Part shown: positions 1-64,000 of the stretch, one piece after another
Position numbering within the stretch: position 1 is the stretch's first letter
How the letters are laid out: each line of letters starts with the position of its first letter
Source: Endomychus coccineus
Taxonomy: Eukaryota > Arthropoda > Insecta > Coleoptera > Endomychidae
Length of the DNA stretch: 64,000 nt
NCBI GenBank assembly: GCA_958510875.1
Contig: OY294067.1
Location: 62,446,039 to 62,510,038 of the forward strand
Reading direction: 5' to 3'
Notes under the pieces: model-generated
What the model was told of the DNA's origin: nothing
Database searches by the model: none
Seen by the model: the letters and a program-made list of their open reading frames with translations, nothing else
Translations under genes and position numbers: made by a program

Positions 1-679
1 ATATAACCGCGGGGTATCCGTGACTCGCAAGCGAGGTGGAAGCGTGTTGACCGTGAGTCATACGAAACAGTCGTAGAAATTCCAGGAGCAAGGTTAAATC
101 TATTTACATATAGTTACAATATATCTCTTTCACATTAGCGGGGTATCCGGCCTGAGTGTGAGGTTAGGGAGAGTTTCAATGTAAAGCTACATATAACCAC
201 GAGAGCAAATAGTTGAGAGGTTTCAGTCTGTGAATATTCACGAAAAATAAACTACAATCTTAATAAGAATAAAATAATATTAATAAACCTTATCATTATA
301 TATTAACAAGTAGTAATCGCAGTTGAACGGACGGATAAATCATATCTGTTTGAAACACTACGCTAACGTTTTACGATGCGTGCTAGAATATTTATATGAC
401 TTGGATAAGCAATACTTGTTAATATTTACCAGGCTCGGACTGCCCCCGATATACTGGACTACTTCTACGATCAAGAACCAAGATGGCGGCCATAGGGGGG
501 TCGGTGATAAGGAATGGATGTGTGTGATAAGGTGTGAGATAAGGATATGTTGTTTGTAAAGAGTATACAGGGTGCGTACAAAAAGTGTGTCACATGTACA
601 GGGTCACGTGACTATCACGAGGCAGCTGCCATCGAGTATACAGGGTGTGTACAAAAAGTGTGTCACATGTACAGGGGTC

Positions 680-936
680 ATGTGACTATCACATGACAGC
701 TGTCATGGCGGACCTAAGGTCAGATTGCTTTGTAGAGGTGTCGGCACCATATGACAGCTGTCATGACGAACCTAAGGTACAGATTGCTTCGTGGAGGTGT
801 CGCCACCACGTGACAGCTGTCATGGTGGACCTAAGGTACAGATTGCTTCGTAGAGGTGTCACCACCAAGTGACAGCTGTCATGACGAACCTAAGGTACAG
901 ATTGCTTCGTGGAGGTGCGAAGCACCTCTACGAAGC
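680..936 (+). repeat. 59-bp dyad repeats, left TIR
   Basis: About four imperfect copies of a 59-bp unit containing the dyad TGACAGCTGTCA and the phrases CCTAAGGTACAGATTGC and TAGAGGTGTC. The array ends in a hairpin whose arms are GCTTCGTGGAGGTGC and GCACCTCTACGAAGC. Repeated dyads near the termini suggest protein-binding iterons, which is inference. Confidence 0.75.
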
Positions 937-2119
937 ATTCTGTACCTTTGGTTCAAAAGGTATAGACTGATACGTGGAGATGGCGCCACCAGTTCGACTC
1001 GACCGACTCATGCGGCTCGCAAGCGACTTCGATAAATGAAAGGTCGGAGATCATCGGCTACAACGTTTCGTGCGACTTCGCAGACTCGTTCTAGTTTGCG
1101 GGTGTTAATATCGATGAGGACATTATAGCTCAAGATGAAGTGTGTGGCGGTCGACATTCAGAGCTTCCAAATCTCATACCATGGTTCAACTAGGTGTCCG
1201 TGGAGGCTCTGCCATCTTTGAATGAACTAGTGTGACGGCACATGCCACATGTGTTTTTCATCGGCTTAAGCATCAGAGTGAAGGGGTCTACACCGGAAGT
1301 CGTTATTTTATTGCTTATTTTGAATCTACATGATGAGCTGAACAATATTTTCATCGACTCGATGAATTTTATGATTTACATGGGGAAAAATCTAATATCG
1401 GGCATATAAACAGGAAAAACTGTAAATTTTGTTGCAACTATAGCTTCATGGGTATCAAATGAAAGGTCTTGATGTGTAGAATGTGAATTTCCAACATTTT
1501 CGTGAAAAAATGCCATATCGTACATGTAGATGAGGAAAAACCTCTGAATATAGCTTTATGGAGGGTGTCACGTGTGTTACATCGATGAGGTGGTCAACGA
1601 GGTGTTTCTCACGCAGGTCTTCAGTGTGGTGTCATGGCATACCGTAGTCATAGAAACCATAGAGCTACAGAGCACAACCAGTCACAACCATAGAGCTAAA
1701 GGTTATAGAGCTAACCTGAGTCGCAGACTGGAAGAGGTGTCATGGTGTCTGTCATGTGGGTCTTCAACGAGGTGTCTTGGTGTCTACCGTGTGAACTGTC
1801 ATGGAGGATCTTTCATAGCGTGTGTTTCCATATTTTTGATATGAGGAAAATCAAAATGATGCATACAAATTGGGGTGGGGAGAACATCAAGCTATAGCTT
1901 CATGTGTATCAAAATACACAATGATTTTGACGAGTGAGTGGTGTTTTATTGAATTGAAGATCCGGCGACCATCGTTCACGAACGATGATGACGTCACTGC
2001 TCCAAGCCAATGACAGTAACTGATTCAATCCGGCGACCATAGTTTACGAACGATGATGGGTAGATGTGAATAATTATAATGATTGTAATGCATTCATGCA
2101 CATGTTTTATCGCGTGATT

Positions 2120-2346
2120 CAACACGTGCTTCAACATTCAGACACGTGTTTCAGACACGTGCTTCAATATCCAGACACGTGCTTCAACATTCAGACACGT
2201 GTTTCAGACACGTGCTTCAGTATCCAGACACGTGCTTCAAGATTCAGACACGTGTTTCAGACAAGTGCTTCAGTATACAGACACGTGCTTCAACATTCAG
2301 ACACGTGTTTCAGACACGTGCTTCAGTATCCAGACACGTGTTTGAT
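2120..2346 (+). repeat. CACGTG (E-box-like) repeat array, inner left TIR
   Basis: CAGACACGTGCTTCA and CAGACACGTGTTTCA alternate roughly every 17-19 bp, so the palindrome CACGTG recurs more than ten times just upstream of the ATPase gene. The mirror array is at 7862-8020 just downstream of the capsid gene. It may act as an enhancer or origin-like iteron array, or may simply be tandem expansion. Confidence 0.75.
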
Positions 2347-2418
2347 ACTTACTTTTGACAGGAGTGTAGAAGTGTTTAACCGGGTGCTCGAACATACACA
2401 ATATAACATCATCAACTA

Positions 2419-2427
2419 GTATATAAT
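2419..2427 (+). promoter_or_regulatory. TATA-like element upstream of ATPase gene
   Basis: AGTATATAAT lies about 20 bp before the ATPase ATG at the TIR/coding boundary. The same string AGTATATAA precedes the penton-like gene, which supports a shared core promoter. Transcription start is not known. Confidence 0.35.
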
Positions 2428-2444
2428 CAAATGCTTATTAACAT

Positions 2445-3170
2445 ATGTTTCATTATGATTTCGATTCGCCTTCAGGCATGATGAAGATTGTTAAGCAAAA
2501 AGACTCGTTGAATATTATGAATTTAGGGTCAAGCATTGAGAATGTAGAACAATCACAACGTCACAGCTCTTTGCTGCCTAATACTCTACGAACAATAATC
2601 TGTGGTCCGAGTGATTGTGGGAAAACAAATGTAATGCTATCTCTATTGTTAGATGCAAACGGCCTGAAATTTGAGAACGTGTACATATACTCAAAGTCTT
2701 TACACCAACCAAAATACCAGTTACTAAAGGAAACATTGAAGAAAATTGAGGGGCTTGGATATTTCCCTTGTACCGAAAGTGATGAGGTCATAGACCCCAC
2801 AGAAGCGAGGCCTAATTCGATAATGATATTTGATGACGTGATGTTTGAGAAACAGGAGAAAATTCGTGCTTATTTTTCAAGAGGGAGACACAACTCAATT
2901 GATAGTTTCTATCTTTGCCAGTCTTTTGCCAAATGTCCAAAACATGGATTGCGCGACAATGCCAATTGCTTGATTATTTTCAAACAGGATGAACTCAATT
3001 TGAAACATATATTTACCGATCATGTAAGTACCGACATGTCGCTAGAGAAATTCAAAGAAATATGTAGCGCATGTTGGAAAGATAAATATGAATTCCTTAT
3101 GATAAACAAAGACTGTGACATGAACAAAGGACGTTATCGCAAAGGTTTTGATAGTTATATATACATCTAA
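2445..3170 (+). CDS. A32/FtsK-type genome-packaging ATPase
   Basis: 241 aa from the ATG at 2445, the first ATG after the TIR. A P-loop GPSDCGKT sits at residues 54-61 and a Walker B strand IMIFDD at 126-131. Next come YFSRGRH (143-149), with arginines where A32-like ATPases place their arginine finger, and a CQSF segment (158-161) like the sensor region. Size and order match the packaging ATPases of Polintons, adintoviruses and large DNA viruses, which pump DNA into preformed capsids (family knowledge). The frame is fully open and no key residue is missing. It is the first gene of the + strand cluster, 42 bp before the next gene. A 79-aa antisense ORF is a shadow. Confidence 0.85.
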   Translation: MFHYDFDSPSGMMKIVKQKDSLNIMNLGSSIENVEQSQRHSSLLPNTLRTIICGPSDCGKTNVMLSLLLDANGLKFENVYIYSKSLHQPKYQLLKETLKKIEGLGYFPCTESDEVIDPTEARPNSIMIFDDVMFEKQEKIRAYFSRGRHNSIDSFYLCQSFAKCPKHGLRDNANCLIIFKQDELNLKHIFTDHVSTDMSLEKFKEICSACWKDKYEFLMINKDCDMNKGRYRKGFDSYIYI

Positions 3171-3212
3171 CATGCATATATACTTTCATTTGGAATAGAC
3201 AAACCGTTCAGC

Positions 3213-4277
3213 ATGGATGTGGGTGTGAGTAACATGTTAGAAGAAAAGCAACAATTGAAGAGAAAAATTTGGGAGTTAGCAAACGTTGTGAGGAAAAAAT
3301 ATATGGCTGTAAAATTGGGTAAAGCTGAAAATAATGAGATTCTAGATAATATGTTCAGGAATGTATCTAAACCCCTAGAGGAAATTGCGAAAAATGCTGA
3401 AATAATCAAACAAAATTCGTTGGTTAAACCTAAAAGTAGTGTTTCTACAGCAACACAAATGGAGAACATACCAATCCCAAATATTGTAACTGAAGGAGAA
3501 GAATTCGTATATAACCCCCAAGATACTGAGGAGGATGTGTTTATCCCCGAACCTAATATCGATCAGATTCGTGAAGAATTCAGAAAACATAAGAAAGATA
3601 ATGCAGAGGCTACAGAGGAGTTTCTGCAACAATACCCCACATTAGCACGTTATTACTTGGAGGGATTCCTATTGGATGATGATGTCAAGAAATACGATGA
3701 TAGAATGGGCTTGCAATATAATTCAACTTTAGACAAATGGTTCATGGGTAATCAACCTATAGAAATTGATAGTGAGAGTAATATAATTATCAAGGGTACT
3801 CCGTTCAAGGGTACCACAGGACTGTATAATTTAATATTTTACAGAGATGTTCTACCGGATACTTACACTGTAGAAGATGGGAAAAATTATAGTCAAATGA
3901 TGGAAATGACTAGTGCCCATAGACGTAATAACGATCCAACTGATCGAATAAGAAACATTGTAAAATACAAAAATGTACTGAAACCTTTGATTAATTCCAT
4001 GAAAAGACCAAGGTCCAAAACATACACTGGGAGTGCATATATCAAAAATGATATGCTTGAATATAACGAGAAACCTATCGAATATGTTTATTGGGATGAC
4101 GTTAACGAGATTGTGGATAGACTGAGACTTCTTGTTGCATCCTCGTACGCTGGTAACAATAACCATCACAACGAGATAGTCTCTATAATAGAAGAATTGA
4201 TGGAGGCTGGTGTAATTGAACAAAAACCAGGTGTAAGACGAATTCTTCACAGTTATAAAGATGGTTTCAATGGATAA
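3213..4277 (+). CDS. DUF8207-type conserved protein of virus-like elements
   Basis: 354 aa. The N-terminal 75 residues are charged and predicted coiled coil. The middle contains FKGTTGLYNLIF, and the C-terminal block (residues 291-335) begins YVYWDDVNEIVDRLRLL and ends EELMEAGVI. I recognise that block as the hallmark of the DUF8207 family, found in insect and cnidarian virus-like elements; its function is unknown. A virion or scaffold role is inferred only from its place between packaging ATPase and fibre-like gene. The last 17 nt overlap the next gene, suggesting compact viral gene packing. Frame is intact. Confidence 0.7.
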   Translation: MDVGVSNMLEEKQQLKRKIWELANVVRKKYMAVKLGKAENNEILDNMFRNVSKPLEEIAKNAEIIKQNSLVKPKSSVSTATQMENIPIPNIVTEGEEFVYNPQDTEEDVFIPEPNIDQIREEFRKHKKDNAEATEEFLQQYPTLARYYLEGFLLDDDVKKYDDRMGLQYNSTLDKWFMGNQPIEIDSESNIIIKGTPFKGTTGLYNLIFYRDVLPDTYTVEDGKNYSQMMEMTSAHRRNNDPTDRIRNIVKYKNVLKPLINSMKRPRSKTYTGSAYIKNDMLEYNEKPIEYVYWDDVNEIVDRLRLLVASSYAGNNNHHNEIVSIIEELMEAGVIEQKPGVRRILHSYKDGFNG

Positions 4278-4905
4278 GTTTGGCAGAGCCTCCTCTTCCA
4301 TGTGGATATATGATACAAATATATTTAATAATAATTTCAAACAAGTTCACGGACAAGGATTATTCCTAACGGGCGATGGAAGTTATGATATGGAAAATCG
4401 TAGATTGTGCAACGTAAAATCACCGAATGATGATGGAGATGTTGCAAATAAAGTATATGTTGATAAATTAACACACAAACTGAATCTGAGAACGGAAACC
4501 AGCCTCAATGTTAGGGTTGATAATTTGATCAAAGATATCAACAAGGATCTGGATGAACATAAATTAACGAATGAGAAGGTTATTCTCAACATTGATAAAC
4601 ATCTGACGGACATTCAGAATAAATATAACGGAATGGAGGCCTATATAAAATCAGAGTATCAAACAATCAGTGATAGTGTGAGGGAAAACAGAAATGAATT
4701 GAAAGAGATCAATAACACATTTAACAGTGTGAACATGCGTCTGAATGACATTACTAGTAAAGTGGAGGCGTTAGAACGACGGATGACATCTGTGGAGCTT
4801 TCTAAGAAGAGACCCTCATCATCTACAACAACAACAAAGCAGACCTCTGTGAAACGTATAACCCCAAATCCTGTGAATATACCCAAAAAATTAATTCTGC
4901 ACTAG
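4261..4905 (+). CDS. Fibre-like coiled-coil protein
   Basis: 214 aa from ATG 4261, overlapping the previous stop. Residues 43-68 hold an ENRRLCNVKSP...DVANKVYVD motif. This N-x-P-x-x-x-x-D-x-x-x-K-x-Y-V-D pattern is typical of the capsid-anchoring end of phage and viral fibre proteins. Residues 70-185 are heptad-rich coiled coil with evenly spaced I, L and V. The tail 186-214 is basic and Ser/Thr-rich. I infer a trimeric fibre or spike. No globular knob domain is visible after the coiled coil, so the protein may be truncated or may be an internal rod. Confidence 0.6.
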   Translation: MVSMDKFGRASSSMWIYDTNIFNNNFKQVHGQGLFLTGDGSYDMENRRLCNVKSPNDDGDVANKVYVDKLTHKLNLRTETSLNVRVDNLIKDINKDLDEHKLTNEKVILNIDKHLTDIQNKYNGMEAYIKSEYQTISDSVRENRNELKEINNTFNSVNMRLNDITSKVEALERRMTSVELSKKRPSSSTTTTKQTSVKRITPNPVNIPKKLILH

Positions 4906-4922
4906 ATTTCCTCATTGATAAG

Positions 4923-5027
4923 ATGAGTAGAGAACAAGTTATGCATGAGTTTCATAAGCAGAGAAGAAAGAATTTTTACCAGCATCGAACATACATAAAG
5001 GACCTTCAATATAGGTGGAAGGGGTAG
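4923..5027 (+). pseudogene. Truncated integrase remnant (N-terminal part)
   Basis: A 34-aa ORF, MSREQVMHEFHKQRRKNF onward, ending YRWKG-stop. The EFHKQRRKNF and HRTYIK segments resemble the stretch just before the catalytic core in the retroviral-type integrases of Polintons. The W falls where that family keeps a Trp ahead of its first catalytic Asp. A stop follows at once and no DDE core is found in the next 480 bp. Alternative: an unrelated basic micro-protein. The match is by eye, so confidence is moderate. Confidence 0.5.
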
Positions 5028-5211
5028 GAATATGCAATACGACTAGGACGATGAACCAAGAGTCAAGATTGAGATATTTAAAATCTATTTTGAGGTTATA
5101 CTAACATTTTTTGTATTGAGAAAATTAATAAAAAATATTATTTTGAGATCTTTGGTCTTTCTTCTTCCCCTCTTAAAATAACACTGCAATCTTGCATTCT
5201 CATCAGTCTGT

Positions 5212-5471
5212 ATGGAAGCGTACGAGGAAGAAGGTGTTTTCAATACGCTTATAAACAAGCTTCCGTTTGAACTTCATATTCCTGGTTATCAATCCCAGGT
5301 GTAAAATTCGAAGAACGGATGAGAAGAGCAGATCTAGGTATCAATCCACTCGATAAAGTCTGCCGTCAACGCGATATTTCATGTAATATAACACTTATAA
5401 CTGTGGTCAGTTATGTTTGGAATTCCTCTCTAACTCTTCAACTGTGGTCGACTAACATTGCATTTTATTAG
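5212..5471 (+). pseudogene. Broken phospholipase A2-like domain (parvovirus VP1/adintovirus type)
   Basis: Frame 1 from ATG 5212 gives 30 aa including LPFELHIPGYQ, then stops at 5302. A second frame from about 5295 reads FEERMRRADLGINPLDKVC, then RQRDIS, and stays open to 5469. The two blocks are the conserved start and the GINPLD/active-site helix of viral PLA2-like domains. The calcium-binding loop between them has been lost with a frame change, and Arg occupies the place of the catalytic His in the His-Asp pair. Such domains help virions breach endosomal membranes (family knowledge). This copy cannot be functional. Confidence 0.6.
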
Positions 5472-5480
5472 TATATAAAT
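5471..5480 (+). promoter_or_regulatory. TATA-like element upstream of penton-like gene
   Basis: GTATATAAAT, 28 bp before ATG 5508, sharing AGTATATAA with the sequence upstream of the ATPase gene. Confidence 0.35.
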
Positions 5481-5507
5481 AGATTGTTGATAAAGTTTTT
5501 ATCAATC

Positions 5508-6251
5508 ATGTCTCAGACGTTCACTATCACGGGTAAGAGCTCCCGCTTATCTGTAGATTTTCACCCTCCTATAGAACTAGATCCTCATTCATATTATTCC
5601 ATCGCACTTGTTGGTTTGCATACGTACAATAGCATCCCAAACATTGAAGAAGGTTTTAATAAATTCTATTATGAAGATGTGAAGGGTGAGGAAAAAGTAG
5701 TTACTATACCTACGGGGTCCTACGAGCTGACAGACATCGAGAATTTCATACAAAGTACAGTTTGTGGGATAGGAGTGAAGCAAGAAGAACGTGACCGGAA
5801 ATTATCAATAAAATCTAACAACAACACTCTACACACAGAGCTGAAGAGTGATTTTAAAGTGAATTTTATTCCTCAAGATAGTATAAGCGAACTGTTGGGG
5901 TTCAGCAAAAAGAAATTGACATCTCGTGAACTACACGTATCTGATCGCCCTATAAACATAATCAAAGTTCAATCTATTAGAGTGGAGTGTAACTTAACCG
6001 CTGGAGCATATTATAATAATAAGTTAGCTCATACGATATATGAGTTTTCACCTCTTGTACCCCCTGGGTTTTCCATTGATATAGAGCCGAAAAATCTTAT
6101 TTATCTACCGGTCATCAACAAGACATCCTTCGATAACATCACTCTGAATATTTTGGATCAGAATTGGAAACGGGTAAATTTTCGTGGAGAAGAAATTATT
6201 ATACGGTTGGAGTTGAAAAAGTCCGCAAGAGATTATGGCTTCCAACAATAA
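5508..6251 (+). CDS. Penton-like minor capsid protein
   Basis: 247 aa from ATG 5508; the open frame runs further upstream but only through a non-ATG codon. It is a beta-rich protein: FTITGKSSRLSVDF, then ELDPHSYYSIALVGL, IPTGSYEL, ISELLGFS near the middle and a C-terminal half rich in alternating hydrophobic strands. This is the layout of the minor capsid (penton, single jelly-roll) proteins of Polinton-like elements, whose N-terminus often reads as a strand pair followed by an IP-x-G-x-Y turn (family knowledge). Position just upstream of the major capsid gene fits. Open frame; fold assignment is by pattern only. Confidence 0.6.
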   Translation: MSQTFTITGKSSRLSVDFHPPIELDPHSYYSIALVGLHTYNSIPNIEEGFNKFYYEDVKGEEKVVTIPTGSYELTDIENFIQSTVCGIGVKQEERDRKLSIKSNNNTLHTELKSDFKVNFIPQDSISELLGFSKKKLTSRELHVSDRPINIIKVQSIRVECNLTAGAYYNNKLAHTIYEFSPLVPPGFSIDIEPKNLIYLPVINKTSFDNITLNILDQNWKRVNFRGEEIIIRLELKKSARDYGFQQ

Positions 6252-6337
6252 ATAATAATCCAATACTCATCATCATTCATTATATAGAAAGACTTCATCT
6301 GGGAAGGTTGTTGTTGCAGTACACATCACTTGAGAAC

Positions 6338-6517
6338 ATGGGTTTAGATTTCAGAAATAAAAGACATCCCCATAGTGGTCATCAGTCATTATCTACAACG
6401 AGCTCGAAGGAGAAGGTTGCTACTGCAGCATTATCATTGGAGAATATAAATTTTTTGAAGTCCCTTGGTTACAATGTCGGAAAAACTTCAAATATTCAAC
6501 GAGCCAAACTTCATTGA
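6338..6517 (+). CDS. Small protein overlapping the capsid gene start
   Basis: 59 aa from ATG 6338 (MGLDFRNKRH...). Its last 44 nt overlap the start of the major capsid gene in another frame. The C-terminal part SLENINFLKSLGYNV looks like a short conserved helix. The frame is open further upstream, but that part overlaps the penton gene's 3' end and is probably not used. Function unknown; a capsid-associated peptide is a guess from position. Confidence 0.45.
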   Translation: MGLDFRNKRHPHSGHQSLSTTSSKEKVATAALSLENINFLKSLGYNVGKTSNIQRAKLH

Positions 6518-7676
6518 AGACATCATCCGAGAAGAAACTCACACCTACTATCCACACACAACATCTTTTGGCAACAGCGATGAAGTTGAGATATTAATCA
6601 ATCAACAAGACGTGTTGGTAGATTTGGCATCGTCTGCTTTATTCATCGAGGCAGAATTCCAGCCAGAAGCAAGTGGTGATGGTGAATGTAAACTAACGAA
6701 TAATTTCGGAGCGTTTCTCTTCGAATATATCAGTTATGAATTGAATGGGAAAGAGATAGACAAAGTACGTGATCCTGGTATTGTCAGCACCATCAGAGCT
6801 TATCTAACATATTCCAAACATGAATCTATACCTCTAGCTATTTCTGGATGGTCATTTAAGGATGCACTGAGTTCAGTCTACAATAATAAAATCAATTTAT
6901 GGATACCGTTGAATTTTCTACTAGGCCTATTCATTGACTATAACAAAGTTTTGAGTGGAAAACATAAGTTGCGCTTGATAAGGTCTCGAACCGATAACAA
7001 TTGCTATACTAATAGCACAGGCACGAAGAGGGCTAAAATAAATGTGAAGACGATAGCATTGAAAGTGCGACATGTGTTTCCAAGTGATCAAGTTAAATTT
7101 CAAATGTTGGAGAATTTGAGTGCTGAGAAGCCTATTTTGATTCCATTCCGTAGTTGGGATCTGCATGAAAATCCGTTGATGAAGGAGAGCACTCGCGACA
7201 TTTGGGCTGTTAAAACATCAATGAATTTGGAACGCCCCAGATATGTGATTCTAGCTTTCCAAACTGATCGAAAAAATAATCCTGTGAAGCACAGTGCATA
7301 TTTCGATAATATAAACTTGCTAAATGTAAAATTATACTTGAATTCAGAGTGTTATCCCTATGAAGCAATGAAATTGAATTTCACCGACCAGCAATACATG
7401 GAAGCATACCAGATGTACTATGATTTCCAGAAATCATTTTCAAATAAAATAATAAGCGAGCCCATGTTGGATTATATAGCATTCAAGAATAGAGCAATTT
7501 TTGTTATTGATTGTTCAAAACAGAACGATGCTATAAAGTCATCAACAGTTGACGTCAAACTAGAGATGGAAAGTTTCCTGAATTTCCCCAAAAACACCAG
7601 GGCTTATTGCATCATCATTAACGACCGTATAATGGAGTATTCCCCGATTACAGGATCAGTTCGGAGTTTAGTGTGA
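6474..7676 (+). CDS. Major capsid-like protein (double jelly-roll type)
   Basis: 400 aa from ATG 6474 (MSEKLQIF). The N-terminal third has the pattern of Polinton/adintovirus hexon proteins: a Tyr-His-Pro-like entry (YYPHTTSF), a strand EVEILINQQDVLVDLASSALFIEAEF-like region, then FEYISYELNGKEI and a helix RAYLTYSKHE. A second barrel begins around KINVKTIALKVRHVF and includes IPFRSWDL. Residues WIPLNFLLGLF form the inter-barrel hydrophobic stretch. It is shorter than the 500-600 aa usual for Polinton hexons. I infer a capsid shell protein. The frame is intact, and AATAAA follows 72 bp after the stop. Confidence 0.65.
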   Translation: MSEKLQIFNEPNFIEDIIREETHTYYPHTTSFGNSDEVEILINQQDVLVDLASSALFIEAEFQPEASGDGECKLTNNFGAFLFEYISYELNGKEIDKVRDPGIVSTIRAYLTYSKHESIPLAISGWSFKDALSSVYNNKINLWIPLNFLLGLFIDYNKVLSGKHKLRLIRSRTDNNCYTNSTGTKRAKINVKTIALKVRHVFPSDQVKFQMLENLSAEKPILIPFRSWDLHENPLMKESTRDIWAVKTSMNLERPRYVILAFQTDRKNNPVKHSAYFDNINLLNVKLYLNSECYPYEAMKLNFTDQQYMEAYQMYYDFQKSFSNKIISEPMLDYIAFKNRAIFVIDCSKQNDAIKSSTVDVKLEMESFLNFPKNTRAYCIIINDRIMEYSPITGSVRSLV

Positions 7677-7747
7677 AGAGCCAGGTCATGAATCATAATG
7701 TTATTATTTTAATTACAAATGATGTACTATCAAAATGTATTCTTCCC

Positions 7748-7753
7748 AATAAA
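7748..7753 (+). terminator. Candidate poly(A) signal after capsid gene
   Basis: AATAAA 72 bp downstream of the capsid stop and 110 bp before the right TIR; the only good signal between gene and TIR. Confidence 0.4.
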
Positions 7754-7861
7754 TGTTATCATTATTATTTTTGGCATTTTATTTCTCAAACAGGGTGGCA
7801 GTGCTGTAATTATTCAGCGTTCATAGTTGTTCACAGACTGCTAGCAGGTATCCATTATGTC

Positions 7862-8020
7862 ACGTGCTTAACACGTGTCTGAAACACGTGTCTGAATGTT
7901 GAAGCACGTGTCTGGATACTGAAGCACGTGTCTGAAACACGTGTCTGAATGTTGAAGCACGTGTCTGGATATTGAAGCACGTGTCTGAAACACGTGTCTG
8001 CATGTTGAAGCACGTGTTGA
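7862..8020 (-). repeat. CACGTG repeat array, inner right TIR
   Basis: Reverse-complement counterpart of the inner left array, with fewer units (GAAGCACGTGTCTG and GAAACACGTGTCTG alternate). Confidence 0.75.
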
Positions 8021-9198
8021 ATCACGCGATAAAACATGTGCATGAATGCATTACAATCATTATAATTATTCACATCTACCCATCATCGTTCGTAAACTAT
8101 GGTTGCCGGATTGAATCAGTTACTGTCATTGGCTTGGAGCAGTGACGTCATCATCGTTCGTGAACGATGGTCGCCGGATCTTCAATTCAATAAAACACCA
8201 CTCACTCGTCAAAATCATTGTGTATGTTGATACACATGAAGCTATAGCTTGATGTTCTCCCCACCCCAATTTGTATGCATCATATTGATTTTCCTCATAT
8301 CAAAAATATGGAAACACACGCTATGAAAGATCCTCCATGACAGTTCACACGGTAGACACCAAGACACCTCGTTGAAGACCCACATGACAGACACCATGAC
8401 ACCTCTTCCAGTCTGCGACTCAGGTTAGCTCTATAACCTTTAGCTCTATGGTTGTGACTGGTTGTGCTCTGTAGCTCTATGGTTTCTATGACTACGGTAT
8501 GCCATGACACCACACTGAAGACCTGCGTGAGAAACACCTCGTTGACCACCTCATCGATGTAACACACGTGACACCCTCCATAAAGCTATATTCAGAGGTT
8601 TTTCCTCATCTACATGTACGATATGGCATTTTTTCACGAAAATGTTGGAAATTCACATTCTACACATCAAGACCTTTCATTTGATACCCATGAAGCTATA
8701 GTTGCAACAAAATTTACAGTTTTTCCTGTTTATATGCCCGATATTAGATTTTTCCCCATGTAAATCATAAAATTCATCGAGTCGATGAAAATCTTGTTCA
8801 GCTCATCATGTAGATTCAAAATAAGCAATAAAATAACGACTTCCGGTGTAGACCCCTTCACTCTGATGCTTAAGCCGATGAAAAACACATGTGGCATGTG
8901 CCGTCACACTAGTTCATTCAAAGATGGCAGAGCCTCCACGGACACCTAGTTGAACCATGGTATGAGATTTGGAAGCTCTGAATGTCGACCGCCACACACT
9001 TCATCTTGAGCTATACTGTCCTCATCGATATTAACACCCGCAAACTAGAACGAGTCTGCGAAGTCGCACGAAACGTTGTAGCCGATGATCTCCGACCTTT
9101 CATTTATCGAAGTCGCTTGCGAGCCGCATGAGTCGGTCGAGTCGAACTGGTGGCGCCATCTCCACGTATCAGTCTATACCTTTTGAACCAAAGGTACA

Positions 9199-9595
9199 GA
9201 ATGCTTCGTAGAGGTGCTTCGCACCTCCACGAAGCAATCTGTACCTTAGGTTCGTCATGACAGCTGTCACTTGGTGGTGACACCTCTACGAAGCAATCTG
9301 TACCTTAGGTCCACCATGACAGCTGTCACGTGGTGGCGACACCTCCACGAAGCAATCTGTACCTTAGGTTCGTCATGACAGCTGTCATATGGTGGCGACA
9401 CCTCTACAAAGCAATCTGTACCTTAGGTCCACCATGACAGCTGTCATGTGGTTGCGACATCTCTACGAAGCAATCTGTACCTTAGGTTCGCCATGACAGC
9501 TGTCACTTGGTGGCGACACCTCTACGAAGCAATCTGTACCATAGGTCCACCATGACAGCTGTCACGTGGTGGCGACACCTCTACAACGCAATCAT
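9199..9595 (-). repeat. 59-bp dyad repeats and hairpin, right TIR
   Basis: The phrase GCAATCTGTACC recurs about every 59 bp, giving about six units, each with TGACAGCTGTCA. The hairpin matching the left-arm one lies at about 9199-9235. There are more units here than in the left arm. Confidence 0.75.
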
Positions 9596-9905
9596 GACAG
9601 TTGGACCTTATGGTCGCCATGACAGTTGAACCTTATGGTCGCCATGACATTTGGACCTTATGGTCGCCATGACAGTTGGATCTTATGGTCGCCATGACAG
9701 CTGTACCTTATGGTCGCCATGACAGTTGAACCTTATGGTCGCCATGACAGCTGTACCTTATGGTCGCCATGACAGTTGGATCTTATGGTCGCCATGACAG
9801 CTGTACCTTAGGGCCGCCATGACAGTTGGATCTTATGGTCGCCATGACAGCTGTACCTTAGGTCCGCCATGACAGCTGTACCTTAGGTCCGCCATGACAG
9901 CTGTC
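9596..9905 (-). repeat. 25-bp tandem array unique to right TIR
   Basis: About twelve copies of a unit GCCATGACAGTT followed by GAACCTTATGGTC or close variants. The unit looks like a shortened half of the 59-bp dyad unit, because its last copies regain GACAGCTGT and CTTAGGTCC. It is not seen in the left arm. Confidence 0.75.
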
Positions 9906-10623
9906 ATGTGATAGTCACATGACCCCTGTACATGTGACACTTTTTGTACACACCCTGTATACTCGATGGCAGCTGCCTCGTGATAGTCACGTGACCCTGT
10001 ACATGTGACACACTTTTTGTACGCACCCTGTATACAAACAACATATCCTTATCTCACACCTTATCACACACATCCATTCCTTATCACCGACCCCCCTATG
10101 GCCGCCATCTTGGTTCTTGATCGTAGAAGTAGTCCAGTATATCGGGGGCAGTCCGAGCCTGGTAAATATTAACAAGTATTGCTTATCCAAGTCATATAAA
10201 TATTCTAGCACGCATCGTAAAACGTTAGCGTAGTGTTTCAAACAGATATGATTTATCCGTCCGTTCAACTGCGATTACTACTTGTTAATATATAATGATA
10301 AGGTTTATTAATATTATTTTATTCTTATTAAGATTGTAGTTTATTTTTCGTGAATATTCACAGACTGAAACCTCTCAACTATTTGCTCTCGTGGTTATAT
10401 GTAGCTTTACATTGAAACTCTCCCTAACCTCACACTCAGGCCGGATACCCCGCTAATGTGAAATAGATATATTGTAACTACTTATATGTAAATAGATTTA
10501 ACCTTGCTCCTGGAATTTCTACGACTGTTTCGTATGACTCACGGTCAACACGCTTTCACCTCGCTTGCGAGTCACGGATACCCCGCGGTTATATCTACAA
10601 CATTAAAATCACTTGTTCTCAAG

Positions 10624-10795
10624 TCCTCCATAGCTGAGCGGTTAAGGAATCGGCTTTGGATTTCATGTCTCGGGTTCGACTCCCGTGTGTAGAAAAATAT
10701 TTCATTTTAGTAGAAGTGTTCTACATTAAATTGTTTCAAGTCCTCCGCGGTTAACTTTAGAGCGGGTTCGAATCTCGGTGTGTAGAAAACAATCC
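10624..10795 (+). repeat. Two tRNA-like pol III promoter fragments
   Basis: TAGCTGAGCGGTTAAGG fits a pol III A box and GGTTCGACTCCC a B box, about 45 bp apart. A shortened second copy (CCGCGGTTAAC, then GGTTCGAATCTC) follows at 10745-10780. Both end GTGTAGAAAA. The acceptor arms do not pair and the anticodon arm is poor, so these are tRNA-derived SINE or tRNA pseudogene pieces, not functional tRNAs. Confidence 0.45.
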
Positions 10796-11160
10796 AGTAG
10801 AATGTGAGTACACAGATGCCTAGTTCACAGACTTCAGGTTGTCTAGGCTATAGTTAGGGAAGAACCATAGATGACTAGTTTACAGACTTCAGATTGTTCA
10901 GAACCATAGACTACCTACCCCATCGACCACGCATGCGTGATGACCTTGAAGGGGCCGTTATGGGTATTTACATGCAAGCTGAGGCGACACCTAGCGATCA
11001 GAAGGTCACCTAGAGGCGACACCACGAGGCCGATAATACAGGGGTCAGAGACCATATCCCGACCGCCTACCCGCGCATGCGCTAATGTCCCAAGCCGTCT
11101 GCTCAGATCGGAAGTGGCCGGAGGCTAAGCCTCTGGAAAGTCTGCCCCAAGTGCCGGAAT
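10796..11160. other. Stretch without gene: short duplicated segment
   Basis: Contains two imperfect copies of a 65-bp phrase (TAGTTCACAGACTTCAG and TAGTTTACAGACTTCAG) and GC-richer unique sequence. No coding similarity seen. Confidence 0.4.
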
Positions 11161-11170
11161 ACCTACTCAC

Positions 11171-13430
11171 TAGACAGATATTAAGATATTATATGAACTC
11201 GAATCACATTCTTCTGGTAGGCGATCTCCAATGTCCCGAACTAAACGTGACTGTGTCCACCTAAGAAAGCTTACAGAAAAGCGTATTCTATGTTGTTTTT
11301 ATACACTTAGCAAGGTCTTAGTGAAAACATAAACGATGTCCGTTGCCACCTGCAGACAGACAAACCAGACATACTGGCCTTGACTGAGACGCAGGTCAAT
11401 CCACGAACATGACCTATATGCTCTGCTCTGGCTACGAGGTCTACTCTCGTTTCAGATTCAAAGGAGGTATCTGGTCCCGTTTCAGAATATTACAAAATTG
11501 TAGTAGTCGTATTGATACATGATTTCAGCTGACAGAGTTGTTGAAATAATGTTTACCACTAGACAGATATTAAGATTTATATGAACTCGAATCACATTCT
11601 TCTGGTAGGCGATCTCCAATGTCCCGAACTAAACGTGACTGTGTCCACCTAAGACAGCCTACAGAAAAGCATATTCTATGTTGTTTTTATACACTTAGCA
11701 AGGTCTTAGTGAAAACATAAACGATGTCCGTTGCCACCTGCAGACAGACAAACCAGACATACTGGCCTTGACTGAGACGCAGGTCAATCCACCAACATGA
11801 CCTCTTTGCTCTGCTCTGGCTACGAGCTCTTCACTCGTTTCAGATTCAAAGGAGGTATCTGGTCCCGTATCAGAATATTACAAAATTGTAGTAGTCGTAT
11901 TGATACATGATTTCAGCTGACTGAGTTGTTGAAAGAATGTTTACCACTAGACAGATATTAAGATATTATATGAACTCGAATCACATTCTTCTGGTAGGCG
12001 ATCTCCAATGTCCCGAACTAAACGTGACTGTGTCCACCTAAGACAGCCTACAGAAAAGCATATTCTATGTTGTTTTTATACACTTAGCAAGGTCTTAGTG
12101 AAAACATTAACGATGTCCGTTGCCACCTGCACACAGACAAACCAGACATACTGGCCTTGACTGAGACGCAGGTCAATCCACGAACATGACCTATATGCTC
12201 TGCTCTGGCTACGAGCTCTTCACTCGTTTCAGATTCAAAGGAGGTATCTGGTCCCGTATCAGAATATTACAAAATTGTAGTAGTCGTATTGATACATGAT
12301 TTCAGCTGACAGAGTTGTTGAAATAATGTTTACCACTAGACAGATATTAAGATATTATATGAACTCGAATCACATTCTTCTGGTAGGCGATCTCCAATGT
12401 CCCGAACTAAATGTGACTGTGTCCACCAAAGACAGCCTACAGAAAAGCATATTCTATGTTGTTTTTATACACTTAGCAAGGTCTTAGTGAAAACATAAAC
12501 GATGTCCGTTGCCACCTGCAGACAGACAAACCAGACATACTGGCCTTGACTGAGACGCAGGTCAATCCACGAACATGACCTATATGCTCTGCTCTGGCTA
12601 CGAGCTCTACTCTCGTTTCAGATTCAAAGGAGGTATCTGGTCCCGTTTCAGAATATTACAAAATTGTACTAGTCGTATTGATACATGATTTCAGCTGACA
12701 GAGTTGTTGAAATAATGTTTACCACTAGACAGATATTAAGATATTATATGAACTCGAATCACATTCTTCTGGTAGGCGATCTCCAATGTCCCGAACTAAA
12801 CGTGACTGTGTCCACCTAAGACAGCCTACAGAAAAGCATATTCTATGTTGTTTTTATACACTTAGCAAGGTCTTAGTGAAAACATAAACGATGTTCGTTG
12901 CCACCTGCAGACAGACAAACCAGACATACTGGCCTTGACTGAGACGCAGGTCAATCCACGAACATGACCTATATGCTCTGCTCTGGCTACGAGCTCTACT
13001 CTCGTTTCAGATTCAAAGGAGGTATCTGGTCCCATTTCAGAATATTACAAAATTGTAGTAGTCGTATCGATACATGATTTCAGCTGACAGAGTTGTTGAA
13101 AGAATGTTTACCACTAGACAGATATTAAGATATTATATGAACTCGAACCACATTCTTCTGGTAGGCGATCTCCAATGTCCCGAACTAAACGTGACTGTGT
13201 CCACCTAAGACAGCCTACAGAAAAGCATATTCTATGTTGTTTTTATACATTTAGCAAGGTCTTAGTGAAAACATAAACGATGTCCATTGCTACCTGCAGA
13301 TAGACAAACCAGACATTCTGGCCTTGACTGAGACGCAGGTCAATCCACCAACATGACCTATATGCTCTGCTCTGGCTACGAGCTCTACACTCGTTCAGAT
13401 TCAAAGGAGGTATCTGTCTCTATTCCAGAA
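11171..13430 (+). repeat. Six tandem copies of a 389-bp LINE endonuclease fragment
   Basis: The start phrase TAGACAGATATTAAGAT recurs at 11171, 11560, 11948, 12337, 12726 and 13115, a period of 388-389 bp. Each unit translates, in shifting frames, to pieces of a non-LTR retrotransposon apurinic-type endonuclease, including HLQTDKPDILALTETQ and HILLVGDLQCPELN. Units differ by only a few substitutions. The array ends by running into further endonuclease sequence of the same element. Confidence 0.85.
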
Positions 13431-14180
13431 ATTATCTCTCATGGCACCGAGAGGAGATCTAGAACTACAAGAATTCGATGCAATGTGGTTCAAGCTTGAT
13501 AATCATAAGCAGACAAAATTTCTCTGTTGCCTTTATTTATCACCAAATGAACCAGCTCATGGTGAACTCTTTGATTTTTTTTCTCTGAAACTTGACCTAA
13601 TTCAGTAGAACTATCCAGCAGCTGAAATTTTCGTCATGTGGGACTTCAACGTTCACAACTCCGCCTGGCTCAAATTCTCAAACAAGACGGGTGACGCAGA
13701 GCGACAGGCTAGAGCCTTCGCCATTACCTATACGGTCTCGAGAAGTTAATTAATGAACCAACACGGATCCCTGATAACAACTATGATTATACCAATACGC
13801 TTGACTTATTCGTCCCTAACAGTTCAGATCCTACGATGATTCTCTCATCACTACGACCTGTCCCTATATCACTATACAAACCAATACAACACTGTAAGAC
13901 ATTACAACTCAGCCGACTGGGATCGTCTTCGCATATTTTTCTCCGAGTTTCCTTGGAGAATCGTATGTTTTGAATCTGATGACCCAACGCAATGAGCCAC
14001 AGAGATCTCGAATATTATCAGGCTAGGAATAGACATTTACATACCCCATACCAACAAATCACCGTCATCTGGTGAACGATGGTTCAATAAAACTTGTTCT
14101 AGGGCCGTCGCCCAAGTCGCTTTAAGTAATAATTATAACACAAACGACGACTCATAGACTGATGATTCCTGCTGGATAAG
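13431..14180 (+). pseudogene. LINE endonuclease relic downstream of the array
   Basis: Frames broken by stops read FKLDNHKQTKFLCCLYLSP, IFVMWDFNVHNSAWL and WFNKTCSRAVAQVAL. This is the order expected across the endonuclease domain and linker of Jockey/R1/I-type LINEs. The reverse transcriptase is missing; sequence after 14180 is unrecognised. Confidence 0.65.
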
Positions 14181-14700
14181 TTTGATAAAATATCATCATG
14201 AGCCATAATATTACGGAAAGCTTTCACATTAGAAACATGCTGCGTTAGCATGTATTTGGACCAGTTGATACATAAGGGACGATTAAAAAATGTGAGATAA
14301 TTGAGGAAGAAATTGAAATTCAGCATCTGCATTAGAAATCTTGCACTTTTACTTCAATATGATAATAAATTTGTCTACAAGAGTATTTGTAATCCATGAA
14401 GCCACATCGAATAAAACTGGAATTATTTCGAATTAATAACTTATTCGATAGGTTCAAAACTTTATGTTCTTGGTAAATTATAGAATTTGGTCTCTTTCTT
14501 TTAAAAAGGGAAGTTCAATGTTTTTGATATATTTAGTGGATGCTAGTGAGGGTACCTACTGGTGATTTCAATTAATAGTAATATTTTCATTGGCTTTTGA
14601 ATTCAATTCCGGTAACTGGAAATTTTCACAAATTCATTGAATATATCCCCTTTATTTTCATAACTCATTTGCTTTCCGAAATAATGAATGGAACTCTCAG
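14181..14700. other. AT-rich unique sequence, nothing recognised
   Basis: No coding similarity or repeat structure seen. Confidence 0.4.
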
Positions 14701-15970
14701 TCCAGGCAATACCTAAGCCTGGAAAAAGGCCATAATAAAAAAAAATGCAGTAAGCTAGAATTCCAAAATTTTTTTTTGCATCTTGTTCCTAATACCCCAT
14801 GGACCATTCATGACTATCAAGACCGCGGGGGTCGACCTTTCTACCCCACCAAAACGGGGTTTCAACCCCTCAGAGGAGCATTCTTATAAAAACAATCCAA
14901 AAGTTTAGAAAATTAATGAATTAAGAGCCGAAAATGACCCCTGGTATGTTTTTTGGTTTGCTGATCACGATTTCGCAGTTAGTTTTCTAGGAAAACTCCC
15001 TCCGAATGGGAAATTTGGAAAATTTATATATAATATATAATTTATAATTTTGATGCAAAAATGACCTCTAGTAGGTATTTTGGGTCGCTGATCACGATTC
15101 CGCTTTCATTTTCCCCAAAAAACCCTCTCCAGATGGGAAATTCGGGAAATTTGAGATTTTTCTGAGACGGTTATGAATAATAAAATATAATTTTGTTGCA
15201 AAAATGACCTCTAGTAGGTTTTTTGGGTCGCTGATCACGATTCCATGGTTATTTTTCCCAAAGAACTCTCTCCAGATGGGAAATTCGGGAAACTTGAGAT
15301 TTTACTGAGAAGGTTATGAATACTAAAGTATAATTTTGTTGCAAAAATCATCAATAGTAGGTTTTTTGGGTTGCTGATAACGATTCCATGGTTATTTTCC
15401 CCAAAAAACTCTCTCCAGATGGAAAATTCGGGAAATTTGAGATTGTCCTGAGACGGTTATGAATAATGAAGTATAGTATGGCCTCTAGTCATTTTTGCAA
15501 CAAAATTATACTTCATTATAACCGTCTCAGGAAAATCTTAAATTTCCCGAATTTTCCCTCTGGAGAGAATTTTTTGTGAAAAACAATAGCGGAATCGTGA
15601 TCAGCGACCCAAAAAACCTAATAGAGGTCATTTTTGCATTAAAATTATAAATTATATATTATATATAAATTTTCCAAATTTCCCATCAGGAGGGCGTTTT
15701 CCGAGAAAACTAACTGCGGAATCGTGATCAGCGACCCAAAAAACATACTGGGGGTCATTTTCGGCTCTTAATTCATTAATTTTCTAAGATTTTTGATTGT
15801 TTTTATAGGAATGCTCCTCTGAGGGGTTGAAAACCCGTTTTGGGGGGTAGAAAGTTCGACCCCCGCGGTCTTGATAGTCATGAATGATCTATGGGGTATT
15901 AGGAACAAAATGCAAGAAAATTTTTAAATTCTAGCTTACCATATTTTTTTTTTCCGGTTCGTTGCCTGGA
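14701..15970. mobile_element. Foldback element with nested 143-bp repeats
   Basis: Ends are TCCAGGCAA and TTGCCTGGA. About 240 bp at each end pair in inverted orientation (GACCGCGGGGGTCGA near 14821 against its complement near 15868). Inside the left arm a unit with GGGTCGCTGATCACGATTCC and CCAGATGGGAAATTCGGG repeats three to four times about every 143 bp; the right arm has one to two inverted copies. No ORF. Non-autonomous foldback/MITE-like element. Confidence 0.75.
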
Positions 15971-16154
15971 CTATCTATAATTTGTAATTTCTATATTTCG
16001 TCCTATTTCATTTCAAGTTACCGTTCTCCACAATTTCGTTAAACATTGTCATTAGATCTTTAACTCGAGTGAAAACAAATTGGCAATCAAAGTTTAAATA
16101 TTGTGGGGACATACATACACATACATACGCTCAAATAAATGATATTGATTCCAG

Positions 16155-16270
16155 ATTCACCTTATAGAACTAGACTCAGCACAGCTGTTCTCAAATTGCA
16201 ATCTACCGGAGTTATAGATACATTGCGAAGGAAATGGTGGGAAGAAAAAAGAGGTGGAGGCCAATGCCTG
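16155..16270 (+). CDS. iGluR-1, penultimate exon (end of ligand-binding domain)
   Basis: A 116-nt exon bounded by TTGATTCCAG and GTAATT. It reads SPYRTRLSTAVLKLQSTG, then VIDTLRRKWWEEKRGGGQCL, the C-terminal helix of the S2 ligand-binding half of kainate/AMPA receptors, ending in the WW-x-E-x-x-GGG-x-C motif. Exon length and phase (2 nt, then 38 codons) are identical to exon 11 of iGluR-2 downstream, and 27 of 38 full codons encode the same residue (hand count). Earlier exons are not in the window, so at least 16 kb of upstream intron, containing the virus-like element, is inferred. Frame intact. Confidence 0.85.
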
Positions 16271-16297
16271 GTAATTTAATATTCATATTATCATAAT

Positions 16298-17565
16298 AGT
16301 CTAGGAGCCAGAGTGATATTGATGGTCTGAACATTAACCCGATGGCACTATGGTTTATCGTTAGAGGACGGTTCAATGAACAATTCATCTCACAGACCGA
16401 ATTTTCCCCGGCTGCTAGATCTCGAGATACAGCATCCGCATTTTTTTTTTTGACTGGAGGTTAACCCTTTCCAAGTTGCGATTACTTGAGAAGCATGCCA
16501 TTCTTATACACTTCCACCATGTGCCATCATATTTTATCGTGTCCGTTTATCAGGCCGACTAGTTAAAATTGAACCGAAAATGGACTGCAAGTTAACCCCC
16601 CCAAACCTGGTGGAAAATGTTCATTGGTATTGACAATTGTTAACATACCCTATGTCATCAAAAGTTATCGATCCATTTCCGAGTAATTAGCCATTATTTG
16701 GACCAAAAATGTTTCTTTTTTTCATTTAAGGATAAAACTTGCGGGTTACAAGGTAACATGATGGCACCATGTTAAATAACTTTATTGGAGGTCAAATAAA
16801 GATTTAAAATTATTGCCATCACTCCTTGCCTATTTCAACCCCCAAAACCCTCTATACTACCCCTCAAATAATATTAATCATATGATAATATGACCAATTT
16901 TATGATAAATTAGTCAGTTATTGAGACTCTGGTTGGGTTTGAAATCGAAAGAGCTCTTCTTAAATTTTTTTTTATTCTGCCGGATGATTTTAGGGAATTT
17001 TGGGGGATTGAAATAGGCAAGGAGTGATGGCAATAATTTTAAATCTTTATTTGACCTCCAATAAAGTTATTTAACATGTTGCCATCATGTTACCTTGTAA
17101 CCCGCAAGTTTTGTCCATAAAATGAAAAAGAGAAACATTTTTGGTCCAAATAATTGCCAATTACTCGGAAACGGATCGATAAATTTTGATGACATAGGGT
17201 ATGTTAACAATTGCTAATACCAATGAACATTTTCCACCATCAGGTTTGGGGGGATTAACTTGCAGTCCATTTTCGGTTCAATTTTAACTAGTCGGCCTGA
17301 TAAACGGACACGATAAAAAATGATGGCACATGGTGGGAGTGTATATGAATGGCATGCTTCTCAAGTAACCGCAACTTGGAAAGGGTCAACCTCCAGTCAA
17401 AAAAAAGAAAAAATGCGGATGCTGTATCTCGAGATCTAGCAGCCGGGGAAAATTCGGTCTGTGAGATGAATTGTTCATTAAACCGTCCTCTAACGATAAA
17501 CCATAGTGCCATCGGGTTAATGTTCAGACCATCAATATCGCTCTGGCTCCTAGACTATAACATTG
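16298..17565. mobile_element. Foldback element with about 550-bp inverted arms
   Basis: 16298-16855 (starting TAGTCTAGGAGCCAGAG) is the reverse complement of about 17003-17565 (ending CTCTGGCTCCTAGACTA), separated by about 150 bp. Divergence between arms is low. The 74- and 80-aa ORFs are arm-mirrored and not credible genes. It begins 27 bp inside the last iGluR-1 intron. Confidence 0.8.
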
Positions 17566-19323
17566 CCGAACCTAAGAAACATATTAGGTAAACATGAAAA
17601 AATATTCCTGATATGAAGATTTTGTAACTTTTGACTTTTGAGTCAACTCTTCCCAATTCATTTGTTGAACCGGTAAACATAATGGTCGTTTCAACATTTT
17701 ATATTGCTTCCTAATGTTAATATAATGAATTTGTGACGTCATATGGATATACCGAATTCAATGTTGAACTTGCATCAGCGATGCTGGCTGATCTGATAAG
17801 ACCCCAGACTCTCCGCCCAATAGCGTAGGTTCGGAACTCCAAGCTGCAATGTTATCACAGTACAGATTATAAGATTTTTCACATGTTAGTTTGTTAGATT
17901 TGTTGATATTCTTAAGAATATCAGGTTAGTAGGTTTTGTGATTGATTAATTTTACTTCTCCTTATTCAACTAGTCGTGTTAGGATGACGTTCACACATGC
18001 ATCCTCGATGAAATAAATATCGAATATTAACGTTTCGTCTAATATAGGATACGGGTTTAACCAACTACTTTCCAGGATAGCACCTTTACGGATATTGCAT
18101 TACAAAGAATATATTCCTGAATGGAGAAAAATATTAGCAATATCTATTAAGTAGCGGCTTTGTTATTGTAATTTTTTTTTGTTTTTATTATTTATGATTT
18201 ATAGTGGGATTTATTGATTTGTAATGCGCCTGTTGTCAGTACCTTATCTAGCGATAATTAGCACATTTCACTTTTGTGGTAAGCATACATAATATCCTAA
18301 ACATCATACTAGAACTTGAAGAAACATAAAAATAATAGACTATTATTACGCTGGAAATTCATCATGATTAATTGTGGATAATTTATTTATTATCGCTAAA
18401 TAATTCCCTGTCGACGGCGACATGCGCACACCATCAAAATCATGTTGTTTGCATGAGCGGATTTTTTTTTGGAGCACTCATTTATTGTGACTTTGAATTC
18501 ATACTATTGCATTGCTAGGAATAAAACTAATCTTGGGTTTCCCGTTTCGATCTTAGTATTTTCATCTCTCGAAGAAATTGAACAACCCGATAGAATCTTA
18601 TGTTTCAAATATGTGCCACAAAAGCTTTTTCAATTAGAAAGGTCTTTTTGGAAAATTGAAAAGTAAAATACCGTCTAATAAAATAATCCATTCTGTGTAA
18701 GCCATCTCATGAATAGATAGTGATAAAGTATTCATCGGTCAATCTGCCAAATATATTGATAAGTAGCAGATTGAATACACATTCACAAATAAACACAAAA
18801 CATACATTTTGTTGAGTTGAATAGAAGCAGCCATTACGTGTGCTAGTTTACAACATAAGAGATTATCTGATATATAATACTGATGATAATCTAAGGATAG
18901 ATGATAAGTGGAATTTTATCAAATTTCGGTTTGAGCCATGGAGGGATTAAACGATAAGCTGGCAACTGGCAGCAAATGGAAAATTTAAGTAAACAAAACA
19001 GGGGAAAATAATTAGTACTTGTTAATCGTTCAGCAGGTTATTAGACTGTTTACCCTTGAACTTCTAAAAATTTCAACAAATTTATTCAATTACTTTTATT
19101 CTGAATGTGTAAAATCAAAATTATTATGTAAATTACAGTTTACATAATGACTGTTCGGCAAAGGTTGAATCAATTTTATTATTAATGAAACTAGCCCTGA
19201 GTTCTTCCATCCATTTATCAATAATTCTCCCAGTCTGATCAATGTATATATTAGGGCAAAACCCAGATATCAGCTTGTAAAACCTACATTTGTCTTCAAG
19301 TCTTCATCGGATGATTTATCTTT
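17566..19323. other. Intronic sequence, nothing recognised
   Basis: AT-rich, no coding similarity; part of the last iGluR-1 intron. Confidence 0.4.
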
Positions 19324-19380
19324 ATTACATATAAAAATTCTCGGGAAATAGGTCACAATAACACTTTGTTTTAACTATTC

Positions 19381-19422
19381 GTCTTTACGTACGTTTCGGT
19401 CTCACGACCATCATCAGAAGAC
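19381..19422 (-). ncRNA. Hammerhead ribozyme motif, family 1 (PLE, - strand)
   Basis: Read on the - strand: helix I GTCTT, core CTGATGA, helix II GGTC-GTGA-GACC, GAAA, self-complementary helix III CGTACG, cleavage-site TA, helix I partner AAGAC. All core positions fit except one extra T after CTGATGA, which also occurs in the other two families here. Confidence 0.7.
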
Positions 19423-19827
19423 TCACTATGTCTAAAAAGGGGGTTTATTAAAACTATTTATAGCACAAGCGTCCAAATCGCACAATTAAACTTCAATTAA
19501 AAGAGCCCACGCCGTCGAAACGAACAGAACCACGAATAATCGAATTGTATCGTCAGAATTAATGTATAAAAAATTATTTTTTTGTAGTAAGAATCCGCTA
19601 TTCAGTAATATTATTAAAATATATGAGTGCATATTGATTGGTATTCTCACAACAAATGAGAAGAACGAAGTTATTTGTCAAGTATCTACTTTCGAAACCA
19701 GATGTGTAGGATTTATGACAAGGCCCTTAAGAACGGTTTCAGGCCTGTATTGGGAAATAACTATTACGAATTCTTCCTAAAAACATTTTCTACACTTATA
19801 AAGACGTATGTAAGAATTTGCAAGAGA

Positions 19828-21342
19828 TTATTTAATCAAATTAGTATAAATATGACTTAGATTTTGTGTGTCTACCCTATGATTTACAGATTTGGGGTCC
19901 CGTTTTATGTGAATCATCTCCAGGATAGATCTTTTATAATAATTGGTTTCCTTAGTTAAGATATTAACATTTTTGTAATCAAATTGATGGTTATAATCAA
20001 AGCAATGCTTAGCAAGGGCGGTGGAATTTTCTAAGTTGTTATTTCTTGTGCTATATTTATGGCCGTACATTCTTTTTTGTAAATATTGTTTAGAGATTCC
20101 AGTATAGGTTCCATCACAATCTAAACAATTCAATTTATACACTGTGTGGGTTTGTTTATCTTTGGGTATTAACGGTTTTAGATTTGAGAAATATTTCCCA
20201 ACACAGTTAGTCGGTTTATGCGCAACATTTATATCATACTTTTTCAAACATTTTTTGATTTTCTCTGAGGTCTCCGGAATGTAAGGTAGAGTTATAAAAT
20301 TGTCTGTATTACCTTTTATGTTATTTTTATTAGACGAACCATTATAGATTTTGTTTATTCTTTCTTTAATGATAGGATTGAAAAAAGTTTTTGGGTAGCC
20401 ATTCAATTCTAGTGTAGTACGAACAATTTTTAAATTTTTGGGGCGGTCATCTGCGTGGGACAATTTTATCGCGCGATCTGTAAGGCTGTTTATGACACTT
20501 TTTTTATAACAAGCTGGTGCAACGGAATTGAAGTGAAGATAACGTTGAGACCATACTTCTTTAGTAAACCAAGAGGTTTTTATTCTTCCCTCAGCATCAT
20601 GCCTAATGTTCATATCTAGGAAATTTATGTTATTGTTTAATTCTATTTCACAAGTGAATTGAAGTTTACAGTGAAAATTGTTAAATTTATCAATTACATA
20701 TTGAATTTTATCGTTGGGAAAACACATAAGGCAATCGTCTACATACCGTTTAAAGAATACAGGCCGAAAATCTAATGAACTCATAACAGATTCCTCTAGG
20801 CACTCCATAACGAGGTTAGCAATGGTAGCTGAAATAGGAGATCCCATTGCTGTGCCGAATATTTGTCCAAAAAATTGCTCACCATACTGAAAGTATGTGC
20901 ATTCTAAACAAAATTTTACAGCATTTATAAATTCCGATTGATCTAGAGGTGTGTGGTTTTTAATCTCTGCCCAACGTTTTTTGATGCTGTTCAATGCCAA
21001 AACAACAGGTATATTTGTAAATAAAGAAACAACGTCCAAGGAAATCAGTTGATGGTTTACGGGTACGGATTGATTTTTTATAAATTCATTAAAGTGCCAT
21101 GAATCTTTTACATAGAATTCATTTTTTCCTATTATATTATTGATAGATTTTGATAGAAATTTTGATAAATTGTAAGTGGGCGCTCCAATATTACTAACAA
21201 TGGGTCTTAGAGGTATATCATTTTTATGCAGTTTGGGAAGCCCATAGATATAAGGTGCTAGCCCATTATGGCAAATTAATTTATTTTTTAATTCAATAGG
21301 GATTATCTTATTCTTATGCCATTTATTTATCAATTTATTCAT
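19828..21342 (-). CDS. Penelope-like reverse transcriptase/GIY-YIG nuclease, 5' truncated
   Basis: 504 aa, uninterrupted. It carries GLPKLHK near residue 34, RT motif A SLDVVSLFTN (101-110), motif B GTAMGSPISATIAN (163-176), motif C KRYVDD (198-203), and a C-terminal GIY-YIG endonuclease starting YTGISKQYLQKRMYGH at about 413, preceded by a C-x-x-C pair (NCLDCDG). This RT plus C-terminal GIY-YIG order defines canonical PLEs, which nick DNA and reverse-transcribe their RNA. Full-length proteins are longer; the N-terminus is cut at the junction with the inverted copy, so this copy is probably inactive despite its clean frame. Confidence 0.85.
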   Translation of the reverse strand: MNKLINKWHKNKIIPIELKNKLICHNGLAPYIYGLPKLHKNDIPLRPIVSNIGAPTYNLSKFLSKSINNIIGKNEFYVKDSWHFNEFIKNQSVPVNHQLISLDVVSLFTNIPVVLALNSIKKRWAEIKNHTPLDQSEFINAVKFCLECTYFQYGEQFFGQIFGTAMGSPISATIANLVMECLEESVMSSLDFRPVFFKRYVDDCLMCFPNDKIQYVIDKFNNFHCKLQFTCEIELNNNINFLDMNIRHDAEGRIKTSWFTKEVWSQRYLHFNSVAPACYKKSVINSLTDRAIKLSHADDRPKNLKIVRTTLELNGYPKTFFNPIIKERINKIYNGSSNKNNIKGNTDNFITLPYIPETSEKIKKCLKKYDINVAHKPTNCVGKYFSNLKPLIPKDKQTHTVYKLNCLDCDGTYTGISKQYLQKRMYGHKYSTRNNNLENSTALAKHCFDYNHQFDYKNVNILTKETNYYKRSILEMIHIKRDPKSVNHRVDTQNLSHIYTNLIK

Positions 21343-21370
21343 GTTGTTTTGTACTGATAAAGTAGGATGC

Positions 21371-22136
21371 TGATGGAAGAATAAAAACCTCTTGGTTTAC
21401 TAAAGAAGTATGGTCTCAACGTTATCTTCACTTCAATTCCGTTGCACCAGCTTGTTATAAAAAAAGTGTCATAAACAGCCTTACAGATCGCGCGATAAAA
21501 TTGTCCCACGCAGATGACCGCCCCAAAAATTTAAAAATTGTTCGTACTACACTAGAATTGAATGGCTACCCAAAAACTTTTTTCAATCCTATCATTAAAG
21601 AAAGAATAAACAAAATCTATAATGGTTCGTCTAATAAAAATAACATAAAAGGTAATACAGACAATTTTATAACTCTACCTTACATTCCGGAGACCTCAGA
21701 GAAAATCAAAAAATGTTTGAAAAAGTATGATATAAATGTTGCGCATAAACCGACTAACTGTGTTGGGAAATATTTCTCAAATCTAAAACCGTTAATACCC
21801 AAAGATAAACAAACCCACACAGTGTATAAATTGAATTGTTTAGATTGTGATGGAACCTATACTGGAATCTCTAAACAATATTTACAAAAAAGAATGTACG
21901 GCCATAAATATAGCACAAGAAATAACAACTTAGAAAATTCCACCGCCCTTGCTAAGCATTGCTTTGATTATAACCATCAATTTGATTACAAAAATGTTAA
22001 TATCTTAACTAAGGAAACCAATTATTATAAAAGATCTATCCTGGAGATGATTCACATAAAACGGGACCCCAAATCTGTAAATCATAGGGTAGACACACAA
22101 AATCTAAGTCATATTTATACTAATTTGATTAAATAA
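21371..22136 (+). pseudogene. PLE C-terminal fragment (inverted partner)
   Basis: The frame is open from the junction and reads the same protein as the - strand copy from GRIKTSWFTKEVW to the stop. It contains the thumb region and GIY-YIG domain but not the RT palm. The 210 C-terminal residues are identical to the partner, implying formation in the same or a recent event. Confidence 0.8.
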
Positions 22137-22541
22137 TCTCTTGCAAATTCTTACATACGTCTTTATAAGTGTAGAAAATGTTTTTAGGAAGAATTCGTAA
22201 TAGTTATTTCCCAATACAGGCCTGAAACCGTTCTTAAGGGCCTTGTCATAAATCCTACACATCTGGTTTCGAAAGTAGATACTTGACAAATAACTTCGTT
22301 CTTCTCATTTGTTGTGAGAATACCAATCAATATGCACTCATATATTTTAATAATATTACTGAATAGCGGATTCTTACTACAAAAAAATAATTTTTTATAC
22401 ATTAATTCTGACGATACAATTCGATTATTCGTGGTTCTGTTCGTTTCGACGGCGTGGGCTCTTTTAATTGAAGTTTAATTGTGCGATTTGGACGCTTGTG
22501 CTATAAATAGTTTTAATAAACCCCCTTTTTAGACATAGTGA

Positions 22542-22583
22542 GTCTTCTGATGATGGTCGTGAGACCGAAACGTACGTAAAGAC
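22542..22583 (+). ncRNA. Hammerhead ribozyme motif, family 1 (PLE, + strand)
   Basis: Identical to the - strand copy at 19381-19422. The sense orientation puts it on the iGluR-1 pre-mRNA. The minimal helix III (CGTACG) is palindromic, as in PLE ribozymes thought to act as dimers. Confidence 0.7.
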
Positions 22584-22804
22584 GAATAGTTAAAACAAAG
22601 TGTTATTGTGACCTATTTCCCGAGAATTTTTATATATAATTCATACTGGGTCAAGAATCTTATTATCTTTATTACTTTGATAAACCTACATAAATAATTC
22701 AATTTTTTTTGTAATTCACGGCAATACCCACATCACTAAAAACATTGAAATTTTAGTAGTGTTTGGCCCCATATAGCTTAAACGATTATAAGAATAGTTT
22801 TGTT

Positions 22805-23183
22805 TTATTGTAGGAAATCATATAGTTTTATAGATAGCATAATATGATCTATTATTCCGTAACCATTATTAATCACGATTTGCTTAATGATATTCAATTC
22901 TTTATCAAAATGATTGTTTGACATCGGTACGTTAAGTAGTAAGTATATGAAAATATTGTAGGCTATTTTATGTTGAAATTGATGTATTGTGAATTGTCTG
23001 ATTGGTATAGTTGGGCTTACGAAATAATGAAAAATCAAGTTTGTTATTGATTTTCTTGATATTTAGGGCCAACAACTCTTCCATTTCAATTGTCAATTCA
23101 ATATTTGGATGAATTGTATTTATGGATTCTAGGAATATATTCAGTTGTCTATTAAATCCAATAAAACATGCTGATGTCTTCAA
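22805..23183 (-). pseudogene. Second PLE-type RT fragment, degenerate
   Basis: Two frames in series on the - strand read LDFSLFRKPNYTNQTIHNTS and then HQFQHKIAYNIFIYLLLN, KELNIIKQIVINNGYG. That order is the RT thumb and connector seen in PLE proteins (F/Y-RKP-T motif, then P-x-x-HK-x-A). Frames shifted and ends missing. A different family from the adjacent PLE pair. Confidence 0.5.
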
Positions 23184-23354
23184 CGTATCAATACAAAATA
23201 TAAACCTCTGATACTGAAATTATAAACTCTTGAATTGAAAATTAGTAAGCGTGTAACACTTTATTAGCATATGAAGATTTATCTGGATGGTGTGTAATGC
23301 ACTAACAAAATAGTACATATTCTTTTAATAATTAATTAATGATTCATTTTCAAG

Positions 23355-23696
23355 CATGATGCGAGTCAAGGAACAGCAGCCCTGGGCATGAAAAATGTTG
23401 AAGGAGTATTTTACGTGACTATTGGAGGAATGATACTAGGAATATTGGTTGTTTTCATTGAAAAATTATTCAATATTGTAACAACGAGCCGAAAAGCCCG
23501 AATATCCTTCTGTAATACATTAAAGAAGGAATTGAAATTTTATTATAATTTCGAAAGTAACGTTAAGCCGGTCATAACTGCTGAAGAAGAAGAAGCAGAA
23601 GAAGGAGAAGAAAATGGAAATGTATCAATGGATAGATTCGAACATTTGGAATTCGATCAAAAAGTTAATGAACAAAATTTGAATGGTGATACTTGA
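23355..23696 (+). CDS. iGluR-1, last exon (TM4 and cytoplasmic tail)
   Basis: Acceptor TTTTCAAG at 23347-23354, phase 0. It reads HDASQGTAALGMKNVEGVF, then TM4 (YVTIGGMILGILVVFIEKLF) and a tail with [17 protein letters not shown] and an acidic run EEEEAEEGEE, ending TGA at 23694. NVEGVFYV and FESNVKPV are shared with iGluR-2's last exon. The frame is intact. The intron separating it from the previous exon is 7.1 kb and holds the foldback and PLE pair. I infer a functional gene 3' end, though upstream exons cannot be inspected. Confidence 0.85.
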   Translation, partial: HDASQGTAALGMKNVEGVFYVTIGGMILGILVVFIEKLFNIVTTSRKARISFCNTLKKELKFYYNFESNVKPVITAEEEEAEEGEENGNVSMDRFEHLEFDQKVNEQNLNGDT

Positions 23697-23971
23697 GTAT
23701 TGTTTTATTCAATTTTAAACATCACATAGGTACAAGGAACGAAAGAGTTTTTTCAGGAATTGTAATCAACTTGAAATCAACTTACCATTCAGTATGGAAC
23801 TATATTATGACCAGAAGACTTATTGAACATTTTGTTAAATGTTAGCTACCATGAAGTATTTCCTTCATTGTGACACTTCAATCATACATGAAGTAAGAAG
23901 GTATTATTTGTGAAAAAAGGTTCAAGTTTTCAGTACAAATTCGTTTTGGCAAACTACTATCATGTTTGAAA

Positions 23972-23977
23972 AATAAA
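23972..23977 (+). terminator. Candidate poly(A) signal of iGluR-1
   Basis: AATAAA 276 bp after the iGluR-1 stop codon. Confidence 0.45.
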
Positions 23978-25150
23978 GATTAGGGACTAAAATTAGAGAT
24001 TTCTGTCAGTGTACCACACTCTGTATAAGTAGGCATACATTTTTTTTAAGTAATATGTGAATATCAGGATGTAGTGAAAGTATTGTAGGAATATACATGA
24101 TAATCTAAGATGTACGGAGAAGATTGAAGGGCAATTGTCAGTAAGGACTAACTAACGTAAACATTTTTGCATAATGATTTGTTGACGGAAAGCCAATAAA
24201 ACAAAAGGTACAGTAGTTAAAAGTTTTCACCTATTTTGAGTACCGCTGAAATTAAATTGTATTGTTGTCTACGGAGAATTGTTTTCTAAGTAAACAACTC
24301 TGCCTTACCGGACATACCGCAAACGTCTAGGCAAAGGTATTTTATACCTTTCGGTAAACACGACACTATCCTTCAAGCGGAAATACCGCCTATAACCAAT
24401 ACCCTCTAGAATAGAAGGCCTACCGACTCGATCGTGATGTCACAAGCCAGAGGCTATGTTGCAGCTAGTCACCCTTACGTTATGATACAATACTTTTATT
24501 TTATTTTTTAGGACATATATAAGGACTCCCCATTTAAACGGGGTTGCAGGACGTGAACTAAGTCCCTAGTTACACCCCAGCTGCTTTTTTTACCAGTAAA
24601 AACAAAATTTCAAAACAAAAACCATGCATATAATATACAAGTTGTTATTCTAAAAATTTCTACTCTGTATAATGATGATTACCAACTACTGCCTGTATGT
24701 ACTTAATTTTTAGCTTTTACTTGAAGATTTTAACTGATCGTTAGTTATTCAACAATGTGCTTTTAATAATGAAGTAAGGAATATCCTACTGGGTGTAACT
24801 TTCACAACTAACAAAATTCTGAAGATAGTTACAAAGAAACATAACGCTTATTTAAAATTATAAGAAACCGTTCTTCCTGATTTTTTAGTAATTTATTAAA
24901 ATATTCTTGAATTATCTACCGGATGAGGATACACGATACTAAACTTGTTATGTTTTGAAAAATTGTTCGTTGCTGTTCAGTGCATTATTGTCACTTATAA
25001 TATTTTGTATACAATTAGTGCCAATTTCATAATAATTGACTGAAATTAAACATTAATTCGTGGTTTATTTTTGATACAGGACAAACATGTACAACCACAA
25101 GATTCGTCTTTCATCAATAGTCGGCGCAGGTCTTGGGTTGATCACACTTA
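23978..25150. other. Intergenic sequence, nothing recognised
   Basis: AT-rich; a GC-richer block at about 24290-24480 contains CCAATACCCTCTAG, a 14-mer that recurs at 27291 at the edge of the THAP element. No coding content seen. Confidence 0.4.
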
Positions 25151-25153
25151 CAT

Positions 25154-25549
25154 TTGAATTCAGCTGTTAGGCCTTCTACTGTACAGGGTATTGCTATAAT
25201 GGATAATGCGTTGTACCCAAACAGCGCTTGTGGAAAAAATACCCAAAACCATATCAGCATATGCACAGAGAGCAAAGCAGCTCTTGCTACTCTGGGTAGC
25301 ATGGAAATAACAACAAATCTTCTGTGGGATTGCATTAATCTTAGCGGAGACAAAAGCAGACTCACCCTTTTCTGGGTCTCCAGATACGGAATAAGAGGAA
25401 ACAAAATAGCCGATGAGCTTTCAAACCTAGAGGCCAAAGAACCCCTAATACGCCCTGAACCAGAGGTGGGCGTCTCGAATAGTAACATTCAAGAGACGAT
25501 CCACTATAAAAGGTTAGATCACAACATACGAAATAATGGCAACAAGTGA
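25154..25549 (+). pseudogene. LINE RNase H domain relic
   Basis: 131-aa open frame. ICTESKAALATLGS fits the active-site strand with Asp replaced by Glu, followed by LLWDCINL and LFWVSRYGIRGNKIADELSN, the C-terminal RNase H motif of I/R1/Jockey-type LINEs, where PGH is normally conserved (here SRY). No RT upstream. Decayed 3' end of a LINE. Confidence 0.65.
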
Positions 25550-26035
25550 ACGGTTGCAGTCTAAAGCACATTATGGAAGACTGGTCTCATAAGTGAGGAA
25601 GATGGTTGAAATTGATGACACAGATTCTAAGGGGCATGGACCGTTAACAGCCATCTCCACAAAATGAATCTCTCCAATTCATCCTTGTGCAGGTGGTGCA
25701 AACGAAAAGACAATGCACAATCTGTGCAGATGCGTAACACTGATTCCTCAACGACGTAGAGCAGTTTTCGTGGAGGGCATTAACCATACCTAACCGGACA
25801 CCCGGTCTTGGCTGTTCATCCACATCTGGAGCTTGAACACTATTGAGTGGGCCTCGGCCTATATATAATAGTAATAATAACTTTATAATATTGCAATTTA
25901 CTTGAAAGTCAGTTGGACAATTACTCACATTTCTACGGCAGTTCTATTTTGTTTGCTTTCTAGCGATCTCGTTCACAACAATATTAACAGAGAAGGACAT
26001 AAAAAAATTGTTATTTTTATTGTACATTTTTTCTG

Positions 26036-26290
26036 TAGTTTCGTGAATCAAATAACAGTTCAGTCAATTCGCTGTATAAACTTAAATTACACCTAATTAT
26101 TTTTTTAGAGAGCTATTAAGTTGTTTCTATAGTGACAGTTCAGTCAATTCAGATATCAGGAATATAAAATTTAAATTACGTCAATTTTTTTTAAACTGCT
26201 ATTAATTTCTTCCTATAGTTTCGTGAACTAATTAACAGTTCAGTCACTTGAAATATCTGCAATATAATTTTTTTTTGAAATAGCCATTGT
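26036..26290 (+). repeat. Three imperfect 85-95-bp tandem units
   Basis: TAGTTTCGTGAA, AACAGTTCAGTCA and a T-run recur at 26036, 26131 and 26216 with divergence. Otherwise the 25.5-27.3 kb stretch holds nothing I recognise. Confidence 0.6.
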
Positions 26291-27297
26291 ACAATTCAAC
26301 TTTGTATTAATGTAATTTCATAATTATAGAGCTTTTGTGAAAAGCTTATCGATGAAACTGGTTTATTTTGAGCCCATCTATCTCCTCCGTACGTTACAAA
26401 TCACCCTGTAATTGTTTTAGTACATTTGTTCCAAATTCCTAAAGATGTTTAATTTATTGCAGTATTATGTAACTTTTATCGCTGAATAAACTCTCATTAT
26501 TATTATTAATACACTATTATTTATTTTATTTTTATTATGAGATAAGCTATGGCAACTTCAAACTTATGCGATTTTAGAAAAAGAAAATGCACAATGTTCG
26601 TATTCGTATTGATCAAGCTGTTTTGATAAAAATAACAGTTCATATCAGAATTGTAGTCCGATACTTATTTTTCCAGGTACAGTGTAAAAAATTACCATAA
26701 AAAGTGTAGTCGCTGCAAATCCCTCATTATGTTATTGTATGTAGATTTCAGTATTGTTCAATCTCAAGGTTTGAACAAATTTGGCAAACAAAACAAAACA
26801 AACTATTGTCTGGATATAACATGAAGAATTCAAAATACGATCAAGTACGTCGAAATAATAAAAGTGGGTTTGACGATAGGCGGATGATAGTCAATATCGA
26901 GATAACAAGTCATAAATCATGGCGCGACAAAAGAAAAAATGTAGACCTGCAATCAAATACAATGATTGTTACTTGCCTTGTGAGTGCCACATGTGAAGCC
27001 AATGAACCCGTGTATTGAAAAAATAGTGGTAGAAAATTAGTAGAAATGTTTTATCTACACTTCTAAAAGATGAATACTTAATGTAGATATCCAAATTCCA
27101 AACTTAGAAAGCAAGAATACTACTACTTATTTATAACGTCCAAATTAGTAAATTATTGAAATATGTCGATTACACAACAAAATGATTCTTATAGCTGCGT
27201 TTGAAAATTGGAATCATAAAGTGAAATATACAATATTGGGTTAAAATTTTCAATTGCAGTAGTTGATATCACGATATCGACTCGGCTATTCCAATAC

Positions 27298-28557
27298 CCT
27301 CTAGTCTAGATCAACGAGGTCTTATACTAGAGTAGACAACTAAGCCTTTCACGGGTAATTTGTCGGACATTCTGTCCTCGCACACATGTACTGCGCTCTC
27401 ACTCGCACGATTTCCCCTTAATTCTCCTCAACTATGACGGTATGCGCGCGTTATGTTATATTTCAAAGTTCTGTTATATTGTGATACTAATAAAAATGGT
27501 TGGCATTCGCAAATCTTGTAAGAAAAATAAAAACCCGCTAAGTCCAAATAGGAGTTTTTTTAAGTAAGTTTTTTTTATAATAAAATACGTATAATATAAT
27601 AGAATCTATACATAACCTACGTGTTTGTTTATTTTTTTTTGTAGATTTAAAAAAGAGTGGTGTGAATTTTTTGATTTGCAAGAAAGTCAAATATCGAAGT
27701 CTTCTACAGTTTGTAGTGATCATTTTGAAGATAAATATATAACCAATACTGGTAATAGATATGTATTAACGTCAGATGCTAAGCCCACTATTAATAAAGC
27801 TGTAAAGAGGTACTGATATATATATATACACAATCAATTTGCAAGCAATGTTACTATTATTTATTATTATATTTCTTGTTTTAGACTTAATTTTAATACA
27901 AATAAGACTTTGCCTGATACTTCAATTGATAATATGACTGATGTTGTTACGACAACCTGACAACTTTTTTTATTGTGTTACACACTTATACACATTTCCA
28001 ATATATTTATTTAACATAATAAAATTATATTATGTTTTATAACTTAACACAGTTATCACTCTTGGGGATTGAAGTACGTATTACTTTTTCGATTCCACCT
28101 GGCATTTTTATTAGAGGCATAAGTTTATATTTCATAAACTCTAAAACTTGTTATACGATATTTCCTATGAAATTAAATCTACTCTCCTCACAGATCACCA
28201 CTTAAATTAGAAACAAAATCAAGATATACGCATTCCGCATTGCTTTATATGTACGTAAGCAAATAATCTGACAACTCGTCCGGCATACTGGAATGGTAAA
28301 GCAGATACCTAATTATCATTTCGGATCCCTATATTACTTCTTCTGCTCCACAACTTTAAAAAGCGCGCCTATTTGATTTTAACAACTTCCTGGAAGTTAA
28401 AAATTCGGTGTAGAAGGGGAGACCGTGCGATTGAGAGCGCACTACGAGCGTACTACATGTGCGAGAAGGACAGAATGTCCGACAGGTTACCAGCGGCTCC
28501 CTATGCTTAACACACTACTTGTCTACTCTATACTAGACCTCGTTGGTCTAGATAGAG
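27298..28557. mobile_element. TIR element carrying a THAP gene (P-element-like)
   Basis: About 125-140 bp at each end are imperfect inverted repeats: TAGATCAACGAGGTCTTATACTAGAGTAGACAAC at the left pairs with GTCTACTCTATACTAGACCTCG on the right, and TGTCGGACATTCTGTCC is shared. Between them lies a three-exon THAP coding region but no DDE transposase. THAP domains head P-element transposases, so I infer a P-type internal-deletion derivative. No clear 8-bp target duplication seen. Confidence 0.65.
27496..27960 (+). CDS. Short THAP-type zinc-finger protein, three exons
   Basis: Exons 27496-27563, 27645-27809 and 27885-27960 join in phase across GTAAGT...TGTAG and GTACTG...TTTTAG introns to give 102 aa. 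The core reads KEWCEFF, VCSDHFED (the C-x-x-H half of the C2CH zinc site) and AKPTIN, where THAP domains keep an AVPT-like motif. The first Cys pair is incomplete: only one Cys (SCKKN) near the N-terminus. No domain follows, so it could bind DNA only if zinc binding survives. It sits inside a TIR element with no transposase core. Possible repressor-like or relic protein. Start is the first ATG in frame. Confidence 0.6.
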
Positions 28558-31500
28558 AAAGCCAGAGGACTGGCTACAAACGCAAGTGTGAGTCGTCAAC
28601 AAAAGGCCTGGAGTAGAGGAGGTAGCTTACGACAGTACCGTTGTTACTGACGCATCATAATTGATATGTGATAAGTCTTTCTAGCTTAGATTGATCAGTA
28701 ACGTCACAGACTTATAGTTCCAGAAAGCCCTTTCGCTCTTCTCATAGAGCTCATCAGGGGAACGAGCAAGTTTGCAACTTTACTGAACCATCTCTGTTGA
28801 AGGTAGTCATAGCCAGCCACAACATGGTAAAAAGACCAAAAGTATCTCACGCCATCTATGGATAGATGTTCCACTAAGACATCAAAAAATGTACCACATT
28901 GATTGATAGATTTCTCGAACTTTACAAAAGTCACGGGGAATGTGAGACAACCTGTGTGAGCTACCAGATCAAATCAATGTAAAAGAACTGATCGATCTGG
29001 ACTAGAAAAACCCTATCATTGTTATCTGGCAAAAGCCAACATGAAATAAATGAGTATATTTTAATTCTCTTACATTGAAAATTATATATTTCTTAGGTGT
29101 CATTGTATGATAGGAACGTGATTTTACCTGTGAATAACCGTGTATAAGAGTGTTATGACAGAATAAAGAGCTTTGCAGGAAATGGTTGGTTTGTGTTTCT
29201 GTGATCGTGATGCGGTACGAATGAAAATTCGTTACAGAAATTGTTTTTTTGAAGGGGTAATTCCGTTTTTGGGTCACTCTTCGAGATGTCGATTAAGTAA
29301 GTAGCGGGAACGGTGCATTTCATTGATACGTTGTTATCATTGACTTTGTAATACAATATCTCGTTTTTAAAACAACTTTCCAACTATGACCAATGCTACT
29401 TCGCTTGGTGTCGGTGCCTTGAAGCGTCCTCTATCAACATTGATTGTCAGCGTGTATTACTTCAAAGTTTGACAATTTTGAGGTACGCTCTCTAGAACAG
29501 TTCCTAAATCCTTTACTTACGGGTTAATATGGTGCAACATCGCTTGCAACTGTTTTACCACGCCTACCTTTACATCAGGAGAGTTGTTTCATCTTAAGCG
29601 TGTGTATATCTTATCTTCTACAAAATAACTCTGTAGGAAATAAACGTCTGTGTTTATATTCTGTTCCAGAACTAGCTATTGGACGCAACAACTCAAAGGG
29701 CCCCTTGACGGGGCCCACATCACCACATCTCACCATTCATAACCAACACCCACCTTCGATATTATAGTGGCGTGCCCATTCTCAAGACACCCAGCGACAT
29801 CATAGTTGGCGCTCAAACGTGGAACTCATCTAATCTCCAAGATACCAGCGGTATCAGATTTATTGAAGTAAATGTTGCAGACAACCAATCAAAGTTGAAT
29901 GAAATAACTATTGAAAGTTCAATTTTCACTAACTTGCTACTTACTTTGTAGTAAGTTAGTACTTTGTAATATTTGTTTGAAGAAGCTACGGTGTTACCGT
30001 TACATTTATTTATTAAATTCGTGGAAATCAAACTTTTAATAGTTCTTTTATTCAAGTTTAGAATGAATTTTCATCACGTAATGGCTGATTATATTAAATA
30101 AATGATAAGACTCACCCTGCACTTTGAAAGTGTGTATAAATTCATCTTCCATAATTTGTTTGGCTCCAAAAAGAGTTATTTGGAAGCAGCCATTTCATTT
30201 TTCAGTGCTACTCTTGAAAGGTTTGTACTCAAGATGTAGACTCATGATCAAACTATAAACTATAGAGCGAAAAAAAAAGCCGGTAGCTGCACTTTACCAG
30301 CGTTACAGCACATACTAGGTGATTTGAACTTAAAATCGTCACAGTTTACGCATTTATCATTCATAACTCCTCTTTGCCCAATATGTTTGGGGATAGTTAC
30401 TTCTACCCAATGAGTGGGAAAGAGAGATAGAGAGAGAGATAAAAAGAGAGAGAGAGAGGCTTGCCTCCATCTAGTAAGCTGGATACAACAGAAATATTCT
30501 ATTTTTGTTGACGTGGATCTTAATTTTATGACCTTATTTAGACTTCCTTGAATTTAGGTATGAATGACAATTATATCAAGGTAATATTCTAATTACATGT
30601 TTGATAAGAAACGACCGCTTCCTGCGGGTCTTATGTTATGGTTACGTGAATAGATTTGTAGTTTCAAAGGAAAAAAACATTGCAAGCCGTTTCGAATCTG
30701 ATCATAAAATATTTCTTAACTAACAGTATTCTGGAAAGCATTTGCTTTCTTTAGAACCTTTTCTGCTAAATTATAATGACCCTTTCTTCACAAGGATTCA
30801 GAGACTTTACATCTTGTTTTCGTTGCCCAGATACAAAAAACAACTGTGATAATTTATGGCAAGATGGCTGTACTTGGAAATCAAGTTATATACTTGTTCA
30901 TAATTATATAAAAGAAACCATTCCTATTTAAGTTTATGGGTGTTCTTAACATGAGCTCGAATCTTAGCAATTTCTTTGATATCTATCTGAATTCTAATGA
31001 TAATTAATAAGACAGCGTTGTTACATAAATCGTGTTCAAAATTCTAACTGGGTTAAACTAGAAGAAGCATTTTAACTCGGTATGAAGAAGATTTTTCCCA
31101 TATAAAAAAAATAATGGTGAAAAATCAGCGTTAGTGAAAATATTTTCAATACATTTCACACCATTCCTCAGAAAAGTTTATCACTCTTGAAGCACAGTAT
31201 GGGTCAGATATCTAGGTAATTTAGAAGGAATAGAAATGTATAAACGAAAAAGCAACTTATTAAATCCCGATTTATTTCCAGTTGAAGGTAGCCCCTTGTT
31301 TGCATTATTATCTCCAAATAGTATGTAAACAGGCACATTTTGATCTATAATTTGGTTTACTCTGACAATAGCTACTTAATAGTCGAAAGGTCCTCAGTAG
31401 TTTACAGTATTTTTAGTTGATAAGACTGATTATTTTTTATTTAAAGTGTTGTAGTGTATCCACAGTGTGAACTCTTTCACAGTTTATGTTTCCTCTTGAT

Positions 31501-31670
31501 TTAATTATGTGTGACAAAATATTCCCGGCTTCCCAAGAATAAGGAGTCTTAATTATTCACGAATAATTAGCCCGAGGGAGATAGTTGCTATGAGAATAGT
31601 CTGCCAAGTCGCTTGAAATAGAATTCGTGAGACTATGTAGCGAATCAGTTCTACATGTTAAAAGATCAAA
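28558..31670. other. Intergenic region upstream of iGluR-2
   Basis: No gene recognised. A GA-rich microsatellite lies at about 30416-30460 and a short GC-rich palindromic GGGCCCCTTGACGGGGCCC at about 29700. The small ORFs are not credible. Confidence 0.45.
30416..30460 (+). repeat. (GA)n microsatellite
   Basis: Interrupted GAGAGATAGAGAGAGAGATAAAAAGAGAGAG-type run. Confidence 0.85.
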
Positions 31671-31740
31671 ATGCAAATTATTACTTTATTCACGTTGATA
31701 ATTTTAACAAGCTCCTTTGGATTCGCAGAAATTACAATAG
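31671..31740 (+). CDS. iGluR-2 exon 1 (signal peptide)
   Basis: [19 protein letters not shown] is a typical signal peptide. Donor GTAGGT at 31741; phase 1 joins exon 2. Confidence 0.75.
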
Positions 31741-34700
31741 GTAGGTGTTATATTTTAATATTATTCTATTATTCTCCCAAATGATTGCAGATGTTTGAAA
31801 ACTGAATTCTTAATAATAAGAATCGAATGATTTCATATAAATATAACGCATATTAATGACAGTTTTCTCGCTTGTGGTATGTTCAGGACCGTAGTCGTAA
31901 TAATACAAGTAAGCGGAATTAATGAGGTACTAACACAACTCAATTATTCTGGTCGAAACTGCTACCTTGATTCTTTCATTCTTAAAGACCTATTGAACTT
32001 TCTAACTGATTCGGATGCCGGCAGGCGCTGAATAATTGGATAGTGCAAGTAGCTGTAGTAAACCCTTAAATTCGTTCCATGTGGAAATTTTCAAAATTTC
32101 AAATATTCCATACTAAACCTAGTTATCTGGTACACTAACATTATGCACCAAAATGGATGCAACGGACATTGTAACGAATATATATTAAGGGTTTTCCATT
32201 AAGAGCTACCGGATTTTATTATTGAATAAAATACACATTATGTGAGAAAATCTCAATACCTTCTTTCTAATCTGTGAAACAATGACTTACAATCATACGT
32301 GAAGAACAATATATGCCAAATGTTCACCTGGGTTTCCCTGACATGACAAACTTCTTTTGGAGAAATTTTCGATTACGTTTGAGCACATTTGCGATCCAAC
32401 ATTATGCGTCGGATCTCGTTCTTTAGTTCGCCGAGTTGTTGACGTATGCCTTGCTTTTCACCTGGCCTCACATAAAATAATAGAGTGGAGTAAGATCGTA
32501 CGATATAGGTGGCCAATTGATGACATCGCCATTTCGTGAAAGAATTCTCCCTTCGAACTGTGTACGCAATAAGCGCATCGTTTCCTTAGCTGTGTGATAT
32601 GTGGCACCATCTTGGTGCTATGGTACCACCATCCATCGTTAGTGCTTGACCATTTTCACCTTTTTATACCTTCAGCCCATAGTACTCACCAAACACGTTG
32701 TGAATGCATCGACTTTTCGTTGAGTTCTCTTGGATTTTTACTGCCCCATACACGGCAGTTCTGCTTGTTTACGTAGCCACTTACGTGGAAATGGGCTTCA
32801 TCGCTAAAAAAGATTTTTTTGCAAAAGTCATTATCAATTGCTTTATTTTGAAGAATGTCATTAACAAAATTACGACGTTGCCTATGGTTATCAGTTGGCC
32901 TCAATTCCTGTGTAAGTTGGATCTTATACGCATGAAGACCCAAACTTTTTCTTAATATTCGTCTTTTAGTGGTCTGAAGAAGACCCAGTTGCTGGGAACG
33001 GCGCGGAATGGACATTCATGGAATTTCAGCTACACTTTTCCGAAGTGCCGCAATATTTTCAGCGGAACGACTCGACCAAGTACGTAGTGGTGTAATCACG
33101 ATCAGATAATATAGTTTCAAATTTACGAATAGTTTTTTTCCGTTTGGCGATTATGTGGACCGAAGTAATCACGAATTCTGCTAAATGTATTAATTACAGA
33201 AGATGCACTTTCATAATAGATTTTAACGATGTAAACACACTGCTCTATTGTATATGGCTCAATGTTTATACTTGTACAAGCGTTGAAATAACAGAATAAT
33301 AACACTGTCATCAAATCATGGCACCTCATGATAAATACACCCTGGAAACTTTCACATGACATAGGCTATACTTATACTTTACGTTAGTTTTTTGCCATAG
33401 AAATCCCGGTCGAATTACATTATTTAATTGTTGGAGTTTTTGGCTAATCTAATGGGGCTCCATTTGAACGACACCTCAAGCACCAACTTACCTTCTGTAC
33501 TTTCCTCTCCGACACCCCTTTATACTACCCGATAATATTCAGTACCTTACCGTCCTTTCTATTCACCCAGTGACAGTTGACTTACGGCGACCTGACAGTC
33601 TACCACCCGCTATACATTGAAGTGTTTTATCTCAATTCATAACCTCGAGCTTCAGTGGACCATTCGGGCCAAAGACATAACTTTTTTCGATTGCTAGAGT
33701 TTTTGGCAAGTGTACAGTATAGCCCCTCTCGAACGATACATCTACCACCACAGTACCCTCTGTGCTCTACTCCCTGACACCCCTTTACACTATGCGTTAG
33801 TATTCAGTACTAATCATCCTTTCTCTTCGCTTAGTGACATTTGACATACGGTGACCTGGCGGTCTACAACCCATCATACATTAGTGTTCTGTCTCAGTTC
33901 GTAACCTAGAACTTCAATGGCCCATCCTGGCTGAACGGCTTAGCTTTTTAATTATAAGAGTTTTTATATTGGTGACCCTTTCCTTCTTCTGAGGCCCTCT
34001 ACTCCTCTAGCGGCTGTCCCCATCATCTACACATCTTTGTTTTCTTATACGAAGACAGAAATATTCCTAAGATATGTCTAATTTCTTATCAGCTGCTCAT
34101 CAGCGTGATATACTTCTGATCCCCCAGATGACTTCTGGATGTAACACGTATTGAGGTTACTTTGCCACTGCCAGTACTTTGAGCTCCTCTAGTGTATTCG
34201 GGTGTATTCTACCGGCATATTGTATAATGAGGACCTAATTGTCTCACAGGATATATATTCTTGGCCCTTCAAAAGTTCTCCACAATTTTTTCTATGGAAA
34301 TTCCATACCTTAAGGGAAGGATTGTACAATTAAGCCAACTTTACCTTTCTATCGACTTCCGTGTCGTCTGTAGATCAGACGATACACAGATTCTGTCTAG
34401 TTGACCACTTCAATTGCCTTTTAAATTTCTACAACTTTGCCGCTATATGTGACAAAGCATGTGAGTCACTCAATTCTCTCCAATGAGTATTTTTTTAAGA
34501 TAAGTATTTAGGTATTTGTGAAATGAAGTCTGCCGGTCATCGCAGCTTGAGAGCATTGACCATGATCTTTTCATCTGATTATATGGAAGGAGCAAAGGTT
34601 GAAAATAAGTTCCATTGCTGCAGTTGGACAAGAACCCACCGTACGTACCAATGATACATATGCGGAAACAGTATCCGATATACTTGAACGGGTTTTAGAC

Positions 34701-37700
34701 ACCAAATGCAATGACATATCTTCAATTGTGTTCGTTGTACAGAATGAATATTTACTGAATGTTACATATTTTATGAAATCGAAATATTAGCCTAACGGTT
34801 GAATGATTGAGCATCTGCAATGAGTTGAATTCATTACGAATTCTTCTTGCTACATCTCTTTCCATGAAGGTTCAACTATATTTCTCACACTACATTCGGC
34901 GTCCTCGTCATTTTCAACCAACTTGAAATCCCTGATTTTTTGTGGAGTTAAATATTTGAATTTTGCATCCATTTTTAAAACATTTAGCATGTTTTCTCTT
35001 GTGAGGTAATCAGGATGTGAGAACTTGTAACTTCTCAAGGACATATTTGATGAACTTGGAGTACCATCTTATCGAAAACCGGAATGAATTGAATCTTGAA
35101 AGATAATTTCAAATCGTTCCCATGGTGACGCATTTCATGACGCCCAAGATCTTGCCTTCTATAATTTTTCTGACACAAACTAGAAATATACATTTTTTAG
35201 GACATATTTTTGGGCGCTGACTTATAATATTCGTTTCTCATTTAGTATATGCTCTCTAGGATCCCAGCGTCCTAAAATAGAAATTGGATATTATTTTGAT
35301 CATATTCCAGGAGGCATTTTCGATAACGAGGGGAATGGTAGGAACGACGAGAGGGCTCTTCGGACAGCTATAATATTGGTGAATCAAAATAAACAACAGG
35401 AAGAACAACATCTAGAACCTGCAATAATCAATGTGGCTCCCCGAGATCCGTTCCAAGCTTTATTAAAAACATGTAATCTTTTTGAAACTGGAGCCTTGAC
35501 GATATTTGGTCCAGATAATCAACAGAATTTCGATGCAGTGCAATCCGTTTGTGATTATAAGGACGTGCCAGTTATTCAAAATAGATGGAATTACAGACCT
35601 ATGAGGGATACTATCATATTGAACTTTTATCCACATCCAACTGTACTCTCACAAGCGTACATCGATATCATAAAAAAATGGGAGTGGAAACAGTTCGTTG
35701 TACTTTACGATGATGATGAAAGTCTTCTACGTCTGAGCAATGTAATCAAACTATCACAGGACAATTCCCTCAAGGTTGTTACTAGAAAGTTAGATGAATT
35801 CAATACAGGCATTTACAGGTAATTCAATATATACACTTATAAACTATAGAAGAGTTTACGTTGTTGATACACTATAACACGGTGAATGAGAAAAACTCAC
35901 CCTTATCCACCAAAGTACTGAGGAAATCAATTTAATATATCGAAATGTGCCTGCTTAAATAAGATTTCGAACTACTAGGATATATGAGGGATTACCCTTA
36001 GTTGATAACGATTCCGATTAAAAATTTGAAAATGGCGAATCCAACATAGTCGTCTTTTTGGACCGAAAATGCACCAAAATTGAAAAAAGTGCGATTTACA
36101 GCTGAAATATGAATTTCTCAGAAAAATTATACATATCAAAATCTGAGTAAAATAATTTTCTCAATAGGAAAATCTTATTTTGAACTCCTCTGCTTGATAG
36201 TTTCAACCCCTATTCTTCGAGGGTTGCTTTGCCAAAAATATATAATAAGAAACCTTTTTTTTTGACAATCATTAAATTTCTCCCAAAGTTTGCAATTTAA
36301 CAGCAAACGCTCTCACAAAACCTTATTGGAATAGAAAGAGGGACTCAATATTATGTTCAATGTTCTCTTTTGTTGAAGAACAATTTAAAATAAACGACAC
36401 ACTTAATAAATACTAATCTTTTCTGTAGAGTACCTGTCACCTGTTCAAAGATATTCCGATAGTTCATAGTATTTTTAGCTACGTTGACTGGACTGTATGT
36501 GATGTTATGGATTCACATAATGTGGAAGCCAACTTCATCAAATATCTTACATTATAATATGGTTTATGTGATACATTGCAGCAACTGATAATGGGGCTTT
36601 CCATTTCATGCTAATCGAATATTGCCGTAACGCGTAATCGAACTAATTAAATCCATTAAGGCTTCCCTAACTTCACCAAATTTGTGTAGGTATAGTTTAT
36701 TTTCCGGCTCTCTGAGACGTTGAGGTTCAATCAGTTGTTATCAAAAAGATTTTATCTTATGATTATACATTGTATTACCTAGTAATGATGCTTTTGACAT
36801 TTTGTTGTTATGATTATCGAATTTGAATGTGTTTCATTGCAAATTTGCTGAAAATTTAAATTAACCAGGTAGGTTGACGCATAACTAACTGAAAATTTTT
36901 CAATTTGACCTTGCTGTGCTATAACTAGAGATAATTAGGTACATAAACAGAGAACAAATCCGACCCTGATATAAATAAGAACCAGGAGATGGTAATGGAT
37001 TCACCAACAAAGAATATTGGTTGAGCATTCGTTCAACATCCGGTTTGACTGAGGTGTATGTCAAACAGGAAAGGTGCCTCATTCGACTATGCCTGGCAAA
37101 ATTTTTACATGGATGTAGGAGGATATCAGAAGAGGTTATACAGAAACTAAAATTCAACCAGACTACCATCTTGGCACTGAACTGTTTTGTTTTTGATTAA
37201 ATTCAGAATGATTTGAGCCAGCAATGGAGCACACAACACCAAATCTAAAGTGAATTATAGTTCATTGGGATCTAGGATGCAAGCAATCTACAGGAAACGG
37301 AGTGGCAAAGATGGGAATCAGCAATCATATACAAAGCCTGCGCTAGCGTTTTATGCGAACTCAAAGGTATAGTTTAGGAGTGAATAATGGGATAATGCCA
37401 AATGCCATGAACCTCACGATAGGTAAGAGCATACCAAACTCAGAATACCAACAAAATATCAACTGCTATAGCTGGCTCGAGAGTCAAATCGATGAAACCA
37501 CAACTTAATTCAGCAAAAAGAATTCTAAATTACCATCTGAAGAATTTGCATACTCTGATACGAAACTGTCAGAAGGCATTACCCGAACATACTGGACCTG
37601 ATCAAAGGATATCGTTATTTCCTGGTTGAATAATAGTTTCAATGCACAATAATAGTCCATTTTAGATGATTTAATATTACTCTTAAATACCTAATATTTT

Positions 37701-40700
37701 AATATAATGGGATTTCATTTAAATTTTCAGAACTATCCTGAAGGAAATTTCCAAATCCGATTTAACCAACATTATACTCGATTGTAGAATAGACCATTTA
37801 ACCGACGTATTAATTCAAGCTCAACAAATCGGAATAATGAATAGTCAGTATAGCTTTTTCATAACTAACTTGGACTTACATACTGTGGATCTATCAGCGT
37901 TTCAATACAGTGAAATCGATATAACAGGGGTGAGTCAAAAAACAATAAGCTACAGCTTTCGAATAACAACTGTTAGCTTCTAATGTGTATCTATTACTTC
38001 GGAGTTTAGGTTCAATTAGTTAATATGGGAGATAAACTTATGGAGAGAATAAAGAAAGAAATGTGCAACGATACCAATAATAATGAAAACGAAATTAGCG
38101 ATGAATGTAATCTCGATACCAGTTCTGCTTTAATCATCGATGCCATGTTCATGTTGGATCTGGCTTTAAGTGAAATAGAACGAATGCCTACTTTCGAGAA
38201 AAAGGAACTGTCCTGCGATACGACTAGCAGCTGGGATTATGGATCTAGCTTGATCGCTTCTATCAAGACCGTAAGTTTTTTTCATACCATACGGAAAATT
38301 AAACTTAACGTTATTTTGCGGCCAGAAAGTACATTACATCACTAGGCCGGATATGTTGCCTAGCACTCCTGCCATTTGTTACAAGGTATCTCACTAATTT
38401 TCATAATGTCAACTCATTGATATTTTTTGTCGTATACATTTGTGGATCTGCTTGGAATCATTTTTCACATTTCTTCGGTGCTTTTAAATTAAATGTCTTC
38501 TTTTGTTTACGTCGCCCGAACAAGATGCAATATCAATTTTCTTGATAAAGACTATTGCAACTGTCAATATGACAACACAGATTAAAACATGAAATCCATT
38601 ATTTTAGTAGAGTATGGAATAACACATTTTTTTAAAACCGGCCAGAAATTAGTACTTTCCGGTTTATTTTTAGGTCAGGAAATCTCATTTTGTCGGACCG
38701 AGCTAGAAAATTATTGTGATAGTCCGGTAAAAGCTTTTAACGGACTCATTTTTATTTACTTTCCGGCCTATCTTTAATGCAAAAAATAATGAAATAGTCA
38801 GTCTAAGATAGCGGTCAATTGGTTTCTATAGTAACCGAGTTTTGTATTATTTAAAACTATAAAATAACTTGACATATTTTGACGTTTAGTTGAAAACGTG
38901 ACATTTATTATAAAATGGATATCTAACGGAGGTGCTGACATCATAAACTTAAAACGACATGGTGGTTGGAGTTCATCTCAAGTTGCCGAAGGTTACATTG
39001 AGGATTCAGTTCAGAATAAGATTGATATAGCTAACAAAATTCAAAAAGCAGGTAACTCAAACACAGAAATTGTCTCAAAAACTCATTATAATGTAAGCAG
39101 TTCAAAAAATCTCACGTCAACGAATAATTTTGAAAAACCGTGCTTACAGATAAGTAATGCTAATAATTGTACGTTTAATATAACTATTCAAAAATAATGT
39201 TTATATTTGTAAACTAAAAATTAACGATTGTTAAAAAAAATTGTTAAAATTAGTTAATAAAGAGTTCTTGTTATAAAAATGTAAACTGAAGCTTATGGTA
39301 CAACAATGCCCGTTTTAAAAAAAATATTGTACGTAATACGTCCCAAAAGTGCTTTTACTGGACTCGCAGGCTTGCAGGACTCGCCTGCGGCTCGCCCTGC
39401 AATTTGCCCACTCGTCCAGTGAAAGACCACTTTCGGGATTTGTTACGTAAACTATTATTACGATACATGGTCGTAAAATACTATTATATCTAGTACTCGT
39501 TTCAGTTACGGCTATTTCGTCGCCTAGTCCGTAAACATCTGAATTAGCACTTTTAATAAGTCATTTCCCGTCGCTGATATGTAAGTTACAATTGAATTTC
39601 GCCGTATTTTGTTTTTTTCAGGTAGGTCTCGCAAAAGTATGGTGAATATACCGGAATATCAAAAATTATCTTGGTCAAGGGTGGTTGTGGAATCTAAAAC
39701 GTGTGTCTTACTTTACGTTTGAAATAATTGTCACTGTCACACTGACATCATCAATAACCTACAGATTTCATACATATTTATTTCAGTTGTAAAACAATAA
39801 TGAACTACAAATTATGAAATAATTATGTGAACTTTGATCGTTTTCAGAGGTCGTGATAGCCACAATCCGGGTCAAAATCTGTTTTGAAATAGTTAATCTT
39901 TCGTAAATCGAATGACGATCACGTGAGAAGCCTGTAGCACGCGAGTTAGAAAAGTGCAAACTGGTTGTACCAAATACGGCTTTACGACGACTTTTCGCGT
40001 GCCGTTTTCGCTCCATGTAGTTAGATTTAGTATCGGACCGTGCCTGACGGCCCTTCTTTTTCCGATAAATGTCCATTAAATAGGAAACTTTAATTAAAAC
40101 AGTTTGAGCTATTCTCAGATCTCAGCTACGCGCGTCTAACGTGCGACGTACCAAAGGGAATTTTCTCGCGACTAAAATATACACGAAGCGGGTAACAGCT
40201 AGCAGCCCATAGCCAAAACACTTTAATACAACTGGCGCCGGTCGCACGGGGCAAGAAAAGGCCCCAAATTAACAAGACCGAGGTAAAATGTATAAACACT
40301 AACTTACGCGCAGCGAGCTCCTCGAGGCATATGTCAAAATGATTTCCTTCGTAGCTAATTACATAGGACGTTTGAAGTTCATGCAATTATGTTTTTAGAT
40401 AATTCGAACCTCCTAATTTCGATAGGCCATGTGAAAATCTCGGAGTCCAAAGCGCTAAAGACTTCTGAGTGTTACAATATTCGTATAAAATTGCGAAATT
40501 TCGCACTTTTAGAAACTTCAAATTAATCACGACATAATTATTTCAAACGTAAAGTAAGACACACGTTTTAGATTCCACAACCACCCTTGACCAAGATAAT
40601 TTTTGATATCCCGGTACACGTTGTACGAAAACTGGTTATCTAATCCTATTTTCTGCACTAGTTGCACAATATACTATTCTTCTATCCATATGACAGACAT

Positions 40701-43700
40701 TTTTATGATGAACATGCTATGCTTTAATTTTCAGTTTTATCCGGTGGAAAGTGTTGAAAAACAAGTGACAATTTTTATTATATAAAAGAAAATAACACAA
40801 TATATGATTTTCTGTAGAATGTCTGTGTAGATTTAGAAAATCTATTTAGGCTTAACAAGGATCAACCTTTGAGAGGCCATTGATGGAAACTTAAAAAGGA
40901 ACACTTCAAATCGAAGTCACGTCAAAGGTTCCTTATGAACAGATTTTTTTCTGAGTGGAATAGTCCCTTGTGGTGTTATGTGTGCTACGTCAATTAACAC
41001 ATTCAAAAATTGTTATGACTAAACCTCGGATTTATAGGCAACAACAATTGAAGATAAAGGCGCTTCTATAGGCAAAGATTTTTATTGAAAAAGGCAGAAA
41101 TCTTGATATATAGGCAACATATAGGCAATATAGGCAAAATGCCTTCAACACCATAATTAATTAATCAGTAATAATAATTTATTATTTATTATACAAAGTG
41201 AATTAACTTAACATTAATTTAACACAAATATATTGCACAGCATAATATTTGATAACATAATAACTTAATAATTGTTAATTAATAATCAAACATAATTGAA
41301 ACCACTTATAATTTTATCATTAATAGCTACAACTAAGTGCTTTTATATATTTTCTGTTTTAAAACTCTGTCTTCTATCACTTAAAACTAATTTGTACATT
41401 GAAAATGAACGATAATAAATAATAAATCTGACTTAATTTGTAGTTCTTCGGAAAATGTCCCATTGAAAACTTTCCCAACATCAGATAAAAACGAGAAATC
41501 TGCATCTTGTCAAAAACATATTTCATTTTTTTAGAAATTAATTGACCATTACTTCCAGGTGCTGATTTAATTTTTGACTTTCATATTTCATCAAAAGCTT
41601 CAGCAATAATGTGAACTTGATTATTCAGTAATATGTATATATGATGTAAAGTGCATCATTAAACGATGACGAATAATGCCAAGAATAAATACATATTGAA
41701 TTTCGAAACAATTCAGGTTCTTATTATTTATTCATCCTTTAATCCTTATATTATTGATAGATTTCTTGAAGAAACATTGACTCACGTTACCTCCTAAATA
41801 CAATGAATACGATGGAAAGTTTTATTAGTTTACAGAAGATGGAATCATCCACATAGGTTTTCACTTGTTTCCTATTATTGTAGATGGTTTCATTTAGGAG
41901 GAGATAGTTCGTTTGATTTAATGGCCTCACGATCATGTGAACTTTATGAGTTTTCATTCATTCATTCTGTTTCATTTTATTTTGATTTAAGAGGCAATTC
42001 AGTGGACTGACAGGTTTGATTAAGTTTGACAATGAAGGATTCAGAAGCGATTTCTCATTGAAAATTATAGAACTTCATGAAGATGGATTAGCAGATATTG
42101 GTACTTGGAGTACATCAAATGGTCTTACCGCCAAAAAAAGAAACAAGGATGATTCGATAGAAGAAGATACAGAAACTTTGCAGAATAAGACCTTGATTGT
42201 ACAAATATGTTTGGTGAGTTTCCAACCCACACTTTCTAACTAGGAAAGATTGTTGTGAAATTTAACTTCGAAAATATCCCATATGTTACCATTTCATTCC
42301 ACATTCCATCAATATCTGATTAGTTATATTTGAACTACCTGAATCCATGGTCATAATTAGCACTTGACTGTTGAATGAGTGAGGAATTGTTAGCGATTTC
42401 AGGTCTTTGGGTTTTAGGTTGAGCCTCATGCATATCTAAAAGAATCCCCTACAAATTTGGTAGGAAACGACAGGTATGAAGGCTTTGGAATTGACCTTAT
42501 AGAAGAAATAGCAAAGGTTGAAAAATTCAATTACAATTTCACTCTGTGTGCAAACAATAGTAATGGAGCAAAGAACCCAAAAACTGGGGAATGGTCAGGG
42601 ATGATCGGAGATTTGATCAAACATGTAAGTATATTTGCAGTAACTAATTCGAAAAATTCAGAACATAATTGTCATTATATCTTTATTCGTTATTTTTCTG
42701 TAGTTTCCTCATAGAGGTAGATTTTCATCCATCATAATGTTCAGGATCAGTAATATTTCATTTGGAAATATGGCTTAGAATCATCTTAGTTAATTAGAAA
42801 AGTAATGATATAATAGTATACCAGTATCTATAGGAGCATATGTAAATGTTATTCATCCTATTATACTCTTCGCAGACGAAGTTGGAAGAGTATATTGCTT
42901 TTTAACGAAATAATAAATAAAACTACTTTGTTTTACTATCACTGATATTTAATATAGTCGTTACTATAGTTTCAACACTAAACGTGTCATCTTCAGACTA
43001 AAAATGAATTTAATAAATATTATATCTACTATATATAGGTTAAAGAAGGATTACAAACAAATTTTATGGCTATAGGGAATAGTTTTGGGAAAAACCAGAG
43101 AGGGGTAAGGTGATTAGGTAATTCCGTGAGGACCTTAGTGGTGCGGGTATATTTACTAACGGACTTTAAATACTAAAATCAGGTTATTAATACATTGAAG
43201 ATATTACTGTAATATAAATCTAGTTGATCGTTTAGGATCTTATTATCATACATCTTCATTTCTATTGACTCTAATATATTTAGTTTTGAAATTTTATCTT
43301 GACTATGTAAAATTTGGACATTATTCAAATTAGGAAAGGTATGGCCTGTTTCTAAAATATGATTTGCAAATTTCTAAACTAAATATATTAGAGTCAATGG
43401 AAATTTTTAAAGGAATGAAGATGTATGATAATAAGATCCTAAACGATCAACTAGATTTATACTACAGTAATCTCTTCAATGTATTAATAACCTGATTTTA
43501 GTATTTAAAGTCCGTTAGTAAATATACCCGCACCACTAAGGTCCTCACGGAATTACCCAATCACCTTACCCCTCTCTGGTTTTTCCTAGAACTATTTCCT
43601 ACAGCCATAAAAATCGTTTGTAATCCTTCTTTAACATGTATATAGTAGATATAATATTTGTTAAATTCATTTTTCGTCTGAAGATGACACGTTTAGTGTT

Positions 43701-46700
43701 GAAACTATAGTAACGACTATATTAAATATCAATGATAGTAAAACAAAGTAGTTTTATTTATTATTTCGTTAAAATGCTAAACTATCAAAAAGTAACGGCT
43801 TCCACAATTGAATTTTTATATTGCTTTTACAAGTGCTATTTCTAAAAGCTTTAAAAAAGTTCTACAGTAAAAATTCCTTCACCATAATATTTTTCATCGA
43901 ATTTTAAGCAGCTGTGGAAACACCATTTGTATGTCGGTCTGTCTGTCTGACTGGATGTCCGTCACGAAGGTGCTATCATATTCAAATTTTGACAAAAAAT
44001 TGTTTAGCTGTTCGGTGACGAGCCCTATGGTTTTTCTGGGGAATCGTATAATACTCACGATTTTCTGAAGACTTAAAAATTTAAAAAAATCGTAACTCCT
44101 AAAATATACATCATTGAATCGATTCAAAACGTTTTATAATAAATTTGAGCCAATTTAAAACTGTTTTCACAAAAATTTCAACAACAACAAAAACGTAAAC
44201 CTAGATTCATACCGTACTTTAACTGTTTGAAACAAACAGCGATGAACCAAAGATATGAGGCTAGGATACTCGTCTTCCAACTAGTAGGCTCGAGTTCGAT
44301 TCCCAGAAACGTAAAATTTGTTTCTTAAAAACATTATTAATTTGAATGTTATTTTGCATAGTTGTGAAATGATAATGAAATAAATCAATTATGTAAAAAT
44401 CAGTATCCAAATCTAATGATTTGCGAATCTTTAACTTTGCTGCGCACACTATTCATCTATTCTTCAAGCAGAAATACTAGTTCATATTATAAGTAGCTGT
44501 TACACGAGGACAATGCCCGTAGAAGCTCATAGGTACAGGTTGTGGTGTCGGCTTCCTCAATTTCAAGCAATAGTCATGCATATTGTAAATGATTAGAAAT
44601 AGTTTATTTGAATTGTCAAGATATCTATGATATGGGGTGTTCTAACAAGGACATGTGTTGCTGTTAAAGTATATGAGCTGTCATAAGAGGTGTTTGTGAA
44701 ATGTTACCTGATGTATTGTGATGGGGTTATCTGCGATCTGATGCGAACAGTCTGAGCTGTGATGAGCTATCAATTTATGAGTTGTTTGTCAATTATGGTA
44801 CAATTAAATATTGATATTATGGATATTACACATTCCCAGTATTTTATTTCAAATGGTCAATATGATAATATATAGTCGGTAAAAATAATAAACGGTTAGA
44901 TAAGTTAGTTTAATATAAATATCATTAAAATATGAAATGGTGGATAAAATTAATAATCGGTCCGTATAATTGATAAGCCGTCCGTAAAATAATAAAGTGA
45001 CAATAAGATTAATTATCGGTCAGTACGAATTAATGAGCCGAATTCAAAGTTTTTACGGCATCAACGATTATAGCCCAGCCTGTAAAAGTGTGTGTGACTC
45101 TCTTCTGGATAGAATCCAAGAGCCTCGGCGTATGTTTGGGAGCCGAATTCTAAACATGTGAACTGAACAGTACTCCAGGACAGGTCGAATATGTGCTTCG
45201 TAGATTATGAGGAGGTGCTAGGATGTAAAGTAGCTCTTGACACGGAATAGAACACCCCGTGTTTGTGAAGGGGTTTTCGCAATGCACCTCACATGATCGT
45301 CCCATTAGAGGGTGCTGTTGGTGGTGATCCGGAGCATGGACATGGAAGCCTTCATTTGCAAATCTATTACCAGCTAATCCATACTGAGATTTTATTAATT
45401 TTTGCTGCCCATTATATTCACAATAGTCGATAGTTGAATTTAAAATATTGACCAAATAGTTACTTATCAAATTTTATAAATGTACTGAATCTTTTACAGT
45501 ATTTTACCGACTGTTTGTAATATTATTATGTAATTTTGATCATGCTATTGGAGCTGAATATGAGTATTTTTCAGAAAGCAGACTTAGCGATAGCAGATCT
45601 AACAATTAATTCCGAAAGGGCCGGGGCTGTGGATTTCACAGTTCCCTTCATGAATTTAGGTAAGTTTAAAATATACTTCTGAAGACGTTGCCAAAACCCT
45701 ATATATTACCTGACATAAGTAGTAGCAATAAATATAAAATATCAACTCCAGAATAGAGATTTCAAAAAATTTTCCCAAATAATTGACAATTCACTCTGCC
45801 TATTGACTATTTTCCAATTTCAAGACACCTGCAGTCGTTCTTCTACTAGAAATACGAAGAGGTGATAGAATCTATTAAATTTTATTGATGTAATTTGACC
45901 TAAATGTTGATGAAACATGCAATAAATTTGATAATATAATAATTTCAGGTATATCACAAAGTTTTCAAAGTCAAAAATACAAAATGACCTAAAGAGGCAT
46001 GACCAATAATAGTTTATGGCAGAAATATTTCGAAAACGGGCTGTCACAAGAGACGAGTTGAATAAGTCTAAATGATATCATGAACGACAATCTTAAAAAT
46101 GCAAAAAATGTGCTAATGACAAAAAAATTAAAAACGCGGATGACAAACAACCATCAATATGGAGATTAATGAATAAAACTAAATATAATTCAGATTTAAT
46201 CGAAAAAATTCCCCCTAAGAATCATTCAATATTGCCAAATTTGCATGTAATATAATACTATGTAACTGATTTCATGAGTAAATCTACAAATAGCTAGTTT
46301 ACTTTATCGGAATTATGGATGTTTCGGACACTCCATATTATAAATGATTTAGAAAAAGCCAAATAATTGGTTGCCAGATTTACTGAAACGGGATCCGTCC
46401 ATGATTTGCCTCGACAAGGTTGACCTCCAGTAAACGAAGAAACCAGATTAGATATGTACTTGAGATTTTTTCCTTTGAAGTTACTTTTTTATTTGTTACA
46501 GTAAGTGTGTCATTTTCTCAAGAGAAAAAGTTATCTAAGGTGCTAATCTTTTTATACCATCATTCAAGTAATTGAACTTTATAAAAAACAGCAAAAAAAT
46601 TATGGTTGTCATCGGAAAAAAACCAATGGCTGACGTTATTATGCAAAAACACATGACGTCATAAATAAAAATTTTATGTCATAAGATGGCTTAAACAACA

Positions 46701-49700
46701 GAAGACGGATGTCAAATAACCACTTGAAACTTGACTACCACCCCCAAAACCAATACAGCTCTTATTTTCTTCATTTGAGAGCGATTTGATAATTTTTATT
46801 CTGTACGACCAATAGGAACGACACTATCGACTACAGTTCTCACACTCACATTGAGTATAACCTTATTCTATACTGACACCTGCTGTCACATGAACTATCA
46901 AAATTTGCCATAGAGTAAACTCATAAAATAGATATATGAGACGTATACATAATTTTTTCTATCACAGCTAATGAAATAACAATTTTCTTCTAGGAATATG
47001 TATACTGTTTCAAAAACCTGGCCAAGCACCTCCAAACTTCTTCTCATTTGCTGATCCATTCGCTATTGATACTTGGATTAGTTTAGCTATAGCTTTCGTT
47101 GTGGTATCTATTTCATTATATATTATGGGAAGAATAAGCCCAAGTGAGTGGACAAATCCATACCCATGCATTGAAGAACCAGAATTTTTGGTAAATCAGT
47201 TTAGTTTATCGAACTCTTTCTGGTTCTCCACTGGAAGTCTCATGCAGCAAGGAACTGAAATTGCACCCATGTAAGCCTATACAATTAACACCATTATACT
47301 TAATTCATCTAATTCAACAAGGATGTACATATCAAATTCATTTATTAACAATTAACATGTCTAATGAATGATAAATTATGAATCAAACAAAGTTCTCTTG
47401 AAAAACAATATGCGACTGTTTCGCTACAACGTAGCAGTGAAAAATTAACTACAAAAATCTTTGAACATGATACTTTTATGGAAGAGTATGTTAAGTGCTA
47501 TCATGATAAAAAAATAAATTTACTGTTTCGATTTTTATAGAGCCATTTCTACTAGAATGGTTGCTGGCATGTGGTGGTTTTTTGTACTTATCATCATTGC
47601 TTCATATACAGCTAGTTTAGCTGCGTTCTTAGCTACCGAAAATCCGCTCAAATTGTTCACAGACGTGAATAGTCTTGTCGAGAATGCCGAAGAGAAAGGA
47701 TTACGTTTCGGTGCTAAATCAAATGGTGCTACAGAAAACTTTTTCAGGGTATACTTTCCTAATGTTGTTTCTGATATCGCTTAGTAACACTGATTTGTAG
47801 GATTCTAATGTGAGTATTTACAAGAAAGTTTACGAGCATATGAAAGAAAACAAAGACGACATGGTGGAAAAGAATGCCCAAGGAGTAGCACTAGCTGAGA
47901 AGGATACATATGCTTTTTTTATGGAATCAACCTCCATCGAATATGAAACCGAACGACATTGCTCCTTAGAAATGTATGGAGACCTGTTGGATCATAAAGG
48001 ATATGGCATTGCAATGCCTATAAGTGAGAAAAAATAAAATTACAATTTCTTTATTATATGCCAAAATTATAGCCTATTTGAAAAAAATACTTAGATAATT
48101 AAGAGGACCAGAGGATTAACACCGTTCGAGTGTATGTGGGTAGACGTAAATTGAGTCCGGTGTTTATTAATTTCCTTTTTATAGGTTAATTTGGTCCCGG
48201 GTGTTTTTAAGGTCTACGTAAACCGAGCGCCAGATATGTACCTGGTTTTCAGGTCAGATAATTAGCTTGTAGTACCTGCTGTATAGGCCAATCACCCTTC
48301 TGAACAGCAAGTTTTTGCACAATAACCAATGATAGTTGTTTATTGTGACCTAACCTAACTTACTGACCTAACATAACCTTACCTAACCTACTAACCTAAC
48401 CTAACCTAACTTTGATGATATAGAAAGCAAATATTGTAATCGAGCTAATCTTAACACACTGATAATAACCAATAATGATTGTTCATTGTATCCCCTTCGT
48501 TTGTAACCTAACCTGATCTAACCTAACCTGAAGTAACCTACCAACCTAACTTTCATGATATAGAATGCGAATATTGTAATCGCGCTCATAGTAACCAATG
48601 ATAATTGTTTATTGTACCCCCTTTGTTTCTAACCTAACCTAACCTTTTTTTTTTGTTTTTTTTTTCTGTTGAGAAGAAATGCTTGATGCACACCGTCAGC
48701 TTTTATCTATCACTTCAGGTAGTGCAGGACTCACTCAAGTTCATTAGAGCATTCCTGCTAAAACCTCTCATATCTTCATCCATATCCCGGGACCGTTTAT
48801 CACATTGCTTCAGGATATGGACTGCCTCTTTCTCTTTGTTTGCCGAAGTTATATCGAACTGAGTTTCTTTTGATGTTTAATGGTGATATTTACGTTGATT
48901 AAACGTAAATATCTACATTTGTAGTATACGTTGATGTTCACGTTATGTTTATACCGTAATATGGTTGATACCCAATTTTACGGAATTTTGTCTTAGTGGA
49001 TAAATTCCTATATGTTTCGTTTTTTTTACCGATGTTACGGTTTCTGGGTTACAGTACTCGAACACGTTATGGATCTTTCCTGTGTGGTTCTGTACCGGAA
49101 TATTGTTTTTCCACAATATTAAGGTACCCTCAGTCTCAGTCTACTATAATCGGTTCTTTGATATTTCCTGTATGTTTCGTTTTAACCATGTTGTTCTGGT
49201 TTCTGGGTTTCCAGTACTCCATCACGCTATGGATGTTTCCTGTTATGTCTCGTTTTGTACCAAAATATTTTAGTCCCAATATTAAGGTACCTGTGTTTCA
49301 GTACTTAATATGTTTGTCGATCTTTCCTGTGTGTTTCAGTAAGTTATCTATGATTGCATAACTTACTCTTCCGGAACATATGGTTCTCCGTATCAGCCGC
49401 AATCTATCCGTCACCTTCTTCTCAGGAACATGTGACTGGGGGACCCATATTCTATCCAGGCTCTGGGTGCCTTTTGGTCTGCGGGAGTATATCTACTCCT
49501 GCCCTCGACCCTGCTGGCAACAGGGCCATGAGCATTCCTCTATCCGCCTCCTGGGGCGCGCCTGGTTGCGGTTTTCAGGCTCCGCACAAGAGAAGAGGCT
49601 CCTGTTTTCCAGGAACCGAACCTAACCTAACCTAACCTAACCTAACCTAACCTAACCTAACCTAACCTAACCTAACCTAACCTAACCTAACCTAACCTAG

Positions 49701-52700
49701 TGAGCTGACTTTGTTGATATAGAATGCAAATATCCGGGACTCAATTTATGTAGTATGATTTCAACAGTGGGACTGAATTTACTTAAGGATATGGAATGGA
49801 ACTCAATTCACGTTTTCCGATGTATGTAATGAGCGCACTGGATACCTGAAGTGGACCTCTTCACCTAGTACTACACATCGTGCGTTGTATAGATAAGGTC
49901 TACACAAGTATGAGTAGGAATAGGAAGGGAATTAGAAAGGCTTGATTTATTTCCATTGTGCTTTAGGGAAAATACACACTTTCTTTTCATTGTATCTTGG
50001 GGGAAATACATAATCTTTCTTCGTTGTTTTTCATTAAATTTTGAGGAAATATTCCTAATATTTTTCAAGATTTTTTGCTTTTTCCATTTTTATTTATTTT
50101 CTTTTTTTTTAAGGCTCATTGATATTGACTTTGTTGTTTTTAATTTCGTCATAGAACTCCATAAATTCAGGTAATCTAAACGGGATATCTTCATTTCATG
50201 ATTATTCTTCGATTTTGACTAGTTTGCCGTTTGCATTAAAAAATACTGTTCATTTTGATGTATGTTTGCGTTTGAAACATTCGTAGACCATCCAAATACT
50301 TCCGTAGATTTGGATGTGTTTCATAAGATTGTTTGGCATACCTTGAATGGAAAGCTACGCAAGCATTTGTTGTGTGCTTTTGCGAAGATTCCACTTCGGC
50401 CTAAATTTCGCATGGGAGCTTTCCTTCCGTGTAGTTTTCCACTAATCAACAAATAAAGTTCTGGTTCGTCTCTGAGAAAATTTTCCAAGAAACCGTTTTC
50501 AATTTCCAGTGGTAGGGCAAACTAAATATTCGTCTTAGCCATGGTACATTGTGATTGTTCGAAGATTAATCGTCATATATGGTAACCAAACCAAGTTTGT
50601 GTATTTTTCTATACTAAAACTGTGTCAGGTGAAAACGGCAATCTCGTAAAATTGTTTATGGACATATTGATCGAATAGCAGTTTCAAAATATGTTAGAGC
50701 ATATTAAGGAATGAAATTTCGCTCTAATAAGTTGCATCTTCAGTTGATCATTTGGAACACTAGTTCATAAGTTTTTTCTCTATTTTGAATACTCGTTCAA
50801 AATTTTTCTCTATTTCGTAGCAAGCAAAATACTAATGGTGACAGTATGGAGGGTGAAATATTGATTCCAAAATTTTGGTATTCCTGACGCTTATGGCTTA
50901 GAAGACTTATTATATTATTATTATGGTAATCAGATCTGAACAATTCTGTAACATTGCTTGAGTAAAGTCTTCAGATTTAAACGGAAATTTAAATAGAGGT
51001 TTGGGAAATATGTTTCCGGACCTTTGTTATATGAGTAAACATTAACCAGTGCAAGAAAATACTAATTTACTTTTTGAACTTGAATCTTTTTCCAGATTCG
51101 ACATATAGAGATCGACTCAGTACAACAATCTTGAAGTTACAATCATCGGGAGTAATAGAGGACTTAAGGAGAAAATGGTGGCAAGAAAGAAGAGGAGGTG
51201 GTGTTTGTGTTGTAAGTGAATTTAATGTACGAGTATATCCCTCTCGACCTACAAAAAACGATAGCTTCAAACAAAATTCAATTTAGAAATATAGTGTAGT
51301 CTTCCCCAATTATTTGTTTCGTTTTTACGATGTCTTCCGATTGATTGATACATTGATTTATCGGGTGCGAATGTTAAACTCCGATATTCACAGCTCTTGG
51401 CTAAGTGAACATCACAATTATTTACATACGAAGAATCAGTGACTTTCATTGAGTACAGTAGTTTTCTCATTGATAGTTCAAACCAATGACTGGGACATCT
51501 CAAGCTTGAAGCTGTTTGATCGTTCTTCTGCGGTTTAGCAATATGTATACCAACCCGAAATAACAAAATAAATGTAGCTCTGGTTTAAGCGTAATTTAAA
51601 ACTTCTTACATTACCGATTCTAGAATGACTAGATTCATTCGAAAGGATAATTTTTGGTTCTCCAGATTGAACAGTGACAATATGTCTATCAGTTCCGGAC
51701 AGCTGTTTCACCCTCTCGTGAGATCTTCAGCGGAACAAGTCAGATGATGAAGTCACTGATCAATCATCTACGACAGAAATACCATAACGGGGTATTTGAA
51801 TCTCCGCCTGAGATAGTTGATCAGTGACTTATTCCGCTGAAGATCCCACGAGAGAGTGAAACAGTTTTCCGAAACTGATAAGCGTGTTGCCACTGTTCAA
51901 TCTGGACTCGAGAGATAGCCACATGGTCCGGATGACTCCAGGAATAGCTTCGGCAAGCAATATTCATTCCGCGAGTCTCGAGGTAAGTAACCCCTCTGGG
52001 CGAAACTAACAGTACAAGAGATCCTGTGAACTGTGCACCACATATATTTCACCACTCCTTATCCCAGATGTCTGGTCGCAACGGATTCACGGCCGTGGTA
52101 GACATATGCGGTAGGTTATTTGAACGAAGCCGAACGGTTACTCGTCCACGTTCCTGGTAAAACAGGTAACACTAGGAGGTGAGAGTTGGCTATAGCCCAG
52201 AAGGGTGAATAATATAGGGTAGCAAGCAGTGCCCGTAGTGGGCCCGCCTAGAGTAGTTCCGCCGGGGGCGAATAAAACAGCTGCCTCTGCGTGGGTAAAT
52301 GCTGCACCACATGGCTTTACTCCTAAAGTCCGGTGTCTGTGCTTCTTACCCCAGATTTCTGGGTAATGGGTTCGCGGCCTGGGCAATGATATGTGGTGGG
52401 ACGATAATATGAGGCCGACGGCTACTCGACAAACGAGAGTTGTTTTACTGAACACGAATAGGCAGGGGGAAAGGAGCCCAGATGGTTCAAACTACCGTCT
52501 CCTCTTCAATTACGGTATTGATCTCTGCCGGGCAGTAAGCGTGCTGTTGAAAGTAGGAGAGATCACCAAGTGACATATCTGAAGTCCACTGGATGGAAAA
52601 CCGGGAGATTAGAACCCCCCAGTTATTATCTTGTACAATTTGAAGGACCAAAGCTCTGTCTATCGCATGATTTTAACACGAAATGTGTTTGTATTCAATT

Positions 52701-53657
52701 TACACAGAAATTCATATCGTCGATAATTGTTGCTGATTTGGAGTTTCGTCTGGTGGCATTCCTAACCTGCTTTTAAGATCGGAGGTTACTATTACCATAA
52801 GAGTTATTAAAGCACCTGCGAACCATATAGTAGTTCTCATACAGTCCTCATTCAAAAACTTTTTACAAAAGATGAATGTATATAAATAGGTAATATTTGA
52901 CGAGACGTCGATTTACACAACCAGATCAAAAAACGATAGCTTCGATCAAAATTCAATTTAGAGATATATTTCGTGATCTAACCGGAGTATTGCATCAGTC
53001 GTCCCCAAATTGTTTGAACATCCCCTGGTCTAGACAGCCAGAGATGCAGATGAATGTACGTAAATAGTTATCTAAGACTGAACATCACATTTTTTTCTTT
53101 AACAACTACATTCATAACATTTTGAACCAGACATATAGTTTGAAAATTCACAAGATGTTAGTTATAATTTTCAGCCATTGCAAATATCTTTGGCACATAG
53201 TTCTAGAACATATAATTCTCCCTCCAAGTGAGTTCCTACTCAACAAAGATACTGATGAATATTGATGCAATAAGTTGACCCATAAATGCAGTAATGAAAT
53301 GAATCAATAACGAAAATTTCATTTTAGACTGGTGAAGACAATACAGAAGCCACTGCATTGAATATGAGTAATGTTGAAGGTGTATTCTATGTGACAATAC
53401 TGGGACTGGGGGGTGGAATAATTTGGGCACTCTTCGAAAAGTTTGTTGATGCGGTGAAGATAAGTAAACAGACTAAATCAACACTGAAAGAAACAATTAA
53501 AAGGGAAGTTAAATTTTACTTCAACTTCGAAAGCAACGTTAAACCAGTTGGTGGCAGCAATTCAAATTCAGACGATGAGATATCAAAAGAAAGCATGTCA
53601 TCTACAAATAAATTGAAACCCTCACCTTATGGCTTCGTGGGGATGGAAGAAAAATAA
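31671..53657 (+). CDS. iGluR-2: complete kainate-type ionotropic glutamate receptor, 12 exons
   Basis: Exons listed separately join in phase to 2757 nt, 918 aa plus stop, the usual length for kainate receptors. Order: signal peptide, amino-terminal LIVBP-like domain (exons 2-5), S1 (exons 5-7, NKTLIVQ to [20 protein letters not shown] with the ligand-carboxylate Arg), TM1 [16 protein letters not shown], re-entrant pore [11 protein letters not shown] with Gln at the Q/R site, TM3 [16 protein letters not shown]2 with FMEST (ligand-binding Glu), TM4 and tail. The product is a postsynaptic glutamate-gated cation channel (family knowledge). Oddities: SYTAS replaces the near-universal SYTAN, and intron 9 is only 52 bp whereas others reach 3.7 kb. 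It lies in tandem with iGluR-1, same strand, 8 kb apart. Exact orthology (KaiR1D, GluRII or other) is not decided. Confidence 0.9.
32340..33295 (-). pseudogene. Tc1/mariner-type transposase relic
   Basis: On the - strand, [16 protein letters not shown] and [10 protein letters not shown] (N-terminal helix-turn-helix) are followed by [21 protein letters not shown], then [23 protein letters not shown] (catalytic Asp region), then [21 protein letters not shown] near 32500. Several frameshifts and stops. Intron 1 of iGluR-2. Confidence 0.8.
33424..33952 (+). repeat. Diverged tandem duplication, about 265-bp unit
   Basis: TTGTTGGAGTTTTTGGC at 33428 recurs as TTGCTAGAGTTTTTGGC at 33692. The following GACACCCCTTTA, ATATTCAGTAC and GTAACCT/CATAACCT landmarks keep order, and a third start appears near 33955. 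Noncoding; origin unknown. Confidence 0.7.
33960..35259. other. Remainder of iGluR-2 intron 1
   Basis: No recognisable feature; the 63-64-aa ORFs match nothing I know. Confidence 0.4.
35260..35818 (+). CDS. iGluR-2 exon 2 (amino-terminal domain)
   Basis: Acceptor CTCTCTAG, donor [19 protein letters not shown], then [12 protein letters not shown] and [19 protein letters not shown], the LIVBP-like fold of non-NMDA receptors. The nearer TTTAG at 35245 would give a stop, so 35260 is chosen. Confidence 0.85.
35819..37730. other. iGluR-2 intron 2
   Basis: AT-rich; no repeat or gene recognised. Confidence 0.5.
37731..37929 (+). CDS. iGluR-2 exon 3
   Basis: Acceptor AATTTTCAG, donor [24 protein letters not shown], then [22 protein letters not shown]: classic kainate amino-terminal-domain sequence. 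Confidence 0.85.
38010..38270 (+). CDS. iGluR-2 exon 4
   Basis: Follows an 80-bp intron (GTGAGT...GTTTAG). Phase 0. [18 protein letters not shown] is the conserved helix of the domain; Cys pair at CNL and SCDT. Donor GTAAGT at 38271. Confidence 0.85.
38898..39197 (+). pseudogene. Crypton-type tyrosine recombinase C-terminal fragment
   Basis: About 100 aa opening without [25 protein letters not shown] matches the C-terminal catalytic His-x-x-x-Trp and nucleophile Tyr region of Crypton-type tyrosine recombinases in insects. The stop and 3' region follow; the N-terminal and Arg-containing parts are absent. Lies in intron 4 of iGluR-2. Exact clade not decided. Confidence 0.55.
39325..39455. repeat. 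GC-rich imperfect hairpin
   Basis: TACGTCCCAAAAGTGCTTTTACTGGACTCG pairs with the complement of CGTCCAGTGAAAGACCACTTTCGGGA. The centre is a GCAGGCTTGCAGGACTCGCCTGC palindrome. It could be the end structure of the adjacent Crypton or a separate repeat. Confidence 0.5.
39649..40616. mobile_element. 0.97-kb TIR element, copy 1
   Basis: Ends TACCGG and CCGGTA. Inverted termini of about 74 bp, starting ATATCAAAAATTATCTTGG and including TGGTTGTGGAATCTAAAACG. The interior is conserved with copy 2 at 55563-56524, including a - strand 97-aa frame ([20 protein letters not shown]...). TA dinucleotides flank it. No transposase recognised. Intron 4 of iGluR-2. Confidence 0.8.
40617..41991. other. Rest of iGluR-2 intron 4
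   Basis: Short ATAGGCAA phrases repeat around 41035-41130; otherwise nothing recognised. Confidence 0.4.
41992..42213 (+). CDS. iGluR-2 exon 5 (ATD end, S1 start)
   Basis: Acceptor TGATTTAAG, donor [26 protein letters not shown] is the membrane-proximal ATD motif; ends [10 protein letters not shown], first strand of S1. Confidence 0.85.
42418..42624 (+). CDS. iGluR-2 exon 6 (S1)
   Basis: Acceptor GTTTTAG, donor GTAAGT, phase 0 both sides. [17 protein letters not shown] and [13 protein letters not shown] are S1 ligand-binding signatures. Confidence 0.9.
42958..43000 (-). ncRNA. Hammerhead motif, family 2 (- strand, degraded helix I)
   Basis: On the - strand: CTGAAGA, helix II ACAC-GTTTA-GTGT, GAAA, palindromic helix III CTATAG, TA. 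The helix I strand is TAGT, mismatching ACGA at one position, so probably weakened. Confidence 0.55.
43674..43716 (+). ncRNA. Hammerhead motif, family 2 (+ strand)
   Basis: TCGT, CTGAAGA, helix II ACAC/GTGT, GAAA, helix III CTATAG, TA, ACGA. Helix I pairs fully. Sense to iGluR-2 intron 6. Confidence 0.65.
44000..45059. other. Intron 6 sequence; weak tRNA-like patch
   Basis: GAGTTCGATTCCC at about 44289 resembles a B box with GGCTAGGATA upstream at 44261; no foldable tRNA. Otherwise nothing seen. Confidence 0.35.
45060..45345 (-). pseudogene. LINE reverse transcriptase C-terminal relic
   Basis: Minus-strand pieces [38 protein letters not shown] and [10 protein letters not shown] follow the order of the RT thumb of Jockey/CR1-type LINEs (W-x-x-HV, then the YK-x-x-IRP-x-LEY block). 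Frames shifted. Intron 6 of iGluR-2. Confidence 0.6.
45575..45659 (+). CDS. iGluR-2 exon 7 (S1 end)
   Basis: Acceptor ATTTTTCAG, donor GTAAGT; 85 nt, phase 0 to 1. [21 protein letters not shown] carries the S1 Thr and the Arg that binds the ligand carboxylate. Confidence 0.9.
45660..46993. other. iGluR-2 intron 7
   Basis: A segment near 46870-46930 (TGTCACATGAACTATCAAAATTTGCCA) is similar to sequence at about 56535, suggesting a dispersed repeat. No gene. Confidence 0.45.
46994..47270 (+). CDS. iGluR-2 exon 8 (TM1 and pore loop)
   Basis: Acceptor TTCTTCTAG, donor [17 protein letters not shown]1 [37 protein letters not shown] Gln-Gln-Gly at the selectivity filter predicts a calcium-permeable, unedited form (family knowledge). 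Confidence 0.9.
47541..47748 (+). CDS. iGluR-2 exon 9 (TM3)
   Basis: Acceptor TTTTTATAG, donor [25 protein letters not shown], then [11 protein letters not shown]: the gating helix, with Ser in place of the usual Asn after SYTA. Continues into S2. Confidence 0.9.
47801..48023 (+). CDS. iGluR-2 exon 10 (S2)
   Basis: Follows a 52-bp intron. [20 protein letters not shown] has the ligand-binding Glu; ends [11 protein letters not shown] with phase 1 donor GTGAGA. Reading past the donor gives a stop at once, supporting the splice. Confidence 0.9.
48330..48644 (+). repeat. 145-bp tandem units containing CCTAA runs
   Basis: Units start AACCAATGATAGTTGTTTATTG, pass through CCTAACCTAACC runs and end GATATAGAA.GC.AATATTGTAATCG. 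Two full copies and a third that is interrupted within its CCTAA run at 48645 and resumes at 49613. Confidence 0.7.
48645..49612 (-). mobile_element. Poly(A)-tailed insert within the telomere-type repeat
   Basis: Starts with a T-run (poly(A) on the - strand) right after AACCTAACC and ends GGAACCG next to a resumed CCTAA array, so it interrupts one repeat unit. It contains a degraded about 200-bp duplication (TTTCCTGTATGTTTCG..., GTTTCTGGGT..., AATATTAAGGTACC) and a GC-rich block at 49400-49612. A 5'-truncated non-LTR element is inferred; no RT is left to identify it. Confidence 0.5.
49613..49699 (+). repeat. (CCTAA)n interstitial telomeric repeat
   Basis: About 16 perfect CCTAA units, complement of the insect telomere motif TTAGG, in intron 10 of iGluR-2. 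Confidence 0.95.
49740..51095. other. Rest of iGluR-2 intron 10
   Basis: Nothing recognised. Confidence 0.4.
51096..51211 (+). CDS. iGluR-2 exon 11 (S2 end)
   Basis: Acceptor TTTTTCCAG, donor [24 protein letters not shown], then [15 protein letters not shown]. Exactly 116 nt like its iGluR-1 counterpart. Confidence 0.9.
51693..51735 (-). ncRNA. Hammerhead motif, family 3 (- strand)
   Basis: On the - strand: TTCCG, CTGAAGA, imperfect helix II (CTCACGAG), GAAA, palindromic helix III CAGCTG, TC, CGGAA. Helix I is five perfect pairs. Confidence 0.6.
51832..51874 (+). ncRNA. Hammerhead motif, family 3 (+ strand, degraded)
   Basis: TTCCG, CTGAAGA, GAAA, CAGTTT, TC, CGAAA: helix III has lost its symmetry and helix I has one mismatch, so likely inactive. 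Confidence 0.5.
52020..52600 (+). other. GC-richer segment with an internal imperfect duplication
   Basis: CACCACATATATTTCACCACTCC...CCCAGATGTCTGG (52036) resembles CACCACATGGCTTTACTCC...CCCAGATTTCTGG (52308), both running to a CGGTTACTCG/CGGCTACTCG end. Base composition differs from the surrounding intron. Possibly the 5' region of a retroelement; no protein match. Confidence 0.4.
53328..53657 (+). CDS. iGluR-2 exon 12 (TM4 and tail)
   Basis: Acceptor [27 protein letters not shown], then [14 protein letters not shown] and [19 protein letters not shown]; stop TAA at 53655. AATAAA overlaps the stop and ATTAAA follows at 53678. Confidence 0.9.
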   Translation, partial: TGEDNTEATALNMSNVEGVFYVTILGLGGGIIWALFEKFVDAVKISKQTKSTLKETIKREVKFYFNFESNVKPVGGSNSNSDDEISKESMSSTNKLKPSPYGFVGMEEK

Positions 53658-54768
53658 TAAAATTACCAGAAATGTTTATTAAAGTTGTTTAATCAAAATG
53701 TTGTTTATCATTCTTGTATGTCCTATTTTGATGGCTTATAAGAGCTAGAATCGAACCCACAGCATCGCTTGATAGATATTCAAGACGAATACATTCCATG
53801 GGATAAAAATGTAACAAATCTTTCTAAAAATATTGAAGCCCTAAGTCCAAAAAAATTCAAAATCAAAATGAAAATGTATTTTATAACGTGAGGGAATTTC
53901 ATATATAGGTTTTAAATCACCTATTAATTCTTATTCATCTTATTTGTACTTCATTGTTAGAGCATAATTAGTACGTACTATTCTGTGTAAATTTTGAACT
54001 CTGAGAGTTTCAAATATTTGTTAATTTTACAATTAAAAATTTTTGGACTTCTTTATTGTGACTTATGTTGTAAATTGTTGGAGGGAAATAACTATACCAT
54101 AGATCTTTCTTGTATTGAACTTAATTTATTAAGAAAATGCCACAGGAAACAACATCAATTATTAAAATATCCATCACCAAATTCTCCAATTTATTTCTGA
54201 CCAGTAACAACTGTCAACAACTACAATGTCTACATTTTAATAAATCTGATATACATTGATATATTATCAAATTTTGAATTATCATGATGATACAAATTTT
54301 AGAAAAAGGACAATTACTGGTAAATCTCAATAATATTGTTGATGTTTAAAATATTCTTTTAATCCGGAAGTAGACACTAAGAATTAATTACCCGACACCG
54401 TTGAGGTTCATTTATTTGTTGCCAAACTAAGAACACGAGGAGGGGCATGATTATTAAAAGTTTTCTTTAAAGAAGTGTGCCAGTGTGTCTATTTGAAATG
54501 GCAAGTGGTATCAACGTGTCTATGTGGATTAAACCATTTCCAGAGTTGTCTATGGACATGGGAAAAGTATTCTGCTCAGTCTGCAGCAAAATTTATTATT
54601 TTCAAAGCTATACAGACTTTTCAACTTGAAAATTGTTTTTAAAAAACAAGCTATACAAAGTGTGTCATGAAGAGGGTTTATAAAATATGCACAAGGTGTA
54701 TTTTACGTAACTTTTCAAGATTTAAAATATTAGGATTTTTCGGTATAAAGAATGTTCCTTGCCTCTGG
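53658..54768. other. Region between iGluR-2 and MITE
   Basis: A B-box-like TAGAATCGAACCCAC at about 53749 (- strand) without a foldable tRNA. Nothing else seen. Confidence 0.4.
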
Positions 54769-55161
54769 CATACAGGGTGGGCCAACTTTGATCGTAGTTC
54801 CATAACTCCATCGAAACAAAACTAAACAATTTTTTTGAATGAAACCGGTCATTGGTGGACAAAAGCACATATTCCAAAAAAAATTTTTTTCTTATAATCC
54901 AGCTGGATAATCAAAAACGTATTTCAGGGTTACGTAGCGGTAATTATAACGGCTCCAAAAAAATAAAAAAGTTGGACATTTAATAATTTTTGAATAAGTA
55001 GGTTATATTTGCATAACTCATTGGGTTATCCTGTATACATGAAAATAATTATAGAATACGTGTTTTCGTCCACCATTGACCAGTTTTATTTAAAAAAATT
55101 GTTAAGTTTTATTTCAAAGGAGTTATAGAACTACGACCGAGGTTTACCCCACCCTGTAGTC
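54769..55161. mobile_element. Mariner-type MITE
   Basis: TA-CAGGGTGGGCC ... CCCCACCCTG-TA, with about 110-bp imperfect inverted termini (TCGTAGTTCCATAACTCC against GGAGTTATAGAACTACGA). TA at both flanks is the Tc1/mariner target duplication. No ORF. Confidence 0.75.
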
Positions 55162-55562
55162 CAATATGATTTGAGAAGTTACAAACAAATTGAATTAAAT
55201 CTCCATATTTTAAAATATATAGGGGCTCGTATAATGTGGAAGCAAAATTGTTTTGGTACATATATTTTCAAATAACAAAATATTGAACTATGTTTTGTTT
55301 TATTTCAAACTACCCCATTAAAAAGCAATCGATTGTGAAAATATATTAATAAATAATTTTTTTTTTAAATAATTTCATATTTAAATTTTTTTTTCATATA
55401 TCAACTAAATTTCTTCCATATATATGATCATATTTCCTACTCTTTTTTCTTCATATTTGCCTCACTCTAGTAATGATTTAGAAGCCGCTAATGAAAAATT
55501 ATACTCTATGTTCCATTGAAATTTTATGCAAATGGTCTACAAAATGTATTTATTTATAATAC

Positions 55563-56524
55563 CGAGATATCAAAAATTATCTGGGTCGAGGGTGGTTGTG
55601 GAATATAAAACGTGTCTTACTTTACATTTGAAATAATTATGTCACTGTCACACTTACATCATCAATAACCTACAAATTTCATACCTATTTATTTCAGTTG
55701 TAAAACAATAATGAATCACAAATTATGAAATAATTATGTGAACTTTGAACCTTTTCAGAGGTCGTGATAGCCACAATCCGGGTCAAAAACTGTTTTGAAA
55801 TAGTTAATTTTCCGTAAATCGAATGACGTTCACGTGAGAAGCCTGTAGCACGCCAGTTAGAAAAGTGCAAACTGGTTGTACATAATACGGCTTTACGACG
55901 ACTTTTCGCGTGCCGTTTTCGCTCCATATAGTTAGATTTAGTATTGGACCGTTCCCGACGGCCCTTCTTTTTTCGGTAAATGTTCATTAAATAGGAAAAT
56001 TTAATTAAAACTGTTTGAGCTATTCTCAGATCTCAGCTACGCGCGTTTAACGTGCGACGTACAAAAGGGAATTTTCTCGCGACTAAAATATACACGATGC
56101 GGGTAAAAACTAGCGGCCTATAGCCAAAAACACTTTATTACAGCTGGCGCCGGTCGCACGGAGCAAGAAACGGCCCCAAATTAACAAGACCGAGGTAAAA
56201 TGTATAAACTCTAACTTACGGGCAGCGAGCTCCTCGCGGCATATGTCAAAATGATTTCGTTCGCAGCTAATTACATAGGACGTCTGGCGTTCATGCAATT
56301 ATGTTTTTATATAATTCGAACCTTCTAATTTCGATAGGCCACGTGAAAATCCCCGAGTCCAAAGCGCCAAAGACTTCTGAGTGTTACAATATTCGTATAA
56401 AATTGCGAAATTTCGCACTTTTAGAAACTTCAAATTAATTATGACATAATTATTTCAAACGTAAAGTATGACACACGTTTTAGATTCCACAACCACCCTT
56501 GACCAAGATAATTTTTGATATCCC
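55563..56524. mobile_element. 0.97-kb TIR element, copy 2
   Basis: Same orientation and nearly same sequence as 39649-40616, with the terminal inverted repeats kept; the right tip reads GATATCCCCTG, slightly altered. The - strand 97-aa frame remains open with about a dozen substitutions. Confidence 0.8.
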
Positions 56525-57502
56525 CTGACACTTGTTGTCACATGAACTGTCAAAATGTACCACAGAATAAAGACAAGATAGATCGTGACAATTCATCGAT
56601 GATGTCACTAGCATCTTGAAATGTAAATTTCGAACACATCTGCAGGTAAAATGTACACATGTGATACATATTTATAACCAGAAAAACACGGTTGACCTTA
56701 TGGTTCAATAAAATACTATAAATTCGTTTGAAAAAATGAAGATGGATGTCAGAAATACCACTCTAAAAGGGGGTGCCGCAGCCAAAAACAACGCAATCGT
56801 CTCCAGAGATACACACAAGCTTAATGTCACTTTTATATCGTTTATAACGAGAATAATTAACATCAATGAATTCTGCCAATTAATTTAATGACAGTGACAA
56901 ATATTTATATATGACATATTTTTACAAAAAAAAAATGAGAATCACAATCATTCAAACACAACATCACATCGAAATCAGAAAACGTAAACTGAATTTCTTA
57001 AATGGTAAATTGTAATTCAGATTTGAAAGTAGTGATTCGAAAGTGGAAAACTCCAAGATTACTCGAAAAACTGTTCCACTATATTAAGATGGAGTGTTCG
57101 ACCAAGATTTTTTCCAAACGTTTCTCCCTTCACATACACGCTACCCGTTTTTTATTTTGACATTCCGAATACTGTAGTGATAGTAGCCGTTGACTTCTTT
57201 AATATGAACCATGTATGTACCTACTTACGTAGGACCGAATTTTCATTGTTGATTATACATCATACTGTGTTGTTATAACAGAATATTTTGTATCACAGAA
57301 TATATTTGTGGTTTTTCCTTTCGAGGCAGCTTTGCCGATCTGTTCAGTTACAGTATTCTGGAATTGCTCGCTCTGTGCACCGCTGCCAGACGTTTGACTT
57401 TGATATTTGATCAATATTAAGTTAGTTACTGATAATTTTATTTCTACTTACAAGTTGTAAGAATAACTTGCTATTTTATCATTGTATGTTGTGATTATTT
57501 TG
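56525..57502. other. Upstream region of the CFAP44-like gene
   Basis: Starts with the dispersed repeat also seen near 46880; no further feature recognised. Confidence 0.4.
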
Positions 57503-57528
57503 ATGGACGCTACAAGAAATCCAACAGA
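57503..57528 (+). CDS. CFAP44: CFAP44-like gene, exon 1
   Basis: ATG GAC GCT ACA AGA AAT CCA ACA GA, followed by GTAAGT. Phase 2 joins exon 2 to give MDATRNPTEWLKVGRIDS. Short, so support is the splice fit and the resulting W-L-K-x-G-R-I start seen in this family. Confidence 0.5.
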
Positions 57529-60500
57529 GTAAGTATTCTTTTCAACTTTGTAATAGCCAAAAGTGCGACCAATGCATTGTATCCGCTACACTTTACTCGC
57601 TCAATGCATTTTCGGACAATCCTACATTACTGTTATGGAACTAGTTTTGAAGAAACTGAGATAATATAAATCGTTTTTATGTAAGAGTTACACCTTACAC
57701 CCCTGCAGAACCCTTCAGAAAAGGCTGATTTATACCTGGAACGCATGACTTACTAATTCAAACCATATTATATTTCAGTTCAGATATATATAGGCCGTTA
57801 TTTTACTGAATCTAGTGAAATTTTCATAAATGGGAGGAGGAGATTTATATTCTGGGAATCATCACATATTATCCTTCACGAATTTCTAGAAACTCATAAT
57901 CCCTAAACCAATCATCCGTCTAAGATTTTCAAAGACATAACTGATTTCAAAACCAAGATTATGAACGAATGGCGAATGCGAAATACTCCTTTCATAATTT
58001 TAATTTTAGAATCCCTTTGCATAATATATCTTTGATAATGCCTGCATCGCAGTTGAAAAGTGCTTTAGATGAGTAACAATTTAAATGAAAATGATTGTTA
58101 GTATAAAGTAAATTATATTATATTACATTCTGCATTGGTGCCTCTTAATTCATCTATGTCTCAAATGGGGAGATGTGTTGATAAATTGCATAAGTTACAT
58201 CAACTTCTTTTCGTCATAATGCTCTTTGAATTCCGTTAACTTATATCAGCTCTATTACTAGTAATGGTGAAGACCAAGAGAGGTTACGATTCTATTAAGA
58301 TTGAAGTCTTAAAAAGAAAAATTTGTAAAACTTTGTTTACTGGAAATCTGTTGGTTAAACTGAATCGACCAACCTGAGAACTTTACTAACTGATAGAGAG
58401 ATGAACAAACTCGGTTGTTTGGTCCTGATCGATAGTTAGCCCGATCCAGTAATGTGATATTCCTAACCATGCCCTTAGATTGATGCTTTCGTTAAAAAAA
58501 CCTATTCGATACTTATTTGTACTCATTGTTCATCTGGCAATGAAAAATATTCAATTAATGATTTTGTGGCTGAACTTTCGTTTACTGGAATTTCGTTGCG
58601 GGAAAAACGGTGATGGTGGGCCCTATACCGATTCTAATGGTACCAATTTTGTTGTGCGGGAAAACGCTGTTACTAAGTTGGTCACTTCGGATTGTTGGAA
58701 ATCTGATATGGAGATGGTACGAAGTGGATATTATACTGTTCAATCAGATGCATATTGCTACAATTTAACTTTGCGGAAATGTGTTGTTGCCAAGTTGTGA
58801 ACGCTGGAAATCATTTCGAGAAGATTTATGAATATTTTGGTAGAAGATCTTTGATGTAAATCTTCATCTCAATCAATCGGTGTAATGTAGGAAATGCGCT
58901 ATTGCCAAATTTACAAGTATAAATCATTGGAAATCTGTTGTGCGGATGGTTCAGAAATTGTATTCTATTTGATGAAATAAATGATTATGCAGTGTTGTTT
59001 TACAGTTACGTTTAACTCAATTCCTTATATGACGAACTTGAGAAGAGAAGTTTGTTGTATGTGTGTCTAAAGTCTAGCCAAATAAATTCTATTGAACCCA
59101 ATTTACCTGCATCAATAATGCGCCCATGAAGACTTAAGTCCCCTCGAATTTAACACATAATAAGACAAAGAAAAATATTGGGGAAAAAAGGAAGATATTA
59201 ACTTGTTTATCCTCTATTATAACAGATACAAGTTCATGTACCATAGCATATGATTAGATATTGTATCCAAAAAATCATTATGATATATATTTTAACTAGT
59301 ATTGAAAGAATTCCTAAACTTACTGATCATGAAATAATATCAATAAATACAAATTTTGAATTGAGTAAAGTTTTACACATAAATAGAACCACATTTAGCA
59401 ACTCGAATTATGATAAGTTGAATTATAGCAAGTGAAATTGCAATCTGAGGGAGCGTGGAATGCAATGAAATACGGTAGTGGTTAATCTGAAAGTAAATTC
59501 GAGAGGAACAGCGGTAATCAATTGCAAATCTCAGTCCTACAACATTGAAAGTGCTTTTACTACTAATGGGGGCCTCTTGTAGTGTCACTTTGAGGAGAAG
59601 ACATTCATTTCCCGATGCTAAACAAATAATATCAATCTTTGCTAGAAAGAGATTTTTATTCAAGTGATGCTTTAACCGAAGCGTCTGCTTCAACAAATAC
59701 TTGTTTATTTTCAGTAAAGGATATACTGACAAGAATAATGTGGATTTATTAAGAAGGACAATTTATAAAACGTATGAAGAGGAATTTTTACCTACACTGT
59801 TGTCCCTAAAGAATAGCCCGACCAATGACGAAACAAAAATTTCCTGTAGCATTTCAAGTCTAAGGAGAATTTTGCTTAAAATGTGTTTGAGTATTTGATG
59901 GCTATTAAACAATATTATTTAAACGCAGGAAAGCGTCCAATTATCAATCTTGACGAAACATCGTTAAATAGGTACACATCACACTTTGAAAAAAGAATGG
60001 AATAATTTTTCAGAAAAAGCCGAACCAAAACTCCCTCAAATAAAGACAAAATAATAACAATAATACATGCATTTTAAGTGAATGGATTTGTTCCGAACTG
60101 TCTGTTGCTTTCAGCTAAAAACATTACAGATTGCTCTCTGGATTACTATTAAGACACTGACGCAAAACTTATTGAAGACTGGTTTGAACATCTCCTTCAT
60201 CAAAATATACCCAAAAATAGAGTAATTGTAATGAGTAATGTTAGTTATCATAGTCATCAAGTAAGAATATTGGAGCTAGTTCCAACAGCAACAAAGCAGA
60301 CATTCAATAGTATATGATAGATAATAATATATATTTTGAAGAAACTTACAGAAAATGGGGTCTTTTAGAAGTATTAAAGGTTTCAAAATTATAAAGAATA
60401 CGTGTGATAAACTTGCAACAGAAAATGGAAATACAGTGTTGCGTCTTCCCCCCTACTATTGTGCAATTAAGATAGAAAACTTGTATACCTAGATTATTAC

Positions 60501-60955
60501 TAATGTTCAACCCAATAATAAGTTTAGGTTTGGATGAAAATGATAGTGATAGTGACACAGAAGTAAATTTAATGTAAAATAAAATTAAGTTCTTAAAATT
60601 GATTATTGTAAAACTTTTCCGTGTACTCACAATAATTATTATTATATCTTCAGTAATAAAATAAAATAATATTTTCAATTATCATTTCTCTTCAGTGCTT
60701 TTTTAATCCAAAATAAAAATAAATCAATATGTAGGTATATTTTTAAGCCGACTCTGCACCCATTTCTTGCGGTTTGGAGATGTTGGGACCAACACAATGG
60801 GGTTTAATCAGCTATTTGGTTTATTGTAAAGGTCAACGGTAAAATATGACCTATACTGTACTATACCATTATCAACTCGTGATTATATTGCGTATTGTGA
60901 ATCAATTTGTATTGCGTGAAGTGTCTTAATCATCAGATAATCTAATTTTTTCAAG
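57529..60955. other. CFAP44-like intron 1
   Basis: Contains a transposase relic (59690-60330). The 106-aa ORF at 58480 has no recognisable motif. Confidence 0.5.
59690..60330 (+). pseudogene. DDE transposase relic
   Basis: Broken frames read SSLRRILLKM, GKRPIINLDETSLNRY, IIHAF-stop-VNGFVPNCLLLS and KLIEDWFEHLLHQNIPKNRVIVMSNVSYHS. This is the LDE (first catalytic Asp), NGFVP and VIVMDNA-YHS order of IS630/Tc1-like transposases common in insects, with the second Asp replaced by Ser. Stops prove it is dead. Confidence 0.7.
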
Positions 60956-61221
60956 ATGGTTGAAAGTTGGAAGAATCGACAGCATGCACTTTATAGGCAA
61001 AGATGCAATATGCGTTGGGCGTGGATGTCATCTGTTTTTCTTCAATTTGATTACAAAAGAAACCAGCTTCTACAAAGCAAACAACGCAGATACTGGAGAT
61101 GGAATAAGGTATTTCGTTGGACATCGGTCTCTTAACTTCTTCGCTTTTGCAGAAAACTGTGGGAATCCTAATATTTTTGTATTAAGTTATCCAGATTTTA
61201 AACAGATCTGTATTTTGGAAG
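60956..61221 (+). CDS. CFAP44: CFAP44-like gene, exon 2
   Basis: Acceptor TTTTTCAAG, donor GTATAG. WLKVGRIDSMHFIGKDAICV, then NLITKETSFYKA, GDGIRYFVGH, FAFAENCGNPNIFVLSYPDF: the start of the WD-repeat propeller of CFAP44/WDR52, an axonemal tether protein of cilia and sperm flagella (family knowledge). The FAFAEN-x-x-NP-x-I-x-V-x-x-YP pattern is characteristic. CFAP43 is the alternative. Confidence 0.7.
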
Positions 61222-61589
61222 GTATAGTATAAATAAAAAATTTTAAGGTATAATTTTTTGTGATTGTAAGATTATTTCCTACTGTTAAATACCTCTAGTT
61301 TTGGAGGAATGTTGATCAAATTTTGTGAGCCTCCTTAATTCTTCATTAGGTTCCATAAAACTCCTTAGAGCATTTTGGAAGTTACTGCAAATAGAGCTTC
61401 ATTGACATTTCATCAGCATCTTTTTTTTGGCCATAGAGTGGTAATGTATGGAACGTTTACATCGGTCCTCTTGCACCGTCTACTGAACATTTTCATTTAA
61501 CTCCAGCTCTTCCATCTGTTAGTTTGTGTAAACACTTACACAACAATTGATATTTTCCTGCCCGCAAATAGATTGATAACTACAGACAA

Positions 61590-62990
61590 AACACCCGAAG
61601 CCTGGAAACACTCAGAACTGGAGCCTCCCAAAAGTACCTCCAGGGAAAATGGCAAGCTTCCAAAACACGGATTGATGTGGAAAAACGAAATCTGCAATCA
61701 ATTTGTTCCGACCCTATAAATCACCTGGAACAGACGGCATTTATCTTATTATGCTACAGGAAGCAATATACCTTCTAGCACACAAAGTTTTAAAGGCCAG
61801 TCTCGCACTGGGGTATATATCAAAAGCATGGACAGCTATCATGGTTGTCTTCATGAACAAAGCTAGAAAAGCAGTTATTCATCATTCATGCTCAAGACAC
61901 ATTAACATGGAACCAACAGTTGGTCAAGAGCTAGACTGGACCAACATTATAGCTATGTCCTAAAATGCCGTATTGGACCTACAATATTGTCATAAAACCA
62001 TGATCACTTACGTATCTTTGGTATGGAGGAAGAAAACCTAGAAAATAGCAGAGTTGAACAAAGTCCATGGACTTATCTGTCTTAGCATAATGGCTATGGA
62101 ATCAACACCAGCCGCAGCCATGTAAGTATGATTGGACATACCTCCGATTCAAAATACGACCAGGGATGAGACAACAATGAAACTTCTGAGACTGAAAACC
62201 ATGAGTAGAAGATTGTGGGTGGTACATTTAATGGAATATGACCAACGGACTACCAACTCCCAAGTAGTTCTTCAACACCAATTTCTAAGTAATCATACAA
62301 GAACGAAGAGAGTGAACAGATAGCATCAGGCGCTAGAAAACCTGATATACAGACAGTCAAAAACCAAAGAAGGAACTGGTAGTGAACTATATAGTTAAAT
62401 AGTCTCACTGAAAATACGCACTTCCGTATTACAAGCGGAGATGTACACAATACTGCAATTGATGTGCAAGAGAAAACAACAGAGAGAAGTACAAAAGTGA
62501 CATCGAAACTGGTATGGGAATGCCGAGAAAAATTCAGCGCTCTGGCAGAACACATATGGATACTGCGGCATCGAGGGCAACGAAAAATCTGAAGAACTAG
62601 CCAGAAAGGGTTCATCAGACTCATATGTTGGTCTAGAACCTGTACCTACTCAGAGTGATAAACACCGTCGTCCCAGGATGCATACGGGACTGGGCCACAC
62701 TAGAACAAGAGCGAAAATATTTATTAGAGAACAACATGAGTTGGAATAGATTCAAATAATAATACGTATTCTCAGCGCTGCTCACCGGTGAACTTTCAAA
62801 TTTTCAAGAATGTAAACTCCTGTAGGAATTTACTATCCGAGTTCGTTCATCTAGTGGAAAACTCTCAATGTCGACTATGTCTCGAGGATGATGAAACTTT
62901 CGTTGAGGAACATCTTTTACCAAAGAACTTCAACCAGCAAAAACATCGGCCTTATTAAACGACTGAACTGGGTTCAACTCACTCACAAGA
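61590..62990 (+). pseudogene. LINE relic (RT to RNase H and 3' end)
   Basis: FRPYKSPGTDGIYLIMLQEA and LGYISKAWTAIMVVFMNKARKA are RT motifs of Jockey/R1/I-type LINEs. Further on, broken frames carry SKLVWECREKFSALAEH and an RNase H-like block at 62500-62640, and CRLCLEDDET near 62870 as the C-terminal CCHC-like end. Multiple stops. Intron 2 of the CFAP44-like gene. Confidence 0.75.
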
Positions 62991-63649
62991 AACCTGTCGG
63001 TAACATTAATCTTAATCAAACTTCTTGAATAAAGATTGTATGATAACGATAACTATTGGGATGGAAGTCTCTTCACCAGCTAATCTGGTAACATCATCCT
63101 GAATTTTCAAAATGACCAATGTAGGAGTATTCTGAACAATTAAAAGTAAATTAACTGTTTCCCTAATGTCGCTCTGAGATTCTCAACGAAATATCCATTC
63201 CTGAGGAAAACATATCTTCTTTATGGTAAAACAACAGCCAACGAAACATATTTTTTGCTTCTGCGAATAGGTAGTCCACCTATAAATTTATTGTTTGATG
63301 AAAGTCAAAGTCTTGTTTAAAAAAAAACAGACAAATTGTCTGGACAGAAAAACTGGAAAGAGATAAAAGCCGAGAATAGAACCTACTATGTGATGTTAAG
63401 TGATGTAATTGCGGAATCATAATGACTGACCAGCAGTCTAAATAAACATATTGAACACTGTATATGATGATAATTCAGGTTCAATATTTGATCAGACAAT
63501 AATCATCATGACCCAGAGATTTTGTTTCAGCAATGATGATGATTGGTGAGAATTGTGCAAATGAATGTTAGTTAATGTTCTTTGTTTTTTTATGAATTAA
63601 CTTTAATAAAAGAGTATGTCTATTAAATTTGCATATTATTCTGTTTTAG

Positions 63650-63775
63650 GTGGATCCAAGGAAGGTTATATTTCTCTGGTGTTTTCAGAAACTTCCATAC
63701 TCATTTCACTCGGAAGTTTACCCTATTTCACGATTACTGTTTGGAATTGGAGAAAGGGTGAAAAATTAGGTAGCA
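63650..63775 (+). CDS. CFAP44: CFAP44-like gene, exon 3
   Basis: Acceptor CTGTTTTAG; phase 1 joins exon 2 as ILEGGSKEGYISLVF, then SILISLGSLPYFTITVWNWR, a WD blade with the TVWNW signature. A donor GTAAGA at 63776 is preferred because the sequence after it loses similarity; the frame stays open to 63867. Gene continues past the window. Confidence 0.65.
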
Positions 63776-64000
63776 GTAAGAGTCATGTTTACAGACAGCG
63801 GCAAATATTAAGGCAAGCATTCAAACTCGTTCAAAGAATCACTGATAGATGTGTATATGTAAATTGAGAATAAACTGCATGGTTTCATCACCAACCTTCT
63901 AGAAAATCACACTCCACAGGCAAAAGTGATAACTATAGATTCTGAATTGTGTCATAGGGATCTGGTTGCGGTTAGGATATGACACCTCGTGGAAGGAGTC

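Follow-up and report, generated by a model that had tools for sequence, protein, structure and literature searches.

The 64,000-nucleotide stretch of Endomychus coccineus DNA analysed here (the window) begins inside an insertion that is probably a Polinton-type capsid satellite, i.e. an element that would be copied in trans by the DNA polymerase B (PolB) of other elements and inserted by the integrase of its siblings. This reading fits best because siblings read from end to end lack a polymerase, because polymerase-bearing elements carry the same tips, and because dN/dS is low in two genes of the module. The earlier note had proposed either a virophage- or satellite-like element mobilised by a helper or a locus whose capsid genes are kept by selection. 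The former is the better fit, with trans-replication, packaging and helper action being what we infer, whilst the latter is disfavoured because the element is one of a family whose near-identical copies are dispersed over many chromosomes. If the satellite reading is correct, this large family, in which capsid genes and integrase are open, a polymerase is missing and the ends correspond to those of several polymerase-bearing elements, would represent a satellite virus residing wholly inside an animal genome; our literature searches found no account of such polymerase-less capsid elements.

Structure and insertion site of the element

The element measures 11,745 bp, starting 578 bp before the first letter of the window (position -577, G000:C1:62445461) and ending at window position 11,167. 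Its termini read AGTAGG...CCTACT and are bracketed by a 6-bp target-site duplication (TSD), CACTAG, and the corresponding empty site is present in intact units of the host satellite that took the element (Table 1). Both terminal inverted repeats (TIRs) had been placed within the window, with the element at 1..10594; the long inverted repeats are indeed present, but these positions are not the element ends, as the window starts inside the left TIR. An extension of the TIRs into the flanking 389-bp array was considered and dropped: because the array runs in direct orientation to the left and right of the element and the empty site is present in its intact units, the TIRs stop before it.

The two TIRs are 97.8-99.3% identical. 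The outer 1,025 bp of the left TIR (to window position ~448) match a 17.9-kb PolB element at 94.7%, and its inner part is common to integrase-type siblings; on the basis of these sequence matches the TIR of the window copy is chimeric, with an outer portion of the PolB-element type and an inner portion of the integrase-family type. No tRNA gene was found in the window, and no Rfam match in window positions 1-30,000.

Table 1. Features of the element and its flank, in window coordinates.
Feature	Position	Strand	Evidence
Left TIR	1..2343, continuing 578 bp leftward to G000:C1:62445461	+	Inverted-repeat comparison
Packaging ATPase (Pox_A32-like), open	2445..3170	+	Pfam Pox_A32, E 6.5e-6; dN/dS 0.09
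Conserved capsid-module protein without assigned function, open	3213..4277	+	dN/dS 0.19-0.20
Coiled-coil, fibre-like protein, open	4261..4905	+	dN/dS 0.5-0.8
Integrase-frame remnant, residues 1-70 of 344	4809..5021	+	E 2.9e-25; start overlaps fibre-like frame
PLA2-gene remnant, residues 1-37 and 41-76 of 231	5182..5432	+	E 8e-26
Adenain-like protease frame, C-terminal remnant, residues 106-130 of 130	5378..5452	+	E 1.4e-9
Penton (minor capsid) protein, open	5508..6251	+	Predicted structure against mavirus penton 6g41
Double jelly-roll (DJR) major capsid protein (MCP), open	6474..7676	+	Pfam PF21738, E 3.6e-90
Right TIR, terminal CCTACT	7872..11167	-	Inverted-repeat comparison
TSD CACTAG, right copy	11168..11173	+	End comparison
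389-bp host tandem satellite, insertion target; same array left of element	11168..13416	.	Flank comparison

Open, broken and absent genes

The five open frames previously reported are all present, and Pfam supports the naming of the packaging ATPase and the major capsid protein. For the suggested penton, structure prediction yielded a model (pLDDT 86.9) whose best PDB match is the mavirus penton (Foldseek E 7.4e-10, TM 0.49), a model folded without an alignment (pLDDT 33) having been discarded. The name DUF8207 given to the 3213-4277 protein was not upheld, there being no such Pfam match at E<=1. The fibre-like product returned assorted coiled-coil and similar Pfam models only, none above cut-off, and the small overlapping ORF at 6164-6517 had no Pfam match. 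With the MCP, a PDB sequence search gave chance matches only and no relatives were found in viral contigs.

Integrase and PLA2 are broken, as the earlier note had observed, and an integrase remnant like that of the window copy also occurs in loci L048 and L050. The note reported no protease-sized gene, and the protease is reduced to its C-terminal remnant. The reported lack of a polymerase is borne out by three sampled polymerase lineages, none of which has a match at E<=1 in window positions 1-13,000. We class the element as Polinton-derived and non-autonomous, rather than as an autonomous Polinton, because no protein-primed PolB was detected.

Polymerase-less siblings

Two siblings were read from TIR to TIR (11.0 and 11.9 kb; TSDs AATGAA and TACTGT). 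Both carry integrase, PLA2 (PF08398) and the protease frame, and neither has a match at E<=1 to the polA, polB or polC pieces. The integrase matches rve at E 4.2e-15 in one and is interrupted in the other. The sibling frame at L012:3715-4104 matches Peptidase_C5 weakly (E 0.022), and is otherwise taken by us to be a protease from its sequence motif; the protease frame is open in 19 protease-type loci. Integrase is intact in 117/117 scored copies (the best 117 of 7,727 first-look candidates), and MCP matches are ~99-100% identical in 104/104 scored genome places (the best 104 of 4,485). The inner TIR and genes of the window copy match this integrase-bearing, polymerase-less family, and by sequence relationship the window copy represents a secondary form of the integrase-bearing siblings, with further deletions.

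Selection on the module

Compared with the two siblings, dN/dS is well below 1 for the ATPase and the 3213-4277 protein and near neutral for the fibre-like frame (Table 1), these being pairwise values between subfamilies that are not attributable to the window copy's own branch. The earlier note had held neutrality of the coding genes to be contrary to its reading, and two of the module genes thus depart from it. The corresponding value for the polB N-terminus is 0.11, and the penton differs from protease-type copies by 24-28.5 silent and 12-20.5 replacement differences. A polymorphism test on the MCP (13 variable columns, 10 silent) was set aside, as its loci had been picked by protein score and were therefore biased.

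Polymerase-bearing elements with shared tips

The search for polymerase-bearing relatives of the TIRs that had been advised found elements with the same tips in this genome. Three terminal tips were found, each carried both by polymerase-bearing and by polymerase-less capsid elements (tip III with a single clear capsid case), and the window element has its replication termini in common with a polymerase-encoding element, as a satellite would. Among 17 tip-I pairs, polB is present in 5/5 of 17.8-18.2 kb and the capsid gene in all six that were examined of the 11 pairs of 8.8-12.7 kb; the remaining pair spans 23 kb. Some tip-I capsid copies are decaying, which weighs against the satellite reading: the MCP frame is broken in L048, the ATPase is interrupted in L050, and in L049 the stretch read contains none of the other module genes. 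The 16 tip-II pairs comprise seven with polC (18.2-18.7 kb), eight with the MCP of the window family (9.9-11.9 kb) and one with neither; among the matches listed none has both. Typed polB occurs in 14/18 tip-III pairs, and one 12,984-bp pair contains the MCP without polB.

Among the matches listed, none of the 104 MCP or 117 integrase places lies within 10 kb of a typed polB place (100 typed among 147 matches) or a typed PF03175 place (82 typed among 201 matches), or within 8 kb of polC (best 121 of 1,715). For three integrases the distance to a polC is 9.1, 18.2 and 18.7 kb, and one MCP copy is found 10.9 kb from polB inside a 42-kb tip-III pair, where nesting is likely.

Tips I and III go with polB and tip II with polC, and the polymerases differ. 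Tip II has little in common with the other tips beyond AGTAG, and these differences count against the proposed use of matching ends by PolB. For tip II the match was established over 200 bp, and scanning 1.2 kb deeper into the element failed to recover the polC pairs. We take polC to be a PolB by eye, from sequence motifs and beetle homologues, a weaker naming than that of polA and polB; neither the polC ends nor the beetle homologues gave a PolB hit in Pfam.

Proposed mobilisation and alternatives

On the satellite reading, the PolB of polymerase-bearing elements would prime at the tips common to both classes, in an intermediate that is linear or panhandle-like, complete siblings would supply the integrase that joins the element ends to host DNA, and the element's own capsid proteins would package the element, or perhaps also its helpers. 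Tentatively, the family may be a tip-swapping lineage derived from capsid- and integrase-bearing Polintons that lost their polymerase and whose TIR ends were repeatedly exchanged to match different helpers (tips I and III for polB, tip II for polC); in return, the integrase and capsids of this lineage may serve polymerase-only elements, so that the two together would form a split viral genome in the chromosome, each part complementing the other.

A less probable, though still credible, alternative is that the family is an internal-deletion derivative of an extant or recent polymerase-bearing parent that has these capsid genes, and that it was amplified non-autonomously with the capsid genes as passengers. 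Non-autonomous elements with helper ends are common, the window copy itself shows secondary deletions of integrase, PLA2 and protease, and the capsid, integrase and polC places compared were the best 104 of 4,485, 117 of 7,727 and 121 of 1,715. However, no copy with these capsid genes and a polymerase was seen among the matches listed, and for passengers the dN/dS of two genes (0.09-0.20) is low. Fuller Polintons do occur in the genome (type A, and polC-bearing tip II), including an 18.3-kb tip-II element in which polC stands together with capsid-module homologues; the capsid-module proteins of the sampled polymerase-bearing tip-II element are only distantly related to those of the window family (32-49% identity), and it is therefore not the direct parent.

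This 18.3-kb element also weakens a simple two-part split genome, set aside as the main reading, in which elements with a polymerase only (tips I and III) and polymerase-less capsid elements whose tips match theirs would be mutually dependent, as in bidnaviruses. Such reciprocity is suggested by two elements, C3:75688689-75706570 and C1:302428549-302445653. Both carry polB and accessory genes between perfect 6-bp TSDs (GACAAC and TACAAG), and neither integrase nor capsid gene was found in the stretches read, namely all but ~2.8 and 3.0 kb inside the polB frame. We nevertheless consider it improbable, given that the fuller Polintons could help both classes and that the tip-I capsid elements sampled have no intact integrase. 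That the host has domesticated the capsid genes of this particular insertion is very improbable: five frames are open and two have low dN/dS, but the insertion lies inside a tandem satellite, has similar TIRs and has many near-identical copies elsewhere.

Comparison with known systems

The window element shares with Polintons (Mavericks, polintoviruses) long TIRs with AG...CT termini, a 6-bp TSD, a packaging ATPase, a DJR MCP and a penton, and its siblings add an intact RVE integrase, PLA2 and an adenain-like protease frame. The window element differs in having only remnants of integrase and cysteine protease and no protein-primed PolB, the latter being absent also from the two end-to-end siblings. 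PMC4028283 counts a polymerase and an integrase, together with the capsid module, as conserved Polinton genes. In its set of 72, nine elements that have no MCP are also devoid of protease and ATPase, the opposite loss to that seen here.

As in virophages, the window element has its own capsid genes (MCP, penton and ATPase) and, as proposed, would be a capsid-bearing parasite relying on another element; the penton fold of mavirus is its closest match. Mavirus depends on a giant virus, whereas the helpers proposed here are other Polintons of the same genome. Mavirus also has its own pPolB (PMC11071308), unlike the window element.

Non-autonomous DNA transposons likewise have ends in common with enzyme-encoding elements; here, in contrast, a capsid module is kept, with low dN/dS in two genes, and tips appear to have been exchanged between lineages. 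Bidnaviruses, as described in PMC4061559, have two DNA segments with a conserved Polinton-type terminal structure, one of which encodes a Polinton-type PolB. They are exogenous ssDNA viruses with a parvovirus-type capsid, whereas DJR capsid genes are found here in chromosomal insertions. If the satellite reading holds, such a family would offer a natural setting for the origin of a bipartite DNA virus, the question that bidnaviruses raise, and its natural tip swaps would make the specificity of PolB for TIRs testable.

Element ends and gene content

The earlier note had bounded the element at 1 and 10,594, which proved wrong, the inverted repeat continuing past both positions. The window corresponds to C1:62446039-62510038 of the 906-Mb assembly searched (G000); reading of the left flank (locus L009) places the start of the left TIR 578 bp beyond the window edge, and the right TIR reaches 11,167. 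Identity between the two TIRs is 97.8-99.3% over three main aligned blocks, and a 389-bp tandem satellite, in direct orientation, flanks the inverted repeat on both sides. Because intact units of the satellite have the sequence TTTACCACTAGACAGATA, a copy of the target-site duplication CACTAG stands on each side, and the element has defined ends (first bases AGTAGGTATTCC, last bases GGAATACCTACT), this 11,745-bp insertion with its 6-bp target duplication is a complete Polinton-type integration.

Coding frames of the window element
Gene	Window position	State
ATPase	2445-3170	open
Unnamed conserved protein	3213-4277	open
Coiled-coil protein	4261-4905	open
Integrase	4809-5021	remnant, among open genes
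PLA2	5182-5432	remnant, among open genes
Protease	5378-5452	remnant, among open genes
Penton	5508-6251	open
Major capsid	6474-7676	open

All five assembly-type frames previously described as open are so, and integrase and PLA2, described as broken, persist just as remnants; the protease, thought absent, has left a remnant of its own. The reported lack of a polymerase was borne out, in that pieces of three polymerase lineages from this genome (polA, polB and polC) gave no match at E<=1 to window 1-13,000. Of the best 120 listed relatives of the capsid protein, those with names come from beetles and ants, with beetles at the top, so the host is probably a beetle.

Capsid copies and integrase-bearing siblings

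All 104 capsid matches scored (the best 104 of 4,485 first-look candidates) span the whole protein at about 99-100% identity, 102 of them stop-free. Upstream of the penton gene, 11 of 30 fetched capsid loci, counting the window's own copy, resemble the window; the other 19 differ upstream of window 5385, and a protease frame, open over 129-130 residues, is found in 19/19 of these diverging loci and 0/11 of the window-like ones. In one such frame (L012:3715-4104, minus strand) no ATG precedes the first conserved block. Two of these siblings, followed to both ends, measure 11,902 bp (duplication AATGAA) and 10,986 bp (TACTGT), and both contain ATPase, unnamed protein, coiled-coil protein, integrase, PLA2, protease frame, penton and capsid genes, with the integrase open in one and interrupted in the other; neither matches the polA, polB or polC pieces between its ends. 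The integrase is open at all 117 places scored (best 117 of 7,727 candidates), and eight sampled integrase loci without a listed capsid gene each had one at the expected place (six open, one shortened, one truncated).

Polymerase-bearing elements

PF03175 gave 201 genome matches, with the best 76 of 1,486 candidates scored. Elements of type A (L044, L002, L045) carry polymerase, integrase, ATPase and PLA2, with identities of 40% to the sibling integrase, 32% for ATPase and 54% for PLA2. Two polB elements were delimited, at C3:75688689-75706570 (17,882 bp, duplication GACAAC, with a matrix-metalloprotease-like gene) and C1:302428549-302445653 (17,105 bp, TIRs of about 6.25 kb, duplication TACAAG); neither has a capsid-gene or integrase match in the sequence read, which takes in all but 2.8 and 3.0 kb of polB frame. 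For the polC lineage the count is 121 of 121 scored places (from 1,715 candidates), many with frames of 1,250-1,299 residues, and many of the lower-scoring ones have a stop in the matched part. This lineage resides in 18.2-18.7-kb elements. Pieces read from one contain a protease-like frame and proteins homologous to the unnamed protein (32%), the coiled-coil protein (40%), the end of PLA2 (42%) and the penton (49%); the four pieces read of polC elements, a minor part of each, showed no integrase.

The metalloprotease-like gene, open at L047:3380-4945 (minus strand) in a tip-I polB element, has Peptidase_M10 (E 3.3e-31), hemopexin and PG-binding matches and is likely of host origin. Further polymerases have left fragments in the 17.9-kb polB element (L046:5026-6308, L047:512-835), comprising polC pieces 82-95% identical, a PF03175 piece and a further fragment named by eye; a histone H3-like frame, likewise named by eye, starts just past its right end (L047:6109-6519). 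In the major polB element, the 17,105-bp one, both ~6.25-kb TIRs contain a GNAT-like acetyltransferase frame (L052:2959-3384, minus; L053:3318-3743, plus; PF00583 E 3.9e-6).

None of the listed capsid or integrase genes comes closer than 10 kb to a polB or PF03175 place used in the comparison, and none closer than 8 kb to a polC place. Farther out, three integrases stand at distances of 9.1, 18.2 and 18.7 kb from polC, and one capsid copy lies 10.9 kb from polB inside a 42-kb pair of tips, G000:C5:38511333-38553680, which probably represents nested insertions.

Shared terminal sequences

The search for polymerase-bearing relatives by TIR, proposed in the earlier note, succeeded: over its outermost 1,025 bp the window TIR is 94.7% identical to the TIR of a polB element, starting from the same terminal base. 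The inner TIR resembles that of the integrase-type siblings, which bear a different tip. Three terminal sequences (tips I-III) were scanned against the genome, and pairs of tips bounding candidate elements were typed. For tip I (best 40 of 120 candidates), polB is present in 5/5 pairs of 17.8-18.2 kb, and a capsid gene was shown in all six pairs looked into (two by listing, four by sampling) out of 11 pairs of 8.8-12.7 kb; the scan also gave one 23-kb pair. For tip II (best 40 of 838), 16 pairs comprise, among the matches listed, seven with polC, eight with the window-type capsid gene, one with neither and none with both (Fisher p 0.0014, descriptive only because the counts come from matches listed). 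Sharing of tip II may be confined to the tip itself, since no tip-II polC pairs came up among the best 40 of 2,216 when the adjoining 1.2 kb on the inner side was scanned. For tip III (best 40 of 1,037), 14 of 18 pairs contain typed polB, including the 42-kb pair with both genes; a fifteenth (C73) has a degraded polB match, a single 12,984-bp pair has the capsid gene without polB, and two have neither.

Selection and interpretation

In pairwise comparisons of the window with two integrase-type siblings (stops left out), which cannot place selection on one branch, dN/dS is well below 1 for the ATPase (0.09) and the unnamed protein (0.19-0.20) and 0.5-0.8 for the coiled-coil gene. Against 19 protease-type copies, the penton shows 24-28.5 silent and 12-20.5 replacement differences, stops again left out. 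Some tip-I copies are decaying. In the 8.8-kb tip-I element L049 (G000:C1:257650002-257658808), the 4.0 kb read comprises TIR sequence and a major capsid protein match without its first 13 residues, the other module genes being absent from that stretch.

Protein-primed PolB works at DNA ends, an established property of the family, so common ends without closely related capsid genes, in polymerase-bearing versus polymerase-less elements, are the pattern that would be expected of a satellite. As the 6-bp duplications are clean, an RVE-type integrase would, by analogy with the family, lie behind them; the window element, like the polB elements, would draw it from another source, most simply the siblings. 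Packaging by the element's capsid proteins is a guess prompted by their open genes. On Polintons lacking polymerase or called non-autonomous we found nothing on point in the open-access literature, and print may differ. Related papers report Polintons without capsid genes (PMC4028283), argue that bidnavirus segments share Polinton-type termini (PMC4061559) and describe a vOTU-PolB architecture (PMC11071308).

Elsewhere in the window, two opposed copies of reverse-transcriptase-like frames (19828-22136) are probably a retroelement, and a receptor-like frame (35376-35822) may belong to a host ionotropic receptor gene as one of its exons, both having been named by eye.
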